This document shows, in pieces, positions 1 through 64,000 of a stretch of 64,000 bases of DNA. The stretch is from Thiomicrorhabdus cannonii. Its GTDB lineage: Bacteria > Pseudomonadota > Gammaproteobacteria > Thiomicrospirales > Thiomicrospiraceae. Location: contig NZ_JACBGH010000004.1 of the NCBI RefSeq assembly GCF_013391695.1, forward strand, positions 1-64,000, written 5' to 3'. Numbering within the stretch: the first letter of the stretch is position 1; every line of letters begins with the position of its first letter. The notes under the pieces were generated by a model. That model searched no databases and had not been told where the DNA came from. It worked only from the letters and a program-made list of their open reading frames with translations. Both the position numbers and the translations under genes were made by a program.

Positions 1-125
1 CTATATTGAGTACTATAATCACAAACGCATCAAGCAGAAACTCAAAGGCCTGAGTCCGATAGAGTATCGAAATCAGGCCTTGGGTACCGCTTAACTAAAA
101 TGTCCAAGTTTTTGGGGTCACTTCA
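1..125 (+). mobile_element. Right end of an IS3-family insertion sequence
   Basis: The window opens inside an insertion sequence. A transposase C-terminus ends at 94 and is followed by a terminal-inverted-repeat-like sequence at about 101-125 (TGTCCAAGTTTTTGGGGTCA, then CTTCA). That end, read inward as TGAAGTGACCCC, has the form typical of the IS150 group of the IS3 family. The rest of the element lies left of the window, so the target duplication cannot be checked. Confidence 0.8.
2..94 (+). CDS. IS3-family transposase (OrfB), C-terminal fragment
   Basis: Reading from base 2 gives 30 residues, [20 protein letters not shown] and then [10 protein letters not shown], before the TAA at 92. This is the usual C-terminus of IS150-type OrfAB transposases (integrase-core DDE enzyme), where the motif YYN.KRI..KLKG.SP..YR is diagnostic. 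The fragment is cut only by the window edge, so whether the whole transposase is intact is unknown. It runs toward the lipoprotein gene on the opposite strand and ends 64 bp short of it. Confidence 0.85.
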
Positions 126-157
126 CATTGCCCGGTTTTTTATACAGATCGCAGCGA

Positions 158-736
158 TTACTTCATCGCGTGAACAGCCTTGAATTTGGCGATCAACGCT
201 TCAGGACGTTTTTTCTTCGTCTCTTTCGTCAACGCATAAACAACCGTCTCGCCCTTAGGACCCGCACCAATATCCGTCAAACGATAAGGCACCTCGCCGT
301 GCTGCATAAAATCCTTAAACAACGCCCAGTCGTCAAACACGTTGATACGGCCATCCGCCACAATCTCGCCATAGAAATTTTCAGCCGGCGCCAAACGCCC
401 TTCCATCATATCGATTGACGGGATGCCGCTGGCCTTCTTCTTATCATCCTTGGTCAGACCGTAAACCAGGGTTTCACCTTTGGGACCTGCGCCAATGAAC
501 GTTTTACGGAATGCGGTTTCACCCACCGCCATGAATTCCATATACAGCGTCGCATCATAGAAAACATTCAAGCGCCCGTCGTGATAAACAACGTATAGAT
601 CATCATTATTCAATTCCTGCTTCACTTCTGCCGTCTGCGCCGGTACCGTCACAGGTGCCGCCTCTTTGGCTTCCATCCCCGAACAACCGGCCAGCGTACC
701 CGCCGCCAACAACATCGCCACAAAACGTTTTTTCAT
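158..736 (-). CDS. Lipoprotein with two tandem internal repeats, function unknown
   Basis: A 192-residue protein with a type II signal peptide: basic start (MKKR), hydrophobic stretch and lipobox LAGC, so it should be lipid-anchored. The mature part holds two copies of a roughly 60-residue unit, each with an aromatic/acidic opening, a DGR-NVF segment and the closing motif GAGPKGET-VY-LTK followed by KKK. I do not recognise the family. The ATG at 736 is preferred over 742 because AGGAA lies about 6 bp upstream of 736 but abuts 742. The IS remnant ends 33 bp beyond its stop. Confidence is high that it is a real lipoprotein; function is unassigned. Confidence 0.75.
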   Translation of the reverse strand: MKKRFVAMLLAAGTLAGCSGMEAKEAAPVTVPAQTAEVKQELNNDDLYVVYHDGRLNVFYDATLYMEFMAVGETAFRKTFIGAGPKGETLVYGLTKDDKKKASGIPSIDMMEGRLAPAENFYGEIVADGRINVFDDWALFKDFMQHGEVPYRLTDIGAGPKGETVVYALTKETKKKRPEALIAKFKAVHAMK

Positions 737-742
737 ATGCAT

Positions 743-961
743 TTCCTACTCTATTAAAACGGATTAAAGTTAACCGCCCATAGACTAGAAAAACCATGTA
801 ACAATGACGTGACCGTTTTATGACAAAAACATAACAATCTCAAAAAAGCCGCCACTTAAAAAAACCGGCGAGTTTCTTTGCGAAATAATCCAATGCAAAC
901 TAAAATGTTTTTTATAAAAATAAAAACACCCACACCCAATTAGTCAGCGAGACGCAATTTT
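743..961. other. Divergent intergenic region, A+T-rich
   Basis: About 220 bp between the divergent lipoprotein and diguanylate cyclase genes. It is A+T-rich near 850-930 and must hold promoters for both genes, but I see no hexamer pair good enough to assign and no repeat. Confidence 0.4.
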
Positions 962-2008
962 ATGGGCAGCCAATCGACTTCGGTTTTACATCGTTACCAA
1001 GCCAACCCTGATCAATCCAAGCAACTAAAAGATCAATGCATCCGCAAGATCGAAGAATTCAATCTAAGCTGCAACCCAATCCACTTCACGCTGGTGTATG
1101 AATGGCTCAGTGAAGTCGACCCCTATCTCAGCGAAGAGCTGGATCGCGTTTTCAAGCTGGCGCAATACGATGATGAAACGGCCGAAAACCTCTTTATCAA
1201 ACTCATCGCACAGCTGCTCTACAAATCGCTGCCCGCCGAGAAAACCGGCGCCATCCTCAATCAACTGCTTTTCAGTCTTGACCGCTGGATGACCAATACC
1301 CAACAAAAACAGCAGTTGATCCAAAACGAAATCGAACTGATGCAGTCCAATCCAATGGACGACAACAGCTTTGCGCGACCTTTCGACCGCATTAGCTGCA
1401 CCCTGCAGGAACTGGTTGAAAACACCCAATCGCTGCACCAGCAGGTCAACGACTCAACGCAGGAGATCCGCCTGCTCAAAGAAGAGTTGGAACGCACCAC
1501 CACCATCGCCAAAACCGATGAACTCACCAATATCCCCAACCGCCGCGGCTTCAATGAAATCATTGAACTGCTCAGCCGGCAGGCTCTGGATAAAGGCTCT
1601 ACCTTCGCGATTGTATTGCTGGATATCGACCACTTCAAAAGCATCAACGATACGTTTGGACACCTGATCGGTGACAGCGTGCTGCGCTATCTGGCCAAAC
1701 TGCTGCATCGGGAAACCAAAGGACAGGACAGCATTGCGCGATTCGGCGGCGAAGAATTCGCCATCCTGCTGCCCGACACCGGGTACTCAGACGCCATCAA
1801 CGTCGCCAACAATATCCGCAAAAAAATCGCCGCCCGCCCGCTGCAAGTGCGCTCCAGCAACCAACCCCTGCAAATCACCGTCTCTGCCGGCGTTGCCATG
1901 TATCAATTGGGCGAAGAGATCGAAACCCTGCTGACCCGCGTGGACGAATGCCTCTACAAAGCCAAAGGCAAAGGGCGCAACCGCATCGTCGGTGAAAGCG
2001 ATTATTGA
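962..2008 (+). CDS. Diguanylate cyclase (GGDEF domain, cytoplasmic)
   Basis: 348 residues. The C-terminal half is a GGDEF domain: it opens at TDELTNIPNRRGF, carries LDIDHFKSINDTFGH and has the active-site GGEEF at residues 262-266, so it should make c-di-GMP from GTP. The allosteric I-site position five residues before GGEEF reads KGQD instead of RxxD, so product inhibition may be weak. The N-terminal 170 residues are helical and lack membrane segments or a recognisable sensor domain; a coiled coil precedes the catalytic domain. Its stop overlaps the start of the CobW gene by one base (TGATG), so the two are probably translationally coupled. Confidence 0.9.
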   Translation: MGSQSTSVLHRYQANPDQSKQLKDQCIRKIEEFNLSCNPIHFTLVYEWLSEVDPYLSEELDRVFKLAQYDDETAENLFIKLIAQLLYKSLPAEKTGAILNQLLFSLDRWMTNTQQKQQLIQNEIELMQSNPMDDNSFARPFDRISCTLQELVENTQSLHQQVNDSTQEIRLLKEELERTTTIAKTDELTNIPNRRGFNEIIELLSRQALDKGSTFAIVLLDIDHFKSINDTFGHLIGDSVLRYLAKLLHRETKGQDSIARFGGEEFAILLPDTGYSDAINVANNIRKKIAARPLQVRSSNQPLQITVSAGVAMYQLGEEIETLLTRVDECLYKAKGKGRNRIVGESDY

Positions 2009-3054
2009 TGCCCGGCCCCGTTCAGGTCAATCTGATTTGCGGCCCGCTGGGATCAGGCAAAACCAGTCTGATCCGCCATTTGCTCACACAAAAACCCGCC
2101 AACGAAAACTGGACCCTGCTGGTGAATGAATTTGGCGCCGCCGGCATCGACGGCGCCATTTTCGACTGCCACCCTTCCACCCAGGTTTTTGAACTGCCGG
2201 GCGGCTGCATCTGCTGTAGCGCGCAAGGCGAATTGAAGAACACCCTCCACTACATACTGACCCAAACCAACACACAGCGCCTGCTGATCGAACCCACCGG
2301 ATTGGGCGAACCCGACAGCATCGTCGACCTGCTGCGCAGTCTTGACCAGCAGCAACAACTTCAACTGCAGACGCTCTTTAGCGTGTTCGACGCCGCTTTT
2401 CTGAAACTCGACGAAGTCGCACGCTATACCGTTCTGCAAAATCTGATGAACATGGCCGATGTGATCGTCCTCAACAAACAAGACCTGGCGAACGCAACAC
2501 AATTAGAAGCGCTAAGCGACTATTGCCGCACGCTTTACCCTCCCAAAAAGGCGGTCGTCATTACCCGACAAGGCGAAATTGACGCCAGCGCCCTGCTTGA
2601 TCATGTCCACCATCATCACGCGGACCACACAAACTCATCCCACAGACACCATCACGCTCATGCACTCAGCCGGCACCACGACCCCTCTCTGCCCCATCTC
2701 CTACCTTTCAAAGGAATCGATTTCGGCACACAGGTCACACGCAAATACAAATTCGAACTGGGTGTTCACGCGCTCGGCTACATCTTCGCGCCGGAATACG
2801 TTTTTGACTGGAAAAAAGTCCTGACGCTTTTTCAGGATTTTACAAACTCAACAGGCCGGGTAGGCATTAAACGCGCCAAAGGCGTTTTCAGAGTCGGCAA
2901 CCCGTGGATGCTGTTTCAATGGAGCAATGGCCAAGTCAGTCGCGAGTACATCGCCTACCGACGCGATTCGCGCATTGAACTACTCATTGAAAAAGACCAA
3001 CCTTTCGATTTCACCGGTTTTGAAACCGCTCTGCAGACTTGCCTAAAACCATAA
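2008..3054 (+). CDS. CobW/COG0523 G3E GTPase, putative metal chaperone
   Basis: 348 residues from the ATG at 2008. It has the COG0523 hallmarks: P-loop GPLGSGKTS near the N-terminus, the metal-binding CICC motif in ELPGGCICC, a NKQD guanine-specificity motif and a C-terminal CobW domain (STGRVGIKRAKG). A histidine-rich stretch around residues 193-222 is typical of family members that handle Zn, Ni or Co. The substrate metal cannot be read from the sequence, and no metal transporter adjoins it. Translation is probably coupled to the upstream cyclase. An 18-bp copy of the dispersed repeat lies in its coding sequence at 2844-2861. Confidence 0.88.
   Translation: MPGPVQVNLICGPLGSGKTSLIRHLLTQKPANENWTLLVNEFGAAGIDGAIFDCHPSTQVFELPGGCICCSAQGELKNTLHYILTQTNTQRLLIEPTGLGEPDSIVDLLRSLDQQQQLQLQTLFSVFDAAFLKLDEVARYTVLQNLMNMADVIVLNKQDLANATQLEALSDYCRTLYPPKKAVVITRQGEIDASALLDHVHHHHADHTNSSHRHHHAHALSRHHDPSLPHLLPFKGIDFGTQVTRKYKFELGVHALGYIFAPEYVFDWKKVLTLFQDFTNSTGRVGIKRAKGVFRVGNPWMLFQWSNGQVSREYIAYRRDSRIELLIEKDQPFDFTGFETALQTCLKP
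2844..2861 (+). repeat. Dispersed 18-bp repeat, copy 1 (inside cobW-like gene)
   Basis: AAACTCAACAGGCCGGGT, exact consensus, read in frame as part of TNSTGRV in the C-terminal domain of the GTPase. Confidence 0.9.
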
Positions 3055-3181
3055 CGCACCCCAAATCCGGCGTTTATCAAATTTCGTTCCAATTCACCCC
3101 AAAGCCTCCGCAAAATTGCGATAGTAATTTTTAACCCCGGATAGAAAATTTTATTATTCTTTTTTCACATTTTTCACAAAG

Positions 3182-3236
3182 TTATCCACAGCACCTTAAA
3201 GACTGATTTTTAAAGCCTTAGCCCAACTTGTCCACA
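3182..3236 (+). promoter_or_regulatory. Two DnaA boxes upstream of nrdA
   Basis: TTATCCACA at 3182-3190 matches the DnaA-box consensus exactly, and TTGTCCACA at 3228-3236 fits TTWTNCACA with one deviation. DnaA control of nrdAB is known in Escherichia coli, where paired DnaA boxes lie in the nrd promoter; here function is inferred from sequence and position. Confidence 0.6.
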
Positions 3237-3313
3237 GGTTTTGAAATGCATTTTTGCACGTTCAGCACCTCAAACAGCCCTCTTAGGAGTCTTGCCTCAT
3301 GCCTAGAAATCCA

Positions 3314-3354
3314 CTATATTTTGCATTAAAACTCGTTTCACCAACTATATATAG
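3314..3354. promoter_or_regulatory. Paired NrdR boxes upstream of nrdA
   Basis: CTATATTTTG (3314-3323) and CTATATATAG (3345-3354) both match the NrdR-box core CWATATWTWG. They start 31 bp apart, close to three helical turns, the spacing known for tandem NrdR boxes before nrd operons. NrdR would repress nrdA when dATP is plentiful. nrdR itself is not in the window. Confidence 0.7.
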
Positions 3355-3503
3355 TAGAAAATACTCGGAAAGGCACAACTCGTTAGCATCGTCAATTCGA
3401 GTAGGCTTTTGCCTTTCTTTTCTAAGTTTCTGAATTTGCTTGAAAAACCAAATTTCACTAAAAAACGCATTGCCACTTTTTTATACACAGGTGTAAATCG
3501 CTC

Positions 3504-5771
3504 ATGACAAACCAGAACATCCAGGTTACTAAACGCAACGGCAGCAAAGAAGCTATCGACTTGGAGAAAATCCATCGCGTCATCACTTGGGCCGCCGAAG
3601 GCCTGGAAAACGTCTCCGTTTCAGAAGTAGAACTGCGTTCGCACATCCAGTTCTACGACGGCATCACGACGTCTGACATTCATGAAACCATTATCAAATC
3701 CGCCGCCGACCTGATTTCCGAAAAAGCGCCGGATTACCAGCATCTCTCCGCACGCCTGGCTATTTTCCACCTGCGTAAAAAAGCCTTTGACCGTTTCACG
3801 CCGCCGACGCTGTTTGAACACATCAACAAAATGGTGCGCATCGGCATGTACGACAAAGCCATTCTGGAAGACTACAGCAAACAGGAAATCGACGAGCTCG
3901 ACAGCTACATCCAGCATGACCGCGACCTGAACTTCAGTTACGCAGCCGTCAAGCAGCTCGAAGGTAAATACCTGGTGCAGAACCGCGTGACCGGTAAAAT
4001 CTACGAAAGCCCGCAGTTCATCTATATGCTGATTCCGATGTGCCTGTTCTCGCACTATCCTGCGGACACGCGTTTGCAATACGTCAAAGACTTTTACGAT
4101 GCGGCCTCCCTGTTCAAACTGTCGCTGCCTACCCCGATCATGTCGGGCGTGCGTACACCAACGCGCCAGTTCAGCTCGTGCGTACTGATTGAATGCGGCG
4201 ACTCGCTGGATTCCATCAACGCCACCTCGTCGTCCATCGTCAAATACGTGTCACAACGCGCCGGCATCGGTGTCAATGTCGGCCGCATCCGCGCTTTGGG
4301 CAGTGAAATCCGCGGCGGCGAAGCCTACCACACCGGCATGATCCCGTTTATCAAACACTTCCAGACGGCGGTTAAATCCTGCTCGCAGGGCGGTGTGCGC
4401 GGCGGTGCGGCGACCCTGTTCTACCCTATCTGGCACTTGGAAGTCGAATCGCTCATCGTACTTAAGAACAACCGCGGCGTGGAAGAGAACCGTGCCCGCC
4501 ACCTCGACTACGGCGTGCAGATCAACAAACTGATGTACCAGCGCATGATCGAAGGCGGCGAAATCACCCTGTTCAGCCCGTCGGACGTACCGGGGCTGTA
4601 CGACGCTTTCTTTGCCGACCAGGCCGAGTTTGAACGCCTCTACAAAATCTACGAGGCCGACGACAGCATCCGCAAGAAGAAACTGAAAGCGCTGGACCTG
4701 TTCACGCAGATCGCGCAGGAACGCGCGCAGACAGGCCGTATCTATATCCAGAACGTTGACCACTGCAACACCCACAGCCCGTTTGATCCGCAAAAGGCGC
4801 CTATTCACCAGTCCAACCTCTGTCTGGAAATCGCCCTGCCGACCAAACCGCTGAACTCGGTGGAAGACCCTAACGGTGAAATCGCGCTGTGTACCCTGTC
4901 GGCTTTCAACCTGGGCGCGCTGGATAACCTGGAAGAACTGGAATCCCTTTCCGAACTGATTGTGCGTGCGCTCGACAGCCTGTTGGACTATCAGGACTAT
5001 CCGGTGGAAGCGGCGCGTCACGCCAGCATGGGACGCCGTACCCTCGGCATTGGGGTGACCAACCTGGCCTACTATCTGGCCAAAAACTACACCAAATATT
5101 CGGACGGTTCGGCCAACGGCCTGATTCACCGTACGTTTGAAGCGATTCAGTACTACCTGCTCAAGGCGTCCAATAAACTGGCCAAAGAACAGGGCAAGTG
5201 CGACTATTTCGCCGACACCACCTATGCGCAAGGCGTGCTGCCGATCGACACCTACAAGCGTGATTTGGATGAAGTCTGCAACGAGCCGTTGCATCTGGAC
5301 TGGGAAAGCCTGCGTGAAGCCATTAAAACCCACGGCCTGCGCAACTCGACTCTGACGGCTTTGATGCCTTGCGAAACCTCTTCGCAAATCACCAACTCCA
5401 CCAACGGTATCGAACCGCCGCGTGGTTATGTCTCGGTCAAAGCCTCTAAAGACGGCATTCTCAAGCAAGTGGTGCCGGGCTTCAAAGAGTTCCGCAACCA
5501 GTACGAACTGCTGTGGCACATCCCCAACAACCGCGGTTACATCCAGTTGGTGGGCATTATGCAGAAATTTGTGGACCAGGCGATTTCGGCCAACACCAAC
5601 TACGATCCGTCAAAGTTCGACGAAGACAAGGTGCCGGTCAAAGTCATTCTGCAAGACCTGCTCTACGCTTATAAGATGGGGCTTAAAACCCTCTACTATC
5701 ACAACACCCGTGACGGTGCGGATGATGCGCATGAAGATGACGGCTGCGCAGGTGGCGCTTGCAAACTCTAA
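3504..5771 (+). CDS. nrdA: Ribonucleoside-diphosphate reductase, alpha subunit (class Ia)
   Basis: 755 residues, the expected length for class Ia. It reduces NDPs to dNDPs together with NrdB. An N-terminal ATP-cone (from VTKRNGSKEAIDLEKIHRV) gives allosteric activity control. Active-site residues are visible: C226 in RQFSSCVLIECGD, and N438, C440 and E442 in SNLCLEIALP. The C-terminal tail CAGGACKL carries the redox pair that receives electrons from thioredoxin/glutaredoxin. Candidate NrdR and DnaA boxes precede it. nrdB is not adjacent but lies 7 kb downstream, with eight unrelated genes between. An intrinsic terminator follows at 5810. Confidence 0.98.
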   Translation: MTNQNIQVTKRNGSKEAIDLEKIHRVITWAAEGLENVSVSEVELRSHIQFYDGITTSDIHETIIKSAADLISEKAPDYQHLSARLAIFHLRKKAFDRFTPPTLFEHINKMVRIGMYDKAILEDYSKQEIDELDSYIQHDRDLNFSYAAVKQLEGKYLVQNRVTGKIYESPQFIYMLIPMCLFSHYPADTRLQYVKDFYDAASLFKLSLPTPIMSGVRTPTRQFSSCVLIECGDSLDSINATSSSIVKYVSQRAGIGVNVGRIRALGSEIRGGEAYHTGMIPFIKHFQTAVKSCSQGGVRGGAATLFYPIWHLEVESLIVLKNNRGVEENRARHLDYGVQINKLMYQRMIEGGEITLFSPSDVPGLYDAFFADQAEFERLYKIYEADDSIRKKKLKALDLFTQIAQERAQTGRIYIQNVDHCNTHSPFDPQKAPIHQSNLCLEIALPTKPLNSVEDPNGEIALCTLSAFNLGALDNLEELESLSELIVRALDSLLDYQDYPVEAARHASMGRRTLGIGVTNLAYYLAKNYTKYSDGSANGLIHRTFEAIQYYLLKASNKLAKEQGKCDYFADTTYAQGVLPIDTYKRDLDEVCNEPLHLDWESLREAIKTHGLRNSTLTALMPCETSSQITNSTNGIEPPRGYVSVKASKDGILKQVVPGFKEFRNQYELLWHIPNNRGYIQLVGIMQKFVDQAISANTNYDPSKFDEDKVPVKVILQDLLYAYKMGLKTLYYHNTRDGADDAHEDDGCAGGACKL

Positions 5772-5789
5772 TCAACCGGCCTTAATATA

Positions 5790-5806
5790 CTGGCCTGTTG
5801 AATTTT
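5790..5806 (-). repeat. Degenerate copy of the dispersed repeat
   Basis: CTGGCCTGTTGAATTTT, just after the nrdA stop, is a mutated inverse-orientation copy of the 18-bp repeat; a fragment ACCGGCC precedes it at 5775. Confidence 0.5.
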
Positions 5807-5809
5807 CAA

Positions 5810-5831
5810 AACCCTCGAAAGAGGGTTTTTT
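5810..5831 (+). terminator. Intrinsic terminator of nrdA
   Basis: AACCCTC GAAA GAGGGTT hairpin followed by a run of seven Ts, 40 bp after the nrdA stop. Confidence 0.88.
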
Positions 5832-5858
5832 TACAGTCCCTAAAGCAGAATCCATAAG

Positions 5859-6695
5859 ATGCGTCTAACCGACCAGATTGATGTGGCCAACCAATTGCTG
5901 GCCAAAATAGACATCCCCATGCTGCCCAAAGAAGCGATGCAGCTGCAAAAACTCTTCAACGACAAAGAGATACCCAATCCGCAGGAGGTCAAACGCCTGG
6001 TGGCGCTCAACCCGGTTCTGGCGGGCGAGTTGATCAGTCTGGCCAACATCCTCTCCACCGCGCATCAAAACGCCGCCCCCATCACCGATCTCGACACCGC
6101 CATCTATCGGCTCGGCTACAACCAGCTCAAACACTTCCTGTTTTCGATGTGCATCAAAAAACAACTCGATAACAGTCAGATTCAAGGCTTGAGCGTACAT
6201 AGCCAAAACATTGCAATCATCGCCTCGGAAATCGCTCGTCTCACCCCCTTTGCCACGGTGGGCGAAGCCTTCCTGCTGGGGCTGATTCACGACATCGGCG
6301 CCTTTGCGCTGATGCGCATCGATTCCAATTTTGCCCAAACCTTTATCGGCAAACAGGTTGACTACTACTCCTCTCCGCGTCAGGAATATGCGCATTACGG
6401 CACCACGCACAGCGCTTTCGGCTATGCCATCGCCACCAAATGGGAGTTGCCGGTGCGTTTCTGTCGGGCGATTCTGCTGCAGCACGAAGCCAGTCCGGAA
6501 CGCATCAAAGAAGAGAAATTGCGCAGTTGGGTGGCGCTGATCGGCATGGCGCACGCCCTGCTGTTTGAACTGCGCCACAAACCCTATCTCAAGGAAGAGT
6601 ACGAACGCCTGCTCAAAAACAGCCAGGCGGTATTGAAGATTGACGACGAGAAACTCAAAGCGGTGCGCGTTCGCGTCAGCGACATGCTTCACTGA
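5859..6695 (+). CDS. HDOD domain signalling protein
   Basis: 278 residues, essentially one HDOD domain, the degenerate HD-like output domain found in bacterial signalling. The start IDIPMLPKEAMQLQKLFND, the central GYNQLKHFL and the LGLIHDIGAFALMR segment fit the family. In HDOD proteins the HD metal-binding residues are not all conserved and no enzymatic activity is established. A second HDOD protein sits at 28572; the two are distant paralogues. It stands alone downstream of the nrdA terminator, convergent with cysQ. Confidence 0.85.
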   Translation: MRLTDQIDVANQLLAKIDIPMLPKEAMQLQKLFNDKEIPNPQEVKRLVALNPVLAGELISLANILSTAHQNAAPITDLDTAIYRLGYNQLKHFLFSMCIKKQLDNSQIQGLSVHSQNIAIIASEIARLTPFATVGEAFLLGLIHDIGAFALMRIDSNFAQTFIGKQVDYYSSPRQEYAHYGTTHSAFGYAIATKWELPVRFCRAILLQHEASPERIKEEKLRSWVALIGMAHALLFELRHKPYLKEEYERLLKNSQAVLKIDDEKLKAVRVRVSDMLH

Positions 6696-6716
6696 GCACG
6701 CCCACAAAACCGTTTT

Positions 6717-7577
6717 CTAGGATTTCGCGCTTGGAAAGGCCGGCCAGTCAAACTCCCTATCACCGGCCACCATAAAGTGCGGATTCAGCAAGGATTCGGA
6801 CTGTTCATAACGTAACGCTTTGCCATGACGATCCACCAACTTGCCGCCGGCCTCCTCGACCACGCATTGCGCTGCCGCCGTATCCCATAAAGAAGTCGGG
6901 CCAAAGCGCGGATAGACATCCGCCGCGCCTTCCGCCACCAGACAGGATTTGATGGCCGAGCCCATTTTGACCGTTTGCGTGGCCCCTAGAGCGGCCATAA
7001 ACGCCTTGGTGGAACTGCCATGCCGACGGCTCACCGCCACCCTGACAGGGACACCCGGTTGAAGCGGATGCACCTGAATACGTTGCTTTTCATCCAAGCA
7101 AGCCTGCCATTCACGCCCTGAAACGTTATGCGGAATGACCTGCTTATAGGCACCCTCGCCGCTGACCGCACAATACAGCATCCGCGTTACCGGCACATAC
7201 ACCACGCCCAACACGGTTTTACCTTGTTCAACCAAGGCAATATTCACGCTGAACTCACCGGTGCGCTCAATGAATTCCTTGGTACCGTCCAACGGATCAA
7301 CCAACCAGAAAGTCTGCCAATCCTTGCGCGTGGCAAACGGCACCTCCGCCACGCTCTCCTCCGTCACCAGCGGAATAGCCGGCGTCAGACGGCTCAAGGC
7401 CTCGCAGATGAGGGCATCGGCGCGTTTGTCCGCCAGCGTTACCGGGGTGCCATCGCCCTTGTGTTCAATCTGGGCATCGTCATAATGATCGTAGACCTCC
7501 ACAATCACATCGCCCGCCGCTACCGCAATACGGCACACTTCCGGCAGCAGTTCAACCAAATTCATGAGCACAGCCAT
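6717..7577 (-). CDS. cysQ: 3'(2'),5'-bisphosphate nucleotidase, inositol monophosphatase family
   Basis: 286 residues. Motifs of the Li-sensitive Mg-dependent phosphatase family are clear: VTEES supplying a metal-binding Glu, WLVDPLDGTKEFI as the core metal-binding motif, and a C-terminal SLWDTAAAQCVVEEAGG. The KEF insertion after DGT is typical of CysQ, which hydrolyses 3'-phosphoadenosine 5'-phosphate left over from sulfate assimilation. Its ATG at 7577 overlaps the nudE stop by one base (TGATG), so nudE-cysQ form a coupled operon, a common arrangement. Assignment within the family (CysQ rather than SuhB) is well supported by the motif and neighbour. Confidence 0.92.
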   Translation of the reverse strand: MAVLMNLVELLPEVCRIAVAAGDVIVEVYDHYDDAQIEHKGDGTPVTLADKRADALICEALSRLTPAIPLVTEESVAEVPFATRKDWQTFWLVDPLDGTKEFIERTGEFSVNIALVEQGKTVLGVVYVPVTRMLYCAVSGEGAYKQVIPHNVSGREWQACLDEKQRIQVHPLQPGVPVRVAVSRRHGSSTKAFMAALGATQTVKMGSAIKSCLVAEGAADVYPRFGPTSLWDTAAAQCVVEEAGGKLVDRHGKALRYEQSESLLNPHFMVAGDREFDWPAFPSAKS

Positions 7578-8158
7578 CAAATCCGCCCCGTCTCTTTCAA
7601 TACCAGCATCAAGGCCGCATAGGCGCGCCCCTCGCTAAAATCGGGCTGCGCCAACAGTTCGCGCCACGCATCCAGCTTCCACGGCACCACTTCCAGCGGC
7701 TCAGGCTCATCCCCCGGTTCCGGCTCGGGCGTCAAGCCGGTCGCCAACACGATATGGGTATGGTGCGTCATATAACCCGCCGCCATGCTCACCGAATCGA
7801 GCAGTTTGACGTTGGCGGGCTTATACCCCACCTCTTCCTGACTTTCGCGGATGCAGGCCTGCTCCCAGGTTTCGCCCGGATCGACCTTGCCTTTGGGAAA
7901 GCCCAGTTCGTAGCGCCCCACGCCGATGCAAAATTCACGAATCAGTAACATCGTATTCTCGTCCAGCATCGGTATAATCAACACAGCGCCTTGGGCCGAG
8001 CCCAACAGACGCTCATACACCACCTGATTGCCATTGGAAAACTCCAGCGCCTGCGCCTGCACCGTAAACAGACGCGACTGCGCCACAATCTCTTCGGAAA
8101 GCACAAGAGGAGTGGTTTTTTTTGAAAGGGAATGGGATTGCTGAGTGACTTTTTTCAT
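7577..8158 (-). CDS. nudE: ADP-compounds hydrolase NudE (Nudix family)
   Basis: 193 residues with an intact Nudix box GX5EX7REXXEEXG seen in GKVDPGETWEQACIRESQEE. The downstream MAAGYMTHHTHIVLATGL and EPEPGDEPEPLEVVPW segments match NudE, which cleaves ADP-ribose, NADH and Ap3A-type dinucleotides. It is first in the nudE-cysQ operon and divergent from the HAD nucleotidase gene; nudE lies near yrfG in enterobacteria too. The start ATG at 8158 follows an A+T-rich spacer. Confidence 0.92.
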   Translation of the reverse strand: MKKVTQQSHSLSKKTTPLVLSEEIVAQSRLFTVQAQALEFSNGNQVVYERLLGSAQGAVLIIPMLDENTMLLIREFCIGVGRYELGFPKGKVDPGETWEQACIRESQEEVGYKPANVKLLDSVSMAAGYMTHHTHIVLATGLTPEPEPGDEPEPLEVVPWKLDAWRELLAQPDFSEGRAYAALMLVLKETGRI

Positions 8159-8193
8159 AATTCACATAATACGATAAGGGAAACGGATTGCCA

Positions 8194-8856
8194 ATGAATG
8201 CCAAGCTAGACTGGTCAAAAATCGATACGGTATTGCTCGATATGGACGGCACCCTGCTCGACCTCCATTTTGACTGGCACTTCTGGATGGAATATCTGCC
8301 CGAAGTTTACGCCGCGCGCAACAACCTGACGCCGGCGGAAGCCAACGCGCTGATTCACGCCAAAATCCACAGCCAGCAAGGCACGCTTAACTGGTACTGC
8401 CTGGACTACTGGAGCGAAACGCTGAACCTGCCAATCGCCGAACTCAAGCGCGAGCTCAAGCACCTGATTCAGGCGCATCCCGACGTCATAGAGTTTCTCG
8501 CCAAACTCAAGCAGATGGGCAAACACGTTATTATGGTCACCAACGCGCACCGCGACAGCCTGGCGATCAAACTGGAAATGACTGAAATCGGCGACCACTT
8601 CGACCATCTGATTTCCGCCCACGACTTCGGCATCCCCAAAGAGGACATCCGCATCTGGTCCGAAATCCAGACCGTACACCCTTACGACCCGGCGCATACC
8701 CTGTTGGTGGACGACAACCTGCACGCCCTAAGAACCGCCAGACAATACGGCATTCAGCACCTGCTGTGTGCAACCCATGTCAGCCCCAAACTCGACAAGA
8801 TCGACCCGCAGGAGTTCGACCATTTCGAGAACTTTAACGAGATCATGCCGCTTTAA
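8194..8856 (+). CDS. yrfG: GMP/IMP nucleotidase YrfG-like HAD phosphatase
   Basis: 220 residues from the ATG at 8194; a TTG at 8188 is better spaced from AAGGG and cannot be excluded. HAD motifs: nucleophile DMDGTLLD, motif II MVTNAH, Lys in PKEDIRIW and acidic motif LLVDDN. The cap segment after LDLHFDWHFW and the overall length match YrfG, a 5'-nucleotidase acting on GMP and IMP. It is divergent from nudE, as in a conserved neighbourhood. Substrate is inferred from the family. Confidence 0.85.
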   Translation: MNAKLDWSKIDTVLLDMDGTLLDLHFDWHFWMEYLPEVYAARNNLTPAEANALIHAKIHSQQGTLNWYCLDYWSETLNLPIAELKRELKHLIQAHPDVIEFLAKLKQMGKHVIMVTNAHRDSLAIKLEMTEIGDHFDHLISAHDFGIPKEDIRIWSEIQTVHPYDPAHTLLVDDNLHALRTARQYGIQHLLCATHVSPKLDKIDPQEFDHFENFNEIMPL

Positions 8857-8877
8857 AGGCCATTATAAGAGCGGCGG

Positions 8878-9510
8878 TTAAAATTCGATCAGAAACACCT
8901 TTTCCTGCGCCGCCACCCCCTTGCGTTGCAGGCTCTGTTGCGCCACGACGTCGATGCGGGCGCAATCGGCAAACAGCGTGCAGATTTCGCTTTCCGGCAC
9001 CGAAAACGGCGGCCCGTTCAACAGGCTCTGGTCATATTCCAGATTCACCAGCAACAGCTTGGTGCCGGCCGGCAAAATCGCCTGCAAATGCGCCGCGTAC
9101 TGCTTGCGCATTTCCGGCGGCAACGCCACAATCGCCGCACGGTCGTACACAGCCCCGACCTCCTCGCAATCGGCGGCGCTCAAATGGAAAAAGTCGCCGC
9201 ATAACAAGGTCATCGCACTCAACCGATAGCCGCAGAAATGGGCATGCACCAGCGGCGCGACAGAACGCAATTTGTTTTCATCCAAAAACTCGTCCAGCGC
9301 CTTCTGGCTCAACTCCACGCCCAGCACCTTATGCCCCTGTTCGCCCAGCCACAGCATATCCAGCGACTTGCCGCACAGCGGCACCAGCACGGTTTCGTCG
9401 CCCTGCAAACCCAAGCGCTGCCAATGCTGCTGCAAATAACCGTTGATCTCGGTCTGTTGAAAACCCACCACGCCGCTTTCCCACATCGCATGCCAAAAAT
9501 CCGCCTGCAT
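8878..9510 (-). CDS. tpm: Thiopurine S-methyltransferase family protein
   Basis: 210 residues from ATG 9510, chosen because GGAG lies 8 bp upstream; ATG 9516 would abut it. N-terminal FWHAMWESGVVGFQQ, then VLVPLCGKSLDMLWL and VLGVELS are the family's SAM-binding signature. Bacterial members methylate thiols and also selenium or tellurium compounds. It is convergent with yrfG and divergent from the thioredoxin-like gene. The natural substrate is unknown. Confidence 0.93.
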   Translation of the reverse strand: MQADFWHAMWESGVVGFQQTEINGYLQQHWQRLGLQGDETVLVPLCGKSLDMLWLGEQGHKVLGVELSQKALDEFLDENKLRSVAPLVHAHFCGYRLSAMTLLCGDFFHLSAADCEEVGAVYDRAAIVALPPEMRKQYAAHLQAILPAGTKLLLVNLEYDQSLLNGPPFSVPESEICTLFADCARIDVVAQQSLQRKGVAAQEKVFLIEF

Positions 9511-9602
9511 GGTCATTACTCCAAATACTCTCTATAATGGGCGCCATCTTAACAAGCACAGCCTGGCGCGCCAAGCGCCAAACCAAACAAGAGTCGCCAA
9601 TC

Positions 9603-10151
9603 ATGACAACGCCGAAAAATCCGCCCGAAAAAACTCAACAGGCCGGGTCTGCCCCGCTCTGGCAACGCAACTGGTTCAAAAACACCTTGACCGTACTGGT
9701 ATTCGTCATCGCCTACCTGAGCCTGCGCCCGTTTATGCAGGGCGAAGTGATTCACGGCCAGGTGCCCGCCCTCACTCTGCAAACATTGGAAGGCCAAACG
9801 CTTGATTTGAGCCAGATTCAGGAACCGACGCTGATTCACCTCTGGGCGACCTGGTGCCCCATCTGCAAAATGACGCGCGGCAGCGTCGAGTCGGTCGCTC
9901 AAGATTACCCGGTTATCAATATCGCCAGCCAGTCGGGCGATGATGAACAGCTGCGCGACTACGCCGCCCAAAACGGCATGAATCCGGCGATTATCGTCAA
10001 CGATCTCGACGGCCAGCTCATGCAGACCTTCGGCGCCAAAGCGGTGCCCGCCGATTTCATTATCGCGCCCGGCGGCGAGATCGCTTTTGTGGAGGTTGGC
10101 TTCACCACCGAAATCGGCCTGCGCCTGCGCCTCTGGTGGGCGGGACTATAA
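9603..10151 (+). CDS. Membrane-anchored thioredoxin-fold protein, TlpA/DsbE-like
   Basis: 182 residues from ATG 9603. One N-terminal transmembrane anchor (NTLTVLVFVIAYLSLRPF) is followed by a periplasmic thioredoxin fold with the redox motif CPIC in WATWCPICK and a cis-Pro region KAVPADFII. The family works in disulfide reduction, cytochrome c maturation or copper-protein assembly; which one applies here is not visible. The dispersed 18-bp repeat is in frame at its N-terminus (EKTQQAGS). Only 4 bp separate it from the spermidine-synthase-like gene, so the two are cotranscribed. Confidence 0.85.
   Translation: MTTPKNPPEKTQQAGSAPLWQRNWFKNTLTVLVFVIAYLSLRPFMQGEVIHGQVPALTLQTLEGQTLDLSQIQEPTLIHLWATWCPICKMTRGSVESVAQDYPVINIASQSGDDEQLRDYAAQNGMNPAIIVNDLDGQLMQTFGAKAVPADFIIAPGGEIAFVEVGFTTEIGLRLRLWWAGL
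9631..9648 (+). repeat. Dispersed 18-bp repeat, copy 2 (inside thioredoxin-like gene)
   Basis: AAACTCAACAGGCCGGGT, exact consensus, lying just before the transmembrane anchor and read in a different frame from copy 1. Confidence 0.9.
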
Positions 10152-10155
10152 TCTC

Positions 10156-10860
10156 ATGAGCCATTACGCCGGTTTTTGTATCCACCGCAGCGAAGACGAA
10201 TTCGGCGTCATTGAAGTCGTCGACCACCGCTCGCTTCGCAAACTGCACTTCGGCAGCCCGGTGGAGCAGAGCAGCTTCTACCTCAACGCGCCTTTGCGAC
10301 TGGTGTTCGAGTATCAGCAGAAAATCATCGACCTCGTCGAAGCCTTTGCCAACGGCCAACCCCATCTGCGCATTCTCATGCTCGGCCTCGGCGGCGGACG
10401 CATGGCCACCCACCTCAATATGCTCTATCCCGACTGGCAGATCACCGCCGTGGAACTGCGTCAGGCGGTCATCGACATCGCCTACCGCTACTTTCAGCTG
10501 CCCGAGGTGGCGGAAATTGAAACCCTGCAGGAAGACGCGCTGACCTTTGTGGCCGAAAACGCCTATCCGTTCGATATCGTCATTGTCGACCTGTTCGACA
10601 GCGAAGGCATTCCCGACGCCTTCAGTTCGGCCGATTTTCTGCAACAACTGCAAGACCAGCTCAAACCCGCCGGATTATTGGTTTTCAACCTGTGGAACCG
10701 CCCGCAAAGCGACCCGCAGCAAAAGCCCCAGCCTTGCCCCGCCAGCGGCCAGATTCTCAACCACTGGCAAAATGTCGTCGCCCGTTCAGCGAAAATGCGT
10801 CTGAACCGCTATAATATCGCCTCCAGCGAAAACCTGATTTTGGCGATCGAACAAAACTGA
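10156..10860 (+). CDS. Spermidine-synthase-like methyltransferase-fold protein
   Basis: 234 residues from ATG 10156. It has the Rossmann core of spermidine synthases: ILMLGLGGGRMATHL, then ITAVELRQAVIDIA and DIVIVDLFDSEGIP. Clear polyamine-binding residues of true SpeE are not obvious and the N-terminus is short, so it may be one of the many SpeE-fold proteins with no demonstrated activity. It follows the thioredoxin-like gene by 4 bp. Its stop codon lies inside a copy of the dispersed repeat that forms a hairpin. Confidence 0.75.
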   Translation: MSHYAGFCIHRSEDEFGVIEVVDHRSLRKLHFGSPVEQSSFYLNAPLRLVFEYQQKIIDLVEAFANGQPHLRILMLGLGGGRMATHLNMLYPDWQITAVELRQAVIDIAYRYFQLPEVAEIETLQEDALTFVAENAYPFDIVIVDLFDSEGIPDAFSSADFLQQLQDQLKPAGLLVFNLWNRPQSDPQQKPQPCPASGQILNHWQNVVARSAKMRLNRYNIASSENLILAIEQN

Positions 10861-10880
10861 ACAGGCCGGGTATCCCGGCC
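10854..10880 (+). repeat. Dispersed repeat copy 3 forming a hairpin at a gene end
   Basis: AAACTGAACAGGCCGGGT (10854-10871, G variant at position 6) contains the TGA stop of the upstream gene. GGCCGGG TAT CCCGGCC at 10864-10880 is a perfect 7-bp stem; no T-run follows. Confidence 0.85.
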
Positions 10881-10911
10881 AATAACTCCAAATAATCAAA
10901 GACCTGAATTT

Positions 10912-12840
10912 ATGGCCCTGCTTTTCTTACGCGATCTTACCCTCAGCTTCGGCGCCGCGCCCTTGCTTGACCACGCCAACCTGCAAATCGAGCCTAACGA
11001 ACGGCTCTGTATCGTCGGCCGTAACGGTGAGGGCAAGTCCACGCTGCTCAAAGTCATCGAAGGCGAAATCCTGCCCGACAGCGGTTCGCGTATCGTGCAG
11101 GACGGCGTCAAGATCGCCAAGCTGCAACAGGAAGTGCCGCACGACACCACCGGCAGCGTCTTTCGCGTGATTTCCGACGGCCTCGGCGAGGCCGGCACCC
11201 TGCTGGAACAGTTCCATCACATCAGCCACAAAATGCAGACGGATACCTCCGACGAGACATTGGCCGAGTTCAGCCGTTTGCAGCAGCTGGTCGATACCCA
11301 CAACGCCTGGGATCTGAACCAGCAGGTCGAAACCATTATCTCCAAACTCGGCCTGCCGGGCGAGGCCGAGTTCTCCAAGCTGTCCGGCGGGATGAAACGC
11401 CGCGTACTGCTTGCCAGAGCGCTGGTGCAACAACCCGATATCCTGCTGCTCGACGAACCGACCAACCATTTGGACATCCCGTCGATTCAGTGGCTCGAAG
11501 GCTTTTTGAAAAGCATCCGCTGCGCGCTGGTGTTTATCACCCACGACCGCGCCTTTTTGCAGGCGCTGGCCACGCGCATTGTCGAACTCGACCGCGGCCG
11601 CCTCTCCAACTGGGAGTGCGACTACCACACCTATCTGCAACGCAAGGCGGAATGGCTGGAGGCCGAAGCCAAACAGAATGCCGAATTCGACAAGAAACTC
11701 GCACAGGAAGAGACCTGGATTCGCCAGGGCATCAAGGCGCGCCGCACCCGTAACGAAGGCCGCGTGCGCGCTTTGGAAAAACTGCGTCTGGAACATCAGG
11801 CGCGCCGCAGCCAGCAGGGCAAGGCCAATCTGCAGTTGAACACCACGGCCTTGTCGGGCAAGCAGGTCATTGAAATCGAACACCTCAGCTTCAGCTTCGA
11901 CAACCGCATTATCGTCACCGATTTCTCCGGCGTCATCATGCGCGGCGACAAGGTCGGCATTATCGGTGAGAACGGCTGCGGTAAATCGACCTTTCTGAAC
12001 CTGATTCTCGGCAAACTGCAGCCGACCTCCGGCAAGGTCAAACTCGGCACCAATCTGGATATCGCCTATTTCGACCAGCACCGTGCGCAGCTCGACGAAA
12101 ACCGCACCGTCGCCGAAAGCGTCATCGAAGAGAGCGATTATGTGGAAATCGGCGGGCAGCGTAAACACATTATCGGCTATCTGGGCGACTTCCTGTTCTC
12201 GCCCGACCGTGCCCGCCAGCCGGTCAAGGCGTTGTCGGGCGGCGAACGCAACCGCCTGCTGTTGGCACGCGTGTTCGCCAAACCCTCCAACCTGCTGGTG
12301 CTCGACGAACCCACCAACGACCTGGATGTCGAAACCCTCGAGCTGCTCGAAGAACTGCTGCTGGACTACAAAGGCACGGTGCTGATCGTCAGCCACGACC
12401 GCGCCTTCCTGAACAACGTGGTCACCAGCTCCATCGTGTTCGACGCGCCCGGTATCGTCAACGAATACGTCGGCGGCTACGATGACTGGCTGCGCCAGCG
12501 CCCGGATTTCAGTATTGAAAAACAGCCCAAGAAAGAGAGCAAGCCGGCGGAAAAACCCGCTGAAAACAAGGCGGCGGAAACGCCGGCGAATATCTCGGCT
12601 AACAAGGGCAAAAAACTCAGCTACAAAGACCAGCGCGAATACGACGCCCTACCCGGCCTGATCGAAACCCTGGAGCAGCAACTGGAAGCCTTGAGCGCAC
12701 AGGTCAACGATCCCGCGTTTTACCAGCAGGACGAAGCCCGCGTGCAGGCCGGCCTGAAAGCCCTGTCAGACAAGGAAGCGGAACTCGAAGCGGCGTTTGA
12801 GCGTTGGGAAGTGCTCGAAGCGATGGTCATGGGGCTGTAA
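10912..12840 (+). CDS. uup: ABC-F ATPase Uup
   Basis: 642 residues with two ABC domains and no membrane segment. Walker A: GRNGEGKST and GENGCGKST; signatures LSGGMKRRVLLARAL and LSGGERNRLLLARVF; Walker B LLLDEPTNHLD and LVLDEPTNDLD. A C-terminal charged linker and coiled coil (from about residue 535) is the Uup-specific DNA-binding domain and separates it from EttA. Uup affects transposon excision and branched-DNA processing and acts at the ribosome. It stands alone with a copy of the dispersed repeat right after its stop. Confidence 0.95.
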   Translation: MALLFLRDLTLSFGAAPLLDHANLQIEPNERLCIVGRNGEGKSTLLKVIEGEILPDSGSRIVQDGVKIAKLQQEVPHDTTGSVFRVISDGLGEAGTLLEQFHHISHKMQTDTSDETLAEFSRLQQLVDTHNAWDLNQQVETIISKLGLPGEAEFSKLSGGMKRRVLLARALVQQPDILLLDEPTNHLDIPSIQWLEGFLKSIRCALVFITHDRAFLQALATRIVELDRGRLSNWECDYHTYLQRKAEWLEAEAKQNAEFDKKLAQEETWIRQGIKARRTRNEGRVRALEKLRLEHQARRSQQGKANLQLNTTALSGKQVIEIEHLSFSFDNRIIVTDFSGVIMRGDKVGIIGENGCGKSTFLNLILGKLQPTSGKVKLGTNLDIAYFDQHRAQLDENRTVAESVIEESDYVEIGGQRKHIIGYLGDFLFSPDRARQPVKALSGGERNRLLLARVFAKPSNLLVLDEPTNDLDVETLELLEELLLDYKGTVLIVSHDRAFLNNVVTSSIVFDAPGIVNEYVGGYDDWLRQRPDFSIEKQPKKESKPAEKPAENKAAETPANISANKGKKLSYKDQREYDALPGLIETLEQQLEALSAQVNDPAFYQQDEARVQAGLKALSDKEAELEAAFERWEVLEAMVMGL

Positions 12841-12853
12841 CGCGCTGTTTGCC

Positions 12854-12871
12854 ACCCGGCCTGTTGAGTTT
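12854..12871 (-). repeat. Dispersed 18-bp repeat, copy 4 (after uup)
   Basis: ACCCGGCCTGTTGAGTTT, exact consensus in inverse orientation, 13 bp after the uup stop; single copy, no hairpin partner. Confidence 0.9.
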
Positions 12872-12973
12872 TCACAAGCCGTCGCAAAGCAATTTGAGAA
12901 TCGCTTTCATTTGTGGCAAATATGTATAAAATAGACTCTCTTATAATTTGTATAAATCAGGATTCGGATAACG

Positions 12974-14107
12974 ATGAGTTGCAAAGACCAACACACCTAC
13001 TCAACCTTCTGTCGCTCGCAAAACAACGCGTTGAAAGAGCCGATGTTCTTCGGCCAAAACGTCAATGTGGCACGTTACGACCAGCAGAAGTATCCGTTTT
13101 TTGAAAAGCTGATCGAAAAGCAGCTGAGCTTTTTCTGGCGTCCGGAAGAGGTCGATCTGTCGTCCGACCGTACCGACTATGCCGATTTGCCCGCCAACGA
13201 ACAGCATATCTTTATCAGCAACCTCAAATACCAGACCTTGCTGGATTCGGTACAAGGCCGCTCGCCTAACGTCGCGCTGCTGCCGTTGGTTTCCATCCCC
13301 GAACTGGAAACCTGGATTGAAACCTGGGCGTTCTCCGAGACCATCCACAGCCGTTCGTACACCCACATTATCCGCAATATCGTCACCAATCCGTCGCTGG
13401 TGTTCGACGACATCGTCACCAACGAAGAGATCACCAAACGCGCCATCAGCGTGACCGAATACTACGACGAACTGATTGCGCTGACCAACCACATGTACGC
13501 CAACCAGATCGACCTGGCAACCGATCATGCCTTCCGCAAAAAGATCAAAACCTCGCTTTATCTGACGGTGGTGTCGGTGAATGTGCTGGAAGCGATCCGT
13601 TTCTACGTCTCGTTTGCGTGCAGCTTCTCGTTTGCGGAACGCTCCTTGATGGAAGGCAACGCCAAGATCATCAAGCTGATCGCCCGCGACGAAGCGCTGC
13701 ATCTGTCCGGCACCCAGAACATGATTATTCTGATGGCCGAGGGGCAGGACGATCCGGAAATGGCGGAGATCGCCCGCGAGCAGCAGGAAAACGTCTACAA
13801 CATCTTCCGTCAGGCCGCCGAGCAGGAAAAACAGTGGGCCGACTATCTGTTCAAAGACGGTTCGATGATCGGTCTGAACGCCAGCATTCTGAAAGACTAT
13901 GTGGACTACATCACCAATGTGCGTCTGAAGGCGCTGAAGCTGGAACCGATCTTCAACAGCAAAGGCAATCCGCTGCCGTGGATGAACAACTGGCTGGTCA
14001 GCGACAACGTGCAGGTCGCGCCGCAGGAATCGGAAATCAGCTCCTATCTGGTCGGCCAGGTCGATTCCAAGGTCAATACCGAAGATTTCAGCGACTTTTC
14101 GTTGTAA
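12974..14107 (+). CDS. nrdB: Ribonucleoside-diphosphate reductase, beta subunit (class Ia)
   Basis: 377 residues. NrdB carries the di-iron/tyrosyl radical used by NrdA. Ligand-type motifs are visible: [21 protein letters not shown] supplies Glu, His and the radical Tyr, and [14 protein letters not shown] supplies the second Glu/His pair. The C-terminal [10 protein letters not shown] resembles the tail that docks on NrdA. It has its own upstream region (TATAAT at 12942) and terminator, separate from nrdA 7 kb away. I found no convincing NrdR pair in front of it. Confidence 0.97.
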
Positions 14108-14133
14108 AGCGGTCAGCAAACAACCCATCAAAA

Positions 14134-14155
14134 GGGAGCTTCGGCTCCTTTTTTT
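14134..14155 (+). terminator. Intrinsic terminator of nrdB
   Basis: GGGAGC TTCG GCTCC stem with a UUCG tetraloop followed by seven Ts, 27 bp after the nrdB stop. Confidence 0.92.
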
Positions 14156-14177
14156 ATCCGTTTTTTGGGCGTTTCAA

Positions 14178-14195
14178 AAACTCAACAGGCCGGGT
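14178..14195 (+). repeat. Dispersed 18-bp repeat, copy 5
   Basis: AAACTCAACAGGCCGGGT, exact consensus, single copy 23 bp past the nrdB terminator and 134 bp before the next gene. Confidence 0.9.
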
Positions 14196-14329
14196 ATTCG
14201 CGTGCCTTGCCGATGTGCTTGTCATAAAACAGTCACCAAAACATGCTAAAGTTTCCGCAACGGTTTGACTGCTGAATTTCAACGAAGAAATGCAGCCTCC
14301 AAATAACCCAACCGGTGAGTTCCGCAAGC

Positions 14330-14611
14330 ATGGCCAAAAAAACCAATCTGTTTGAACACGAGTCCTTGCAGGATAAGGACGCGATTGTGCAATACCTCAA
14401 AGCCCTGACCGAAGGTATCGAAAAGGGGGAAGTTTTGCTTTCCGACGATGACGAGAAGGTGACACTCAATCCCACGCCCTTCGGCCGCTTCAAACTCAAG
14501 GCGACCCGCAGCAAAAAAGTTCAGGAGCTGCGTCTTAAAATCAGCTGGATTGGCCATGAAGACGATGGCGAGCGCGCCCAGCCACTGCATATTCAACCGT
14601 CATCCGCCTGA
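14330..14611 (+). CDS. Amphi-Trp domain protein (GAK-type cluster)
   Basis: 93 residues from ATG 14330, with GGTGAG about 10 bp upstream; a GTG at 14315 is a weaker alternative. It fits the small amphi-Trp family: an acidic helical first half (DAIVQYLKALTEGIEKGEV), a Pro/Gly middle and a closing amphipathic strand with LRLKISW. Amphi-Trp proteins of unknown function occur in the gene neighbourhood named GAK (ATP-grasp and kinase), and that is exactly what follows here. It lies 17 bp before the phosphotransferase gene, so the four genes form one operon. Its own role is unknown; a small binding partner or substrate carrier is possible. Confidence 0.75.
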   Translation: MAKKTNLFEHESLQDKDAIVQYLKALTEGIEKGEVLLSDDDEKVTLNPTPFGRFKLKATRSKKVQELRLKISWIGHEDDGERAQPLHIQPSSA

Positions 14612-14628
14612 TGCGCAACCGATAATCC

Positions 14629-16281
14629 ATGAGAATCCTTCCGCCTCTCTATGAAACCCTGCGCTTTCTGCTGTTAGACCTGCAAAAACAGCTGCAGCTG
14701 CTGTCTGACGCCCTGGAAAATCAGGAACCGGGATTGCTCGACAAAAGCCTCGGCCGCGTCGATTATATCGACAATGCCCATTTGACCCTGCTGGAACGCG
14801 CCGGCCGCCAGTATGGCCGTCGCACCAATGAGCACAGCGATGCCCAGCAACGCATCGTCATTCAAAGCTACGAACATATCGCCCACAGTCTCAAGGCGCT
14901 CTCCGGACAGCTGCAACAGATGGCGCACCAGCTCAAGCATATCGGTTCGCTCAAACTGATCCGCAAAAAGAACGTCTTCAGCGCGCTGCAAGACCTCAAC
15001 AAAGGGCTGTCGCTGATTACCGCGGCGATTGAAAGCGACAGCCTGACATTAGCGGTCGACATCTGCCGCCTGCAACTGCGCATCGACAAAGCCTGCTCGG
15101 CACAGCTCGACAAATACAAAAAACGCCTGCGCCAGGGCATCTCCCCCCCCCAGAGCGACGCCCTGCTGCAAGCCTGCTTTATCCTCAAAGACATCGACCT
15201 GATGGGCGATGCGCTGCTGCGCGTCGGCGAAGGCATTATGTCGGCCAACCTCGGCCAGTTCATCCAGATCGACCGTTTCCGCGCGCTCGAAGAGAGCCTG
15301 AGCGTGCTCGACGGCATCCGCCGGCAGGATCTCAACATCCACTCGATGGGCGAAACCAAATCCGGCTGCACCATTTCCGGCGTCAGCGCCTCCAGCGAAA
15401 GCGAAGACCGCATACTGGCTATTTTCAAACAGGGCAAGAAAACCAAACTGCAGGAAGAGAAAGCCCGTATTGAAAAATGGCACCAGAAATATCCGGGCAT
15501 AGCGCCGGAGGTTTACGCCTACCAGAAACAGGGCGACAAAGCCGCCCTGCTGTATGAATACCTGACCGGCCAGACCTTCAATAAACTGTTGCTGGCAAAA
15601 CAGAGCAAACCCCTCAAAAAAGGGCTCGATGCCCTGTTCGCCACACTCAACAAAATCTGGGAACAGACTGCCATTGACGAAGTGCATCCGGCACACTTTA
15701 TGAAGCAGCTGCAAAGACGTCTGCCGCAGGTTTACGAAGTCCACCCCGATTTCCAGCTCAAGGGCCTGAAAATCGGCAATGTCAAACAGGTTTCGCTGGA
15801 AACCTTGGTGGAAGAGGCGCAAAAATTTGAAAAGCGCCTGCAGGTGCCCAAGGCCGTCTATATTCACGGCGATTTCAACACCGACAATATCCTCTACGAT
15901 CCGCTGGAAGAGCAGATCAGCTTTATCGACCTGCACCGTTCCGAATACCTCGATTACGTGCAGGATTTATCGGTGTTGATGGTCTCTTTCTACCGCATCG
16001 CCAATTTCGATCCGACGGTACGCAAACGCATCGTCCAGGCCATGCAAGCCAGTTATGCGTTTGCCACCGAATATGCCGCGAAAATCGACGACCGCGACGT
16101 TGAACTGCGTCTGGCATTGGGCCTGGCGCGCTCGCTGATCACCTCGACGCGTTTCGTGCTCGATAAAGAACATGCCAAATCGATGCACTTCAAAGGCCGT
16201 CTGCTGATCGAACAGTTACTGCAGCTCTCGGACGACGAGCTTCACCACTATAAGATTCCCAAGGAACTCTTCCATGACTAA
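14629..16281 (+). CDS. PhoU-like helical domain fused to an aminoglycoside-phosphotransferase-fold kinase
   Basis: 550 residues in two parts. Residues 1 to about 235 are all-helical, in two similar halves that resemble PhoU/DUF47-type bundles. From about residue 250 there is a kinase of the APH/choline-kinase fold, with catalytic loop HGDFNTDN at 413-420 (D415 as base, N420 for Mg) and the metal-binding FIDLHR at about D434. It should transfer phosphate from ATP to a small molecule or protein; the acceptor is unknown. Its stop overlaps the ATP-grasp start by 8 bp, indicating tight coupling. A run of nine Cs lies within the gene near 15143. The domain reading is by eye. Confidence 0.7.
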   Translation: MRILPPLYETLRFLLLDLQKQLQLLSDALENQEPGLLDKSLGRVDYIDNAHLTLLERAGRQYGRRTNEHSDAQQRIVIQSYEHIAHSLKALSGQLQQMAHQLKHIGSLKLIRKKNVFSALQDLNKGLSLITAAIESDSLTLAVDICRLQLRIDKACSAQLDKYKKRLRQGISPPQSDALLQACFILKDIDLMGDALLRVGEGIMSANLGQFIQIDRFRALEESLSVLDGIRRQDLNIHSMGETKSGCTISGVSASSESEDRILAIFKQGKKTKLQEEKARIEKWHQKYPGIAPEVYAYQKQGDKAALLYEYLTGQTFNKLLLAKQSKPLKKGLDALFATLNKIWEQTAIDEVHPAHFMKQLQRRLPQVYEVHPDFQLKGLKIGNVKQVSLETLVEEAQKFEKRLQVPKAVYIHGDFNTDNILYDPLEEQISFIDLHRSEYLDYVQDLSVLMVSFYRIANFDPTVRKRIVQAMQASYAFATEYAAKIDDRDVELRLALGLARSLITSTRFVLDKEHAKSMHFKGRLLIEQLLQLSDDELHHYKIPKELFHD

Positions 16282-17170
16282 GCTCAAAATCGGGGTGGTC
16301 GGCATTCCCGGCAAATGGTCCACCGAGGTGCTTGCCGACGAGATCGAACAGCGCACCGGTTTCCGTCTGGTCATCGACATCGAACAGGTCGTCGCCGACC
16401 TCAGCAAACCCGAAGTGCTCTACCGGGGACAATGCCTGTGCAAGCTGGACGCGATTGTCATCAAGAAAATCTCCCAGACCTATAGCCCGGCGGTATTGGA
16501 CAGGCTGGAAATATTGCGTTTTGTGGAATGCTGCGGCGTCAGAATCTTCTCCAACCCGGCGGAAATCATGCGCCTGGTGGACCGCATGAGCTGCACCGTG
16601 TCGCTCGCCAAAGCAGGCATTCCGATGCCCGCCACCCTGATTACCGAAAACCACCAGGCCGCTTATGAGGCCGTGCAACGTTTTGGCGAAGCCATTCTCA
16701 AACCGCTTTTTTCCACCAAGGCGCGCGGCATGCAGGTGCTTTCCAGCACTCTGCCCGAAAAGAAACTCAAGGCGCTGCTGCAGGCCTACCGCCAGCAACA
16801 CGGTTTCTACTATGTACAGCAACGCCTCAAATTGCCGGGACAGGATATGGGCCTGATTTTCCTGGGCGGAGAATACCAGGGCGCCTATGCGCGCGTCGGC
16901 AACGGCGAAAGCTGGAACACCACCACTGAATCGGGCGGCAAATACGCCAAAGTCACCCCAAGTGACGACATCATCGCCCTGGCACACAAAGCGCAAGCCC
17001 AATTCAATTTAAGCTATACTACTGTGGATATTGCCGAAACCGAACAGGGCCCCGTCTGCTTTGAAGTCTCCGCATTCGGGGGATTCAAGGGCGCTCATGA
17101 AGGCTTGGGAACCAATATGGCGAGCCGCTATGCGGACTATGTGATTCAACAATTACTAGCCGGAAAATAA
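16274..17170 (+). CDS. ATP-grasp enzyme, GAK-system type
   Basis: 298 residues, RimK-like ATP-grasp architecture: an N-terminal preATP-grasp domain, the ATP-binding half from about residue 95 (RLVDRMSCTVSLAKAGIPMP, then GEAILKPLFSTKARGM), and a C-terminal metal-binding strand FEVSAFGGFKG. The usual Glu-x-Asn metal motif reads E264-V-S266, so Asn is replaced by Ser. Such enzymes ligate a carboxylate to an amine, often on a peptide. It overlaps the kinase-fusion gene by 8 bp and precedes the HprK-related gene by 2 bp. Family assignment is firm; membership of the GAK subgroup is from context. Confidence 0.82.
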   Translation: MTKLKIGVVGIPGKWSTEVLADEIEQRTGFRLVIDIEQVVADLSKPEVLYRGQCLCKLDAIVIKKISQTYSPAVLDRLEILRFVECCGVRIFSNPAEIMRLVDRMSCTVSLAKAGIPMPATLITENHQAAYEAVQRFGEAILKPLFSTKARGMQVLSSTLPEKKLKALLQAYRQQHGFYYVQQRLKLPGQDMGLIFLGGEYQGAYARVGNGESWNTTTESGGKYAKVTPSDDIIALAHKAQAQFNLSYTTVDIAETEQGPVCFEVSAFGGFKGAHEGLGTNMASRYADYVIQQLLAGK

Positions 17171-17172
17171 CT

Positions 17173-18321
17173 ATGTCACTGCTCAAACAGATGCTACTGC
17201 TGGAAAAAAGCATGGCCCTGCTGCCCTCGGCCATAGAGCTGAACCTGAGCGCCTATCCTTTGCGTATCTATACCAATTCCCCCGCTCTGATCAACTTTCT
17301 CAAAGACTATTTCAGAGGGTGGATCACCAAGGTCAACCGTGACGAACCCTGGCCGAAAGAGCAGAGCATCAAAATCTACCATTCCGACAGCCTCAACGAT
17401 CTGATTGATGAAGCCGCCTGGACCGACTGGCAGCGGGATGGCGGTAAAACGGGCCGCAAAGAGGCAATATTGGACAGCGTCCTGCCGCAACAGGCGGTGC
17501 GCCTGCTTTACAAATACAGAACCGGTCTGGTCTTTTTGCAACCCGCGCCGCAAGCCAGACCCGAAAATGCACAATACAGCCCGCTCGCTTTCGGCGAAAT
17601 CGAGGCGAACTTTAACCAGGTCATCAACTTTATCCTTACCCAGTACGCCAACCGCAATCTGCGCCATGATTGGCAGCTTATGCACGCCTCGGCAGTGCAG
17701 GTCCAGAATAAAGGCATTGCCTTTGCCGGCTTCTCCGGCGGCGGCAAATCGACGCTGATGCTGCAGCTGCTCGAACACGGCCAGCACTTTATCAGCAACG
17801 ATCGGGTTTTTATCAAACCCAATCCGGAAGGCCGTCTGCTGATGCGCGGTTTGCCCAAACAGCCGCGCGTCAATCCCGGCACGCTTGTCAATAACCGCCA
17901 TTTAATCAATTTGATCGGTGAGGAAGCCCGCCGCCACTACCTGGCGCTGCCGCAGGAAACGCTGCGCATCCTCGAACAAAAATACGACGTGCCGGTCAAT
18001 GCACTGTTTGGTGCGGATTGCTATGCGCCAGAAAGCCCGTTGCACGCCCTGTTTGTACTGAACTGGCAGCATGGCAACACCCAGCCGATCCGTATCAATC
18101 CAGTCGAGCTGTCGGAGCGTCCCGATCTGCTGCAAGCCATCATGAAATCTCCGGGGCCTTTGTATGCCGAACCGGGCATAGGCTTTTTGCCGAACGGTTA
18201 CCAGCCTCAACCGGAGCCTTATCTGAAGGCGCTGCATCGTTGCAAGGTGTTCGAGATTGTCGGGCGGGTGGATTTTGGCGCGGCAGAACACGCCATTCTC
18301 AAGCTGATTCCCGGCCTTTAA
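17173..18321 (+). CDS. HprK-related kinase B
   Basis: 382 residues. The core resembles the P-loop domain of HPr kinase/phosphorylase: a His in LMHASAV (H171), P-loop GFSGGGKST at 186-194, and FISNDRVFI placing an acidic residue as in HprK. The N-terminal 165 residues and the C-terminal extension differ from HprK proper, and no HPr gene is nearby, so it is not a sugar-PTS kinase. Together with the ATP-grasp and amphi-Trp genes it matches HprK-related kinase B of the GAK neighbourhood. The phosphorylation target is unknown. Its stop overlaps the end of the convergent deacetylase gene by 4 bp. Confidence 0.8.
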   Translation: MSLLKQMLLLEKSMALLPSAIELNLSAYPLRIYTNSPALINFLKDYFRGWITKVNRDEPWPKEQSIKIYHSDSLNDLIDEAAWTDWQRDGGKTGRKEAILDSVLPQQAVRLLYKYRTGLVFLQPAPQARPENAQYSPLAFGEIEANFNQVINFILTQYANRNLRHDWQLMHASAVQVQNKGIAFAGFSGGGKSTLMLQLLEHGQHFISNDRVFIKPNPEGRLLMRGLPKQPRVNPGTLVNNRHLINLIGEEARRHYLALPQETLRILEQKYDVPVNALFGADCYAPESPLHALFVLNWQHGNTQPIRINPVELSERPDLLQAIMKSPGPLYAEPGIGFLPNGYQPQPEPYLKALHRCKVFEIVGRVDFGAAEHAILKLIPGL

Positions 18322-19244
18322 TCCCCAAGTTCAAATAACGCCTTGATATGCTCGCGGGCGCTGAGGCTCAAGGCGGTCAGATCATAACCGCCCTCCAAAA
18401 CCGACAGGATTCTGCCCTGTGCATGGCGTTCGGCAATGGCAACCAATTGTCGGGTAATCCAGCCATAATCACTCTCATGCAGGCGCAGATTGGCCAACGG
18501 GTCCATGGAATGGCCGTCAAAACCGGCGGAAACCAGAATGATTTGCGGCGCAAAAGCCTCCAAAGCGGGAAAGCCCTGCTCCGACCAGGCCTGTTGAAAA
18601 ACCTCGCTGTTACTGTATTTTTGCAGCGGAATCTTCACCATATTCGGCAGGTCGGATTCGGGATCGGTATAGGGATAGAATGGGAATTCAAAACTCGAAC
18701 CGAACCAGACGCGCGGTTCGCGGCGCACATAATCTTCCGTGCCGTTACCGTGATGCACGTCGAAATCGACAATCGCGATGCGCTCGTAACCATAGTGCTG
18801 CAACGCATAGGCCGCACCGATGGCAATGTTATTGAACAGACAGAACCCCATCGCCCGCTTGTATTCGGCGTGATGCCCCGGCGGTCGCACATTGCAGAAC
18901 ACCCGTTTGGCACGACCATGATGCAGCGCATCAATACCGTCCAATACCGCGCCGACCGCATGCCGCGCCGCCTCCAGACTGTGCGCACACAGATAAACGT
19001 CTTCGTCAAACCCGACAATGCCCTTTTCCGGCAAGGCGGCTTCGATAGACTGCAACAGGTCGGGATGATGCACCAGACAGAGTTCCTCGTCGCTGGCGGC
19101 ACGCGCCTCGGCGTGCATAAACCAATCGAACAGGCCGGCGCTGATGAGTTGGTCCTGAATGCGTCCCAAACGTTCGGCTCTTTCGGGATGATAAACACCA
19201 TTGTCATGCAAACGACACGCTGAATGCGTAATATAAAGATTCAT
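18318..19244 (-). CDS. Histone-deacetylase-family deacylase (class II type)
   Basis: 308 residues from ATG 19244, which has GGAG 9 bp upstream. Zn-dependent deacetylase motifs are complete: RPPGHHAEYKRAMGFCLFNN with the catalytic His pair, IVDFDVHHGNGTEDY with the Zn-binding Asp/His, and SAGFDGHSMDPLANL. Bacterial members act on acetyl-lysine, acetylpolyamines or similar amides. It is divergent from the Pat-like acetyltransferase with only 47 bp between start codons, so the two are likely coregulated as an acetylation/deacetylation pair. The substrate cannot be read from sequence. Confidence 0.9.
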   Translation of the reverse strand: MNLYITHSACRLHDNGVYHPERAERLGRIQDQLISAGLFDWFMHAEARAASDEELCLVHHPDLLQSIEAALPEKGIVGFDEDVYLCAHSLEAARHAVGAVLDGIDALHHGRAKRVFCNVRPPGHHAEYKRAMGFCLFNNIAIGAAYALQHYGYERIAIVDFDVHHGNGTEDYVRREPRVWFGSSFEFPFYPYTDPESDLPNMVKIPLQKYSNSEVFQQAWSEQGFPALEAFAPQIILVSAGFDGHSMDPLANLRLHESDYGWITRQLVAIAERHAQGRILSVLEGGYDLTALSLSAREHIKALFELGD

Positions 19245-19291
19245 TGCGTTTATCTCCGCTTCTCTAACGACCATCACAGGAGTTTCGAACC

Positions 19292-21994
19292 ATGGGGCCG
19301 CACTATCTATCCAAACTCTTCAATCCGGCCAGCATCGCCGTGTTCGGCGCCAGCGACCGGCCCGATTCCGTGGGTGCCAACGCGCTGCAGAATTTGCTGA
19401 AGGGCGGCTATCAAGGCCAACTCTACCCCATCAATCCTAAACACCGCAAAGTACAAAAGCAAGACTGCTATCCTACTCTGTGCGCTCTGCCCGAAGTGCC
19501 CGAACTCGCAATCATCGCCACGCCCGCCGCCACCATTCCAGCGATTATCCAGGCTTGCGGCCAAAGAGGCGTGGCCAACGCGATTATCCTCTCCGCCGGT
19601 TTTGAAGACGAAAACGGCAAACGCATCCAACAGCAGATGACCGCCAGCGCCCACGCTTACGGCATGCGCCTGCTCGGCCCCAACTCGCTAGGCATTTTGC
19701 GTCCCAAAATCGGACTCAACGCCACCTTCAGCAAAAATCAGGCGCGTCCCGGCCATCTCGCATTGATCTCGCAGTCAGGCGCACTGTGCACCGCCGTACT
19801 CGACTGGGCGGAAGCCAACGATGTCGGCTTCTCGCTGGTCGTGTCCAGCGGTGACGCCGCCGATCTCGATTTCGGCGAAATCCTCGATTTTCTCGCCACC
19901 GACAACCAGACCCACAGCATTCTGCTCTATATCGAAGGCATTGCCGATGCACGCCGCTTTATGAGCGGGCTGAAAACCGCCGCACGCATGAAGCCGGTCA
20001 TACTGCTTAAATCCGGGCGTTTGCCTGCGGGCAGCCGCGCCGCGCTATCGCACAGCGGCGCGCTGATCGGTTCCGACGATGTCTTCAACAGCGCCATCGA
20101 ACGCGCCGGCGCCATCCGCGCCTTCACCATTTTCCAGCTGTTCGCAGCAGCCAAAACGCTTTCCAACGGCATCCATCTCAAAAGCAACCGCCTGGCCATT
20201 GTCACCAACGGCGGCGGGCCGGGCGTAATGGCCACCGACCGCGCCGCCGAACTCGGCATCGAACTGCCGCAGCCGACGCCGCAAACTCTTGAGAAACTGA
20301 ACGCGACCCTGCCCAAACACTGGTCGCACGGCAATCCGGTCGATGTGCTCGGCGATGCCTCTTCCGAGCGCTATCTGAGCGCTGTTGAAGCCTGCCAGAA
20401 CGACCCGCAGTTCGATGCGATTCTGGTGCTGCTCACGCCGCAGGCCATGACCCATCCGTTAACAGTGGCGCAGGCGCTGGCCGATTTTGTGCAAAACACG
20501 CCGCACTGCAAACCTATTTTCACCGCCTGGCTCGGCGAGAGCCTGGTGGCCAAGGCACGCGCCTATTTCAGCGCCCATAAAATACCCACCTTCCATACGC
20601 CCGAAGCGGCGGTGGAAGCCTTTGCCTTCCTGTCGGCCTATCATCAAAACCAGCAGCTGTTGATGCAGGTGCCCGCCACCGGCGAGCAACCCTGCATTCA
20701 AGCGGATATTGCAGGCGCACGCACGCTGATTCAAAGTGCCATCGGCGAACAGCGTGCGTTTTTAAGCAGCACCGAAACGCGGGCGGTACTGCACGCCTTT
20801 GGCATCCCCATCACCCCGTCCATTGAAGCCAGCAACGCCCAGCAGGCCATGGTGGCGGCCGAATCGCTCGGCTTTCCGGTCAGCATCAAAATCAACTCGC
20901 CCAACCTCACCCACAAGTCGGACGTCGGCGGCGTGCGCCTTAACCTCAACAGCGTGCAGGAGGTCCGCCAGGCGTTCACCCAGATGGTCGGCCATGTCCA
21001 GCAGATACAGCCGGAGGCCAAAATTCTCGGCGTCACCGTCGAACCCATGTACCACGCCCCTTTTGCGCGCGAACTGCTGGTGGGCGTGGCGCGTGACCCG
21101 GTCTTCGGCCCGGCGATCACCTTCGGCAGCGGCGGAACCGAGGTAGAGGTGCTGCAAGACCGCAGTATCGCCCTGCCGCCACTGAACGATTTCATTGCAC
21201 GCCGCATGATCGCCCGCACCAAAGTCGCGAAGATGCTCGGTAATTTCCGCGGCCGCCCGGCGGTGAATGAAGATGCAATTGTCGAAGTGCTGCTGCGCAT
21301 TTCCGATATGGTGGCGCAACTGCCGGAGATTACCGAGCTTGACATCAACCCGCTGTTTGCCGACGAGCACGGCGTCATGGCGGTCGATGCACGTATCCGC
21401 GTGCAGATGCCCGACATTCGCGCCCTGCCCTATCAGCACATGGCCATCCACCCTTACCCGGCGGAATTGCGCAAGCAAGTACAGACCAAAACCGGCTTGG
21501 CGATCACCATCCGTCCGATCCGCCCGGAAGACGCCAAGATGGAGATGGATTTCATTGCCAACCTGTCGGAGCGCAGCCGTTATCTGCGTTTTATGAACCA
21601 TCTGCAAACCCTCACGCCGCAGATGCTGTCGCGCTTCACGCAGATCGACTACGACCGCGAAATGGCGTTTATCGCCACCACCGAGGATGCCAACCAGCAG
21701 ACCATTGAAATCGCGGTGACGCGCTACACCACCAACCCCGACGGTGTCTCCTGCGAAATGGCGATTGTGGTGCGCGACGACTACCAGCATCAGGGCGTGG
21801 CGGCTTTGCTGCTGCAAAGCCTGATCAGCCATGCCAAATCCAAGGGGTTAAGACGCATGGAGGGCGAGGTGCTCAGTGAGAATGTGGAAATGCTGAGTCT
21901 GGCGAGAAGCTTCGGCTTCAAGCTGACGCCTTTGGAGGATGATCCGCAGATCACCGCCATCAGCCTGCCGCTCATTCCGAGTCACCCGGGTTAA
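19292..21994 (+). CDS. Pat/PatZ-like protein: acyl-CoA synthetase (NDP-forming) domains fused to GNAT acetyltransferase
   Basis: 900 residues, the length of Pat. Order: CoA-binding domain (SIAVFGASDRPDSVGANAL), succinyl-CoA-ligase-like domain with SHSGALIGSD, an ATP-grasp domain from about residue 475 (FGIPITPSIEA to TELDINPLFA), and a C-terminal GNAT domain from about 735 (ITIRPIRPEDAKMEMDFI, with a QHQGVAALLL acetyl-CoA loop). Pat acetylates lysines on acetyl-CoA synthetase and other proteins. The His of SHSGAL, the residue phosphorylated in active ADP-forming synthetases, is present, so loss of synthetase activity cannot be assumed. RBS AGGAG precedes the ATG. Confidence 0.9.
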   Translation: MGPHYLSKLFNPASIAVFGASDRPDSVGANALQNLLKGGYQGQLYPINPKHRKVQKQDCYPTLCALPEVPELAIIATPAATIPAIIQACGQRGVANAIILSAGFEDENGKRIQQQMTASAHAYGMRLLGPNSLGILRPKIGLNATFSKNQARPGHLALISQSGALCTAVLDWAEANDVGFSLVVSSGDAADLDFGEILDFLATDNQTHSILLYIEGIADARRFMSGLKTAARMKPVILLKSGRLPAGSRAALSHSGALIGSDDVFNSAIERAGAIRAFTIFQLFAAAKTLSNGIHLKSNRLAIVTNGGGPGVMATDRAAELGIELPQPTPQTLEKLNATLPKHWSHGNPVDVLGDASSERYLSAVEACQNDPQFDAILVLLTPQAMTHPLTVAQALADFVQNTPHCKPIFTAWLGESLVAKARAYFSAHKIPTFHTPEAAVEAFAFLSAYHQNQQLLMQVPATGEQPCIQADIAGARTLIQSAIGEQRAFLSSTETRAVLHAFGIPITPSIEASNAQQAMVAAESLGFPVSIKINSPNLTHKSDVGGVRLNLNSVQEVRQAFTQMVGHVQQIQPEAKILGVTVEPMYHAPFARELLVGVARDPVFGPAITFGSGGTEVEVLQDRSIALPPLNDFIARRMIARTKVAKMLGNFRGRPAVNEDAIVEVLLRISDMVAQLPEITELDINPLFADEHGVMAVDARIRVQMPDIRALPYQHMAIHPYPAELRKQVQTKTGLAITIRPIRPEDAKMEMDFIANLSERSRYLRFMNHLQTLTPQMLSRFTQIDYDREMAFIATTEDANQQTIEIAVTRYTTNPDGVSCEMAIVVRDDYQHQGVAALLLQSLISHAKSKGLRRMEGEVLSENVEMLSLARSFGFKLTPLEDDPQITAISLPLIPSHPG

Positions 21995-22014
21995 TCTCAT
22001 TTGGCGGCCTGCAG

Positions 22015-22032
22015 ACCCGGCCTGTTGAGTTT
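22015..22032 (-). repeat. Dispersed 18-bp repeat, copy 6
   Basis: ACCCGGCCTGTTGAGTTT, exact consensus followed by more Ts, in the 50-bp gap between the convergent pat-like and hmuV genes. Confidence 0.9.
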
Positions 22033-22044
22033 TTTTGGCGGTTT

Positions 22045-22866
22045 TTAATGGGAATGACGCGCCGGGAAGATCAAGAGAGGTGTACTGCCGCTCGCCGGTA
22101 AAATGGCCACCTCAACATCCATTACCGTCAGCAGATTGGCTTGCGTCAACATGGCCTGGGTGTCGCCCTGCGCCATGACTTCACCCTGTTTGAGCAGCAG
22201 CACCTCGTCGGCCCACTGCGCCACCTGATTGAGGTCGTGCAAAATCATGACCACGCCGAGGCCTTTGGCGGCCAGCTGTTTGAGCAGACAGCCGATCTGC
22301 ACCTGATGCTTCAGATCCAGACCGTCCGACCACTCGTCCAGAAACAGCCACTTTCCGGCAAACGCCGCATCATTCTGCCAATCGTCCGGCCAGATCTGCG
22401 CCAACACGCGTGCCAGCTGCGCCCGCTTCTGCTCGCCGCCGGACAAGGTCAAAATATTGCGCTGCGCCAGCGCCTGCAAATCGCACAACTCCAGCAGCAC
22501 CTGCAAACGTGACTGCCGCTGTTCAAAACGGCCGCCGGCCACTTCCAGCCCCAATTCAATCAGCTGGGTCACGCTAAAGGAAAATGCCAGTTCCTGCTGC
22601 TGGGAGAGCACCGCGCGGCGTTGCGCCAGTTCGGCAAACGACCAATCCCGCAAAGCACGCTGCTGCAGACTGATCTGCCCCGCTTGCGGCGTCAACTCCT
22701 TGCTCAGGCAACGCAACAAGGTGGTTTTGCCCGCACCGTTCTGGCCGACGATTGCATGGATACATCCGCCGCTAAACTCGCCGCATACGCCTTTGAGCAG
22801 CGACTGGCCTTGCGCTTCAAAAACGACATGGTCAAAACGCAGTGTACTGGGAACGCGGCTCGTCAT
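22045..22866 (-). CDS. hmuV: Heme/iron ABC transporter ATP-binding protein, HmuV-like
   Basis: 273 residues from ATG 22866. Walker A GQNGAGKTT, signature LSGGEQKRAQLARVLAQI, Walker B WLFLDEWSDGLD and the switch His in MILHDLNQVAQ. The insertion of variable sequence between signature and Walker B (IWPDDWQNDAAFAGKW) is seen in HmuV. The Walker-B-adjacent DEWSDGLD replaces the usual DEPTSALD. It lies 2 bp downstream of the permease gene. No substrate-binding protein or TonB receptor is nearby, so heme as substrate is by family resemblance; siderophore or cobalamin are alternatives. Confidence 0.82.
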   Translation of the reverse strand: MTSRVPSTLRFDHVVFEAQGQSLLKGVCGEFSGGCIHAIVGQNGAGKTTLLRCLSKELTPQAGQISLQQRALRDWSFAELAQRRAVLSQQQELAFSFSVTQLIELGLEVAGGRFEQRQSRLQVLLELCDLQALAQRNILTLSGGEQKRAQLARVLAQIWPDDWQNDAAFAGKWLFLDEWSDGLDLKHQVQIGCLLKQLAAKGLGVVMILHDLNQVAQWADEVLLLKQGEVMAQGDTQAMLTQANLLTVMDVEVAILPASGSTPLLIFPARHSH

Positions 22867-22868
22867 CT

Positions 22869-23858
22869 TCACGCTCCGCGACGCTTCAGCAACAGGCTTA
22901 AAAAGAAAGGCCCGCCGATCAGCGCCATCAACAGACCGATCGGCAGTTCGGCCGGTGCCATCCAACTGCGTGCCAGCCAATCGGCCAAGACCAGCAACAG
23001 CGCGCCGCCCAAGGCGCTCAACGGAATCAGCTGGCGATGATCCGGCCCGAGCCACAGTCGCACCATATGCGGCACCATCAACCCCACAAAACCGATCACG
23101 CCGACCCACGCCACCGCCGAACCGACCAGCAACGCGCTTAAGCCCATGATCTGCCACTTCAACGGCTGCACCGCATAACCCATTTGCAGACAGGCCGCCT
23201 CGCCAAGCAACAGGGCGTTCATGGAACGCCGCAGCCACACCAGCCGCGCCATCACCAACAGCGCCGCACCGCCCAGCCACAAGACCGCCGTCCAGGACGC
23301 GGCGGAAAACGAGCCCATCATCCAGAACATCACCGAACGCAGCTGCGCATCGGTGGAAATCGTAATCAACAGGCCGGTCAAGGCACCGGCCACCGCATTC
23401 AGCGCCACCCCTGCCAACAACATCAGCGCCACATCGGTATGGCCGTTGCGCGTGGCAATCAGGTAGATCAGCAAGGTGGCGATGGCTGCGGCGACAAACG
23501 CCGCCAGACTCATCTGCCAACCGCTGACACTGCCCCACAAAAGTCCGCCCAACACAATCACCATGACCGCACCCAGCGCGGCGCTGCTGGAAACGCCTAT
23601 CAATCCCGGCTCGGCCAAAGGGTTGCGGAACAGCGCCTGCAAGGCCACGCCCGACACCGCCAAACCGGCACCGACCAGCGCCGTCATCAGCAGACGCGGC
23701 AGGCGGATTTCCCACAACACCAGACTCTGCTGGGCATTCAAACCCTGCCACCAATCGCTGATGCCAATCGCCAGACTGCCCGACTGCAGGCTCAAAAACA
23801 TCGCGGTCAGCAACGCCGCTGCCAGTAGCGTAAAGGGCACGCGCAAACGCCGCGTCAA
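22869..23858 (-). CDS. hmuU: FecCD-family ABC permease, HmuU-like
   Basis: 329 residues, about ten hydrophobic segments. Motifs of the BtuCD/FecCD/HmuU family are clear: EIRLPRLLMTALVGAGLAVSGVALQALFRNPLAEPGLIGVSSSA near the N-terminus (two stretches), and GVIGFVGLMVPHMVRLWLG, which holds the coupling region. It forms a type II importer with HmuV. Its ATG overlaps the stop of the YihY gene by 4 bp. The absent periplasmic binding protein must be elsewhere in the genome. Confidence 0.85.
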   Translation of the reverse strand: MTRRLRVPFTLLAAALLTAMFLSLQSGSLAIGISDWWQGLNAQQSLVLWEIRLPRLLMTALVGAGLAVSGVALQALFRNPLAEPGLIGVSSSAALGAVMVIVLGGLLWGSVSGWQMSLAAFVAAAIATLLIYLIATRNGHTDVALMLLAGVALNAVAGALTGLLITISTDAQLRSVMFWMMGSFSAASWTAVLWLGGAALLVMARLVWLRRSMNALLLGEAACLQMGYAVQPLKWQIMGLSALLVGSAVAWVGVIGFVGLMVPHMVRLWLGPDHRQLIPLSALGGALLLVLADWLARSWMAPAELPIGLLMALIGGPFFLSLLLKRRGA

Positions 23859-24736
23859 ACCGCAGCCCCCTGCTTTTTAGCCAGATAGCGCGGATTCAGC
23901 ACCGAGACGACCACCCCGTTCCATATCACCACAAACCACAGCACATAAAGCCACAGCAGAAACAGCGGCACTGCCGCAAACGCGCCGTAAATAAGGTTGT
24001 AGGACGGGAACCACTGCACGTAGAAACCGAAGCCGCTTTTGAGCAGTTCGAGCTGAATGGTCGCCATCAACCCGCCAATCAGAGCGGCTTTGCTGCTCAC
24101 CGGATGCGCCGGCACAAATTTATACAGTGCGGCAAAACCGAGTAATGAAAAGGCAAACGGCAAAATGCGCACGCCAAAGGTCAATTGCTCCAGAAACGGA
24201 AAGGCCTCGCTCAACAGCGGCAACGCCAGCAGATAGGAACTGGTCAGCAGACTCAGCCCCAGCAGAATCGGCCCGAGCAGACTCACCCCCAGATAGTGCA
24301 ACAGGCTCACCCACCAGCGACGACGACGTCCTTCAGGCCAAAGATCATTAAGTTTCTGATCCACTTTCCACAGCAACATCACCGTGGTGAACAGCATCAC
24401 CGCCAGCCCCGGCCCTTGCAAATTGACCGCCTGTTGCGAAAACGTCATCAAATAGGATTCGATAATCGGATGGGACGACGGCATCAGATTGTGCACCACC
24501 TGATCCATCACCAGCGCCTCGAAATCGGCAAACCACGGCGAAACCGAAAACAGACTGAGCATCACCGCCAGCATCGGCACAATCCCCAGCAGGGAGGTAT
24601 AGGCGAGAATGCCGACCGCATCGGTGCCCTGACGCTGCTGGAAACGCACAATCACGCGTTTCCAGAAAGTCCAGTGCCAAACCGGAGAGTCGCTCCATTC
24701 GCTCTGTGTGGGGGAAACCTGCGTCTCGTTTGTCAT
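23855..24736 (-). CDS. YihY/BrkB family inner-membrane protein
   Basis: 293 residues from ATG 24736 (AGAGG just upstream). About six hydrophobic helices; family motifs seen include GILAYTSLLGIVPMLAVML, LLWKVDQKLNDLW and YNLIYGAFAAVPLFLLWLYV. YihY/BrkB proteins were once annotated as RNase BN; their function is unknown. It heads an operon with hmuU and hmuV, linked by a 4-bp ATGA overlap, an unusual partner for a heme/iron importer. Confidence 0.88.
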   Translation of the reverse strand: MTNETQVSPTQSEWSDSPVWHWTFWKRVIVRFQQRQGTDAVGILAYTSLLGIVPMLAVMLSLFSVSPWFADFEALVMDQVVHNLMPSSHPIIESYLMTFSQQAVNLQGPGLAVMLFTTVMLLWKVDQKLNDLWPEGRRRRWWVSLLHYLGVSLLGPILLGLSLLTSSYLLALPLLSEAFPFLEQLTFGVRILPFAFSLLGFAALYKFVPAHPVSSKAALIGGLMATIQLELLKSGFGFYVQWFPSYNLIYGAFAAVPLFLLWLYVLWFVVIWNGVVVSVLNPRYLAKKQGAAV

Positions 24737-24960
24737 AGTCCTCTCTGCACAAAACCGGGTTGAAACATCGCGCCGCGACAACGGCAATCAAAGGGCAATC
24801 AAAGGGTATGAGTCGTGCCCATCGCGCTTTATAATACCCGATTGATGGCGGTTTCGCCCGGCAAGCAAACCGCGAATAGACTAGAATGTGGATTTTTTCC
24901 AAGCGGCGTGATGCCGGTTACGGCAAACCCTAAGTTTTCCGCAAAAAAAATCGTTTTCAA

Positions 24961-25008
24961 AAACTGAACAGGCCGGGTAAGAAGCCTCCTACCCGGCCTG
25001 TTGAGTTT
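24961..25008 (-). terminator. Inverted pair of the dispersed repeat, terminator after yajL
   Basis: AAACTGAACAGGCCGGGT (24961-24978) faces ACCCGGCCTGTTGAGTTT (24991-25008) with a 12-base loop, a stem of up to 18 bp with one mismatch. It has A-rich and T-rich flanks on both sides and lies 21 bp after the yajL stop. It can act as an intrinsic terminator in either direction. Confidence 0.85.
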
Positions 25009-25029
25009 TTAAAACCCGGTTTTGAGCAA

Positions 25030-25584
25030 TTACGATCGCTGCAAGCCCTGCTCCACCTGCTGGCGCACGCCGCTTCCCTTGAGTTTTTCAATCAAGGTCA
25101 AGGCAAAGTCCATTGCCGTTCCCGGCCCTTTGGAGGTGATAATCCTGTCGTCCACCACCACCGCCTGGTTCAGGTAGGTCATGCCTTCCGCCGGCGCACG
25201 GTCGATCACGCCGGGGTAACTGGTCGCCTGGCGGTTATCGAGCAAACCGGCCGTGACCAGCACTTGTGGCGCCGCACAAATCGCGCCCACATAACCACCC
25301 GCGGCGGCGGTTGTTTGCAGTAACCGGATAATGCGCTCGTCCTCTTGCAAATAATCCGCCCCCGGCAAACCGCCGGGCAGTACCACCAGATCAAAAGCCT
25401 GATTGAGCACCGCATCCAAGGTGGTTTGCGCCACCAACTGCACGCCGCGACTGGCGGTAATGACGCGCTCGCTATCCAAACTGGCAGTCACGACCTCAAT
25501 GCCGGCACGCACCAGCAGGTCGATAATGGTGACCGCCTCCAGTTCTTCGCAACCCTGCGCCAAAGGAACCAATACTTTTGCCAT
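25030..25584 (-). CDS. yajL: DJ-1/PfpI family protein, YajL-like
   Basis: 184 residues from ATG 25584. The nucleophilic elbow GAICAAP with its Cys, the acidic EELEAVTIID and the closing TSKGPGTAMDFALTLIEKL define the DJ-1/YajL branch. Members are described as chaperone/glyoxalase III or protein deglycase enzymes protecting against carbonyl and oxidative damage; the exact activity is debated. Single gene, terminated by the inverted-repeat hairpin. Confidence 0.9.
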   Translation of the reverse strand: MAKVLVPLAQGCEELEAVTIIDLLVRAGIEVVTASLDSERVITASRGVQLVAQTTLDAVLNQAFDLVVLPGGLPGADYLQEDERIIRLLQTTAAAGGYVGAICAAPQVLVTAGLLDNRQATSYPGVIDRAPAEGMTYLNQAVVVDDRIITSKGPGTAMDFALTLIEKLKGSGVRQQVEQGLQRS

Positions 25585-25647
25585 CTTGCACCTCACAAAA
25601 TCTAAACAAAAAAGCCACTGTGAAGTGGCTTTGAAAAGGTTTGCAAA

Positions 25648-27045
25648 TTACTTTTGCATCTGCTGGGTCAGCGCCATGGTTTTGAGGACACGGAACGCTT
25701 CGTTCAGCTCGTAATCTTTTTCCAGCAGCTTGGCAATGTCTTCATCGGCGGAGGCTTGTTTGGATTCGCCGTTTTTATCCGCCTTGTCTTTACCGTTGCC
25801 GTTGCCGTTTTCCAAGTGGCCGGAGAGGTCTTTCTCTTTGACATTCATAAAGTCGGAGGTATCGACCTTTTCAATCTTGGCCAAATCCACCTGAATGTCC
25901 GGCTTGATGCCTTCGGCCTGAATGGAGCGTCCTAGCGGCGTGTAATAACGCGCCGTGGTAACCTTAATAGCCGCGCCGTTATTCAGCGGCAACAAGGTCT
26001 GCACCGAACCTTTACCGAAACTGGTGCGTCCGACAATAATGGCGCGTTTCTGATCCTGCAAGGCGCCGGAAACGATTTCGGATGCCGAAGCGGAGCCTTC
26101 GTTAATCAATACCACCATCGGCTTGCCTTCCAAAACGTCGCCCTTTTCGGCTTCAAAACGCATTTTGGAGTTTTTGATGCGTCCTTCGGTGTAAACAATC
26201 AAACCGTCGTTCAAGAAGGCATCCGAAACCTGTACGGCCGCCGTCAAGACCCCGCCGGGGTTATTACGCAAATCCAAAACTAGACCGTTAATCGGGGCTT
26301 TGTTAAGCTCGTCCAGTTTCTGGATGGCCTCAAGCAAATCCTGGCCGGTACGCACCTGGAACTGGCTGATACGCACATAGCCGATGCCGTCTTTCAACAT
26401 CTTCTGTTTGACGCTCTTGACCTTGATGACCGCGCGCGTAATCGTCAGGTTGATGGGGGCATCCGCGCCCTTGCGCACAATCGTCAATTTCAACTTGGTG
26501 CCCGGCTTGCCGCGCATAATATCGACCGCTTCGCTCAGGGTTTTGCCTTTGACCGGCTCATCCCCCAGCTTGATAATCAAGTCGCCGGCTTTGACCCCGG
26601 CTTTTTCGGCCGGGGTGTCGTCGATCGGGGAGATGACTTTGACAAAACCGTCTTCCATGCCGACTTCCATCCCCAAACCGCCAAACTCGCCTTTGGTATG
26701 CTCTTCCATCTCTTCGAAACTTTTAGGCGGCAGGTACGCCGAATGCGGGTCCAGGCTCGACAACATGCCGCTGATGGCGCCTTCCAGCAGCTTCTTGTCG
26801 TCGACCTCTTCCACATAATCGCTGGAAACACGCTCGAACACTTCGGCAAAGGCACGCAACTCCTGCAACGGCAAGGAGACTTTTTCCTGCGCAGCCGGCT
26901 CAGGAGTCTGTTCCTGAACACCTTTATCGGCCATCACTGTCGAGGCCAGGACCACCAGCGCACCCAAAAATGCGCCGCTTACCATCCATGTTGCTTTGCT
27001 ATATGCCGTTTTACTCACCTGTGACTCCTGTACGGTTTTTTTCAT
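25648..27045 (-). CDS. Carboxyl-terminal processing protease, S41 family
   Basis: 465 residues from ATG 27045; a TTG at 27069 is a worse start. An N-terminal signal or anchor (WMVSGAFLGALVVLASTVMA) exports it. Order: a helical region with FERVSSDYVEEVDDKKLLEGAISGML, a PDZ domain (FGGLGMEVGMEDGFVKVISPIDDTPAEKAG), and the S41 catalytic core with LVLDLRNNPGG, nucleophile Ser in NEGSASASEI and Lys in GRTSFGKGSVQ. The C-terminal 60 residues are charged and Lys/Gly-rich. CtpA-type proteases trim or degrade periplasmic proteins. Its start codon lies inside a perfect 9-bp inverted repeat. Confidence 0.93.
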   Translation of the reverse strand: MKKTVQESQVSKTAYSKATWMVSGAFLGALVVLASTVMADKGVQEQTPEPAAQEKVSLPLQELRAFAEVFERVSSDYVEEVDDKKLLEGAISGMLSSLDPHSAYLPPKSFEEMEEHTKGEFGGLGMEVGMEDGFVKVISPIDDTPAEKAGVKAGDLIIKLGDEPVKGKTLSEAVDIMRGKPGTKLKLTIVRKGADAPINLTITRAVIKVKSVKQKMLKDGIGYVRISQFQVRTGQDLLEAIQKLDELNKAPINGLVLDLRNNPGGVLTAAVQVSDAFLNDGLIVYTEGRIKNSKMRFEAEKGDVLEGKPMVVLINEGSASASEIVSGALQDQKRAIIVGRTSFGKGSVQTLLPLNNGAAIKVTTARYYTPLGRSIQAEGIKPDIQVDLAKIEKVDTSDFMNVKEKDLSGHLENGNGNGKDKADKNGESKQASADEDIAKLLEKDYELNEAFRVLKTMALTQQMQK

Positions 27046-27060
27046 GTTTCTAACATGAAA
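27040..27060. promoter_or_regulatory. Perfect inverted repeat over the protease start codon
   Basis: TTTCATGTT TCT AACATGAAA: two 9-bp arms with a 3-bp centre. The left arm contains the protease ATG (27045-27043), so in mRNA it could sequester the start, or in DNA act as a repressor operator. Confidence 0.55.
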
Positions 27061-27186
27061 GCGGGACAAACGCCAGGTTTATCCCCATAATAATTTAGGC
27101 CATTATAAATGAACTTTACGTGACATAGTCTGCGCTTTTCATTAAAATCAACGCATTAACCCTACAGAATATAGTTATAAAATGAA

Positions 27187-27510
27187 ATGGTGAAATTAAT
27201 GCCGGACGCCAAACCCTATGAGATGAAAGAAGAGAACATCAACAAAGCCTCTAAAGCACTCAAAGCCATGGGACATCCGCTGAGACTGAAAATCTTGTGT
27301 GTTATCGGCGAGCAGGAACTGCCGGTGATGGACATCGTTTCCAAAGTCGGTACGACGCAGAGCAATATCTCGCAACATATCGACATTCTGCGCGAAAAAG
27401 AGATTATTACCTCGCGTCGTGAGGGCAGTAAAATTCTCTGTAAAGTGCGCGACCCCAATATCTTGAAACTGATGGAGGCCATGCAGGCCACCTTCTGTCC
27501 GGTCAACTAA
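27187..27510 (+). CDS. ArsR-family repressor of the HlyU/BigR/SqrR type
   Basis: 107 residues, a winged helix-turn-helix of the ArsR family (LKAMGHPLRLKILCVIG, TTQSNISQHIDILREKEIITSRREG). Cysteines fall at 38 and 104, exactly 66 apart, the separation of the two cysteines that form a tetrasulfide link in the persulfide sensors SqrR and BigR, and the numbering of Vibrio HlyU. It probably derepresses sulfur-handling genes on exposure to reactive sulfur. Metal-binding motifs of ArsR/SmtB are lacking. A start at ATG 27199 is possible. It is divergent from the protease gene and ends at a strong terminator. Confidence 0.85.
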   Translation: MVKLMPDAKPYEMKEENINKASKALKAMGHPLRLKILCVIGEQELPVMDIVSKVGTTQSNISQHIDILREKEIITSRREGSKILCKVRDPNILKLMEAMQATFCPVN

Positions 27511-27536
27511 AACGACTCTCCATCGTCTTCAATGAA

Positions 27537-27567
27537 AACAGCCGGCGTTTGCCGGCTGTTTTATTTT
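27537..27567. terminator. Bidirectional intrinsic terminator
   Basis: AACAGCCGGC GTTT GCCGGCTGTT stem followed by TTATTTT; A-rich on the other side. It lies between the ArsR-type regulator and the convergent protease-like gene. Confidence 0.9.
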
Positions 27568-27577
27568 CGTTACTGGG

Positions 27578-28354
27578 CTAACCCTGCAGATTCAACCTTA
27601 AATCAAACTGCGAGCGTGCCGCTTGCAACACACCCAAGGCATTTTCGCTGTCCGCGTTTACCGCGATGCTTCGGGAACGGTCGCTGCCGTCGTCTATGCC
27701 ATCCAGCGCACCCTGCGTTTGCACCCCGTTCTGTTCTGCTGAATTCTCCGTCGCTGTGGTTTGGCCCGTTTGAGCGCTTTCGCGGTTTTGCTGCGCGATT
27801 TCGATGCGCGCCTGCGCTGCCATCTGCATGGCCAACCCGGCCACCTTCAAGTCTTGCGAAGAGGGTTCGGCGGGCGCCAAAGCCGCCCTTTGAATAATCA
27901 TCGCCTTTTGCAAAGTCGCTTGCGGATCGCCGGGCACGGCGGAAGTGTCGATACCGACCTCGCCGCCAATCGCGTAACGCTTACCGTCGGGGCCGGTTTG
28001 GTAGACAAAAGAAGCGCCGCTGGTGGCAAATCCGCCGGCCGCCGCCAAATGCGCCATTTCATGCGCTTTGACTTCGCTATCGCGCGCCTTTAACTGATTG
28101 ATAACCTGCTGAACCTGGGCATCATCCTGCTGAGCTTGCTGTTTGGACGGCTGGCGATCCTGGGACGCTTCCTGGAACGCTTCCTGAGAGGGCTTTTGTG
28201 GCGTTGAAGTGGATGCTACCTCGGCCGGTTTTCCCTGCGCCGGGATTATGACCGGCCGCGCGGCCTGAGTTTCCAAAGAGACAGCGTCGCGCCCGGCCGG
28301 TTGCACGGCCGTCGGCAAATGCACAGTGGGAAGGGAGGATGCAATCGACAACAT
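27578..28354 (-). CDS. Putative metalloprotease, SprA-related/CJM1_0395 family
   Basis: 258 residues from ATG 28354 (GAGG 7 bp upstream). The first 110 residues are a Gln/Pro/Ala-rich low-complexity region (QKPSQEAFQEASQDRQPSKQ). Then comes VINQLKARDSEVKAHEMAHLAAAGG with an HEMAH (HExxH) motif and SFVYQTGPDGKRYAIGGEVGID, the signature of this family. The HExxH suggests a zinc protease but no activity is established. No signal peptide is apparent. It is divergent from the second HDOD gene. Confidence 0.8.
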   Translation of the reverse strand: MLSIASSLPTVHLPTAVQPAGRDAVSLETQAARPVIIPAQGKPAEVASTSTPQKPSQEAFQEASQDRQPSKQQAQQDDAQVQQVINQLKARDSEVKAHEMAHLAAAGGFATSGASFVYQTGPDGKRYAIGGEVGIDTSAVPGDPQATLQKAMIIQRAALAPAEPSSQDLKVAGLAMQMAAQARIEIAQQNRESAQTGQTTATENSAEQNGVQTQGALDGIDDGSDRSRSIAVNADSENALGVLQAARSQFDLRLNLQG

Positions 28355-28571
28355 CAATATGCCTCAAACAATCAAAAAAGGACTGATTCAATAATAATTA
28401 AATTCTATCACACCTAAAAAAGTCTTCTAATTCATAAAATTAGAACACACATAAGTCATTATTATGCCAACGGCATCGCTCCATCGGCTCAACTTTTTTA
28501 GTGGTTTTATCTATTTCATTGCTAAAATCGGATAGGCCCCCATTTTAAAGCACCCAACTGGCAAAAAGGCG

Positions 28572-29432
28572 ATGCAGGCAAAACTCAACCAAGCCGTTAA
28601 AATATTCAACGAAACCAAGGTACCCAGCCTGCCCGAAGAAGTGCTCCTTCTTCAGGAAGAGCTTCATAAAAAGTACCCTAACACCGTTACCATCGCCAAT
28701 TTGATCGCACATAACGCGGAGTTACTTGGGGATTTCCTGACACTGGTCAACACCAACGTGACCAGTGAAAAAAGCGAAATCAAGGACGCCAAGGCCGCCG
28801 TCAACGTACTGGGACTTGACGAAATATACAACCTCTTTGTTTCCAGCTGCCTGACCCGCCTACTCTCGCAAAACAGCAGCGAAAAATCCGTTGTGCTGCA
28901 TGGTGCCCAGGCAGGCTTGGCGGCGGCGGAATTGGCATTCTGGGTGTATGATGTTTCGCGCTCCGAGGCCTATATGGCGGGACTCATGCAGAACGTGGGG
29001 GCCATCTATCTGGCGCGTTTCTTCAATCAGGATTACGAAGAGGTATTTGAACGATTCCTTGCCAATCCCATTTCGACACTCGACAAGGAAGAGAAGCGCT
29101 TCGGCACCTCGCATGTGTATTTGGGCACTTACATTTCAAAAAAATGGAATTTCAATCCCGATGTTTACAAAGCGATTCTGCTGCACCACGACACCGCTTT
29201 CCTGCTCAAAACGGTACAGGACCAGAAGGTACGCCATCTAACGGCGCTGATTATGGTCGCCAATTTTGTGGTCGCCCAGGCAAACGGCGAACAGTATCTG
29301 ACACAAGAGTTAAAGGAGTATCGCGACCTAGGCCTGAAGGCGCTTGACCTGCCTGAGAATGCCATCAAAGCCGCAACGGCGGCCGTTTCCAAATGGGGAA
29401 GTTCATTAGGTGCTGCACCCGGAGGACACTAA
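28572..29432 (+). CDS. HDOD domain signalling protein (second copy)
   Basis: 286 residues, a single HDOD domain: ETKVPSLPEEVLLLQEEL at the start, AAVNVLGLDEIYNLFVSSCL centrally, AGLMQNVGAIYLARF in place of the HD motif, and KAILLHHD. The usual HD pair reads QN, so no phosphohydrolase activity is expected. It resembles the protein at 5859 in length and layout. Its stop is 3 bp from the start of the next gene, a membrane protein, so the two probably work together. Confidence 0.8.
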   Translation: MQAKLNQAVKIFNETKVPSLPEEVLLLQEELHKKYPNTVTIANLIAHNAELLGDFLTLVNTNVTSEKSEIKDAKAAVNVLGLDEIYNLFVSSCLTRLLSQNSSEKSVVLHGAQAGLAAAELAFWVYDVSRSEAYMAGLMQNVGAIYLARFFNQDYEEVFERFLANPISTLDKEEKRFGTSHVYLGTYISKKWNFNPDVYKAILLHHDTAFLLKTVQDQKVRHLTALIMVANFVVAQANGEQYLTQELKEYRDLGLKALDLPENAIKAATAAVSKWGSSLGAAPGGH

Positions 29433-29435
29433 GCC

Positions 29436-30149
29436 ATGCGAAAATTCAATCACCTCACCGCGCTGCAGCACCTCCTGAGCCTGGATACGACCATCTTCAA
29501 AGAAGAATTGTATTATCCGTGGTATATCCAGACGCATTACATCAAGATTATCACGGCTTCATGGTCTGTATTGGCCACTGCCGTCGGCGCCACCCTGTGG
29601 CTGACAACCAAACTGAACGCTCTTTCCATCTGCATGGCTATCGCCGCCATCAGCCTGCTACTGGGCGCCTTGTTTTTTGCCACCGTCAAACAACTGCGGA
29701 GTTCGGCGCGCAATCAGGCCGTATCCGCCATGATGAGACTCGAGAAGAAAGAGTTCATGCGCCATTTGGAACCTTTTGTACCGGATGACCGCAAACACAT
29801 TGCCCAGCGCATTGTCACCGACCTTGACTTCACTCCCAAGGAATATATCTCCGTCACCGTCGCCACGCAAAACCGCATCCTGCATAACACCGACTCTTTT
29901 ATCAAAGACATCGAACGCATGTTCAAGGAGAAACAGCTGTCGCTGTTTGAGTTTGATGACATGGCCTTCAGCGATACCGTTTTCGCCGTGACCCCCAAGG
30001 CGCGCGAGAAATATGCAAAGCTCAAAAACGCCTCCACATTCCATGATGATTTTTCAATTTCCGAACAAACCAAAACCGCGATTATGATGAAAATAAAAGA
30101 AGCCGCAAACCGCGCTGCATTGGGGCGTGAAGGCATGAAGCTCAAATAG
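29436..30149 (+). CDS. Two-helix membrane protein of unknown function, paired with HDOD gene
   Basis: 237 residues. Two hydrophobic helices at about residues 37-56 and 63-82 form a hairpin, leaving both termini on the same side, most likely cytoplasmic. The C-terminal 150 residues are charged and helical (MRLEKKEFMRHLEPFVPDDRKHI and following). No family recognised. Cotranscription with the HDOD gene is nearly certain from the 3-bp spacing. The start ATG at 29436 follows GGAGGACACTAAGCC, a good RBS. Confidence 0.7.
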   Translation: MRKFNHLTALQHLLSLDTTIFKEELYYPWYIQTHYIKIITASWSVLATAVGATLWLTTKLNALSICMAIAAISLLLGALFFATVKQLRSSARNQAVSAMMRLEKKEFMRHLEPFVPDDRKHIAQRIVTDLDFTPKEYISVTVATQNRILHNTDSFIKDIERMFKEKQLSLFEFDDMAFSDTVFAVTPKAREKYAKLKNASTFHDDFSISEQTKTAIMMKIKEAANRAALGREGMKLK

Positions 30150-30232
30150 CGGAAACCGCTCTGTTGGCATAATCAAAGCCAGCCGGAGCAAATGCAACTG
30201 CCAAAGAACCGTAGTGTTTTCTTTAATTTGAT

Positions 30233-30280
30233 AATGGTGGGCCCTCACGGACTTGAACCGTGGACCTAACGATTATGAGT
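30233..30280. repeat. Left attachment site (48-bp direct repeat)
   Basis: Begins AATGGTGGGCCCTCACGG and ends GATTATGAGT. It copies the 3' half of the tRNA gene from the CCA end to the anticodon; beyond it the sequence diverges (TTCTTTTTTA), so this copy is only a tRNA fragment. Confidence 0.92.
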
Positions 30281-30414
30281 TTCTTTTTTAACTAATCCAT
30301 ACACCCCAGAAGCTACGCGTAAAAACATCACTACCCATTGAATTTAAAGCGTTTTCATTACTTTAACGCAGATATACCAATATAGATTGAAATGTATTAA
30401 AATGCTTTTAATCT

Positions 30415-30436
30415 GGTACATAGGCGGTACATAAAA
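30415..30436 (+). promoter_or_regulatory. Paired integrase arm-type sites, left end
   Basis: GGTACATA at 30415 and GGTACATAAAA at 30426, 11 bp apart, directly before the integrase start. The same pair with the same spacing and orientation recurs at 39816-39837. Confidence 0.65.
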
Positions 30437-30438
30437 AA

Positions 30439-31755
30439 ATGGAAGGCGAAAACAAGTTCAGTTTCACCATCAAACGATTGGACGAAATCACCAAGAAGGG
30501 AACCTATTACGACACCCATAGGGATGCCAACGGCCTTGCATACTTTTTGCAGACCGAAGGAGGTAAAGGCTCTTTTATCGTTCGCAGCCGGATCAACAAT
30601 AACCGGGTAAACATCACTATTGGAAAATTCCCGAATGTCACGATTGAGCAGGCAAGAAAAGCAGCACGCCAAATTCAGACAGACCTCTCCAATGGAATAA
30701 ATCCAAACGACAAAAAGCGATTCGAGCGCACCAAGCAATCAACACTTGCCCAAATGTATGAACGCTACCTGACTATTCGCAAGCTGAAGCCAACCACTGT
30801 ATCCGGTTATCACCAATCATTCAGAAACGTACTCGCACCACTGGCCGACATTGAAATGACAGCCATCACCTACGACAAGGTTTTGCGAACTCACCAGGAT
30901 TACACCAAGCGCAGCCCGGCAGAAGCCGACCGAGCCATGCGATTGCTCAAAGCTATATTCAACGTGGCCATGGACGAAATACGCGATCTAGACGGCCGCC
31001 CCCTGATCTTGGAAAATCCGGTAAAGAAGCTGGGTAAGAACAAACACTTCACCACGCTGGAGCGCAAGACGCGAAAACTGGAATCAGACCAGCTGCGCCC
31101 GTTCCTTGAGACCGTCGAAGCCATGACCAAGGATAAGCGCCGCGTGTACCAGACTGGCGCCGATCTGCTCTTGGTTCTGCTCTATCACGGCACACGTTTC
31201 ACCGAAACCGCGTCAATCAAATGGGACCAGGTAGAAATGAAGTACAAGCGCTTCTACCTGACCGAAACAAAGAACGGCCGCCGGCTGTGGCTCCCCATGA
31301 CAACGGAAACCGAGAAGGTATTCAAACGCAGAAAGGCATTATCCACCGGGAGCGAGTACGTGTTCCCGAGCGCCACCGACGATAGCAGGCGTATTTCTGA
31401 CGTTAAGAAGGCGCTCAAATACCTACTCGAAGAAACCGGCATTCTTATCACCCCCCATGACCTGCGCCGTACCTTCAACGCTACTGGTACGGGGCTTGGC
31501 ATATCCCCCTACATTCTCAAACAGCTGGTAAACCATGCCCAAAGCAAAACGGACGTAACCGAGGGATACAACACACTTAACGCCGACGACCTGCGAGAGC
31601 ATAGCCAGCGAATCACCGATGCCATTTTGCAGAAGGCCGGAAGAAGCGTATCCAATAGCGACGACGCCCTGCTCCAACTGATCGGCCAGTTAAGCGATGA
31701 CGAAAAGCGCCGCCTGATCTTCAAGCTAAGCAACCAGTCAGCAAGCAATGGGTAA
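30439..31755 (+). CDS. Tyrosine recombinase (site-specific integrase)
   Basis: 438 residues. N-terminal arm-binding and SAM-like core-binding domains (AQMYERYLTIRKLKPTTVSGY), then the catalytic domain: Arg in YHGTRFTETASIKW, HDLRRTF with the His/Arg pair, the LVNHAQSKTDVTEGYN box with the second His, and a nucleophilic Tyr in TEGYNTL. It should catalyse integration and excision at the tRNA 3' end. It is the first gene of the element, 160 bp inside the left site; its start lies just past the GGTACATA pair, so binding there could also autoregulate it. Confidence 0.93.
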   Translation: MEGENKFSFTIKRLDEITKKGTYYDTHRDANGLAYFLQTEGGKGSFIVRSRINNNRVNITIGKFPNVTIEQARKAARQIQTDLSNGINPNDKKRFERTKQSTLAQMYERYLTIRKLKPTTVSGYHQSFRNVLAPLADIEMTAITYDKVLRTHQDYTKRSPAEADRAMRLLKAIFNVAMDEIRDLDGRPLILENPVKKLGKNKHFTTLERKTRKLESDQLRPFLETVEAMTKDKRRVYQTGADLLLVLLYHGTRFTETASIKWDQVEMKYKRFYLTETKNGRRLWLPMTTETEKVFKRRKALSTGSEYVFPSATDDSRRISDVKKALKYLLEETGILITPHDLRRTFNATGTGLGISPYILKQLVNHAQSKTDVTEGYNTLNADDLREHSQRITDAILQKAGRSVSNSDDALLQLIGQLSDDEKRRLIFKLSNQSASNG

Positions 31756-31875
31756 ATCACAACACAACCGCCACCATTGTTTGAAAATTAAAAAATAAAC
31801 ATAGAGCAAAAACCAAAAACGCAGGGATGCTACCCACGTAAACCACCTTAAAGTCCATAAAATGGAGAATGAACC

Positions 31876-32169
31876 ATGAAAGCAGAAATCAAAGAATCAA
31901 TCGTGTTAAACCGCAATACTCGCGTTTATGAAGTAACAACTGATAAATATTATCCAGATATCCGACTAGGTAACCGCATAGTAGTCAATGAGAGCATTCT
32001 CCCAAAAGAATTAGACGTGATTTTATTCAAAAATCATAATGGCGCGTTTGAATTTATCGACTATGAAAACCTTAGCTCAAAAAGCCAAAATAAGGAATTT
32101 GTCGGCGTAATTGAAGCCATCTATTTCCCGCACGCTTCGTGCGCACCTACCGCAACCCATACAATTTGA
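31876..32169 (+). CDS. Small element protein, possibly S24/LexA-fold
   Basis: 97 residues with GGAG upstream of the ATG (AATGGAGAATGAACCATG). The middle, GNRIVVNESILPKELDVILF, faintly resembles the C-terminal fold of S24/LexA-type repressors (a GD-hV-x-x motif before a beta strand), but no DNA-binding domain or catalytic Ser/Lys is evident. Base composition is more A+T-rich than the host genes. Function unknown; the resemblance is weak. Confidence 0.5.
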   Translation: MKAEIKESIVLNRNTRVYEVTTDKYYPDIRLGNRIVVNESILPKELDVILFKNHNGAFEFIDYENLSSKSQNKEFVGVIEAIYFPHASCAPTATHTI

Positions 32170-32181
32170 TCCAAACAGAAC

Positions 32182-32260
32182 CGGCACCGCCTATCCCGAC
32201 GGGGAGAAAAGCGGATTATCCACCCGCCTGACGGTGCCGCCCCCATTTAATTGTGGATAA
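32182..32260. promoter_or_regulatory. Structured segment with two opposed DnaA boxes, candidate origin
   Basis: CGGCACCG (32182) and CGGTGCCG (32232) form an 8-bp stem enclosing smaller stems (CCCGACGGGG; GCGG...CCCGC). TTATCCACC (32216-32224) and TGTGGATAA (32252-32260, a perfect DnaA box on the minus strand) are in opposite orientation. Origin function in an element with its own primase is a guess; a transcript-end structure is equally possible. Confidence 0.4.
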
Positions 32261-32276
32261 GACGGGAGTCTTATTT

Positions 32277-33224
32277 ATGAACCTTGATACCCCAATACCT
32301 CCAGGGGAGGTGTCTTTAGAGTTTCTGGCATACCGCTGGAACATACCAATACATTTGGCCCCAGAATCATTTTGCCAGTACATTCATTACGGGTTAAAGG
32401 TAAGCGCGTTTTTTGAGGATTTCGCCATCAATGAAGAAGTTATCAGACATGAAGTTCCATCAGGAGGACGTTATTATTTTGGTGTTAATACTAAAGATCT
32501 GGACTGCCTATTTAATTATGAAACCTTAATGTGGGAATCCCAATTACTTGGAGACGATTACTCCGATGATCACAAAAAATTTGCGAACCTGATTTCATTA
32601 CCCCAGTACTGGAATGATCGTGCTGTACGAATTCTAGACTGCAAACCAGCACAAGACAAAGACGGAAACTATGGACTATCAGTTTCAAGGATAGGAATTT
32701 TCATACAGCCGCCACATCAAATTGAAGACTATGGCCCACCAGATCATATCCACGAGTTTGTTATTGTTGAACCCGAAACGACCGATAGATTAATCCCTAG
32801 TAGCGAAAACGAAGCCATCTATTACAAGGTCAAGAACACTTTCTATCCGATCAAAAAACTGTTCGTTTCAGAGAGCAAACTACTGGAATTTGAAAAATGG
32901 TATTTCAATCTAGATCATTGCCATAATGATGACACTCATGAAACAGCGATCACAATCCATGATCTATACCCTAGCATTCCAACAACACAAACAGATGGCG
33001 TCGCCTACATCGTGCCCATACTGGACAAGTTCATTCATGACAACCAAGCAGAGCCAAAGCCTTCACAGCTATGGCGCTACCTGGTAGATCACATCCAAAA
33101 AACAGGTGACTTCAAAATAGCAGGAAAAGGAAAAGACGAGTCCATAATGCATTTTGGCAGCGCAAGACAATACACGAAAAAGAATCTTGATGACGCAATT
33201 AGAAGATGGAAAAAACCGAAATAA
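32277..33224 (+). CDS. Unknown protein of the integrated element
   Basis: 315 residues from ATG 32277, which has GGGAG 8 bp upstream; a GTG at 32253 lacks an RBS. No family recognised. It is soluble, acidic and rich in aromatic residues, with a repeated Pro/His-containing middle (QPPHQIEDYGPPDHIHEF). The C-terminal 70 residues are Lys-rich (SQLWRYLVDHIQKTGDFKIA) and could be a small helical domain. A+T content is higher than in flanking host genes. It is the only sizeable non-replication gene in the element, so it is the best candidate cargo. Confidence 0.65.
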   Translation: MNLDTPIPPGEVSLEFLAYRWNIPIHLAPESFCQYIHYGLKVSAFFEDFAINEEVIRHEVPSGGRYYFGVNTKDLDCLFNYETLMWESQLLGDDYSDDHKKFANLISLPQYWNDRAVRILDCKPAQDKDGNYGLSVSRIGIFIQPPHQIEDYGPPDHIHEFVIVEPETTDRLIPSSENEAIYYKVKNTFYPIKKLFVSESKLLEFEKWYFNLDHCHNDDTHETAITIHDLYPSIPTTQTDGVAYIVPILDKFIHDNQAEPKPSQLWRYLVDHIQKTGDFKIAGKGKDESIMHFGSARQYTKKNLDDAIRRWKKPK

Positions 33225-33350
33225 TCCCGTAAAAAAGCCGTTTTAAACCGCTTTATTCGTTTTTACCGGCAAATTCAAAACCACCCCCTAAAGTTATTTC
33301 CAAGCATTGCAGATGCTTCTATTTAGATGCAATTACTTGGAGATAACACC

Positions 33351-33560
33351 ATGACGCAACAAAACACACTAATCCCCCCTGACGAAACCGCAAAGCAACT
33401 GGGCGTAACCATTGGCACCCTTGCCACTTGGCGCAACACCGGCCGCAATAATCTGCCTTTCGTGAAGATCGGCCGCAAGGTGATGTATCGCCAATCCGAC
33501 ATTGAAAGCTGGATTGCCAAGCACACGTTTAATCACACCAACCAGGCTGTAGCGCAATGA
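33351..33560 (+). CDS. AlpA/excisionase-type DNA-binding protein
   Basis: 69 residues from ATG 33351 (GGAGA 8 bp upstream). It is a MerR-like helix-turn-helix of the AlpA/Xis type: PPDETAKQLGVTIGTLATWRNTG, then LPFVKIGRKVMYRQSDIESWI, the usual closing signature. Such proteins regulate integrase expression or help excision. Its stop overlaps the primase start by 4 bp (ATGA). Confidence 0.85.
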   Translation: MTQQNTLIPPDETAKQLGVTIGTLATWRNTGRNNLPFVKIGRKVMYRQSDIESWIAKHTFNHTNQAVAQ

Positions 33561-34480
33561 TGACCCATCAAGAACACATGCAGGCCAATGGCTTCGACCA
33601 AGCGCCAGCACTTCGCGGTGGAAAATGGACACGCTTCCCGGCTCCGGGCAAATCTTCCAGCAACCGGTCAGCCTGGGCGATTATGTCAGGCGATGGCGTC
33701 GTCAACTATGGCGACTGGACAACAGGAGAGCAATACACCTACTTCCCTGAAAACAGCGCGCCAATGACCGCTGCTGAAAAACGCCAACTGGACGCAAAAA
33801 TAAAGGAAGAACGCGCCAAGGCCGAACACGAAAAACTCAAACGCGAACAAACCGCCGCCAAGCGTGCGCAAGCGATCTACACAGGTAAGCAGTTAAGACC
33901 GGCAACAATTAGCCATCCCTACCTGCAAAGCCGAGCCATTAAATCCCATAACACGCTATGCGGTTCGGTAATGGATTTCGACAACGCACTGGTACTGCCG
34001 ATCTATGGCTCTACGCATCCATTCATGGGGGTGATTCAGTCGTTACAGTTCATCCAGCCTGACGGCTCCAAGTGGTTTATGTCAGGCGGACGCAAGGCTG
34101 GCGGGTATTGCATGATTGAGGCGCGATCTATCGACCACTGGGTTATCTGTGAGGGCTTCGCCACAGGTGCAACCTTGGCAGAGAATTACACACCGGACGC
34201 CAGCGTGATCTGCGCCTTTGATGCTGGAAACCTTCTAGCGGTCGCCAAGTTCCTGCGCAACACCTACCCCCATGCCCACATCGTTATAGCCGGTGACAAC
34301 GATCACCAGACCGAAAAGGAAAAAGGCATTAACGCCGGGCGCGACAAAGCCATTGCGGCTGCTCAAGCCGTGGACGGAGTGGTATCCATTCCCGCGTTTT
34401 CAGAGGATGAAGACGGCAGCGATTGGAACGACCGCTATCGGCTTGACCATAACGAGGTAGCACATGGACGAAACACCTAA
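33557..34480 (+). CDS. TOPRIM-domain primase-like protein
   Basis: 307 residues. The N-terminal 110 residues form a small zinc-less primase-type domain followed by a charged helical linker. From about residue 135 a TOPRIM fold is visible: LVLPIYG, WVICEGFATGATLAE supplying the catalytic Glu, and HIVIAGDNDHQTEKEKG supplying the DxD acidic pair. This layout is common for primases in phages and satellites. It overlaps the AlpA gene and the DUF3631 ATPase gene (by 17 bp), indicating a translationally coupled replication operon. Confidence 0.82.
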   Translation: MMTHQEHMQANGFDQAPALRGGKWTRFPAPGKSSSNRSAWAIMSGDGVVNYGDWTTGEQYTYFPENSAPMTAAEKRQLDAKIKEERAKAEHEKLKREQTAAKRAQAIYTGKQLRPATISHPYLQSRAIKSHNTLCGSVMDFDNALVLPIYGSTHPFMGVIQSLQFIQPDGSKWFMSGGRKAGGYCMIEARSIDHWVICEGFATGATLAENYTPDASVICAFDAGNLLAVAKFLRNTYPHAHIVIAGDNDHQTEKEKGINAGRDKAIAAAQAVDGVVSIPAFSEDEDGSDWNDRYRLDHNEVAHGRNT

Positions 34481-35789
34481 CAATAAACCAAAAGCCGGCA
34501 GCGTTGTGGACGCAAAGGCGCAATTTGAGAAGGCCACCAAACGCCCGCCGGAAAACGATGAGCAAATTTTGAAACGCCTGGCCGCACTATCCGATCTGGA
34601 TTATGAGCGTTGCCGAGACGCCGAGGCCGAAAAGCTTGGCGTGCGCGTATCGATGCTTGACAAGATGGTTAAGGCAGAACGCTACGGCGGCAATGAAGTT
34701 ACCGTTGTGGAATCACTGGAGCCTTGGCACGAGGCCGTTGATCTAAATATGGTTCTAACGTCGCTGGAAGGTGAAATCACCAGGTACGCCATCCTTCCAA
34801 CCGGTGCAGCCACGGCGATTGCCTTGTGGATTGCCGGTGCCTATGCCATTAACGAGTTCCGAATTTTTCCGAAGCTGATCGTCCATAGCCCGGAGAAACG
34901 CTGCGGCAAATCGACGGTACTCGATCTGGTGGAGTCATTCAGTCCACGCGCCCTGTTTGCTTCAAGCATTTCACAGGCGGCAATCTACCGGACGATAGAA
35001 GCCTACCAGCCGACACTGATTATCGATGAAGCCGACACCTTTGTGGCAAACCGAAACGACGAAATGATCGGCATTATCAACAGTGGCCACGCGAAGAACC
35101 GCGCCTTTGTGGTGCGTTCGGAAGGCGACAACAACACGCCGACCAAGTTCAGTACATGGGCGCCTATGGTACTTGCATCGATTAAGCAGCTACAAGGAAC
35201 CATTATGGACCGTGGCGTGTGTGTGGAACTACGTCGCAAGATGAACCACGAAACCACCCAGCGGGTGCCGGCGAATCTAGCGGAACTGCATAAGGCTTAC
35301 CGGCAGATGCTGGCGCGGTGGAGTGAAGACAACAAGCAAGCGGTAAGGGATAACCAGATGGAACCGCCGCACGCTGGCAATGATCGAGCGGTGGATAACT
35401 GGATACCCCTTTTTACGATGGCATACCGAGCCGGTGGAGATTGGCCAAGTAAGGTGCAGACAGCCTACACATTATTAACCAATCAGGAAGAAGAACCAAC
35501 CCCGCAGATCATGCTGCTATCGGATATTCGGACGATATTCAAAACCCACAAGGGCGAAAAGATACCGTCTAAAGAGCTGGTGGACGAGCTTCTTAAACTG
35601 GAAGAGCGGCCTTGGCGCGAATGGAGAAAGGGCAACCCCATGACGCAGAACAGCCTGGCTAAGTTATTGGGTGCCTTCAAGATCAACTCAAAGGACATTC
35701 GGTATTTCAGCAACGTATGCAAAGGGTACGAGAAACACGCCTTTGGCGATGCCTTTAATAGATACCTTCCTCCTGATACCGATATTTAA
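34464..35789 (+). CDS. DUF3631 ATPase (putative replicative helicase partner)
   Basis: 441 residues. P-loop PEKRCGKST with Walker B LIIDEADTFV, then a SGHAKNRAFVVRSEGDNN segment and APMVLASIKQLQGTIMDRGVCVELRRK define the DUF3631 family, found after primases in phages and integrated elements. It probably acts as a ring or loader ATPase in element replication; helicase activity is inferred only. The C-terminal 120 residues hold a likely DNA-binding helical domain (SLAKLLGAFKINSKDIRYFS). Overlaps the primase gene by 17 bp. Confidence 0.85.
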   Translation: MDETPNNKPKAGSVVDAKAQFEKATKRPPENDEQILKRLAALSDLDYERCRDAEAEKLGVRVSMLDKMVKAERYGGNEVTVVESLEPWHEAVDLNMVLTSLEGEITRYAILPTGAATAIALWIAGAYAINEFRIFPKLIVHSPEKRCGKSTVLDLVESFSPRALFASSISQAAIYRTIEAYQPTLIIDEADTFVANRNDEMIGIINSGHAKNRAFVVRSEGDNNTPTKFSTWAPMVLASIKQLQGTIMDRGVCVELRRKMNHETTQRVPANLAELHKAYRQMLARWSEDNKQAVRDNQMEPPHAGNDRAVDNWIPLFTMAYRAGGDWPSKVQTAYTLLTNQEEEPTPQIMLLSDIRTIFKTHKGEKIPSKELVDELLKLEERPWREWRKGNPMTQNSLAKLLGAFKINSKDIRYFSNVCKGYEKHAFGDAFNRYLPPDTDI

Positions 35790-35971
35790 AGCGCTACACC
35801 GCTACAACCCGCGCCAACAAAGGGATAGAGCCATTTTAAAGCCGCAACACCAAGGGGCAACAGTTGCGTTTCAAAACTGGCTGAAACCCGCATGAATAAA
35901 GGCGTGTAGCGGTGTAGCGGTTCAAAACACACTATCCGCAAACGGATACATATAGATAAGGAAAATGAGCT

Positions 35972-36502
35972 ATGGCATGGATTACCACCAAAGCAACCTT
36001 GGCCAAAGCGCCAAATCAGATTCAAACCAAGACCGGCACACCAATGGTCACAGGCTTTTGTTTTGCCAGACTGGGGGGCGACTGCTCGGACCTGCCGCTG
36101 GCGATTGTGGCGTTCGGAAGTATCGCCGAGGAACTGCTGCAATATGACAAGGGTCAGACCGTGCAGATCAGCGGCGACTTGAAGATACACACCTACACCA
36201 ATAACCAGCAGCAACCGGTGGAGCAGATACAGGTCACACTCGACACACTGGCCGGTGGCAAGAACTCAAAGCCGGTACGTCATGGTGAAAGCCAACAACG
36301 CCGCCAGCAATCAAGCAACGGCCAAGCAAATAACGGCAGTTCGTCAGCACATCAAGGACAGCACCAGGCTCCAGCAATCAGCAATGCACAAAACCAATAT
36401 CAAGGCGATATGGGATTCCAGCAGCGCCCTAATCAACCCGCGCCACAAATCGGTCAACCAATGGGCGCTGGCCACTTTACCGACGACGACATTAACTTCT
36501 AA
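35972..36502 (+). CDS. ssb: Single-stranded DNA-binding protein (OB fold)
   Basis: 176 residues. Residues 1 to about 95 form an OB fold different from chromosomal SSB (ATLAKAPNQIQTKTGTPM, then GQTVQISGDLKIHTYTNN). A Gln/Asn/Ser-rich linker follows, and the C-terminus is DDDINF, the acidic tip by which SSBs recruit partner proteins. It lies 180 bp after the ATPase gene and begins the element's second gene block. Confidence 0.88.
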   Translation: MAWITTKATLAKAPNQIQTKTGTPMVTGFCFARLGGDCSDLPLAIVAFGSIAEELLQYDKGQTVQISGDLKIHTYTNNQQQPVEQIQVTLDTLAGGKNSKPVRHGESQQRRQQSSNGQANNGSSSAHQGQHQAPAISNAQNQYQGDMGFQQRPNQPAPQIGQPMGAGHFTDDDINF

Positions 36503-36513
36503 CGGTGGACGAT

Positions 36514-36702
36514 ATGGACTTAAACGACATGGACAACCGCATGGCCAACGATGCGCTCTGGAATGACGAACAAGGCTCAAAGCAAAACGCGCAGGCCAGA
36601 TATGACGACGAACAGGATTACGGCGATTGGCTCTACCACCAGCGCAAAGAAGACGAACTGACAAAGGAGCATGACGATGACAGCACAGCAGCCGCGAACT
36701 GA
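36514..36702 (+). CDS. Small acidic element protein, unknown
   Basis: 62 residues from ATG 36514 (GGTGGA upstream). Highly charged, acidic, rich in Asp/Asn/Gln, no hydrophobic core. It overlaps the next gene by 26 bp. It may be genuine given tight packing, but no family is recognised. Confidence 0.45.
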   Translation: MDLNDMDNRMANDALWNDEQGSKQNAQARYDDEQDYGDWLYHQRKEDELTKEHDDDSTAAAN

Positions 36703-36928
36703 ACCAATGATGCAGCAGGAACGCAACAACCCCATGCAAGGCACCGTCGCCGCGATCAGCCCGTCCATCCGCCTAAAGGTGCGTCAGATGCTCAAGCGCG
36801 AACCGTGGATAGCAGCGATTGTCTGCGAGAGACTGGCAATACCATGCAACGACGATACCGAAGACGCAGCACGCTTTACCAGTCTGAAAACCCTGATCGA
36901 TACCGAACTTGAGGCAACCGCACCATGA
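36677..36928 (+). CDS. Small element protein, unknown
   Basis: 83 residues from ATG 36677, which has AAGGAG 7 bp upstream; the in-frame ATG at 36671 is too close. Basic helical centre (SIRLKVRQMLKREPWIAAIV) and acidic tail. Its stop overlaps the next start by 4 bp (ATGA). Function unknown. Confidence 0.6.
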   Translation: MTAQQPRTEPMMQQERNNPMQGTVAAISPSIRLKVRQMLKREPWIAAIVCERLAIPCNDDTEDAARFTSLKTLIDTELEATAP

Positions 36929-37626
36929 CAGAGAGAACGCACCAACAAGCACCGACGCCGGACACCATGGCGATCTGGAGCAAAGTACAAAAGACGGACC
37001 CGGCACATACCCACCAGGTGAACCAGCGCGGCGGGTACACGGCCATCGACCCAACCTATCAGCTGCGGGAAGCCACCAAACTCTGGGGGCCATACGGCAG
37101 CAACTGGGGATTGCGCAATATCGAATACGACTATGGCCTGATTGATAGGCAGCTTGGCTTGGTACTGGTTCACGCCGAGTTCCACTTCCCTGGCGGCAGC
37201 TTCCCGATCAGCAATGCCATATCGCCGACGATGGGCAAGAGTGGCGCGGCTGACGCAGACTTTGCCAAGAAGCTGGAAACCAACACCTTGAGCAAGGCGC
37301 TGTCAAAGCTTGGCTTTAACGCCGACGTATTCATGGGCCAGTTTGAAGATACCGAGTACCTACAACACCGGCAGCAGGAAGCGGCACTCGACAAGGCCGT
37401 TAACCGTACTGAGGAAGAGGCCAAGCAGCAGCAAGCCTATGAAACCGAAATGCAGACCATTTTGAAGCAGATGCGTGAATCCATATCCGAATCGATGCTC
37501 AAAGGGCTATTCACTTCGGCGGTGCGCAAAGCCCAGTACCGCAAGGACGACAAGATGATGATTCAGCTAACTAAGATCAAAGACCAACGCAAAGCAGAAC
37601 TCGAACAGATGGAGAACGCACAATGA
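36925..37626 (+). CDS. Putative single-strand annealing-type recombination protein
   Basis: 233 residues. The N-terminal part (WSKVQKTDPAHTHQVNQRGGYTAIDPTYQLREATKLWGP), followed by ETNTLSKALSKLGFNADVFMG, is a recurrent phage pattern that I associate with Rad52/Erf-like annealing proteins. The C-terminal third is a Glu/Lys/Gln-rich helix. Position between SSB and RusA genes supports a role in recombination-dependent replication. The family call is by pattern memory and could be wrong; the ATGA overlaps with both neighbours are solid. Confidence 0.5.
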   Translation: MTERTHQQAPTPDTMAIWSKVQKTDPAHTHQVNQRGGYTAIDPTYQLREATKLWGPYGSNWGLRNIEYDYGLIDRQLGLVLVHAEFHFPGGSFPISNAISPTMGKSGAADADFAKKLETNTLSKALSKLGFNADVFMGQFEDTEYLQHRQQEAALDKAVNRTEEEAKQQQAYETEMQTILKQMRESISESMLKGLFTSAVRKAQYRKDDKMMIQLTKIKDQRKAELEQMENAQ

Positions 37627-38144
37627 CCGCACTATATGAAATGACCGGCGACATGCTGGAGCTTCAAAACCTTATGGACGCTATCGAACAAACCGAAGAC
37701 GGCGGCGGCGACGAAAGCACCATGCTAGCAATCCGCGACACACTCGAAGGCATGGCCCTGCAATTCAATGACAAGGCCGTGGCTATCGTGAAGTTTGCCC
37801 AGGCACTCGACGGCGACACGAGTGCAATCGACGCGGAAATCAAGCGTCTGCAAGAGCGCAAACGAATCATCAATAACCGCCGCGACAACCTGCGCGAGTA
37901 CCTGCGTTACAACATGGAAGCCAGCGGCATTACCAAGATCGACTGCCCGCTCTTCTCGATTACCTTGGCCAAGGGGGTGGACCGCGTGCAGATCGACGAC
38001 GAAGCTGCACTGCCGGACGAATACGTGAGAGTGAAGACCGATATCGCACCGGACAAAACAGCCATCGCCAAGGCGCTAAAGAACGGTCAAGCGGTGCCCG
38101 GTGCGCAGCTGGTCAAAGGCCCTTTAAGTCTGCGGGTGAAATGA
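37623..38144 (+). CDS. Siphovirus Gp157-family protein
   Basis: 173 residues. It shows the Gp157 layout: an acidic N-terminus with LYEMTGDMLELQNLMD, a long coiled coil with IDAEIKRLQERKRIINNRRDNLREYL, then GITKIDCPLFSITLAKG and a short beta-rich end. The family occurs beside annealing proteins in siphophages and has been linked to phage resistance in streptococci; its biochemical role is unclear. Overlaps both neighbours by 4 bp. Confidence 0.85.
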   Translation: MTALYEMTGDMLELQNLMDAIEQTEDGGGDESTMLAIRDTLEGMALQFNDKAVAIVKFAQALDGDTSAIDAEIKRLQERKRIINNRRDNLREYLRYNMEASGITKIDCPLFSITLAKGVDRVQIDDEAALPDEYVRVKTDIAPDKTAIAKALKNGQAVPGAQLVKGPLSLRVK

Positions 38145-38509
38145 TGCTGGCCAGTTATCAGATCACACTGCCATGGGCGCCGTCGGCAAACACCTACTAC
38201 CGACGCGCCGGCCAGCATATCCACCTAAGCCTAAAAGGCCGCCAGTTCAAAGCAGCGGTCGCCCAAGTCTTGCAGGCTCAAGGATTGCACCGGGAGAGGA
38301 TTAGCCACCGCCTGCGGGTGCGCATTGAGCTCTACCCTCCCAACCGGCGTAAGTTCGACATCGACAACCGGATAAAGCCGCTACTCGATGCACTGCAACA
38401 CGGCGGGCTATTCGTGGACGACGAGCAGATCGACCGGCTGGCCGTGGCACGCGGCGACATAGACCCGGAACGTGCCGGCTACTGCTTGGTGTCGATTGAC
38501 GGATACTGA
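38141..38509 (+). CDS. rusA: RusA-family Holliday junction resolvase
   Basis: 122 residues. RusA signature: LPWAPSANTYYRR at the start and the acidic cluster KFDIDNRIKPLLDAL followed by FVDDEQIDRLAV, whose Asp residues bind Mg. It cuts four-way junctions formed during recombination or replication. It is last in the ATGA-linked block and is followed by 730 bp without a gene. Confidence 0.9.
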   Translation: MMLASYQITLPWAPSANTYYRRAGQHIHLSLKGRQFKAAVAQVLQAQGLHRERISHRLRVRIELYPPNRRKFDIDNRIKPLLDALQHGGLFVDDEQIDRLAVARGDIDPERAGYCLVSIDGY

Positions 38510-38975
38510 TTTCTGATTCTACTGGTGATAGGCGTTGAACCTGTCACCAACACCATTAAAATCAATAACTTACAAACCATTCACCACAAAATCGCCACAC
38601 TCAAAAAATTCAATTTTCATACCAATTACACGTTGTTTTATTGCAACAAAACGCTATATCAATACTCGCAATGTTCGCCGCCTGGCGCCTTAACTCCAGT
38701 TACAGCAAGACACCATACCCAAGGGGTGGGTCGAAAGTTGGCACGATTCTTTTCCTAGACCACATCCCCCCCAACGTAGACTCGCCGGCCAAATTTTTAG
38801 GGGGGGGTATACCTAGAAACGGTATGAAAAAATATCCCAGACCATTTTTTTTAAAGGGGGAGGGTAATATCGAAGGGTCCTTTCAAAATAATCCGATCGC
38901 ATACGGGCACAAAGGGCGCGGGTTATGTGTAGATGTAATTTCCAATAGGGGGTTGTGGTAATGTTTTGAATTCTT

Positions 38976-39191
38976 GTACCGTTCGTACCACTCCCGTACC
39001 GTTTGCTAAAATCCCTGAAAGCCGTCCACGCCGTGGGGCGTTGTTGTTTTTGGGTGTAGTGCTGCGCTTATAGTCGCCTGTAATTCCCTACCGACTAGGC
39101 TGCAATTAGCTCGGCTTCGATGGTGCTGTTAATTTGTTACCGTCGGTACAGAAATTAGCGGCGCTTATAGTGGTCGGTAATTGCATACCGA
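38976..39191. repeat. TACCG half-site cluster and two 31-bp near-direct repeats
   Basis: GTACC at 38976, 38985 and 38996; TACCG at 39089, TACCGTCGGTA at 39138-39148, and TCGGTA ATTGCA TACCGA at 39174-39191. The 31-mers starting GCGCTTATAGT at 39064 and 39161 match at 26 of 31 positions. Confidence 0.7.
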
Positions 39192-39208
39192 TCAGCCAGA
39201 TTTATAAT
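39174..39208 (+). promoter_or_regulatory. Promoter with overlapping operator for the last element gene
   Basis: TTGCAT (39181-39186), 16-bp spacer, TATAAT (39203-39208). The -35 lies inside the palindrome TCGGTA-N6-TACCGA (39174-39191), so a protein bound there would block transcription; autoregulation by the downstream gene is likely. Confidence 0.65.
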
Positions 39209-39240
39209 GGCGTTTCAAAATCTCCATTCAGGTGCAAGAT

Positions 39241-39741
39241 ATGACGACTGACCACGCCTTTTCAAGAAAGACAGAGTCCGTTTTAAATCGAATCAATGTC
39301 ACAGCAATCAACGTGCTAAAAGAAGCATCTAGCACCGGCCGGCAAGATCAACTTAGCAGGCACCAGCTAGGCGGATATTTTGCCAACATGGATAAAGCCG
39401 CCTACTTGTTACTTATGATCTGGAACCAAACGGCGCAGCCTAAAGACCTTCAAGAGTTCAAACACCATCTAATCATTGATGTCATCGCCACCATGGAGTG
39501 GTTTAAAGAAGCTAACTATATCCATAAAGAAAAATACAGAAATGCAGTGAACGGATTAATTGAAATAGCTATTCGCCATATCACCAAGGCCAAGCGCCTG
39601 ACCAAAATCAAACAAGCCGAAATGACTGGCATTAACAAAAGCACATACTATAAAACGTGGGAACCGCGACTCTTGGCGATAGAAACATACCTGCACCAGT
39701 TGCTATTCCAAGCCGGACAGCAGGTACATCGCAATATATAG
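39241..39741 (+). CDS. Putative HTH regulator of the element
   Basis: 166 residues from ATG 39241; a GTG at 39232 is an alternative. It is basic and helical throughout. Near the C-terminus, AEMTGINKSTYYKTWEPRL looks like a helix-turn-helix, and the layout recalls phage antiterminator/late-activator proteins, though I cannot name a family. It sits alone between the operator-rich region and the right attachment site. The palindrome over its own promoter suggests it may control itself or be controlled by an element repressor. Confidence 0.55.
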   Translation: MTTDHAFSRKTESVLNRINVTAINVLKEASSTGRQDQLSRHQLGGYFANMDKAAYLLLMIWNQTAQPKDLQEFKHHLIIDVIATMEWFKEANYIHKEKYRNAVNGLIEIAIRHITKAKRLTKIKQAEMTGINKSTYYKTWEPRLLAIETYLHQLLFQAGQQVHRNI

Positions 39742-39815
39742 GTTTCATCGAAGCCGAAATCAACCAATTCTTACTGACGAAGCTACACTGAGATGCATCA
39801 AAATTAACGCACAGC

Positions 39816-39837
39816 GGTACATATACGGTACATAAAA
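39816..39837 (+). promoter_or_regulatory. Paired integrase arm-type sites, right end
   Basis: GGTACATA at 39816 and GGTACATAAAA at 39827, 11 bp apart in the same orientation, 62 bp inside the right attachment site. Identical spacing to the left-end pair. Confidence 0.65.
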
Positions 39838-39898
39838 CTTTTTAAGGAAAGCCACCAGCCAATAATGTGCTAGCAACTGCATGATTTTAAAGAGTTTA

Positions 39899-39946
39899 AA
39901 TGGTGGGCCCTCACGGACTTGAACCGTGGACCTAACGATTATGAGT
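39899..39946. repeat. Right attachment site (48-bp direct repeat)
   Basis: Identical to 30233-30280. It forms the 3' half of the intact tRNA gene, so the element supplied a functional 3' end on integration. Confidence 0.92.
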
Positions 39947-39977
39947 CGTGTGCTCTAACCAACTGAGCTAAGGGCCC
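39901..39977 (-). tRNA. tRNA-Ile2 (anticodon CAT)
   Basis: 77 bases including an encoded CCA. Acceptor GGGCCCT pairs with AGGGCCC, discriminator A; D-arm AGCTCAGTTGGTTAGAGC, anticodon loop CTCATAA, T-arm with GGTTCAAGTCC. With the CAT anticodon it could be Met or Ile2; the GACTCATAATCG anticodon arm resembles Ile2, whose C34 is modified by TilS to read AUA. A TATAAT-type -10 lies upstream on the minus strand at 40039-40034. The gene is intact at the right end of the integrated element. Confidence 0.88.
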
Positions 39978-40089
39978 TTAAGGAAGGAATAAAGCGAAGA
40001 AATCGCTTTTGATTGCGTAAAAACGCGGGATGTATTATAGCGACTGAAACGCCATTAGGGAATGCCGTAAACGGCGCTTTTGGGAAATA

Positions 40090-40127
40090 ACCCGGCCTGT
40101 TGAGTTTCAAAATCTCAACAGGCCGGC
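40090..40127 (-). terminator. Inverted pair of the dispersed repeat after rpoD
   Basis: ACCCGGCCTGTTGAGTTT (40090-40107) faces CTCAACAGGCCGGC (40114-40127), giving a stem of about 13 bp 15 bp past the rpoD stop. There is no strong T-run, so termination efficiency is uncertain. Confidence 0.7.
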
Positions 40128-40141
40128 TTTACGCAGCCCGA

Positions 40142-41926
40142 TTAATCCAGGAAGCTCTTCAGCTTCTCGGCACGGCTTGGATGACGCAATTTGCGCAACG
40201 CCTTGGCCTCAATCTGACGAATACGCTCACGCGTCACATCAAACTGTTTGCCGACCTCTTCCAGAGTATGGTCGGTGTTCATGCTCAGACCGAAACGCAT
40301 ACGCAATACCTTGGCTTCGCGCGGTGTCAGCGTATTCAACATCTCGCGCACCGTTTCGCTCATGCCTTCGGCATCCGCGGCATCCTGCGGCGACAGAATG
40401 TTGGAATCTTCGATAAAATCGCCCAGTGAAGAGTCTTCGTCATCACCGATCGGCGTTTCCATGGAAATCGGCTCTTTGGCGATTTTCATGACCTTGCGAA
40501 TCTTGTCTTCCGGCATCTCCATCTCGGCCGCCAGCTCTTCCGGCGTCGGTTCACGCCCCATCTTCTGCAGCAGTTGACGCTGGATGCGGTTCAACTTGTT
40601 GATGGTTTCGATCATATGTACCGGAATACGGATGGTACGCGCCTGGTCGGCGATTGAACGGGTAATGGCCTGACGGATCCACCAGGTTGCGTAGGTCGAG
40701 AACTTGTAACCGCGACGGTATTCGAACTTGTCCACCGCCTTCATCAGACCGATATTCCCTTCCTGGATCAGATCGAGGAACTGCAAACCGCGGTTGGTGT
40801 ACTTCTTGGCAATCGAAATAACCAGACGCAGGTTGGCCTCGATCATCTCGCGCTTGGCATTACGCGCCTGGTTTTCCGCCTTGCTCAAATCCTTGTAAAT
40901 CGACTTATACAACGAAATCGGCATTTTTTCGGCTTTGGCGATCATCGACAGACGCTTCTGCGCACGCTTGATGTCAGCACGCGCCTCTTCCAGCTTGTCG
41001 GCGTGGCTGGCGGACAGTTCGATCAGACGGTCAATCAACGTATAATCCGTTTCCTTGCCGACAAACTGCTCCAGGAACAACGCGCGCGGCACTTTGATCT
41101 CGCGCATGATCTTGTCGACAATCACGCGCTCCTGCTCGCGGATCGCGGTAATTTTGTTTTTGATGTGCTTGATCAAGCCGTTGGAGAACAGTGGCGTGAT
41201 CTTGATGGTTTGCAGATGCTCCACCAATTTGGAACGTTCGGTGTTTGCTTGCGGCGACTCAAAACCGTGCTCTTTGGAGGCTGCCAAAGTGGCAGAGTGC
41301 AATGCCTGCAGAGTTTCCAGGAAAGCAGCCAGTTCTTCAGGATCGATGGTATCGTCCTTCACTTCCTGATTGTCGCTGTCGGGTGACAGCTCTTCCACCG
41401 GCACATCCACCAAATCGCCCGGACGCACAAAGCCTTGCACCACATCCGCCAGCTTGCCTTCGCCGTCATCCATCTTGCTGAAGGTTTTCAAAATCTCTTC
41501 GCTGAAAATCGGATAGATCGCCAGCGCGTCCAACATCTCACGGATGCCGCTTTCAATACGTTTGGCGATCTCGATTTCACCATGTCGCGTCAACAGTTCC
41601 ACCGAACCCATTTCACGCATGTACATGCGCACCGGATCGGTGGTGCGGCCGAATTCGGAATCCACTTCGGACAGCGCGGCAATCGCCGCTTCGGCGGCCG
41701 CATCATCAAACACTTCACCGTCTTTGGTCAGCAGCTCGTCATCTTCCGGCGCGGTATCAAACAGTTGAATCCCGAAGTCTTTCAAAATGGTCAGCACCTG
41801 ACCCAGCTGGTCTTCTTCGATATCGTCCGGCAACACGTCGTTTACGTCGGCATAAGTCAGGTAACCCAACTCTTTAGCACGATCGATCAAATCAATTAAC
41901 TGCTGTTTTCTTTCAACTTTTGTCAT
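40142..41926 (-). CDS. rpoD: RNA polymerase primary sigma factor RpoD (sigma-70)
   Basis: 594 residues from ATG 41926 (GAGGC upstream). Region 1.1 at the N-terminus, an acidic nonconserved region, regions 2.1-2.4 with [19 protein letters not shown], region 3, and region 4 with [20 protein letters not shown]. It directs RNA polymerase to housekeeping promoters. It is last in rpsU-yqeY-dnaG-rpoD. The 175 bp before it, with a 16-bp palindrome, may hold an extra promoter. Confidence 0.98.
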
Positions 41927-42017
41927 GTCTGCCTCGATACCTTTATGACTCGAACCGTTAAACGCTTTTGACGTCACGGAAAAAACGGAACCCGTAATTA
42001 TATCTAAAATTACGCTA

Positions 42018-42033
42018 AATTTGTTAACAAATT
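42018..42033. promoter_or_regulatory. 16-bp palindrome before rpoD
   Basis: AATTTGTTAACAAATT, perfectly symmetric, in the 175-bp dnaG-rpoD gap, about 90 bp before the rpoD start. Possible operator; no regulator is assigned. Confidence 0.4.
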
Positions 42034-42101
42034 ATCACAAACCCACATTCAAAAACCGTTTGAAATGAGCGTGTTAGCCGCATCATTGCCGCCGTAAAAC
42101 C

Positions 42102-43886
42102 CTATTTTTCGCGCGCCAAAACCTGCAGGCGGATCATCTCGGTCAGATTCCACCCGGCCTGTCCCAACTTAGCCTCATCCAATGCGGCCGCCAGCGCGAC
42201 AATCGCCACGTCAAACTCCGCCTTCAAAAAGGCGTCGTCGTCCGGCAATTCGGACTGCTGAATCAACTGCAACTCCGCCGTAAAACCTTTTTGCTGCAGC
42301 CACTGCACGGCCGCCTCATGCAAAAACCCGTGACCAGACAAAGCGGCAATCGCACCACCCAGTACTTGATAGTCACGCTGCTGGCTTTTTAAAAGGTCTT
42401 GCGCAAAATTTTCCGGAAAAAACTCCGCCCAGGAAGGACGTTTTAACAAGATGCGTACCAGCTTTAACGGCAGCGTCACCACTCTATTGATTTTTATGTC
42501 CGCTTTTTGCGGGGCATTGGACGTGTTTTGCGGCGTTTTCTTAAAGGCGGCGAACCCGGAATGCACATTCATCTGCTTTTCCAGCCGCCAGGCCGGCAAG
42601 CCCACCAGCTCGGAAAGACGCTCCACCAGCAGATATTGATACAAGCCCTGCGCCTGCTGTATAAAGCTTTGCGCAAAGGAAACCAGCTGCTGGCGTCCTT
42701 CGATGCTGCTTAACGGAAAACTCAATCGCCCCTGCAAACCCTGAAACAGAAAATCCGACAGCGTCAGGGCGTTGCGTATGCGTGTCTGAAAGTTCTGCAA
42801 GCCCTCTTTGCGCACCATCGAATCGGGATCTTCGCCCTGCGGCAGAAACAGAAACCTCACCGAGCGTTCCTTTTCCATCAACGGCAACGCCAGCTCCAAC
42901 GCCTTCCACGCCGCTTTGGTGCCCGCCTGATCGCCATCAAAACAGAATACGATTTCGTTTACCTGACGGAACAGCATGTGCAGATGATCGATGGTCGTCG
43001 CCGTACCGAGTGTGGCCACCGCATTGCGCAGCCCGAATTGCGCGAGCGCGACCACATCCATATAACCCTCGACCACCAGAATGTGATCAAATTTCTCGCG
43101 CGTCTGGCGCATTTCATACAGACCGTAAAGCGCATAGCTTTTGTGAAAAATCGGGGTTTCCGGCGAATTGAGATACTTGGGCTGATCATCCCCCAGTACG
43201 CGCCCCCCGAACGCCACCACGCGTCCGCGTCCGTCGCGGATCGGAAACATAATGCGCTGGCGGAAACGGTCGTACAGTTTTCCGTCGTCTTTACGGATCA
43301 GCATGCCGGTGTCCACCAGTTGCTGCTGCAGCTGCGCATCGGCCTGCAGCCCTTTCACCAGCGTATCCCAACCCGCAGGAGCAAAACCGATTACATAGGT
43401 CTTGGCAATCTCCGGACTCAGTCCACGGTGCTTGAGGTAGGCTTTGGCCTGCTCGGATTGCGGATGATCGCGCAACTGATGGCGGTAGAACTTGGCGACC
43501 AGATGCATCACATCATACAGGTCACGCTGTTTTTCCTGTTTGGCCTGCTGCTGCGCCTGCTGCTTGGGGGAGAGTTTTTCGCGCGGCACTTCCATGCCGT
43601 ACTGTGCGGCGAGCGATTCGACCGCCTCGACAAACGAAAGGCCGTCGTACTCCATCAGAAACTTGATGGCATCTCCGCTCGCCCCGCAACCAAAGCAGTG
43701 ATAAAACTGTTTTTGCGGATTGACGTTAAAGGAGGGGGTTTTCTCGTCGTGAAACGGACAGCACGCCTTATAGGTGGCGCCCGCCTTTTTCAAAGGCACA
43801 CGCTGATTAATGACTTGCACCAGATCGGCACGAGCCAACAGATTTTCAATAAATGAACGCGGGATACTGCCGGTTTGATTTACCAA
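42102..43886 (-). CDS. dnaG: DNA primase DnaG
   Basis: 594 residues. CHC2 zinc finger (CCPFHDEKTPSF and FYHCFGCGASG), RNA-polymerase core with TOPRIM (ILVVEGYMDVVAL, and FCFDGDQAG with the acidic pair), and a C-terminal DnaB-interaction domain. The start is a TTG at 43886, preceded by AAGGTG; it aligns with the known N-terminus (IPRSFIENLLARADLV) and no ATG lies nearby. A perfect DnaA box sits 11 bp upstream. It makes Okazaki primers and lies in the macromolecular-synthesis operon. Confidence 0.97.
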   Translation of the reverse strand: MVNQTGSIPRSFIENLLARADLVQVINQRVPLKKAGATYKACCPFHDEKTPSFNVNPQKQFYHCFGCGASGDAIKFLMEYDGLSFVEAVESLAAQYGMEVPREKLSPKQQAQQQAKQEKQRDLYDVMHLVAKFYRHQLRDHPQSEQAKAYLKHRGLSPEIAKTYVIGFAPAGWDTLVKGLQADAQLQQQLVDTGMLIRKDDGKLYDRFRQRIMFPIRDGRGRVVAFGGRVLGDDQPKYLNSPETPIFHKSYALYGLYEMRQTREKFDHILVVEGYMDVVALAQFGLRNAVATLGTATTIDHLHMLFRQVNEIVFCFDGDQAGTKAAWKALELALPLMEKERSVRFLFLPQGEDPDSMVRKEGLQNFQTRIRNALTLSDFLFQGLQGRLSFPLSSIEGRQQLVSFAQSFIQQAQGLYQYLLVERLSELVGLPAWRLEKQMNVHSGFAAFKKTPQNTSNAPQKADIKINRVVTLPLKLVRILLKRPSWAEFFPENFAQDLLKSQQRDYQVLGGAIAALSGHGFLHEAAVQWLQQKGFTAELQLIQQSELPDDDAFLKAEFDVAIVALAAALDEAKLGQAGWNLTEMIRLQVLAREK

Positions 43887-43896
43887 AATTCACACC

Positions 43897-43905
43897 TTAT
43901 CCACA
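43897..43905 (+). promoter_or_regulatory. DnaA box before dnaG
   Basis: TTATCCACA, exact consensus, ending the yqeY-dnaG gap just upstream of the dnaG RBS. A regulatory role is inferred only from position. Confidence 0.45.
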
Positions 43906-43929
43906 GAAAATTCACAGCCCCTGAAACGC

Positions 43930-43960
43930 AAAAAACCCGTCAGCCAATGGTTGACGGGTT
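43930..43960 (-). terminator. Intrinsic terminator within the rpsU-dnaG operon
   Basis: On the minus strand AACCCGTCA ACCATTGG CTGACGGGTT followed by a T-run (A-run at 43930-43935). It lies after yqeY and before dnaG, where the E. coli operon also has an internal terminator between rpsU and dnaG that lowers dnaG expression. Confidence 0.85.
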
Positions 43961-43998
43961 CTTGCTTTGCGTGACTCGATGGTCTAGCGACAGGTGAA

Positions 43999-44448
43999 TC
44001 AGCCCAACTTCGCCTTAATCAGCTTGCTGACCTCGCCCATATCGGCGCGACCCTGCATCTGCGGCTTGAGCAGCGCCATCACTTTACCCATGTCCTGCAT
44101 GGCGCTGGCGCCTGTTTCGGCCATGGCCTGCTCAATCAAGCTATTAATCTCATCTTCTGTCAGCGCTTGCGGCATAAAATCCTGAATGACGGTAATCTCA
44201 AACGCCTCGATTTCGGCCAGATCTTGACGATCGGCATCGAGATATTGCTTTTGAGCGTCACGGCGTTGCTTGATGGCTTTATCCAAAACAGCCAAAACGC
44301 CGGCATCGTCCAATTCAGTCTGATTATCGATTTCAACTTGCTTAATCGCCGCAAGCATAGAGCGAATAACAGTCAGACGCTCTTTTTCTTTCGCTTTCAT
44401 CGCGTCCTTCATGGCCGCGGTGAGTTGCGCCTTCATCTCACTAGACAC
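43999..44448 (-). CDS. yqeY: YqeY/GatB-tail family protein
   Basis: 149 residues from a GTG at 44448 with GGAG about 6 bp upstream; ATG 44436 is an alternative. It matches the YqeY family, which resembles the tRNA-binding tail of GatB: MKAQLTAAMKDAMKAKEKERLTVIR at the start, and IQDFMPQALTEDEI and MGKVMALLKPQMQGRADM later. The role is unknown, perhaps tRNA-linked amidotransfer or quality control. It sits between rpsU and dnaG, a common insertion in non-enteric proteobacteria. Confidence 0.93.
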   Translation of the reverse strand: MSSEMKAQLTAAMKDAMKAKEKERLTVIRSMLAAIKQVEIDNQTELDDAGVLAVLDKAIKQRRDAQKQYLDADRQDLAEIEAFEITVIQDFMPQALTEDEINSLIEQAMAETGASAMQDMGKVMALLKPQMQGRADMGEVSKLIKAKLG

Positions 44449-44462
44449 GAATCACTCCGCTC

Positions 44463-44678
44463 TTAGTACAGACGGTTAGTACGGCGGTTTTCGCGAGACA
44501 AACGCTTAGCCAGACGCTTGGCAGCCGCCGCTTTCATGCGCTTCTTAGCCCAGGTTGGCTTCTCATAAAATTCACGCTTGCGAGACTCGGTCAATACACC
44601 GGCTTTTTCACAAGCACGTTTAAAACGACGCAATGCTACGTCAAATGGTTCTGTATCACGGATTTTTACGCTTGGCAT
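44463..44678 (-). CDS. rpsU: 30S ribosomal protein S21
   Basis: 71 residues, full length. [27 protein letters not shown] and the very basic [20 protein letters not shown] tail are typical. S21 helps initiation at the anti-Shine-Dalgarno region of 16S rRNA. It is first in rpsU-yqeY-dnaG-rpoD, with a clear sigma-70 promoter upstream. Confidence 0.97.
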
Positions 44679-44764
44679 AATTCTACCTATTCAAAATTTG
44701 GAATTCTGTTTCTACCCGGCCTTTTAAACCCTCGGTCAAAAGACAGGTAGCGGAAAGCCAGGAA

Positions 44765-44793
44765 TTATAAATTTCTCTGTGCACTTTTGCAAA
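44765..44793 (-). promoter_or_regulatory. Sigma-70 promoter for rpsU operon
   Basis: On the minus strand TTGCAA (44793-44788), 17-bp spacer, TATAAT (44770-44765), about 90 bp before rpsU. Near-consensus and correctly spaced. Confidence 0.8.
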
Positions 44794-44870
44794 CCCTTTT
44801 ACAAGAAAACTTCCAATAAAAGGCGATTATTTTGTTAAAATTCAGCCACTTTGACTAACAGGAAAGCGCC

Positions 44871-45935
44871 ATGTCCACCGCCGAATCGACCTCTTCACGC
44901 CAATCACTGCTGGTTTTGGGCATTGAAAGCTCCTGTGATGAAACCGCCGTCGCGCTTTACGACACCCAAAAAGGGCTTTTGGCGCACAACCTCTACTCAC
45001 AGGTGGAACTGCACGCCCAATACGGCGGCGTGGTGCCCGAACTGGCCTCGCGCGACCATATTCAAAAACTGACGCCGTTGATTCTGCAGACCATGCAGGA
45101 AGCCAACATCGAAAGCAAGGATATTCAGGGCATCGCCTACACCGCCGGCCCCGGATTGATGGGCGCACTGCTGACCGGCGCCTCGGTGGCGCGCAGTCTC
45201 GCCTACGCCTGGCGGATTCCGGCGATTGGCGTCCACCACATGGAAGGTCACCTGCTCGCCCCCATGCTCGAAGACCCCAAACCGCAATTTCCGTTTATCT
45301 GCCTTTTAGTGTCCGGCGGGCATAGCATGATTATCCGCGTGGACGGCATCGGCCGCTACAAACTGCTGGGCGATACGCTCGACGACGCGGCTGGCGAAGC
45401 CTTCGACAAAACCGCCAAACTGCTCGACCTCGGCTATCCGGGCGGCCCTAAAGTCTCCAACCTCGCTTTACAGGGCGATGCCGAGCGCTACCACTTTCCG
45501 CGGCCGATGATCGACCGTCCGGGATTGGATATGAGTTTCAGCGGCCTGAAAACCTACACACTCAACACCTGGCAGGACGCCATTGCCAAAAACGATGCGA
45601 CCGAACAGACCAAAGCCGACATCTGCCGCGCGTTTGAACTGGCGGTGGCCGATACCTTAGCCATCAAGTGCAAACGCGCTTTGGAACAGGAGGGATTGAA
45701 TCGTCTGGTGGTGTCCGGCGGCGTCAGCGCCAACCGCGAAATCCGCGCCAAGCTCAACACCTTGATGCAAAAACGCCGCGGCGAAGCCTTTTACCCGAGA
45801 CTGGAATTCTGCACCGATAACGGTGCGATGATCGCCTATGCCGGCGCACAACGCCTGTTGGCCGGCGAACATCAGGACCTAAGCTTTGCCACCACGCCCC
45901 GATGGCCGCTGGAAGCACTGACGCCAATCGCCTGA
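44871..45935 (+). CDS. tsaD: tRNA N6-adenosine threonylcarbamoyltransferase
   Basis: 354 residues, Kae1/Qri7 family. ATPase/iron-binding motifs: [16 protein letters not shown] at the start, the HMEGHLLAP metal-binding histidines, LVSGGHS and the final [12 protein letters not shown]. It completes the t6A37 modification of ANN-decoding tRNAs with TsaB/TsaE. It is divergent from rpsU, the classic gcp-rpsU arrangement. The MITE-like element begins 11 bp past its stop. Confidence 0.97.
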
Positions 45936-45946
45936 AACGCCTTTTA

Positions 45947-46170
45947 GAGAGCTTTGCACAAGTGGGGCGCGAACCGAAGAACTCGGCTGTAGAGCCGAGA
46001 AAGAAAAATGAGGAAAAAATTGGCTGATTCAGGCGGAAAACGCAGCTAATAGCCAGCTATTAGCAAGTTTTTCAACAAACAAAGAACTCGACGCCCGCAG
46101 GGGTAAGTCGAGAAAAATCAGGCGATTTTTAACCATTTTTATTCGTGCAGCCATCTCGTGCAAAGCTCTC
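45947..46170. mobile_element. 224-bp MITE-like element with internal hairpins
   Basis: Terminal inverted repeats GAGAGCTTTGCAC (45947-45959) and GTGCAAAGCTCTC (46158-46170), perfect over 13 bp, flanked by TTTA on both sides (possible 4-bp target duplication). Inside are three hairpins: CTCGGCT-GTAG-AGCCGAG, GCTAATAGC-CA-GCTATTAGC and CTCGAC...GTCGAG. No ORF. A related 33-bp copy is at 52911. The ends resemble some IS5-type termini, but the parental IS is not in the window. Confidence 0.7.
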
Positions 46171-46174
46171 TTTA

Positions 46175-46219
46175 AAACCCAACAGGCCGGGTAAACGCCT
46201 GCATACCCGGCCTGTTGAG
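46175..46219. terminator. Inverted pair of the dispersed repeat
   Basis: AAACCCAACAGGCCGGGT (46175-46192) faces ACCCGGCCTGTTGAG (46205-46219), then AATTTTT. It could terminate tsaD transcription; it lies 4 bp past the MITE-like element. Confidence 0.75.
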
Positions 46220-46371
46220 AATTTTTACGCGCTTTTAAATCGCTTTTCTCCACCTCCATTTTGGATGACAAAAGTCCCAACTTGGTGTAAAAAGTTGTTA
46301 TTTATGAAAAAGAGCACAATTTATATTTGTGTTATATTTGTGTGTATTTCTCTCGGTTGAATAGGTAAAAA

Positions 46372-47322
46372 ATGTTTATCAAATCCGCCAAGCGCCTATT
46401 TCTTCAACCATCTCTCCGATTGATTGCCCCGCTGCTGCTCGCTTTGGCGTTTTTCCCGCTATCCGGCTGCGAAAAGGAAGCATCCGGCTATGAGGCGCAA
46501 TATAGCAACAGCACGCCTCCCAAACAGCCGGTCTATCTGTTTGGCGTCCACCCGCTGCACAACCCCAAACATCTGTTTGAAGTCTATGGCCCGCTGGTAC
46601 AGTACATCAATGCCCGACTCGACAACGCCCAGCTGAAGCTCGAAGCCTCCCGCAACTACGCCGCTTACGACAGCAAGCTGTTTAACCGCCATTTCGATTT
46701 CGCCCTGCCCAATCCCTACCAAACGGTCACCGCCGTCGATTACGGCTACCACATCTTCGGCAAAATGGGCGACGATGACAATTTCCGCGGCATTATTCTG
46801 GTACGCAAAGACAGCGGCATCGAAAGCGTCGCCGACCTCAAAGGCAAAACCGTCAGCTATCCGGCCGAAACGGCCTTGGCGGCCACCATGATGCCGCAGT
46901 GGTATCTTCACACCCACGGACTGGATATCAACCGCGATATCACCAACCTGTATGTCGGCTCACAGGAATCTTCCATCATGAACGTCTATCTCGGCAAGGT
47001 CGCCGCTGCGGCCACCTGGCCGCCGCCTTGGAAGGCTTTTATCAAACAACGTCCGCAAGTCGCTGAAGATGTCGAAGTGAAATGGCAGACCGACCCACTG
47101 CCCAACAACGGACTCGTGGCCAGAAACGACATGCCTGCATCGCTGGTGAAACAGGTGGCCGGCATTCTTTTCAGCCTGCATGAATCGCCCGAAGGCCGGG
47201 CCATTCTGGCGCGCATGGAACTCAGCCGCTTCGAGCCGGCGGATGATGCGACCTACGCTCCGGTGCGCGACTTTCTCAGCCAATTTGAACAACAGGTTCG
47301 CCCCACGCGGAGTACTCAGTGA
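46372..47322 (+). CDS. PhnD-like periplasmic binding lipoprotein
   Basis: 316 residues. Signal peptide ending in lipobox LSGC, then a type II periplasmic-binding fold of the PhnD/phosphonate-binding family: GVHPLHNPKHLFEVYGPLVQYIN, FALPNPYQT, ESVADLKGKTVSYP, SSIMNVYLGKVAAAATW. No ABC permease or ATPase is nearby; instead its stop overlaps the GTG of a hybrid kinase (ATGA-type, 4 bp). It therefore probably senses a periplasmic ligand for that kinase. The ligand (phosphite, phosphonate, other oxyanion) is unknown. A 32%-type visual resemblance to the protein at 58702 is obvious; I have not computed identity. Confidence 0.85.
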   Translation: MFIKSAKRLFLQPSLRLIAPLLLALAFFPLSGCEKEASGYEAQYSNSTPPKQPVYLFGVHPLHNPKHLFEVYGPLVQYINARLDNAQLKLEASRNYAAYDSKLFNRHFDFALPNPYQTVTAVDYGYHIFGKMGDDDNFRGIILVRKDSGIESVADLKGKTVSYPAETALAATMMPQWYLHTHGLDINRDITNLYVGSQESSIMNVYLGKVAAAATWPPPWKAFIKQRPQVAEDVEVKWQTDPLPNNGLVARNDMPASLVKQVAGILFSLHESPEGRAILARMELSRFEPADDATYAPVRDFLSQFEQQVRPTRSTQ

Positions 47323-49640
47323 AAGCCCAATTACTCGCCATCTGGAATCACAGCATCCGTGATCAACTGGTCATCGGCATCGGCCTGATCCTGACGCTGC
47401 TGGTCACCTTATTCACCTACAGCATCACCCAGCAAAACGGTGCATTTCTGCACGAACAGTCGATTAAACAGGCCAAAAACCGCGCCATGATGCTCTCGAC
47501 CACCAGCCGCGTCTGGGTCATGGCCAACGACTACGAAGGCCTGGAGCAGACCGTGCAGGATTTTCTGATTTATGAAAACCTGACCTACGCGGCCGTCATG
47601 GACATGCAAGGCAAAGTCATTGCGCATACCGATCCGAGCCAGGTGGGTCGCTACGTGATCGATGCCACACGCCAGAACTATCTGCGCCAACTGCAAGGCG
47701 AGCAGGATCACCGGCATGCCGTGACGATCCTCGCCGATACCGACGACTACATCGATGTCGCTTACATTATCGAACAGGAACATCAGGACTTGGGTTGGGT
47801 GAACATCCGCATCGACCAAAAAGACCGGCAGGCCAATGCCGCCGCCAATATTGAGCAGGCGGTGCTCTTCTCGATCATCGCCCTGTTCATCGCCTACCTG
47901 ACCTCTTTCCTGACCGCCAAAGGACTCACCGCGCAGCTGCACGGTCTGATCAATACCATGTCGCAAATCCGCGCCGGCTCCGAAAAGGTGCGCGCCAACG
48001 AAAACGGCGTCGGCGAAGTCAGCCGCCTATCGAGCGAATTCAACCGGATGCTGGACACCCTGCAGGAAAAGGAAAACGAACTCAAACAGACGCAGCACGC
48101 CTTAAAAGAAGACATCCGCAAACGTCAGGAAGTCGAAAACAACATCCGCCACCTCAACGAGAACCTCGAAGAGATCGTCAAACAGCGCACCGAGGAACTG
48201 ACCGTCGCCAAAGACAAAGCCGAAGCCGCCAACCGCGCCAAGAGCCTCTTTCTGGCCAACATGAGCCATGAACTGCGTACCCCGCTCAACGCCATTCTGG
48301 GTTTCTCGCAACTGCTTTACGAAAACCCCAGTACCCCCGATTCACAGCGCGATACGCTGCGCATCATCAACCGTTCCGGCGAGCACCTCCTTAACCTGAT
48401 CAACGATGTGCTCGACATGTCCAAAATCGAGGCCGGCCGCGCCCAGCTCGACAAAGAGGACTTTGACCTGGGGCAACTGATTCTGGATGTCACCGACATG
48501 ATGAAAGTGCGCGCCGACGACAAGGGGATTTCGCTGCTGATCGACCAGAGTTCTCACTTTCCGCGTTTTGTGCATGGGGATTCGGCCAAGCTGCGCCAAA
48601 TCCTCATCAATCTGATCGGTAATGCCATCAAGTTCACCGATGTGGGCGGCGTGACGCTGCGCCTGGATGCGCATCAGAAACCGCAAGACAACCAATGCCT
48701 CACGCTGCGCATCGAGGTCGAAGACAGCGGTTCGGGCATCCAGCCGGAGGATCTGGAAAGAATCTTCCTGCCGTTCGAGCAGCTTGCCAATGCCGCCGCG
48801 CAGAAAGGCACCGGCCTGGGCCTGACCATCACCCGCCAATTCGTCCACATGATGAAGGGCGAGATCCATGCACAAAGCACCCCCGGCAAAGGCAGCCTTT
48901 TCTATCTGACGATCGAACTGGAACGCGCAACGGGCACACAGATTACCAACGAACAGCCGGTGCATCGCCATGTGGTCAAACTCCTGCCCGGCCAACCCGC
49001 CTGGCGGGTTCTGATTGTAGAAGACCAGACAGAAAACCAACTCCTGCTGCAAAACATCCTGACCAACGCCGGCTTTGAGGTCAACATAGCCGAAAACGGC
49101 CAAAAGGCGATCGAGCTTTTCCAAAGCTGGCACCCCCACTTTATCTGGATGGACAGACGCATGCCCGTCATGGACGGTCTGGTCGCCACCCGCGAAATCC
49201 GCAAGCTGCCGGGCGGCAAGGATGTCAAAATTGCCGCCTTGACGGCCTCCGTATTCCAGGAGCAACGCCAAGAGCTGTTGGATGCCGGTGCCGATGATTT
49301 TCTGCGCAAACCTTACCGCCCCAACGAAATATTTGCCTGTATGGCCAAACATCTTGACCTACAATACCAATATGACGATGAAACACCGGCTCCCGTGGCG
49401 AACGAGCAACTCACCCTGGAAGCCGAAGCCATGCAGCACATCGCGCCAGCGCTTCGTCAGCAACTGCACCTTAACGCCAAACTGGGCAACCCCAGGGAAA
49501 TCATGGACACTATCGGTGCCATCGCGCAAACGGATGCCAAACTGGCGCAGATATTGGAACGCCTCACAGATGAATACCGTTTTGACCTCATCGCCAACCT
49601 CAGCGCTGACACAACGGAATTGAACGGGAAAACCGCGTGA
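47319..49640 (+). CDS. Hybrid sensor histidine kinase with receiver domain
   Basis: 773 residues from a GTG. N-terminal transmembrane helix, a periplasmic domain (about 40-180, DYEGLEQTVQDFLIYENLTYA), a second helix (ALFIAYLTSFLTAKGL), HAMP and coiled coil, HisKA with phospho-acceptor H317 in NMSHELRTPLNAIL, HATPase with EDSGSGIQPEDLERIF and GTGLGLTITRQFV, and a receiver domain with D612 in IWMDRRMP. It probably reads the PhnD-like protein and passes phosphate to the HD-GYP regulator encoded next (4-bp overlap). Confidence 0.93.
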   Translation: MKAQLLAIWNHSIRDQLVIGIGLILTLLVTLFTYSITQQNGAFLHEQSIKQAKNRAMMLSTTSRVWVMANDYEGLEQTVQDFLIYENLTYAAVMDMQGKVIAHTDPSQVGRYVIDATRQNYLRQLQGEQDHRHAVTILADTDDYIDVAYIIEQEHQDLGWVNIRIDQKDRQANAAANIEQAVLFSIIALFIAYLTSFLTAKGLTAQLHGLINTMSQIRAGSEKVRANENGVGEVSRLSSEFNRMLDTLQEKENELKQTQHALKEDIRKRQEVENNIRHLNENLEEIVKQRTEELTVAKDKAEAANRAKSLFLANMSHELRTPLNAILGFSQLLYENPSTPDSQRDTLRIINRSGEHLLNLINDVLDMSKIEAGRAQLDKEDFDLGQLILDVTDMMKVRADDKGISLLIDQSSHFPRFVHGDSAKLRQILINLIGNAIKFTDVGGVTLRLDAHQKPQDNQCLTLRIEVEDSGSGIQPEDLERIFLPFEQLANAAAQKGTGLGLTITRQFVHMMKGEIHAQSTPGKGSLFYLTIELERATGTQITNEQPVHRHVVKLLPGQPAWRVLIVEDQTENQLLLQNILTNAGFEVNIAENGQKAIELFQSWHPHFIWMDRRMPVMDGLVATREIRKLPGGKDVKIAALTASVFQEQRQELLDAGADDFLRKPYRPNEIFACMAKHLDLQYQYDDETPAPVANEQLTLEAEAMQHIAPALRQQLHLNAKLGNPREIMDTIGAIAQTDAKLAQILERLTDEYRFDLIANLSADTTELNGKTA

Positions 49641-50692
49641 ATCACCTTTTGAATAACAGCCGCTATGAGATCCTCGTCGTCGACGACATGATTGCCAATG
49701 TCAAACTCTTAACGAGCGTACTGGAAAAACAAGGCTATCAGGTACGTGCCGCCATCAACGGCGAAATGGCGCTGCAGTCGGTGCATTTAAAGACGCCCGA
49801 CCTGATCCTGCTGGACATCAAAATGCCCAATATGAACGGCTTTGAGGTTTGCCAGCAGCTCAAAGCCGACCCGAGCACGGAAAGCATCCCCGTGATTTTC
49901 ATCAGTGCGATGGGCGAAACCGAGGACAAGGTGACCGCCTTCCGTTCCGGCGGCGTGGACTACATTACCAAACCCTTTGCCAACGAAGAGGTGCTGGCGC
50001 GCGTCAACACCCATCTGCAACTGCACGACTACCAGACCCAGCTTGAAGAGCGCGTCAGACTGGCGGTGCTCGAAATCCAAAACCTCAACCATGAATTGGA
50101 AGTCACGCAGGGCGAAGTGATTTCGATGATGGGTGCGACCATTGAAGAACGCTCCCATGAAACCGGCCTGCACGTGCAGCGCGTTGCCGCCTACTGCCAT
50201 CTACTGGCCAAGCTGTATGGCGTCGAAGAGCACAAATGCGACCTGATTTTCAAGGCCGCACCGCTGCACGATATCGGCAAGGTGGCCATCCCGGACAATA
50301 TCCTCCACAAACCCGGCCGCCTCACCGATGAAGAGATGGCCATCATGCGCAGTCACGCGCAAAAGGGTTACGACATTTTCAAATCCTCTCAAAGCGCGTT
50401 ACTGCAAATGGCAGCGCTGATTGCCCATCAGCACCATGAAAAATATGACGGCAACGGTTACCCGCAAGGACTCAAAGGGGAAGAGATTGATATCGCCGGG
50501 AGAATCTGCGCGGTGGCCGATGTTTTCGACGCCCTCGGCCATGACCGCGTCTACAAGAAAGCCTGGCCTTTGCAGGAGATACTGGATTACTTCAAAGCGG
50601 AAAGCGGCAAGAGTTTCGAGCCGAAACTGGTGGAGCTTCTGCTGAATAATTTAAATGATTTCCTGGCCATCAAGGAGCGCCTGCATAAATAA
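49637..50692 (+). CDS. Response regulator with HD-GYP c-di-GMP phosphodiesterase domain
   Basis: 351 residues from a GTG overlapping the kinase stop. Receiver domain with phospho-acceptor D60 in LILLDIKMP and Lys in YITKPFA; a linker coiled coil; then HD-GYP with LHDIGKVAIPDNIL and HQHHEKYDGNGYPQGLKGEEI. HD-GYP domains degrade c-di-GMP to GMP, so the operon links an extracytoplasmic ligand to c-di-GMP loss. The GYP motif reads NGYP and key histidines are present, so it should be active. An inverted-repeat terminator follows at 50720. Confidence 0.95.
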   Translation: MNHLLNNSRYEILVVDDMIANVKLLTSVLEKQGYQVRAAINGEMALQSVHLKTPDLILLDIKMPNMNGFEVCQQLKADPSTESIPVIFISAMGETEDKVTAFRSGGVDYITKPFANEEVLARVNTHLQLHDYQTQLEERVRLAVLEIQNLNHELEVTQGEVISMMGATIEERSHETGLHVQRVAAYCHLLAKLYGVEEHKCDLIFKAAPLHDIGKVAIPDNILHKPGRLTDEEMAIMRSHAQKGYDIFKSSQSALLQMAALIAHQHHEKYDGNGYPQGLKGEEIDIAGRICAVADVFDALGHDRVYKKAWPLQEILDYFKAESGKSFEPKLVELLLNNLNDFLAIKERLHK

Positions 50693-50719
50693 GGCACGTG
50701 CTTCAAAACAGGCCTCCTA

Positions 50720-50757
50720 AAACTGAACAGGCCGGGTACACCCGGCCTGTTCAGTTT
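50720..50757. terminator. Inverted pair of the dispersed repeat, bidirectional terminator
   Basis: AAACTGAACAGGCCGGGT and ACCCGGCCTGTTCAGTTT form a perfect 18-bp stem with a 2-base loop (AC), flanked by A and T runs, between convergent HD-GYP and plsY genes. This is the most perfect pair in the window. Confidence 0.92.
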
Positions 50758-50784
50758 TTAAATGAGACTTTCAAACCAAGACTA

Positions 50785-51381
50785 TCACCCTTTTTTAATC
50801 TTGCCCTCTTCACCTTTCAACAGGCGTTCGATATTGCCCTTATGACGCCAGAACAGCATCAGCGTCATCAGCGCGGTCAGCCACACCCAGCTCATCTCAC
50901 CGGATAAGAAATAAATATACAGCGGCGCCAGAGCCGTCGCCACCAAGGCCGACGCCGACGAAATCTTCAACACCTTGGCGACAAACAACCAGGTGCCGCC
51001 AACCGCCAGGCCGATCGGCAACGACAGGCCGAACATCACGCCCAACATGGTCGCCACCCCTTTTCCGCCTTTAAAGCCGAAAAAGACCGGGTAAAGATGG
51101 CCGATAAACGCCGCGAAACCAACCCACATGACCCAGTCGGCCGACAAGCCTGCCGCCTGCGCGGCGACCACGGGCAAAACGCCTTTAAGCATATCGCCTA
51201 GCAGCGTAATCGCCGCCGGCTTGTTGCCATACAAACGCTTGACGTTGGTGGCGCCCGGATTGCCCGAACCGCCCTGACGCGGGTCTTCGTATCCCATTAA
51301 TTTGCACACCACAATCGCCGACGAGATTGAGCCGAGCAGATAGGCTCCCACAACCCATAAAACAGGCATCCATTCCATCAT
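50785..51381 (-). CDS. plsY: Acyl-phosphate:glycerol-3-phosphate acyltransferase
   Basis: 198 residues, five hydrophobic helices. Signature loops: GSISSAIVVCKLMGYEDPR, GSGNPGATNVKRLYG, and FFGFKGGKGVATMLGV. It starts phospholipid synthesis by moving acyl from acyl-phosphate to glycerol-3-phosphate at the inner membrane. ATG 51381 has AGGA 8 bp upstream. Divergent from folB, a conserved pairing. Confidence 0.96.
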   Translation of the reverse strand: MMEWMPVLWVVGAYLLGSISSAIVVCKLMGYEDPRQGGSGNPGATNVKRLYGNKPAAITLLGDMLKGVLPVVAAQAAGLSADWVMWVGFAAFIGHLYPVFFGFKGGKGVATMLGVMFGLSLPIGLAVGGTWLFVAKVLKISSASALVATALAPLYIYFLSGEMSWVWLTALMTLMLFWRHKGNIERLLKGEEGKIKKG

Positions 51382-51498
51382 TTCACAGTCCTTTTAACTC
51401 ACGTTGGTATTTTTTGAATTTGCATGATTTTACTAGAAGCGGATAATAGGTGTGCAGATAAATCCGGCTAGATAGAACGACAAAACAGGACAAAGCGT

Positions 51499-51870
51499 GT
51501 GACTGACATTATTTTTATTGAAGGGCTGAAAACCCAGGCCATTATCGGCATCTATGATTGGGAGCGCGAGGCACGCCAGCCGCTGATTTTCGATATCGAA
51601 CTGGCCATGCCCGACCATTTTTTCAGCCACGCGGCGCAAAGCGATGCGATTGGCGATACGGTGGATTACAAACAGGTGTCAGATGAGGTGATCGCACTGG
51701 TGGAAGGCAGCCGCCATGAGCTGCTGGAAACCTTAGTGGAAGAGGTTTGCGCGCACATTTTCAAACATCATGCCGCCGTGCAGGGCATCCGTCTTAAAAT
51801 CAGCAAACCGCAAGCCGTTGCCGAAACCGACACGGTCGGCCTGATTGTGCGCCGCCAACGCGCGCGTTAA
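51499..51870 (+). CDS. folB: Dihydroneopterin aldolase
   Basis: 123 residues from a GTG with AGGA 8 bp upstream. FolB motifs: IFIEGLKTQAIIGIYDWERE, the catalytic DTVDYKQV, LLETLVEEV and KISKPQAV. It cleaves 7,8-dihydroneopterin to 6-hydroxymethyldihydropterin in folate synthesis. Divergent from plsY. Its stop is 14 bp from the end of the convergent FliG-C-like gene. Confidence 0.95.
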   Translation: MTDIIFIEGLKTQAIIGIYDWEREARQPLIFDIELAMPDHFFSHAAQSDAIGDTVDYKQVSDEVIALVEGSRHELLETLVEEVCAHIFKHHAAVQGIRLKISKPQAVAETDTVGLIVRRQRAR

Positions 51871-51884
51871 TCGGCCAACCGCCA

Positions 51885-52358
51885 CTACTCGCCGCGCTCG
51901 ATGGCTTCGTGCAACGCCTTCTGTTGCTGGGCGACTTTTTTGATCAGCGGCACCAGCTGCTCCATATAAAGACACGCCTGATGCACGGTAATCTTATTGA
52001 ACGTGGCGTAATCCTCTTCAAACTGGCGGCGATTCTGTTTGGACAGATTGCGGAGCACTTTTTCACGCAACACGTCCCCCTCCGCCAGACGCACAATCGT
52101 CACCAGCTGTTCGGGCGTGACCTGTGGTGCAAAGGTTTGCACAATGCGGTCATCCACCTCGGACATCTTGGTCGCCAAGGCTTTATAGGCCGCCAGCTTT
52201 TTCTGCAGTTCCTGCTGTTCTTTCTCGTCCGACTGGTTAAGGCGCTGGTCAATCACCTCGGTCAACGCTTTAATCGCGGCACTGGGCAGCGTCAAGGTCA
52301 CAGGGCCCAGTTCCAGCAGGTATTCGCCATCATGATCACGTTTGGCACTAATTTCCAT
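51885..52358 (-). CDS. Small protein with FliG-C-like segment (second of pair)
   Basis: 157 residues. An N-terminal beta-rich piece (GEYLLELGPVTLTLPSAAI) and a long helix lead to TPEQLVTIVRLAEGDVLREK and VLRNLSKQNRRQFEEDY, which resembles the FliG C-terminal motif in which a short acidic segment is followed by LREKFLSNMSKRAA. No flagellar genes are in the window. It is similar in layout to the protein encoded just upstream, so the two are probably paralogues. Function unknown; the FliG resemblance is by eye. Confidence 0.6.
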   Translation of the reverse strand: MEISAKRDHDGEYLLELGPVTLTLPSAAIKALTEVIDQRLNQSDEKEQQELQKKLAAYKALATKMSEVDDRIVQTFAPQVTPEQLVTIVRLAEGDVLREKVLRNLSKQNRRQFEEDYATFNKITVHQACLYMEQLVPLIKKVAQQQKALHEAIERGE

Positions 52359-52378
52359 TTATCAGCCTCTCACATCAT

Positions 52379-52843
52379 TTAGATATATTGGGTATCGCCG
52401 CGCACAAACTCGATTTTGCCGGCCGCTTCCAGTTCAAACATCTTTTCCACCAGATGCTTGATGGCCGCCTTGGCTTCCTCCGCATTCGGCATTTTGGCCA
52501 ACTGCAAATCCGCCTGCAACTGTTTGGACATGATACCGCCAACATTCTTGAGCGCCCGCTCGGTAAAATCGGGACGATTGGCGAGCAACAGCAGATCCAG
52601 CAGCGCCTTGCTGTCGACCTCACCCAGAATTTTCTGCAACGACAAATCATCCAGCTCGTTGAGCTTTAGCCCCAGTTTCACATAACTTTGCAGGGTGGAA
52701 TGCTGCTGACCGCTTTCCAACGCCGCCAGATGCTCCAGGGTGATTTGCAACAATGCCAACGTAAAACGATCAATTTTGACTGACGCACAACCGATATGGA
52801 TTTGCCATTCGTTTTCATGCAGTTTTTTAATGCCAACTTTCAT
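52379..52843 (-). CDS. Small protein with FliG-C-like segment (first of pair)
   Basis: 154 residues. N-terminal beta-rich piece (EWQIHIGCASVKIDRFTLAL), then ILGEVDSKALLDLLLLANRP and FTERALKNVGGIMSKQLQAD, ending in VEKMFELEAAGKIEF. This follows the FliG C-terminal order: EVD...L, an LREKFLSNMSKR-like helix, then a long helix ending in LEEEGKI. It lies 20 bp before its paralogue on the minus strand. Its role outside a flagellar switch is unknown; a remote motor-related or scaffold function is a guess. Confidence 0.6.
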   Translation of the reverse strand: MKVGIKKLHENEWQIHIGCASVKIDRFTLALLQITLEHLAALESGQQHSTLQSYVKLGLKLNELDDLSLQKILGEVDSKALLDLLLLANRPDFTERALKNVGGIMSKQLQADLQLAKMPNAEEAKAAIKHLVEKMFELEAAGKIEFVRGDTQYI

Positions 52844-53104
52844 CTCTGCCTTCCGTTTTATTTGCCAATGCTTACCAACGCCAGCCCCTCACAGGCCGGT
52901 CGGTCATTAAGAGAATTTTGCACAAGCGCGGCGCAAAGTTCTCATTAAGCAACTTTGCCAAGCAATTGTCCAGCCAAAAACGCATTTGGAGGTAACCCGT
53001 CTTTAAGGTCATGCCGGACAGCAATGGTTTACGCAATGGTTTACAATAAGTTGCTGCATAATATCATGCAACAATCTGTCCTTTAAAATACAACGACACG
53101 CATC
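52844..53104. other. Intergenic region with mini-element, tandem repeat and palindrome
   Basis: Contains a 33-bp miniature inverted-repeat sequence (52911-52943), a 12-bp tandem repeat GCAATGGTTTAC at 53021-53044 and the inverted repeat TGCAT AATATC ATGCA at 53054-53069, just before the methyltransferase gene. It presumably holds divergent promoters for that gene and the FliG-C-like pair. Confidence 0.6.
52911..52943. repeat. 33-bp mini-element related to the MITE at 45947
   Basis: Begins GAGAATTTTGCACAAGCG and ends GCGCAAAGTTCTC; ATTAA occurs on both sides. Its left end matches the left end of the 224-bp element closely (TTTGCACAAG...GGCGC). Confidence 0.5.
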
Positions 53105-54295
53105 ATGAACAAAGCCCATACCAGCCTACCGGAACCCAGCAGCGACGCCAAATTGCACAGCGAACAGCTCAGCCAGAAAATTCTGCGCACCCTGCGCCGC
53201 CATCCGCACATGACTTTTGCGCAATATATGGAAATGGCGCTCTACACCCCCGGACTGGGCTACTATGCCAGCGGCCTGCCTAAAATCGGCGCCCAGGGCG
53301 ACTTTATCACCGCGCCCGAAGTCTCGCCGCTGTTCTCGCGCTGCCTTGCCAGACAGACGGCGCAGATATTGCCGCAGCTGAGCGAACCCAACATCCTCGA
53401 ATTCGGCGCCGGCCAAGGCACCATGGCCAAAGACATTCTGCTGGAACTCGATGCGCTGGGCGAACCGCTTGCCCACTATTACATTCTGGAACTCAGTGCC
53501 GACCTGCGCGAACGCCAGCGCTTCACCCTCAAGGAGAACCTGCCGGATGCGCTCTTCCAAAAAGTCGTCTGGCTCGACCGTTTGCCGGAAAAAGCCATCA
53601 GCGCCGTGGTTCTCGCCAACGAAGTCTTGGACGCCATGCCGTTCGAGCGCCTGCGCATTGAGCCGCATCAGGCGCTGCAGGCCTATGTGCGCTACGACGA
53701 GGCAAGCGGCCAGTTCGACTGGGATTACCAGAAAATCACCGCCAAACCGTTGCAGCAATTTGCCAATCAGCTCATCGACTTTTTGGGGAACGTCTCCGAC
53801 CTCGGCTACGAAACCGAAATCAACCTCAATATCAGCCCGTGGCTCAAAGCCCTGGGCGAGAGCGTCGGACAAGGCATGGTGATTTTGATTGATTACGGCT
53901 ATACCCGTCAGGAATACTATCAGCCGGCGCGCGTCATGGGGACGCTGCGTTGCCACTACCAGCATCGCGCCCACAGCAACCCGTTTTTCTATCCGGGCCT
54001 GCAGGACATCACCGCCCACGTGGACTTTACCGCCGTGGCCGAGGCCGCTTACGACAGCGGCTTCAAAGTCACCGGCTTCACCACCCAGGCGCATTTCCTG
54101 ATGGGAGCCGGCCTGCTGGAAATGTCTGCGCAAGCCGACGCGCCCATGACCGAACAGCTGCGCATCGCCCAGCAGATCAAAACCTTGACCCTGCCGAACG
54201 AAATGGGGGAGACATTTAAAGTGATTGCGTTGAGCAAACAGCTTGATCTGAAGCTCATCGGCTTTAATCTGCGCGATTTGCGCCACCAACTGTAA
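53105..54295 (+). CDS. SAM-dependent methyltransferase, MidA/NDUFAF7 family
   Basis: 396 residues. COG1565 motifs: MTFAQYMEMALYTPGLGYY, DFITAPEVSPLFSRCLA, the SAM loop ILEFGAGQGTMAKDIL, VLANEVLDAMPFER, ILIDYGY and the final VDFTAVAEAA. Mitochondrial NDUFAF7 methylates an arginine in complex I; the substrate in bacteria is not established, and no nuo genes are here. Its stop is 31 bp from uppP. Confidence 0.9.
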   Translation: MNKAHTSLPEPSSDAKLHSEQLSQKILRTLRRHPHMTFAQYMEMALYTPGLGYYASGLPKIGAQGDFITAPEVSPLFSRCLARQTAQILPQLSEPNILEFGAGQGTMAKDILLELDALGEPLAHYYILELSADLRERQRFTLKENLPDALFQKVVWLDRLPEKAISAVVLANEVLDAMPFERLRIEPHQALQAYVRYDEASGQFDWDYQKITAKPLQQFANQLIDFLGNVSDLGYETEINLNISPWLKALGESVGQGMVILIDYGYTRQEYYQPARVMGTLRCHYQHRAHSNPFFYPGLQDITAHVDFTAVAEAAYDSGFKVTGFTTQAHFLMGAGLLEMSAQADAPMTEQLRIAQQIKTLTLPNEMGETFKVIALSKQLDLKLIGFNLRDLRHQL

Positions 54296-54326
54296 CCTTT
54301 TTGCCACCCCGGATTGAGAGCCGCAC

Positions 54327-55094
54327 ATGGAAATCTATCAAGCGATTATTTTAGGCATTATCGAAGGCATTACCGAGTTTCTGCCGATCTCCTCCACCGG
54401 TCATCTGATTGTGGTCAGCGACTGGCTCGGACTGGAACAGACCGACCAAAACACCGCCTTTGAGGTGATCATTCAGCTCGCGGCGATTTTTGCGGTCATC
54501 TTCAATTACAAACAGCATTTCCGCCTGAGCCAGTGGCCGCTGTGGAGCAAGGTGGCGCTGGCGTTTGTGCCTATCGGCGCCATCGGTTTCCTGCTTAGCG
54601 ACGTCATCAAAAGCCTGTTCAGCGTCGAAGTGGTCGCCTGGGGCTTCATTGTCGGCGGGATCATTTTCCTGCTGCTGGAGCGCTTCTACCGCGAGGACAA
54701 ACACAAAACCGCCCAATTGGAACAGATCAGTTATAAGCAGGCGCTCGGCATCGGCGTCGCCCAGGTATTCGCCCTGATTCCGGGCACCAGCCGCGCCGGC
54801 GCCAGCATTGTCGGCGGCATGCTGGCGGGCTTAAGCCGCAAAACCAGCGCCGAATTCTCCTTTCTGCTGGCGCTGCCGGTGCTCGCCGCCGCGTCCGGTT
54901 ACGACCTGCTGAAACACTACCAGGCATTTGCCGACAGCAGCTTCACCCCGCTGCTGGTCGGTTTTGTCGTCTCCTTTGTGGTCGCCTACGCCACCATCAA
55001 ACTCTTTCTGGCGTTCCTGACGCGTTTCACTTTCAACGCCTTCGGGATTTACCGCATCGCCTTTGGTATAGTGTTACTGCTGTTTTTTGTCTAA
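54327..55094 (+). CDS. uppP: Undecaprenyl-diphosphate phosphatase
   Basis: 255 residues, about eight helices. BacA/UppP motifs: the [19 protein letters not shown] segment with the catalytic Glu and Ser, and [21 protein letters not shown] with the second catalytic box. It recycles the lipid carrier for peptidoglycan and O-antigen synthesis and confers bacitracin tolerance when overexpressed. It lies between the methyltransferase and nnr genes on the same strand with short gaps, consistent with an operon. Confidence 0.96.
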
Positions 55095-55117
55095 TCCCCA
55101 AACAGGGAGCGCGCGAC

Positions 55118-56587
55118 ATGGCGATTGAATTTTACAGTGCCGCACAGAGCCGGGCGATCGACCGCTTTGCCATTGAACAACACGGCCTGCCCGGTTTGCT
55201 GCTGATGAAACGGGCCGGCCTGTTCGCTTTTGAAACCCTGCGCCAATGCTATCCGCAGGCCCGTAAACTGCTGGTGCTGTGCGGTGCCGGCAATAACGGC
55301 GGCGACGGTTTGATTGTGGCGCAACTGGCGGCTATGGCCGGGATGAAAGTGACGCTCCACCTCACCACAGCCCCACAAAACCTGCATGGCGATGCCGCCA
55401 AAGCCTATCGCGAACTGAACGCGCTGGGCATCGACTGCCAAGCCTTTCAGCCGTCACAACTGGCGGATTGCGATGTGGTGGTCGACGCCCTGTTCGGCAT
55501 CGGCCTGAACCGTCTCATCACTGGGGAAATGGCTGAACTGGTCGAACAGGTCAACGCCAGCGGCAAACCGGTGCTGGCAATCGACATCGCCAGCGGCATC
55601 CATGCCGATACCGGCTGCGTCCTCGGCCACGCCATACGCGCGCAACACACCTGCACCTTCATCACCCACAAACCCGGCCTCTACCAGTACCAAGGCGCCG
55701 ATTATTGCGGCCAAATTCATTTCAGCGATCTGTTTCTGGATGACGAAATCCTGCATTCGCAAACTCAACAGGCCGCCTCCCACGGATTCGATTTCTGGCG
55801 GGCGCAACTCCCGCCAAGACCGTATAGCAGCCATAAAGGCAGCGCGGGTAGCGTCTGTTTAATCGGCGGCGACCAGTACATGATGGGCGCAATTCAGATG
55901 GCTGGCCTGGCCGCGCTCAAAGCGGGAGCCGGCCTGTTGAAAATCCTCACCCGCGAGGAACATGCTCTCATTCTGACACAGGCATTGCCGGAAGCCATGT
56001 GCTATCCGCCCGCGCAGCTCCATAAGGTCAGCGCAGCCGCCAAGGTCATCGCCATCGGCCCCGGACTGGGCGTTGCCGCCTGGGGGCAACAGCTCTACCA
56101 GCAAACGCTTGCCCTGCCGCAAGCCCACCCGGTTGTGATGGACGCCGACGCACTGAAACACCTTGCCAAATCGCCGGAGAAGCGCGACAACTGGATTCTG
56201 ACCCCGCATCCGGGCGAGGCCGGCGTATTGCTGGGAAGCGACAGCCAAGAGGTGCAGCAAGACCGCTTTGCCGCCATTAAAGCACTGCAGCAGCGCTATG
56301 GTGGCGTGATTGTGCTCAAGGGCAACGGCACGCTGATTTACGATGGCGCCAACCTGGAAATGTGCCTGGAAGGCAATCCCGGCATGGCGGTCGGCGGCAT
56401 GGGCGACATTTTGACGGGCATTATCGCCGGCTTGCTGGCACAGGGGCTGCCGCTCTATACGGCCGCCTGTTTGGGGGTGTATCTGCATGCCCGTGGCGGC
56501 GACATTCTCGCCAAAACCGAAGGCCGCGGACTGCTGCCCACCGAACTCGCCGCGCTCCTACCCGGCCTGTTGAGTTTGTCCGGGTGA
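55118..56587 (+). CDS. nnr: Bifunctional NAD(P)H-hydrate repair enzyme
   Basis: 489 residues, fused as in E. coli YjeF. The N-terminal epimerase (to about 215) has LCGAGNNGGDGLIVAQLAA and DALFGIGLNR; the C-terminal ADP-dependent dehydratase has WILTPHPGEAG, VLKGNGTLIY and GNPGMAVGGMGDILTGIIAGLLAQG. Together they restore NAD(P)H from its damaged hydrate. One exact 18-bp dispersed repeat lies in frame at the very C-terminus (56560-56577) and a 15-bp partial copy at 55761. Confidence 0.95.
   Translation: MAIEFYSAAQSRAIDRFAIEQHGLPGLLLMKRAGLFAFETLRQCYPQARKLLVLCGAGNNGGDGLIVAQLAAMAGMKVTLHLTTAPQNLHGDAAKAYRELNALGIDCQAFQPSQLADCDVVVDALFGIGLNRLITGEMAELVEQVNASGKPVLAIDIASGIHADTGCVLGHAIRAQHTCTFITHKPGLYQYQGADYCGQIHFSDLFLDDEILHSQTQQAASHGFDFWRAQLPPRPYSSHKGSAGSVCLIGGDQYMMGAIQMAGLAALKAGAGLLKILTREEHALILTQALPEAMCYPPAQLHKVSAAAKVIAIGPGLGVAAWGQQLYQQTLALPQAHPVVMDADALKHLAKSPEKRDNWILTPHPGEAGVLLGSDSQEVQQDRFAAIKALQQRYGGVIVLKGNGTLIYDGANLEMCLEGNPGMAVGGMGDILTGIIAGLLAQGLPLYTAACLGVYLHARGGDILAKTEGRGLLPTELAALLPGLLSLSG
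55761..55775 (+). repeat. Dispersed repeat, 15-bp partial copy inside nnr
   Basis: AAACTCAACAGGCCG, the first 15 of 18 consensus bases, in the epimerase-dehydratase linker. Confidence 0.6.
56560..56577 (-). repeat. Dispersed 18-bp repeat at the nnr 3' end
   Basis: ACCCGGCCTGTTGAGTTT, exact consensus in inverse orientation, encoding PGLLSL in the last residues of the protein. Confidence 0.9.
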
Positions 56588-56610
56588 TTTTTTTGACCGG
56601 CGTAAAAACC

Positions 56611-56638
56611 AAAAAACCGGCAATCAAGCCGGTTTTTT
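56611..56638. terminator. Bidirectional intrinsic terminator
   Basis: AAAAAACCGGC AATCAA GCCGGTTTTTT, perfect arms, between the convergent nnr and purK genes. Confidence 0.93.
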
Positions 56639-56661
56639 GGTTCTAATCGAGCCATTAACGC

Positions 56662-57774
56662 TCAAGCCTGCGGCAAAAACGCCTTTAACTGGTTCACCAT
56701 CGCAAACAGCTCCTCTTCGGTTTGCGCGACCAGATTGATATGCCCCAGCTTGCGTCCTTTGCGCTCGCCCTTGTCGTAGAGATGCAAAAAGGCGTTCGGC
56801 ATGGTCAGCACCTGTTCCACCGGCCCGGTTTCGCCGATGATATTAATCATCGCCGCCAACGGCTGGCGTGGCGTGGTCGCACCGAGCGGCAAGCCGGTGA
56901 TGGCGCGCACATGGTTTTCAAACTGGCTGGTCAGCGCCCCTTCGATCGTCCAGTGGCCGGAGTTGTGAACACGCGGCGCCATCTCGTTGGCCACCAGCCC
57001 GTCCAAGGTTTCAAACAATTCCAGCGTCAAAACCCCCACATGATCCAACTCGTCCAGCAAGGCCTGCATATAGGCTTCGGCCTGCTGCTGAATCTCCGGC
57101 TCGATTTCGCGTGCCGGGGCGATGGTATAACGCAAAATGCCTTCGTGATGGACGTTCTGCACCAATGGATAATAGACGTGCTCGTTATTGGCATTACGCA
57201 CGGCGACAATCGACAGTTCGCGCTTGAAGTCGATAAACCCTTCCAGAATCAGTTCGCGGTTGCCGATTTCCGACCAGGCCTGCTCAATCTGCTCTTCGCT
57301 TCTAAGAACAAACTGCCCCTTGCCGTCATAGCCTTCGGTGGTGGTTTTGAGCACCGCCGGCAGACCGATTTCGGTGACCGCAACCCGCAGGCTATCCAAC
57401 GAATCGACCAACTGATAAGGCGCACAAGGAATCCCCAGCTTGTCGAAAGTGCCTTTCTCACGGCCGCGGTGCTGGGAGACAAACAGCGATTTTTCGCCCG
57501 GATAAACCGGCGTGCCCTGCGCCACGATGCGACGCACCATCTCCACATCGGTGTTTTCGCTTTCGTAGGTGATAACATCGGCAAAGGTCACCAGTTTTTC
57601 CAGCGAATCGACATCGTCGCTCTGCTTGTACATGTGCCCGAGCATCGCCGACGGCTCTTCGTCACTCGAGCCGTAAAAGCCGAATTTCTGCCCCAACGGA
57701 TAACCGGCCAACGCCAGCATACGCCCTAATTGACCTGCACCAAGAACACCAATACGTTTTGTAAACGGGGTCAT
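56662..57774 (-). CDS. purK: 5-(carboxyamino)imidazole ribonucleotide synthase
   Basis: 370 residues from ATG 57774 (GGAG 10 bp upstream; ATG 57783 abuts the RBS). ATP-grasp fold: IGVLGAGQLGRMLALAG, PAVLKTTTEGYDGKGQF, EGFIDFKRELSIVAVR, EMAPRVHNSGHWTIEG. It makes N5-CAIR from AIR, ATP and bicarbonate in purine synthesis. purE precedes it on the same strand, but a strong terminator-like hairpin ends about 20 bp before its start. Confidence 0.97.
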   Translation of the reverse strand: MTPFTKRIGVLGAGQLGRMLALAGYPLGQKFGFYGSSDEEPSAMLGHMYKQSDDVDSLEKLVTFADVITYESENTDVEMVRRIVAQGTPVYPGEKSLFVSQHRGREKGTFDKLGIPCAPYQLVDSLDSLRVAVTEIGLPAVLKTTTEGYDGKGQFVLRSEEQIEQAWSEIGNRELILEGFIDFKRELSIVAVRNANNEHVYYPLVQNVHHEGILRYTIAPAREIEPEIQQQAEAYMQALLDELDHVGVLTLELFETLDGLVANEMAPRVHNSGHWTIEGALTSQFENHVRAITGLPLGATTPRQPLAAMINIIGETGPVEQVLTMPNAFLHLYDKGERKGRKLGHINLVAQTEEELFAMVNQLKAFLPQA

Positions 57775-57793
57775 GCCAACCATTCTCCAAAAT

Positions 57794-57864
57794 AAAAAAA
57801 CCGTAGCGCACTATTCTAACAAAAGCCTTGGAGTGTCGTCAGGCTTGTTAAAGGCACGCTACGG
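57794..57864 (-). terminator. Terminator-like hairpin directly upstream of purK
   Basis: On the minus strand CCGTAGCG (57864-57857) pairs with CGCTACGG (57808-57801), with inner pairs TAACAA/TTGTTA and GCCT/AGGC, followed by seven Ts (57800-57794) and then the purK RBS. It reads as an attenuator or an operon-internal terminator between purE and purK. Confidence 0.75.
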
Positions 57865-57923
57865 TCTATCATGCAACCGCGGCCACTCTTTGCGAGCGCC
57901 GTCCTAAATCACCGCTGCAATAT

Positions 57924-58433
57924 TTAGTCGCGCGGGTCGGGGTTATCCAGCACCACTTGGGTCTGTTCGGTGCGGAATGCCTTGACCGCTTCACGCACCG
58001 CGGCATCCTGATTACCCACAATCATGGCCGCCAAAATACCGGCGTTTTTAGCCCCCGCCTCGCCAATCGCCAAAGTGCCGACCGGAATGCCGCCCGGCAT
58101 CTGCACAATCGACAGCAAGGAGTCCTGACCGCGCAACGCGCGCGACTGCACCGGCACGCCCAGCACAGGCACCACAGTTTTCGCCGCGACCATACCGGGC
58201 AGATGCGCCGCGCCGCCGGCACCGGCAATAATCACCTGCAATCCGCGCGCTTCGGCCTGTTCGGCATATTCAAACATCAGATCGGGCGTGCGGTGCGCGG
58301 AAACCACTTTGGCTTCGTAAGGCACATTGAATTTTTCGAGCATTTCTACGGCGTGCTGCATGGTCGGCCAATCGGACTTGGACCCCATAATCACTCCCAC
58401 CAACACCTTGTCTGACTGAACTGCTTGCGTCAT
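57924..58433 (-). CDS. purE: N5-carboxyaminoimidazole ribonucleotide mutase
   Basis: 169 residues from ATG 58433; a TTG at 58466 is unlikely. PurE class I motifs: [38 protein letters not shown] and [14 protein letters not shown]. It converts N5-CAIR to CAIR. It is upstream of purK on the same strand with a 149-bp gap that contains the hairpin above. Confidence 0.97.
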
Positions 58434-58701
58434 TTTTCCGGTCTCTGATTTTTGAAAAGTGGTCAATTCTACACGCTTTTAAAATTTAATCAACCAACAC
58501 ATATTAATCAACGACTTAACGGCAAAAAGCCCTTCACATCCGCTCTAAAAACGCCGATTAGCGTGGCATAAAACCAAATCCGAAGCACTGAAAAAATTAG
58601 ATGGCGACGCCTTAAAAACCTTCTGTTAAAATGGCTTTTGTCATACACCTTATGCAGGTTAGGTTTTGTTAGAAACACTTGAACATGGGATCCTACAGAT
58701 A
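58434..58701. other. Divergent region between purE and the second PhnD-like gene
   Basis: About 270 bp, A+T-rich in its first half. It should carry promoters for both directions; I could not assign one with confidence and see no purine-operator palindrome. Confidence 0.4.
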
Positions 58702-59646
58702 ATGCGTACCCTCTTTGCCATGATCACTCTGTTTCTGCTGTTAGCGCTGAACGGCTGCGATTCACGCAACACAAACAGTTACGACCCGGTGTTTCACGGC
58801 AATCCCCATTCCGTTCAGGAATATGTTTTTGCGATCCATCCCCTGCATAATCCCACACGCCTTTACGAAAACTTCAATCCGCTGATGGAATATCTGAATC
58901 AGCATATTCCCCATGTCAGGTTCAAAGTCGAAGCCTCGCGCGACTACCAGAGCTTTGACGAAAAACTGAAAAACCGCAGCGTTCCGTTTGCCTTGCCCAA
59001 CCCCTACCAGACCCTGATCGCCATCGACAACCGTTACCGTGTTATCGCCAAAATCGCCGACGACAACGACTTCAAAGGCATTATTCTGGTCAGAAAAGAC
59101 AGCCAGATCCGCCAAGTCGCCGACCTGAAAGGCAAAGCCGTCAGCTATCCGGCTCCCAGCGCGCTGGCCGCCACCATGCTGCCGCAGGCCTATCTTCACA
59201 GCCACGGTCTGGACGTTAACCATGACATTGACAACCGCTACGTCGGCTCGCAGGAATCGGCCATCATGAATGTCTATCTCGGCAATACTGCGGCCGGCGC
59301 CACCTGGCCCTCCCCCTGGAGAGCACTTGGCAAAGAGCGCCCGGAGGTGCAGCAGGCACTCAAAGTCATGTGGGAAACCGAAACCCTCCCCAACAACAGC
59401 GTGGTGGTACGCGATGACGTTCCTGAAGCACTGGCTCGACAAGTGCAAACACTCCTCACCCATCTGCACGAATCGGACGAAGGCCGGGACGTTATCCAGA
59501 AAATGGGCCTGTCAGCCTTCTCCAGCGCCGACAACCGGACTTACGACAAGGTCAAGGAGTTCATTACCGCTTTTTCCCAAACGGTTCGTCCTTTAGAATC
59601 CGTTAGCAATGACAACAACCCCATCCAGCAGACGCCGACTAAATGA
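58702..59646 (+). CDS. PhnD-like periplasmic binding lipoprotein (second copy)
   Basis: 314 residues from ATG 58702, which gives a compact lipoprotein signal (MRTLFAMITLFLLLALNGC); a TTG at 58666 would add 12 unlikely residues. Same fold and motifs as the protein at 46372: AIHPLHNPTRLYENFNPLMEYL, FALPNPYQT, QVADLKGKAVSYP and SAIMNVYLGNTAAGATW. No transporter genes adjoin it. Its stop overlaps the ATG of the GGDEF-EAL gene by 4 bp, so it is probably the ligand-binding subunit of that signalling protein. The ligand is unknown. Confidence 0.85.
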   Translation: MRTLFAMITLFLLLALNGCDSRNTNSYDPVFHGNPHSVQEYVFAIHPLHNPTRLYENFNPLMEYLNQHIPHVRFKVEASRDYQSFDEKLKNRSVPFALPNPYQTLIAIDNRYRVIAKIADDNDFKGIILVRKDSQIRQVADLKGKAVSYPAPSALAATMLPQAYLHSHGLDVNHDIDNRYVGSQESAIMNVYLGNTAAGATWPSPWRALGKERPEVQQALKVMWETETLPNNSVVVRDDVPEALARQVQTLLTHLHESDEGRDVIQKMGLSAFSSADNRTYDKVKEFITAFSQTVRPLESVSNDNNPIQQTPTK

Positions 59647-62048
59647 ATCGTTTTTTCTCGCACCTTTCCATTAGATCGAAACTTATTTATGCCATTGCCG
59701 GCGTACATGCCGTGCTCATGAGCATCTTCATTCTGGATCTGACTCACCGCCAGCAAAGCTTTTTGATAAAGGAGTCTTATGATTCCACCCAAGGCATAGC
59801 CAAAACCCTCGCCACCAACAGCACTCCCTGGGTACTCTCCAATGATTTGGTCGGCCTGGAAGAGATCATTACGGCGCAGTCCCAACAGACCAACTTTATC
59901 TTTGCGATGATCACCGACGCTGACGGCAAGGTACTGTCCTATCATCACAAAGACCGGCCGGCAGACCGCCATGTCGGCGAATATATCGATTTCGGCGACA
60001 AGCCGTCCGGCCAAGCGCAACCCCTTGTCTTTTTTGACAATGTCGATGTGATTGATATTGCGGCACCGATTCTCATCGAGCAACAGGTCATCGGCTGGGC
60101 ACGCGTGCAAATGAGCCGACACAACATCAGCAACAGTATTGAACTGGTCACCGCAGAAGGTGTTCTTTACACCTTGATGGCCATTTTGGTCGGCACGCTG
60201 TTTGCCTGGATAATGGGGACCAACCTAACCAAAGACATCTATAAGCTGATTGGCGCCACGCAAAAAGTCCAGCAGGGCGAACGCAATATCGCATTGGGTC
60301 TGAAACGCAAGGACGAGCTGAAAACACTTTCCGAAAACTTCCAGGCCATGCTCACCACCATCCAAGACAACGAACACGCCCTGTTCACCGAAAAGGAGCG
60401 TGCCGAAATCACCCTCAAATCGATCGGTGACGGCGTCATCACCACCGACCATCAAGGCCGCATCACCTACCTCAACCCGGTGGCCGAACACCTGACCGGC
60501 TGGAGCAGCCAATCCGCCGAGGGCCAGCCGGTCGAAGAGGTCTTCGCCATCTATAACGAAGAAACCCTTGAGCCGGTGGAAAACCCTGCACTGAAAAGCA
60601 TGCAGTTGCAAAAAATTATCGCCTTGAGCAATCACACTATCCTCATCAACCGTGCCGGCGAGAAAATTTCCATTGAAGACTCCGGTGCGCCGATTATCGA
60701 CAAGAGCGGGCAAACCATCGGTTCCGTGCTGGTATTCCATGACGCCACCGATGCCCGCGAGCTCAAACGCCGCCTGACCTGGCAGGCGCTGCATGACCCC
60801 CTTACCGGCCTGAAGAATCGCCAGGCATTTGAAAACCAGCTGGAAATTCTGATTAGCGACGCACAGCAGGACAGCAGCACGGAACACAGTCTTATCTACA
60901 TCGACCTCGACCAATTCAAGATCGTTAACGACACCGTGGGCCATCAGGCCGGTGATGAACTGCTAAAACAGGTGGCCCTTGTGCTCAAGCAGCAAACCCG
61001 TGACAGCGACCTGCTGGCACGCATCGGCGGCGACGAGTTTGCGCTGCTGCTGGAGAACTGCTCGACCGAACACGCCGCCACCATTGCCGAGAAGCTGCGC
61101 AGCAGTCTGGCGGGGTATCAGTTCATCTGGGAGAACCGCGGTTTTGACATCGGTGCCAGCATCGGCATCACCGCCATCCATGCGGCCAGCAATAAAGCCG
61201 GCATTATGAGCCAGGCTGACGTGGCCTGTTATTTAGCCAAAGACCAGGGCCGAAACCGTGTGCACATATACCGTGAAGACGACCTGGTACTGGCGCAGCA
61301 GTTCAATCAACTCAACTGGGTCAGCCATATTAAAGAAGCCATTAAACAGGAACGTTTTGTCCTGTTTGCACAGGAAATCGTGCCGCTGCAGCACGCGAGC
61401 ACGCAAAAACGGGTGGAAATCCTCACGCGCCTGATGAACGAGGAAGGGCGCATTATCACGCCGGACCAGTTCCTGCCGGCTGCGGAACGCTTCAACCTGA
61501 TGGCCGAGCTCGACATCTACGTGACCAAGCAGGCGATTAACTGGCTGCAAAGTCATGCCGATGCGATTGAATTAATCAACATCAACATTTCGGGTCAGTC
61601 ACTCGGCAACCCGCAGTTCAATGCCATGCTTTTACAGGTGCTAGAGAACAACCAGACGCTTAATCACAAAGTCTGTTTTGAAATCACCGAAACCGCCGCC
61701 ATCACCCACATGTCGGCCAGCATCAGCTTCTTGAACAGCATTAAAAACTTCGGCTGCAAACTCGCGCTGGACGATTTCGGGTCGGGCTTCTCGTCGTTTA
61801 GCTGGTTGAAAAGCCTGCCGGTCGACTTTGTGAAAATCGACGGCAACTTCGTTCTCGATGTATTGACCGACAGCGTTGATGCCGCGATGGTCAAGGCTAT
61901 TCACCAGATTACCGTGGAAATGCACATTCACTCGATAGCCGAATTTGTTGAAAACGAGGCGGTCAGCGACTGGCTGAGAACCGTGGGGATTGAGTACGCC
62001 CAAGGCTATCACTTCCACAAACCGTCACCGATCGACACCTTCTTTTAG
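59643..62048 (+). CDS. Membrane GGDEF-EAL protein with PAS domain
   Basis: 801 residues. Transmembrane helix, periplasmic domain similar to that of the kinase at 47319, second helix (VLYTLMAILVGTLFAWIMG), HAMP-like segment, PAS (about 255-375), GGDEF with the intact motif at 462-466 and I-site RDSD five residues before it, and EAL. The EAL signature reads EIL, but the DDFGSGFSSF loop and ENE segments remain. The GGDEF half should synthesise c-di-GMP; activity of the EAL half is plausible. Coupled to the PhnD-like gene. Confidence 0.93.
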   Translation: MNRFFSHLSIRSKLIYAIAGVHAVLMSIFILDLTHRQQSFLIKESYDSTQGIAKTLATNSTPWVLSNDLVGLEEIITAQSQQTNFIFAMITDADGKVLSYHHKDRPADRHVGEYIDFGDKPSGQAQPLVFFDNVDVIDIAAPILIEQQVIGWARVQMSRHNISNSIELVTAEGVLYTLMAILVGTLFAWIMGTNLTKDIYKLIGATQKVQQGERNIALGLKRKDELKTLSENFQAMLTTIQDNEHALFTEKERAEITLKSIGDGVITTDHQGRITYLNPVAEHLTGWSSQSAEGQPVEEVFAIYNEETLEPVENPALKSMQLQKIIALSNHTILINRAGEKISIEDSGAPIIDKSGQTIGSVLVFHDATDARELKRRLTWQALHDPLTGLKNRQAFENQLEILISDAQQDSSTEHSLIYIDLDQFKIVNDTVGHQAGDELLKQVALVLKQQTRDSDLLARIGGDEFALLLENCSTEHAATIAEKLRSSLAGYQFIWENRGFDIGASIGITAIHAASNKAGIMSQADVACYLAKDQGRNRVHIYREDDLVLAQQFNQLNWVSHIKEAIKQERFVLFAQEIVPLQHASTQKRVEILTRLMNEEGRIITPDQFLPAAERFNLMAELDIYVTKQAINWLQSHADAIELININISGQSLGNPQFNAMLLQVLENNQTLNHKVCFEITETAAITHMSASISFLNSIKNFGCKLALDDFGSGFSSFSWLKSLPVDFVKIDGNFVLDVLTDSVDAAMVKAIHQITVEMHIHSIAEFVENEAVSDWLRTVGIEYAQGYHFHKPSPIDTFF

Positions 62049-62057
62049 AATGACCCA

Positions 62058-63863
62058 TTAATTCAAATGCAGATTGGCGCTGTCTACCAGGGCGTAACTG
62101 TTGCCGCCCTGCATTTTGGCCTGCTTCTTGGCCTTCGTGGCATAGGAGGTCAGCATCTGTTGATGGCTGAACACCCCGGGCCTGACCAGCAAAACGCCAA
62201 GTGACAGACTCATCATCGGGAAGAACTGCTCCTCGCCATTACGCCCTTTGCCCGAAATCCCGCCGCGCTGACGGTCTTCCGGCTCATAAAACCCCATAAT
62301 CACCTCGCGGAACTCCTGCAGGATCGCCTCACAGATTTCCTCGTACTTTTTAACGCGCGGCGAAATAATCACAAAATCATCCCCGCCGATATGCCCGATA
62401 AAATCTTTGGAGGGCCGGGTATGGTGATGCAGAATTTTCGCCATCATGCGAATAATCTCATCGCCCTTTTCAAAACTGTAAAAATCGTTAAAGGGCTTGA
62501 AGTGGTCCATATCGATATAGATGACCATAAACTCGCTGTTGCGGCCCATAAACTCGCGGATCGTCTTCTGAATCGGCACATTGCCGGGCAATCCCGATAA
62601 CGGGTTGGCGTATTGCGCGCTCTTCACCTTCAAATCGGTGATGACACGCAGCAGATCAATAAAATTGCCGCAGCCGCGGTAACGGCCGTTATCGGTCAAG
62701 ATAAACACCTCGCCACGGCGGCTGTCCTTCTGCTCGGTCACCAGTCGGCTCAACTCCACCAGAGAGGTTTTAACATCGACAATCAGCGGCGTTTTATCCA
62801 TCACCTTATGCAACGGTTTGCGCTGATGCAGTTCACGCCCGAAACGGTGCGCCAGCATATCCATCAAATCGCGCCGCCACACCATGCCCTGCACCTGTTC
62901 GTCATTCACCACCGGCAGATAGTCCCACTGGGTTTCCTTGAGCAAAAACTCGGTCACCTCGCTCACCGAGGTATCGGGTAACACACTGGGAATCTCATGC
63001 ACCAGACAGGCCGCCGTTTCCTCGGTATGACGCACCGGTTCCAGACGATTCGACCAGGTGTAATTCAGTTCGCAACTCGGCCTGACCTGCGGGCGTTTGA
63101 ACAGGTAGCCCTGCACATAATCCACCCCCAGATTTTCCAATACCTTAAGGGTGTCGGCATCCTCCACCCCCTCGGCAATGATTTTGGTATTCAAGCCTTT
63201 CGCGAGGGCGCAGATGGTTTCGATAAAGCGTTGCTTATCCTTGTCCACCGCCAGATCCCCGACAAAATGTTTGTCGATTTTGACAAAATCGGGTTTCACC
63301 TCCGACCAGATGCGCAAGCCATTATAACCGCCGCCCAGATCGTCGATGGCCACCTTGAACCCCATCTCGCGGTAATGATTGATGGATTTCACAAACAGTT
63401 CAAAATCCTCGACCGGCTGCAGTTCGGTGATCTCAATCACCACTTGGGACACATCCAACCCCAAGCGATGCAAGCAGTCCAGCGTCATGCTGCGCTGATA
63501 GGAGGCCTGCATCAGCGAATTCACCGTAACATTCACGAACAGATATTCGCGGTTGCCGAAATCGTGATAAGCCTCTATGGCCGTCTGTCGCGCCAGCAAA
63601 TCCATCTCGAACAGACAGTCATGCTCTTCGGCCACATGAAACAGATGCAAAGGACGATACAAGGGCGAATTTTCCGGCCCGCGGATCAGCGCCTCAAAGG
63701 CAAACACCTGGCGCGTCTGCAAATCCACAATCGGCTGATAAACCGGCGTAAGGTTCTTCAAGGTAAAAATCGACAGCAACTCCCGCCCCAAAAGGGTTTG
63801 CGCCAGCCTGTCATGCAGCCGCTCGTACAAAGGTAAATCATCGTGCTGATGGCAATCGACCAT
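62058..63863 (-). CDS. EAL-CBS-GGDEF protein
   Basis: 601 residues from ATG 63863 (AGGCGGT upstream; a GTG at 63872 is an alternative). An N-terminal EAL domain (VYQPIVDLQTRQVFAFEALIRG, AIDDLGGGYNGLRIW), a tandem CBS pair in the middle (VSEVTEFLLKETQWDYLPVV, DVKTSLVELSRLVTEQKDSR), and a C-terminal GGDEF domain with GGDDF. No membrane segment. CBS domains may bind adenine nucleotides or c-di-nucleotides and tune the enzyme. It is convergent with the GGDEF-EAL gene, stops 10 bp apart. Confidence 0.92.
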   Translation of the reverse strand: MVDCHQHDDLPLYERLHDRLAQTLLGRELLSIFTLKNLTPVYQPIVDLQTRQVFAFEALIRGPENSPLYRPLHLFHVAEEHDCLFEMDLLARQTAIEAYHDFGNREYLFVNVTVNSLMQASYQRSMTLDCLHRLGLDVSQVVIEITELQPVEDFELFVKSINHYREMGFKVAIDDLGGGYNGLRIWSEVKPDFVKIDKHFVGDLAVDKDKQRFIETICALAKGLNTKIIAEGVEDADTLKVLENLGVDYVQGYLFKRPQVRPSCELNYTWSNRLEPVRHTEETAACLVHEIPSVLPDTSVSEVTEFLLKETQWDYLPVVNDEQVQGMVWRRDLMDMLAHRFGRELHQRKPLHKVMDKTPLIVDVKTSLVELSRLVTEQKDSRRGEVFILTDNGRYRGCGNFIDLLRVITDLKVKSAQYANPLSGLPGNVPIQKTIREFMGRNSEFMVIYIDMDHFKPFNDFYSFEKGDEIIRMMAKILHHHTRPSKDFIGHIGGDDFVIISPRVKKYEEICEAILQEFREVIMGFYEPEDRQRGGISGKGRNGEEQFFPMMSLSLGVLLVRPGVFSHQQMLTSYATKAKKQAKMQGGNSYALVDSANLHLN

Positions 63864-64000
63864 GGAAAACACCGCCTATCGGTAAAGCTCAAGAGCAGTA
63901 TAGGCTACGAAAAACAGGTTGCCGACGCGTGACGCCTAAATGAATTTTTTATGACGCCGCGGGCAAGGCGGCTAGCGGCCCGTCTGACCATAACATTGAC
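63864..64000. other. Right edge of window, no gene seen
   Basis: 137 bp upstream of the EAL-CBS-GGDEF gene. G+C-rich at the end (GACGCCGCGGGCAAGGCGGC). It likely contains that gene's promoter; nothing else is recognised. Confidence 0.4.

Follow-up and report, generated by a model that had tools for sequence, protein, structure and literature searches.

The four genes that fill positions 14330-18321 of the window (the whole 64,000-nucleotide stretch analysed here) appear to form a reduced GAK system, and on balance we favour the reading that GAK belongs to the Pho regulon as a module for phosphate starvation, with an operon that phosphate shortage probably induces. The hydrolase genes linked to GAK elsewhere, together with the Pho boxes upstream of the operon, point to phosphate homeostasis. 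GAK has so far been named by NCBIfam from its neighbourhood only, and placement in the Pho regulon would give it a first testable function; in this picture a PhoU-kinase always accompanies it, and hydrolases of phosphoanhydrides usually do. As the preliminary description had stated, no function of the GAK system is described in the open-access literature searched, and passages from two Desulfovibrio phosphate papers (PMC5193443, PMC3333781) do not name the GAK genes.

The operon and its constant partners

Our analysis confirmed the four-gene operon of the preliminary description, whose interpretation as a whole is partly supported. The four open reading frames lie on the same strand and encode, in order, the amphi-Trp protein, a PhoU-kinase fusion, the GAK ATP-grasp ligase and HprK-related kinase B (Table 1); with a 17-bp gap, an 8-bp overlap and a 2-bp gap between them, they are as tightly packed as claimed. 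The family assignments of the first, third and fourth genes were borne out by an HMM search, in which all three exceeded the NCBIfam cut-offs: 65.9 bits against TIGR04354 (cut-off 31) for amphi-Trp, 457 bits against TIGR04356 (cut-off 300) for the ligase and 279 bits against TIGR04355 (cut-off 200) for HprK-related kinase B. The names of the NCBIfam GAK models state no function. A hairpin would set the GAK unit apart from its upstream neighbour, a ribonucleotide reductase beta-like gene whose name is taken from sequence reading; a hairpin scan lists this element on the minus strand only, and an Rfam search of 12000-20000 returned no match.

Table 1. Features of the GAK operon and its upstream region (window coordinates)
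Feature	Position	Strand	Remarks
Hairpin GGAGC-TTCG-GCTCC + T-run	14135..14155	+	by eye; 3' of ribonucleotide reductase beta-like gene
Pho box (PhoB-type operator) TTGTCATAAAACAGTCAC	14219..14236	+	predicted; 11/14 consensus
Possible -10 element TAAAGT	14247..14252	+	by eye; 10 bp 3' of Pho box
amphi-Trp small protein (W) gene	14330..14611	+	93 aa; TIGR04354
PhoU-kinase fusion (K) gene	14629..16281	+	550 aa; PhoU + APH/choline-kinase-type domains
GAK ATP-grasp ligase (G) gene	16274..17170	+	298 aa, RimK/LysX/MptN-like; TIGR04356
HprK-related kinase B (H) gene	17173..18321	+	382 aa, P-loop kinase; TIGR04355

The second gene does encode the fusion of a PhoU-like domain with a phosphotransferase that had been proposed. 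A profile of 75 sequences matched full-length PhoU structures at positions 18-222 (4q25_A, E 3e-11) and APH(3') at positions 288-445 (4feu_A, E 6e-7); the domains extend over about 18-222 (PhoU) and about 230-510 (APH/choline-kinase-type kinase), and the kinase half matches APH/choline-kinase-like folds too. The single sequence scored 51 bits against APH PF01636 (cut-off 23.2) and 22.6 bits against Pfam PhoU, just under the cut-off of 23.5, and no dedicated NCBIfam model matched it. Among fusions of at least 480 aa (best 80 of 495 loci), the HGDxNxDN catalytic loop is present in 76/76 and the Asp motif after it in 75/76. HprK-related kinase B likewise keeps SGxGKS and NDR in all 67 proteins of at least 300 aa (best 80 of 495 loci); it has no solved relative at E 0.01 and differs from HPr(Ser) kinase, scoring 32 bits against TIGR00679 (cut-off 240).

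Of the 113 relatives, 33 have a ligase that exceeds its cut-off and one further genome has it split into two pieces; the PhoU-kinase occurs in exactly these 34, all of which also carry amphi-Trp. Our locus set comprises the best 80 of 495 genome-scan matches, so that counts over it describe the query's close relatives and not all GAK systems. Loci truncated at contig ends count among the misses, conservation counts leave out proteins under the length limits, and counts of 80 or 46 rest on L047-L126, since L013-L045 mostly repeat those genomes. In this set, ligase, PhoU-kinase and amphi-Trp occur together in 46/46 named full-flank loci, and the fusion of a PhoU domain with a kinase of small-molecule type is present in all 46; the expected linkage in relatives thus holds and exceeds chance. 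HprK-related kinase B is absent beside the ligase in 4/34 relatives (flanking sequence only), with one more ending at a contig edge, and its linkage is therefore not strict. The proposed core of the first, third and fourth genes must accordingly be revised, because the PhoU-kinase is as constant a partner of GAK as the ligase. Inter-family distances correlate at r 0.68-0.89, uncorrected for species kinship, over the 49/80 loci (best 80 of 495) that remained when those without any one of six families were dropped. Across the phylum, the ligase exceeds its cut-off in a scattered minority of proteobacteria (13/398 sampled genomes), and GAK also occurs in some planctomycetes (L073, L126).

Linked hydrolases and upstream Pho boxes

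In most of the best 80 of 495 loci, the writers (the ATP-grasp ligase and both kinases) are linked to enzymes that hydrolyse phosphate esters and phosphoanhydrides. Genes for a His-phosphatase, a metallophosphoesterase, a Nudix protein and a SixA-Nudix fusion are often linked to GAK elsewhere, and CofD-like, CHAD (polyphosphate-binding) and Na/Pi-transporter genes sometimes. The metallophosphoesterase of the linked type was found in 26/113 relatives, all 26 of them with GAK (26/34 GAK relatives). In the SixA-Nudix fusion, human diphosphoinositol phosphohydrolase 1 (9t48, E 2e-13) is the closest match of the Nudix half, and SixA (2rfl, E 2e-15) that of the other half. Within the best 80 of 495 loci, RHG/RHA is missing from the SixA half in 4/39, and the full Nudix box is present in 33/39 single Nudix proteins and in 0/41 SixA-Nudix fusions, where it is degenerate. 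The same 80 loci contain CHAD in 10, including L079 (Aestuariispira) and two of Rhodopirellula, the Na/Pi transporter in 5, full PhoU in 1 and a CofD-like gene in 19; being linked in only 19/80, the CofD-like protein is a companion and not a defining part. Inside the window's family, CHAD shows a modest association with GAK (20/33 vs 7/29, p 0.005, relatedness ignored). Polyphosphate kinase 1, considered as a discriminator, was uninformative, as it occurs in 89/113 relatives, among them all 34 with GAK and almost every other member of the family. The window's four genes look like a cut-down form of this larger set: its genome has no metallophosphoesterase at E 1e-20, the linked Nudix, SixA-Nudix and His-phosphatase were not found within the 64-kb window, and the sole Nudix match in the window reaches 20 bits at 7577-8161.

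Upstream of the operon, a predicted Pho box begins 111 bp ahead of the amphi-Trp start codon and is kept in two related species while its flanks diverge. It is followed by a possible -10 element, TAAAGT, picked by the rule for spacing between Pho box and -10 element; a sigma-70 scan did not report it at 14247..14252. Box-like matches over the whole window number 4 against 3.8 expected by chance, so only the position and conservation of the box count. The consensus, two CTGTCAT with a 4-bp spacer, follows PMC3333781. We scored 250 bp upstream of each operon on the sense strand at a threshold of 11/14, and permuted the heptamer 419 times; this sense-strand test was chosen after a both-strand scan, which had given 18/77 at a score of at least 11/14 but, averaged across all loci (best 80 of 495), a shuffle-p of 0.42. 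The 77 upstreams were obtained by substituting the window for its close sister L047 and dropping three loci with a first gene less than 200 bp from a contig end. Sites of at least 11/14 precede 16/77 operons (best 80 of 495 loci), a number that none of the 419 permuted motifs equals (mean 1.07, maximum 11); among coding control upstreams, 1/148 has such a site. Outside the window's family, such sites occur in 6/58 upstreams and are lacking in the other 52 (permutation mean 0.65, maximum 5), and at a score of at least 10/14 the count is 12/58, matched by 5/419 permutations (best 80 of 495 loci). The subset of lineages in which PhoB-type boxes precede the GAK operon is thus statistically significant. 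Among nine later-added operon loci, two of one genus score 13/14 at -74 and 12/14 at -75 and the other seven 8-10; L160 and L162 of these nine repeat L117 and L123, and neither is one of the two high scorers. In one relative (G025), a 13/14 box lies just upstream of His-phosphatase and metallophosphoesterase genes situated away from the operon. As a positive control, pstC upstreams from 20 genomes of the window's family reached 10/14 in 16/20 and 11/14 in 5/20, counts attained by 3/419 and 9/419 permutations, respectively; the window genome's own pst region holds no site of at least 11/14.

Possible functions of the GAK system

We propose that falling phosphate would lead PhoB to turn the operon on, that the PhoU domain would couple phosphate status to the fused kinase, and that kinases and ligase may make a phosphorylated product, or cap one, which amphi-Trp carries or senses. 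Where present, the Nudix, SixA-Nudix, His-phosphatase and metallophosphoesterase would strip phosphate groups, resetting the mark and recovering phosphate; in the window's organism, resetting may fall to other enzymes or not occur, because the metallophosphoesterase was not found in the genome and the other linked hydrolases are absent from the window. In our view, the likeliest object of the system is polyphosphate or a polyphosphate-linked modification. More tentatively, GAK could be a so far unrecognised pathway of signalling or storage under phosphate starvation, in which a PhoU-gated kinase, together with a second kinase (of P-loop type) and an ATP-grasp enzyme, would write a phosphoanhydride-bearing mark and Nudix, SixA and phosphatase enzymes dedicated to the task would erase it, a bacterial counterpart of inositol-pyrophosphate/SPX signalling; SPX belongs to the eukaryotic control of phosphate by inositol pyrophosphates and polyphosphate. 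The mark in this pathway might, equally tentatively, be either a novel messenger or a protein modification linked to polyphosphate and borne by amphi-Trp.

The preliminary description suggested instead that ligase and kinases modify amphi-Trp or a peptide stepwise, which would make phosphate regulation incidental and which we consider unlikely. This idea has analogues in LysX, which acts on LysW, and RimK, which acts on S6; by profile these two ligases are the nearest solved structures to the GAK ligase, and amphi-Trp accompanies ligase and PhoU-kinase as constantly as described above. The amphi-Trp protein, predicted as one helix and four strands (mean pLDDT 86), carries an F-x-H-x-S-x-Q motif close to its N-terminus, and F8, H10 and W73 are invariant, with S12 in 98% (best 80 of 495 loci); the model has no Foldseek match at E 0.001, and a sequence search of solved structures gave none convincing (best E 0.004, a designed protein). 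LysX and RimK, however, act on C-terminal acceptors, and a LysW-type carrier protein has a conserved C-terminal acceptor tail, whereas the amphi-Trp C-terminus differs among proteins in both length and sequence (it ends in K in 22/59 and in S in 9/59, best 80 of 495 loci) and therefore offers no such tail. Ligation onto amphi-Trp thus receives no specific support, although the protein, with its invariant residues, could still be phosphorylated or serve as a binding partner. In addition, four relatives (G046, G097, G102 and G112) carry amphi-Trp above cut-off but no GAK, their neighbourhoods, as read from the ORFs, have no neighbour in common, and our own amphi-Trp profile recovers only the G046 copy. 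Stepwise modification also leaves the linked Nudix, SixA, phosphatase, CHAD and Na/Pi genes and the Pho boxes unexplained.

The resemblance of SixA-Nudix to DIPP1 and Ddp1, the linkage of kinases with phosphatases and the Pho boxes of many operons would suit a bacterial messenger of inositol-pyrophosphate type, in which an ATP-grasp kinase, a His-phosphatase and a DIPP-like Nudix act as in eukaryotic phosphate sensing. We regard this as improbable and rejected inositol pyrophosphates as the main reading, because inositol-1-phosphate synthase (PF01658), encoded in 5/113 relatives, is found in 0/34 with GAK; the ligase, moreover, matches amino-acid ligases, with no inositol kinase among the matches listed, although an imported or different polyol may be used. 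Just as improbable is a glutamylated F420-like cofactor, made by the CofD-like protein and an MptN/CofF-like ligase while phosphatases clear intermediates. The CofD-like gene of the 19 loci favours it, as do the example in L110, truncated at the locus end, which scores 193 bits against TIGR04357 (cut-off 340), and MptN as second-best model for the ligase (146 bits, cut-off 350). At E 1e-20, however, TIGR04357 is absent from the window's genome and family, where the ligase persists, and gives one weak match among 113 relatives, in another family. RimK-type ligases also carry an E-x-N metal motif, which in the GAK ligase is replaced by E-V-S (FEVSxxGG in 79/80, FEVN in 0/80; best 80 of 495 loci), and the PhoU domain and Pho boxes would go unexplained. 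The phosphate-starvation module, if real, would provide scattered proteobacteria and some planctomycetes with a further, post-transcriptional level of phosphate control.

Comparison with known systems

Like the GAK system of NCBIfam (TIGR04354-TIGR04357), the window has a ligase, an HprK-related kinase B and an amphi-Trp protein above curated cut-offs; it differs in that its genome lacks the CofD-like gene and in that it has the PhoU-kinase fusion. We take the XXXCH protein (TIGR04358) to be a further GAK member. To our knowledge, the GAK genes are not part of the classical Pho regulon (PhoB/PhoR, Pst-PhoU), with which they share a predicted upstream Pho box and a PhoU domain in a genome that has phoU and pstC; unlike there, the PhoU domain of GAK is fused to a kinase. 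The ligase belongs to the same family as those of LysW/LysX and S6/RimK and likewise stands beside a small protein, but one that lacks their conserved acceptor tail, and it departs from the RimK-type alpha-L-glutamate ligases in its metal motif. PPIP5K and Aps1 are reported to have roles in eukaryotic inositol-pyrophosphate/polyphosphate turnover; that turnover (PPIP5K, DIPP/Ddp1) similarly combines an ATP-grasp enzyme, a His-phosphatase and a DIPP-like Nudix in phosphate control, whereas the ATP-grasp enzyme of GAK is ligase-like rather than inositol-kinase-like and its carriers among the relatives lack inositol synthase.

The four genes and the spread of GAK

The preliminary description of this operon as four tightly packed genes proved correct, with the families identified by NCBIfam and the domains of the second gene (K) by profile and fold comparisons; all four genes are on the plus strand. 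In a profile of 75 sequences searched against solved structures, the N-terminal ~200 positions of K matched PhoU (4q25_A, E 3e-11; 1t72_A, E 1e-8) and the second half of K resembled APH(3'). A fold search with its AlphaFold model (mean pLDDT 91.9) returned APH(3') and choline kinase; K thus genuinely joins a PhoU domain to a kinase. The model of the amphi-Trp protein (W; mean pLDDT 86) consists of one helix and four strands, and a structure search with it found no solved counterpart of this fold.

Genes of the GAK operon and the Pho-box-like site preceding them
Feature	Position	Strand	Basis or remark
Pho-box-like site, TTGTCATAAAACAGTCAC	14219-14236		starts 111 bp before W
W, amphi-Trp	14330-14611	+	NCBIfam, over curated cut-off
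K, PhoU-kinase fusion	14629-16281	+	APH domain; profile and fold matches
G, GAK system ATP-grasp enzyme	16274-17170	+	NCBIfam, over curated cut-off
H, HprK-related kinase B	17173-18321	+	NCBIfam, over curated cut-off

Adjoining the operon, at 18318-21994, are a histone-deacetylase-like gene (minus strand) and a large acyl-CoA synthetase-like/acetyltransferase gene (plus strand), both named from sequence only, which are perhaps an acetylation pair.

Among 113 relatives, G exceeded its cut-off in 33 and was split in two pieces in one more (G031); K was present in exactly these 34 genomes, and W exceeded its cut-off in all of them and in 4 others. GAK is scattered, since 13 of 398 sampled genomes of the phylum had G over the cut-off. 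Split genes, due to sequencing error or decay, were observed at G031:C5 (L032; ligase and PhoU-kinase each over two frames) and at G054:C5 (L157; metallophosphoesterase in two pieces). An orphan amphi-Trp gene (L140) in G046, which unlike its congeners lacks GAK, is possibly a remnant of the system; no Pho box was found before this gene (best 7/14).

Elsewhere the operon is often linked to genes for a His-phosphatase (P), a metallophosphoesterase (M), a SixA-Nudix fusion (S) and a single Nudix protein (n). Companion counts in the best 80 of 495 loci from one genome scan were K 78, H 70, P 67, W 60, M 59, S 41 and n 39; for the 46 of these with full 8-kb flanks, they were K 46, W 46, H 44, P 41, M 41, n 24 and S 24. 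The commonest order in the best 80 was n-K-G-H-S-P-M-W (22 loci); second came P-M-W-K-G-H, seen in 11 loci of the window's family. The families diverge together (distances r 0.68-0.89, 49 of the best 80 of 495 loci), as would be expected of a jointly inherited unit, and shared species history alone would also produce such a correlation.

H was not found in the examined flanks of W-K-G in four relatives (G011, G037, G041 and G044), making W-K-G the smallest form seen. GAK loci without H in the examined flanks (L061, L090, L098 and L031) suggest that H forms an optional layer, or one that can move. M was found in 26 of the 113 relatives, all belonging to the GAK set, and was not found in the window's own genome (E 1e-20); the set in the window is therefore a reduced version. 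No P, S or n gene was found within the 64-kb window.

Active sites and linked proteins

Active-site motifs are largely intact across GAK and linked proteins from the best 80 of 495 loci: HGDxNxDN in K (76/76), SGxGKS and NDR in H (67/67 each), GDxxDKGP...GNHD in M (56/56), and RHG/RHA in P (66/66). In the SixA half of S, however, RHG/RHA is less complete (35/39). The canonical Nudix box occurs in 33 of 39 single Nudix proteins. None of the 41 S proteins (L047-L126) has the complete Nudix box, although 38 of 41 keep its E-x-x-E-E core; the Nudix domain of the fusion may serve for binding instead of cleavage. G is an ATP-grasp protein of the RimK/LysX type. The metal motif of RimK-type ligases is E-x-N; because this position reads E-V-S in 79 of 80 G proteins, its chemistry may differ. 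In W, F8, H10 and W73 are invariant, S12, Q14, G33 and P48 are conserved at 97-98%, and the C-terminus is variable.

In example loci (L121, L071 and L073), NUDIX, His_Phos_1 and Metallophos matches exceeded Pfam cut-offs, and no His_Phos match was listed by Pfam for the SixA half in L073. Profile comparisons with solved structures identified one half of S as SixA (2rfl, E 2e-15); for its Nudix half the best match was human diphosphoinositol polyphosphate phosphohydrolase 1 (9t48, E 2e-13), with yeast Ddp1 next. Aps1, a Nudix protein of this type, is described in a paper title as both inositol pyrophosphatase and inorganic polyphosphatase. By profile, P resembles phosphoglycerate mutase-type proteins, n resembles MutT-type Nudix proteins, and M shows weak similarity (E about 1e-3) to a psychrophilic phosphatase and to ApaH.

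Rarer companions in the best 80 of 495 loci were a CofD-like gene (19), CHAD (10, including L079 of Aestuariispira and the planctomycete loci L073 and L126), ParA (7), a second His-phosphatase, a Na/Pi cotransporter and a CNNM-like transporter named from sequence (5 each), and a full PhoU (1); the CHAD, Na/Pi and PhoU identities are backed by family models, one example each. In G125, W is followed on its own strand by the CofD-like gene, and a Na/Pi transporter gene is divergent, 0.8 kb from the Nudix gene. CHAD is a polyphosphate-binding module according to PMC6537752. A CHAD gene also lies on another contig of the window's genome (G000:C6:67384-68019, L145).

Pho-box-like sites

PMC3333781 gives the Pho box as a pair of CTGTCAT repeats separated by 4 bp. 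The site before the operon is preceded by a hairpin with a T-run, 3' of the upstream gene. Window-wide, 4 Pho-box-like matches were found versus 3.8 by chance, so the case for this box rests on position, conservation and relatives: two related species (L047 and L060) retain it, amid diverging flanking sequence. Counting against the reading, no site of at least 11/14 occurs in the pst region of the window's genome.

Two overlapping sites (11/14 each) lie at 809-837 (minus strand), some 80-95 bp before a lipoprotein-like small gene (158-742, minus strand) that may be another Pho-regulated gene, and one of them is identical to the GAK box at 17 of 18 letters. A near copy with 1 mismatch lies in the gap preceding a chemotaxis-receptor-like gene (G000:C10:23677-23694; L150, L155; this and the lipoprotein-like gene are named from sequence), and two weaker copies occur at C1:183506 and C3:88718.

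For 77 operon upstreams from the best 80 of 495 loci, a both-strand scan against shuffled upstreams gave 18 at >=11/14, and the shuffle-p averaged 0.42 across all loci. The scan relied on here was run afterwards on the sense strand with 419 heptamer permutations of the motif: at >=10, 11, 12 and 13 of 14, sites occurred in 26, 16, 6 and 2 upstreams, against permutation means of 6.9, 1.07, 0.13 and 0.02, and none of the permutations attained the real counts. In a control set, the 148 coding stretches upstream of G and H, the counts were 10, 1, 0 and 0. In the window's family, 10 of 19 upstreams reached >=11 (permutation maximum 6). Outside it, 6 of 58 did so (permutation mean 0.65, maximum 5) and, as a point against, the other 52 had no such site; at >=10 the count was 12 of 58, attained by 5 of 419 permutations. 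As a positive control, pstC upstreams from 20 genomes of the window's family, including its own, reached >=10 in 16 and >=11 in 5, counts matched by 3 and 9 of 419 permutations, respectively. Nine further operon loci were scored later: two genomes belonging to a single genus had sites of 13/14 and 12/14 at -74 and -75, and the remaining seven loci scored 8-10 of 14. M can have a site of its own where it is separated from the operon, as in G025 (13/14, just upstream of P-M) and the congeners G042 and G054 (10/14 at -71).

A proposed phosphate-starvation module

The analysis establishes the gene content, the linkage and the domain identities, together with motif conservation and Pho-box-like sites, and the best supported reading is a PhoB-controlled phosphate-starvation module that writes and erases a phosphate or phosphoanhydride mark. 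We infer its induction, coupling through PhoU, substrate and direction of flux as follows: PhoB would control the operon in phosphate starvation; the PhoU-coupled kinase, the second P-loop kinase and the ligase would write the mark; the Nudix, SixA and phosphatase proteins would erase it; and W would be carrier, sensor or target. That GAK is phosphate-linked is quite probable, and a writer/eraser cycle acting on phosphate or phosphoanhydride groups has roughly an even chance of being right. Polyphosphate is a tentative candidate for its object, at rather less than even odds, and inositol pyrophosphates are disfavoured because inositol synthase is absent from all 34 GAK relatives. The earlier proposal that W itself is modified is possible.

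We found no function for GAK or amphi-Trp, nor a tie to the Pho regulon, in the open-access full texts searched. Neither the protein families nor the GAK name is new, and the four-gene set described here is a reduced variant.
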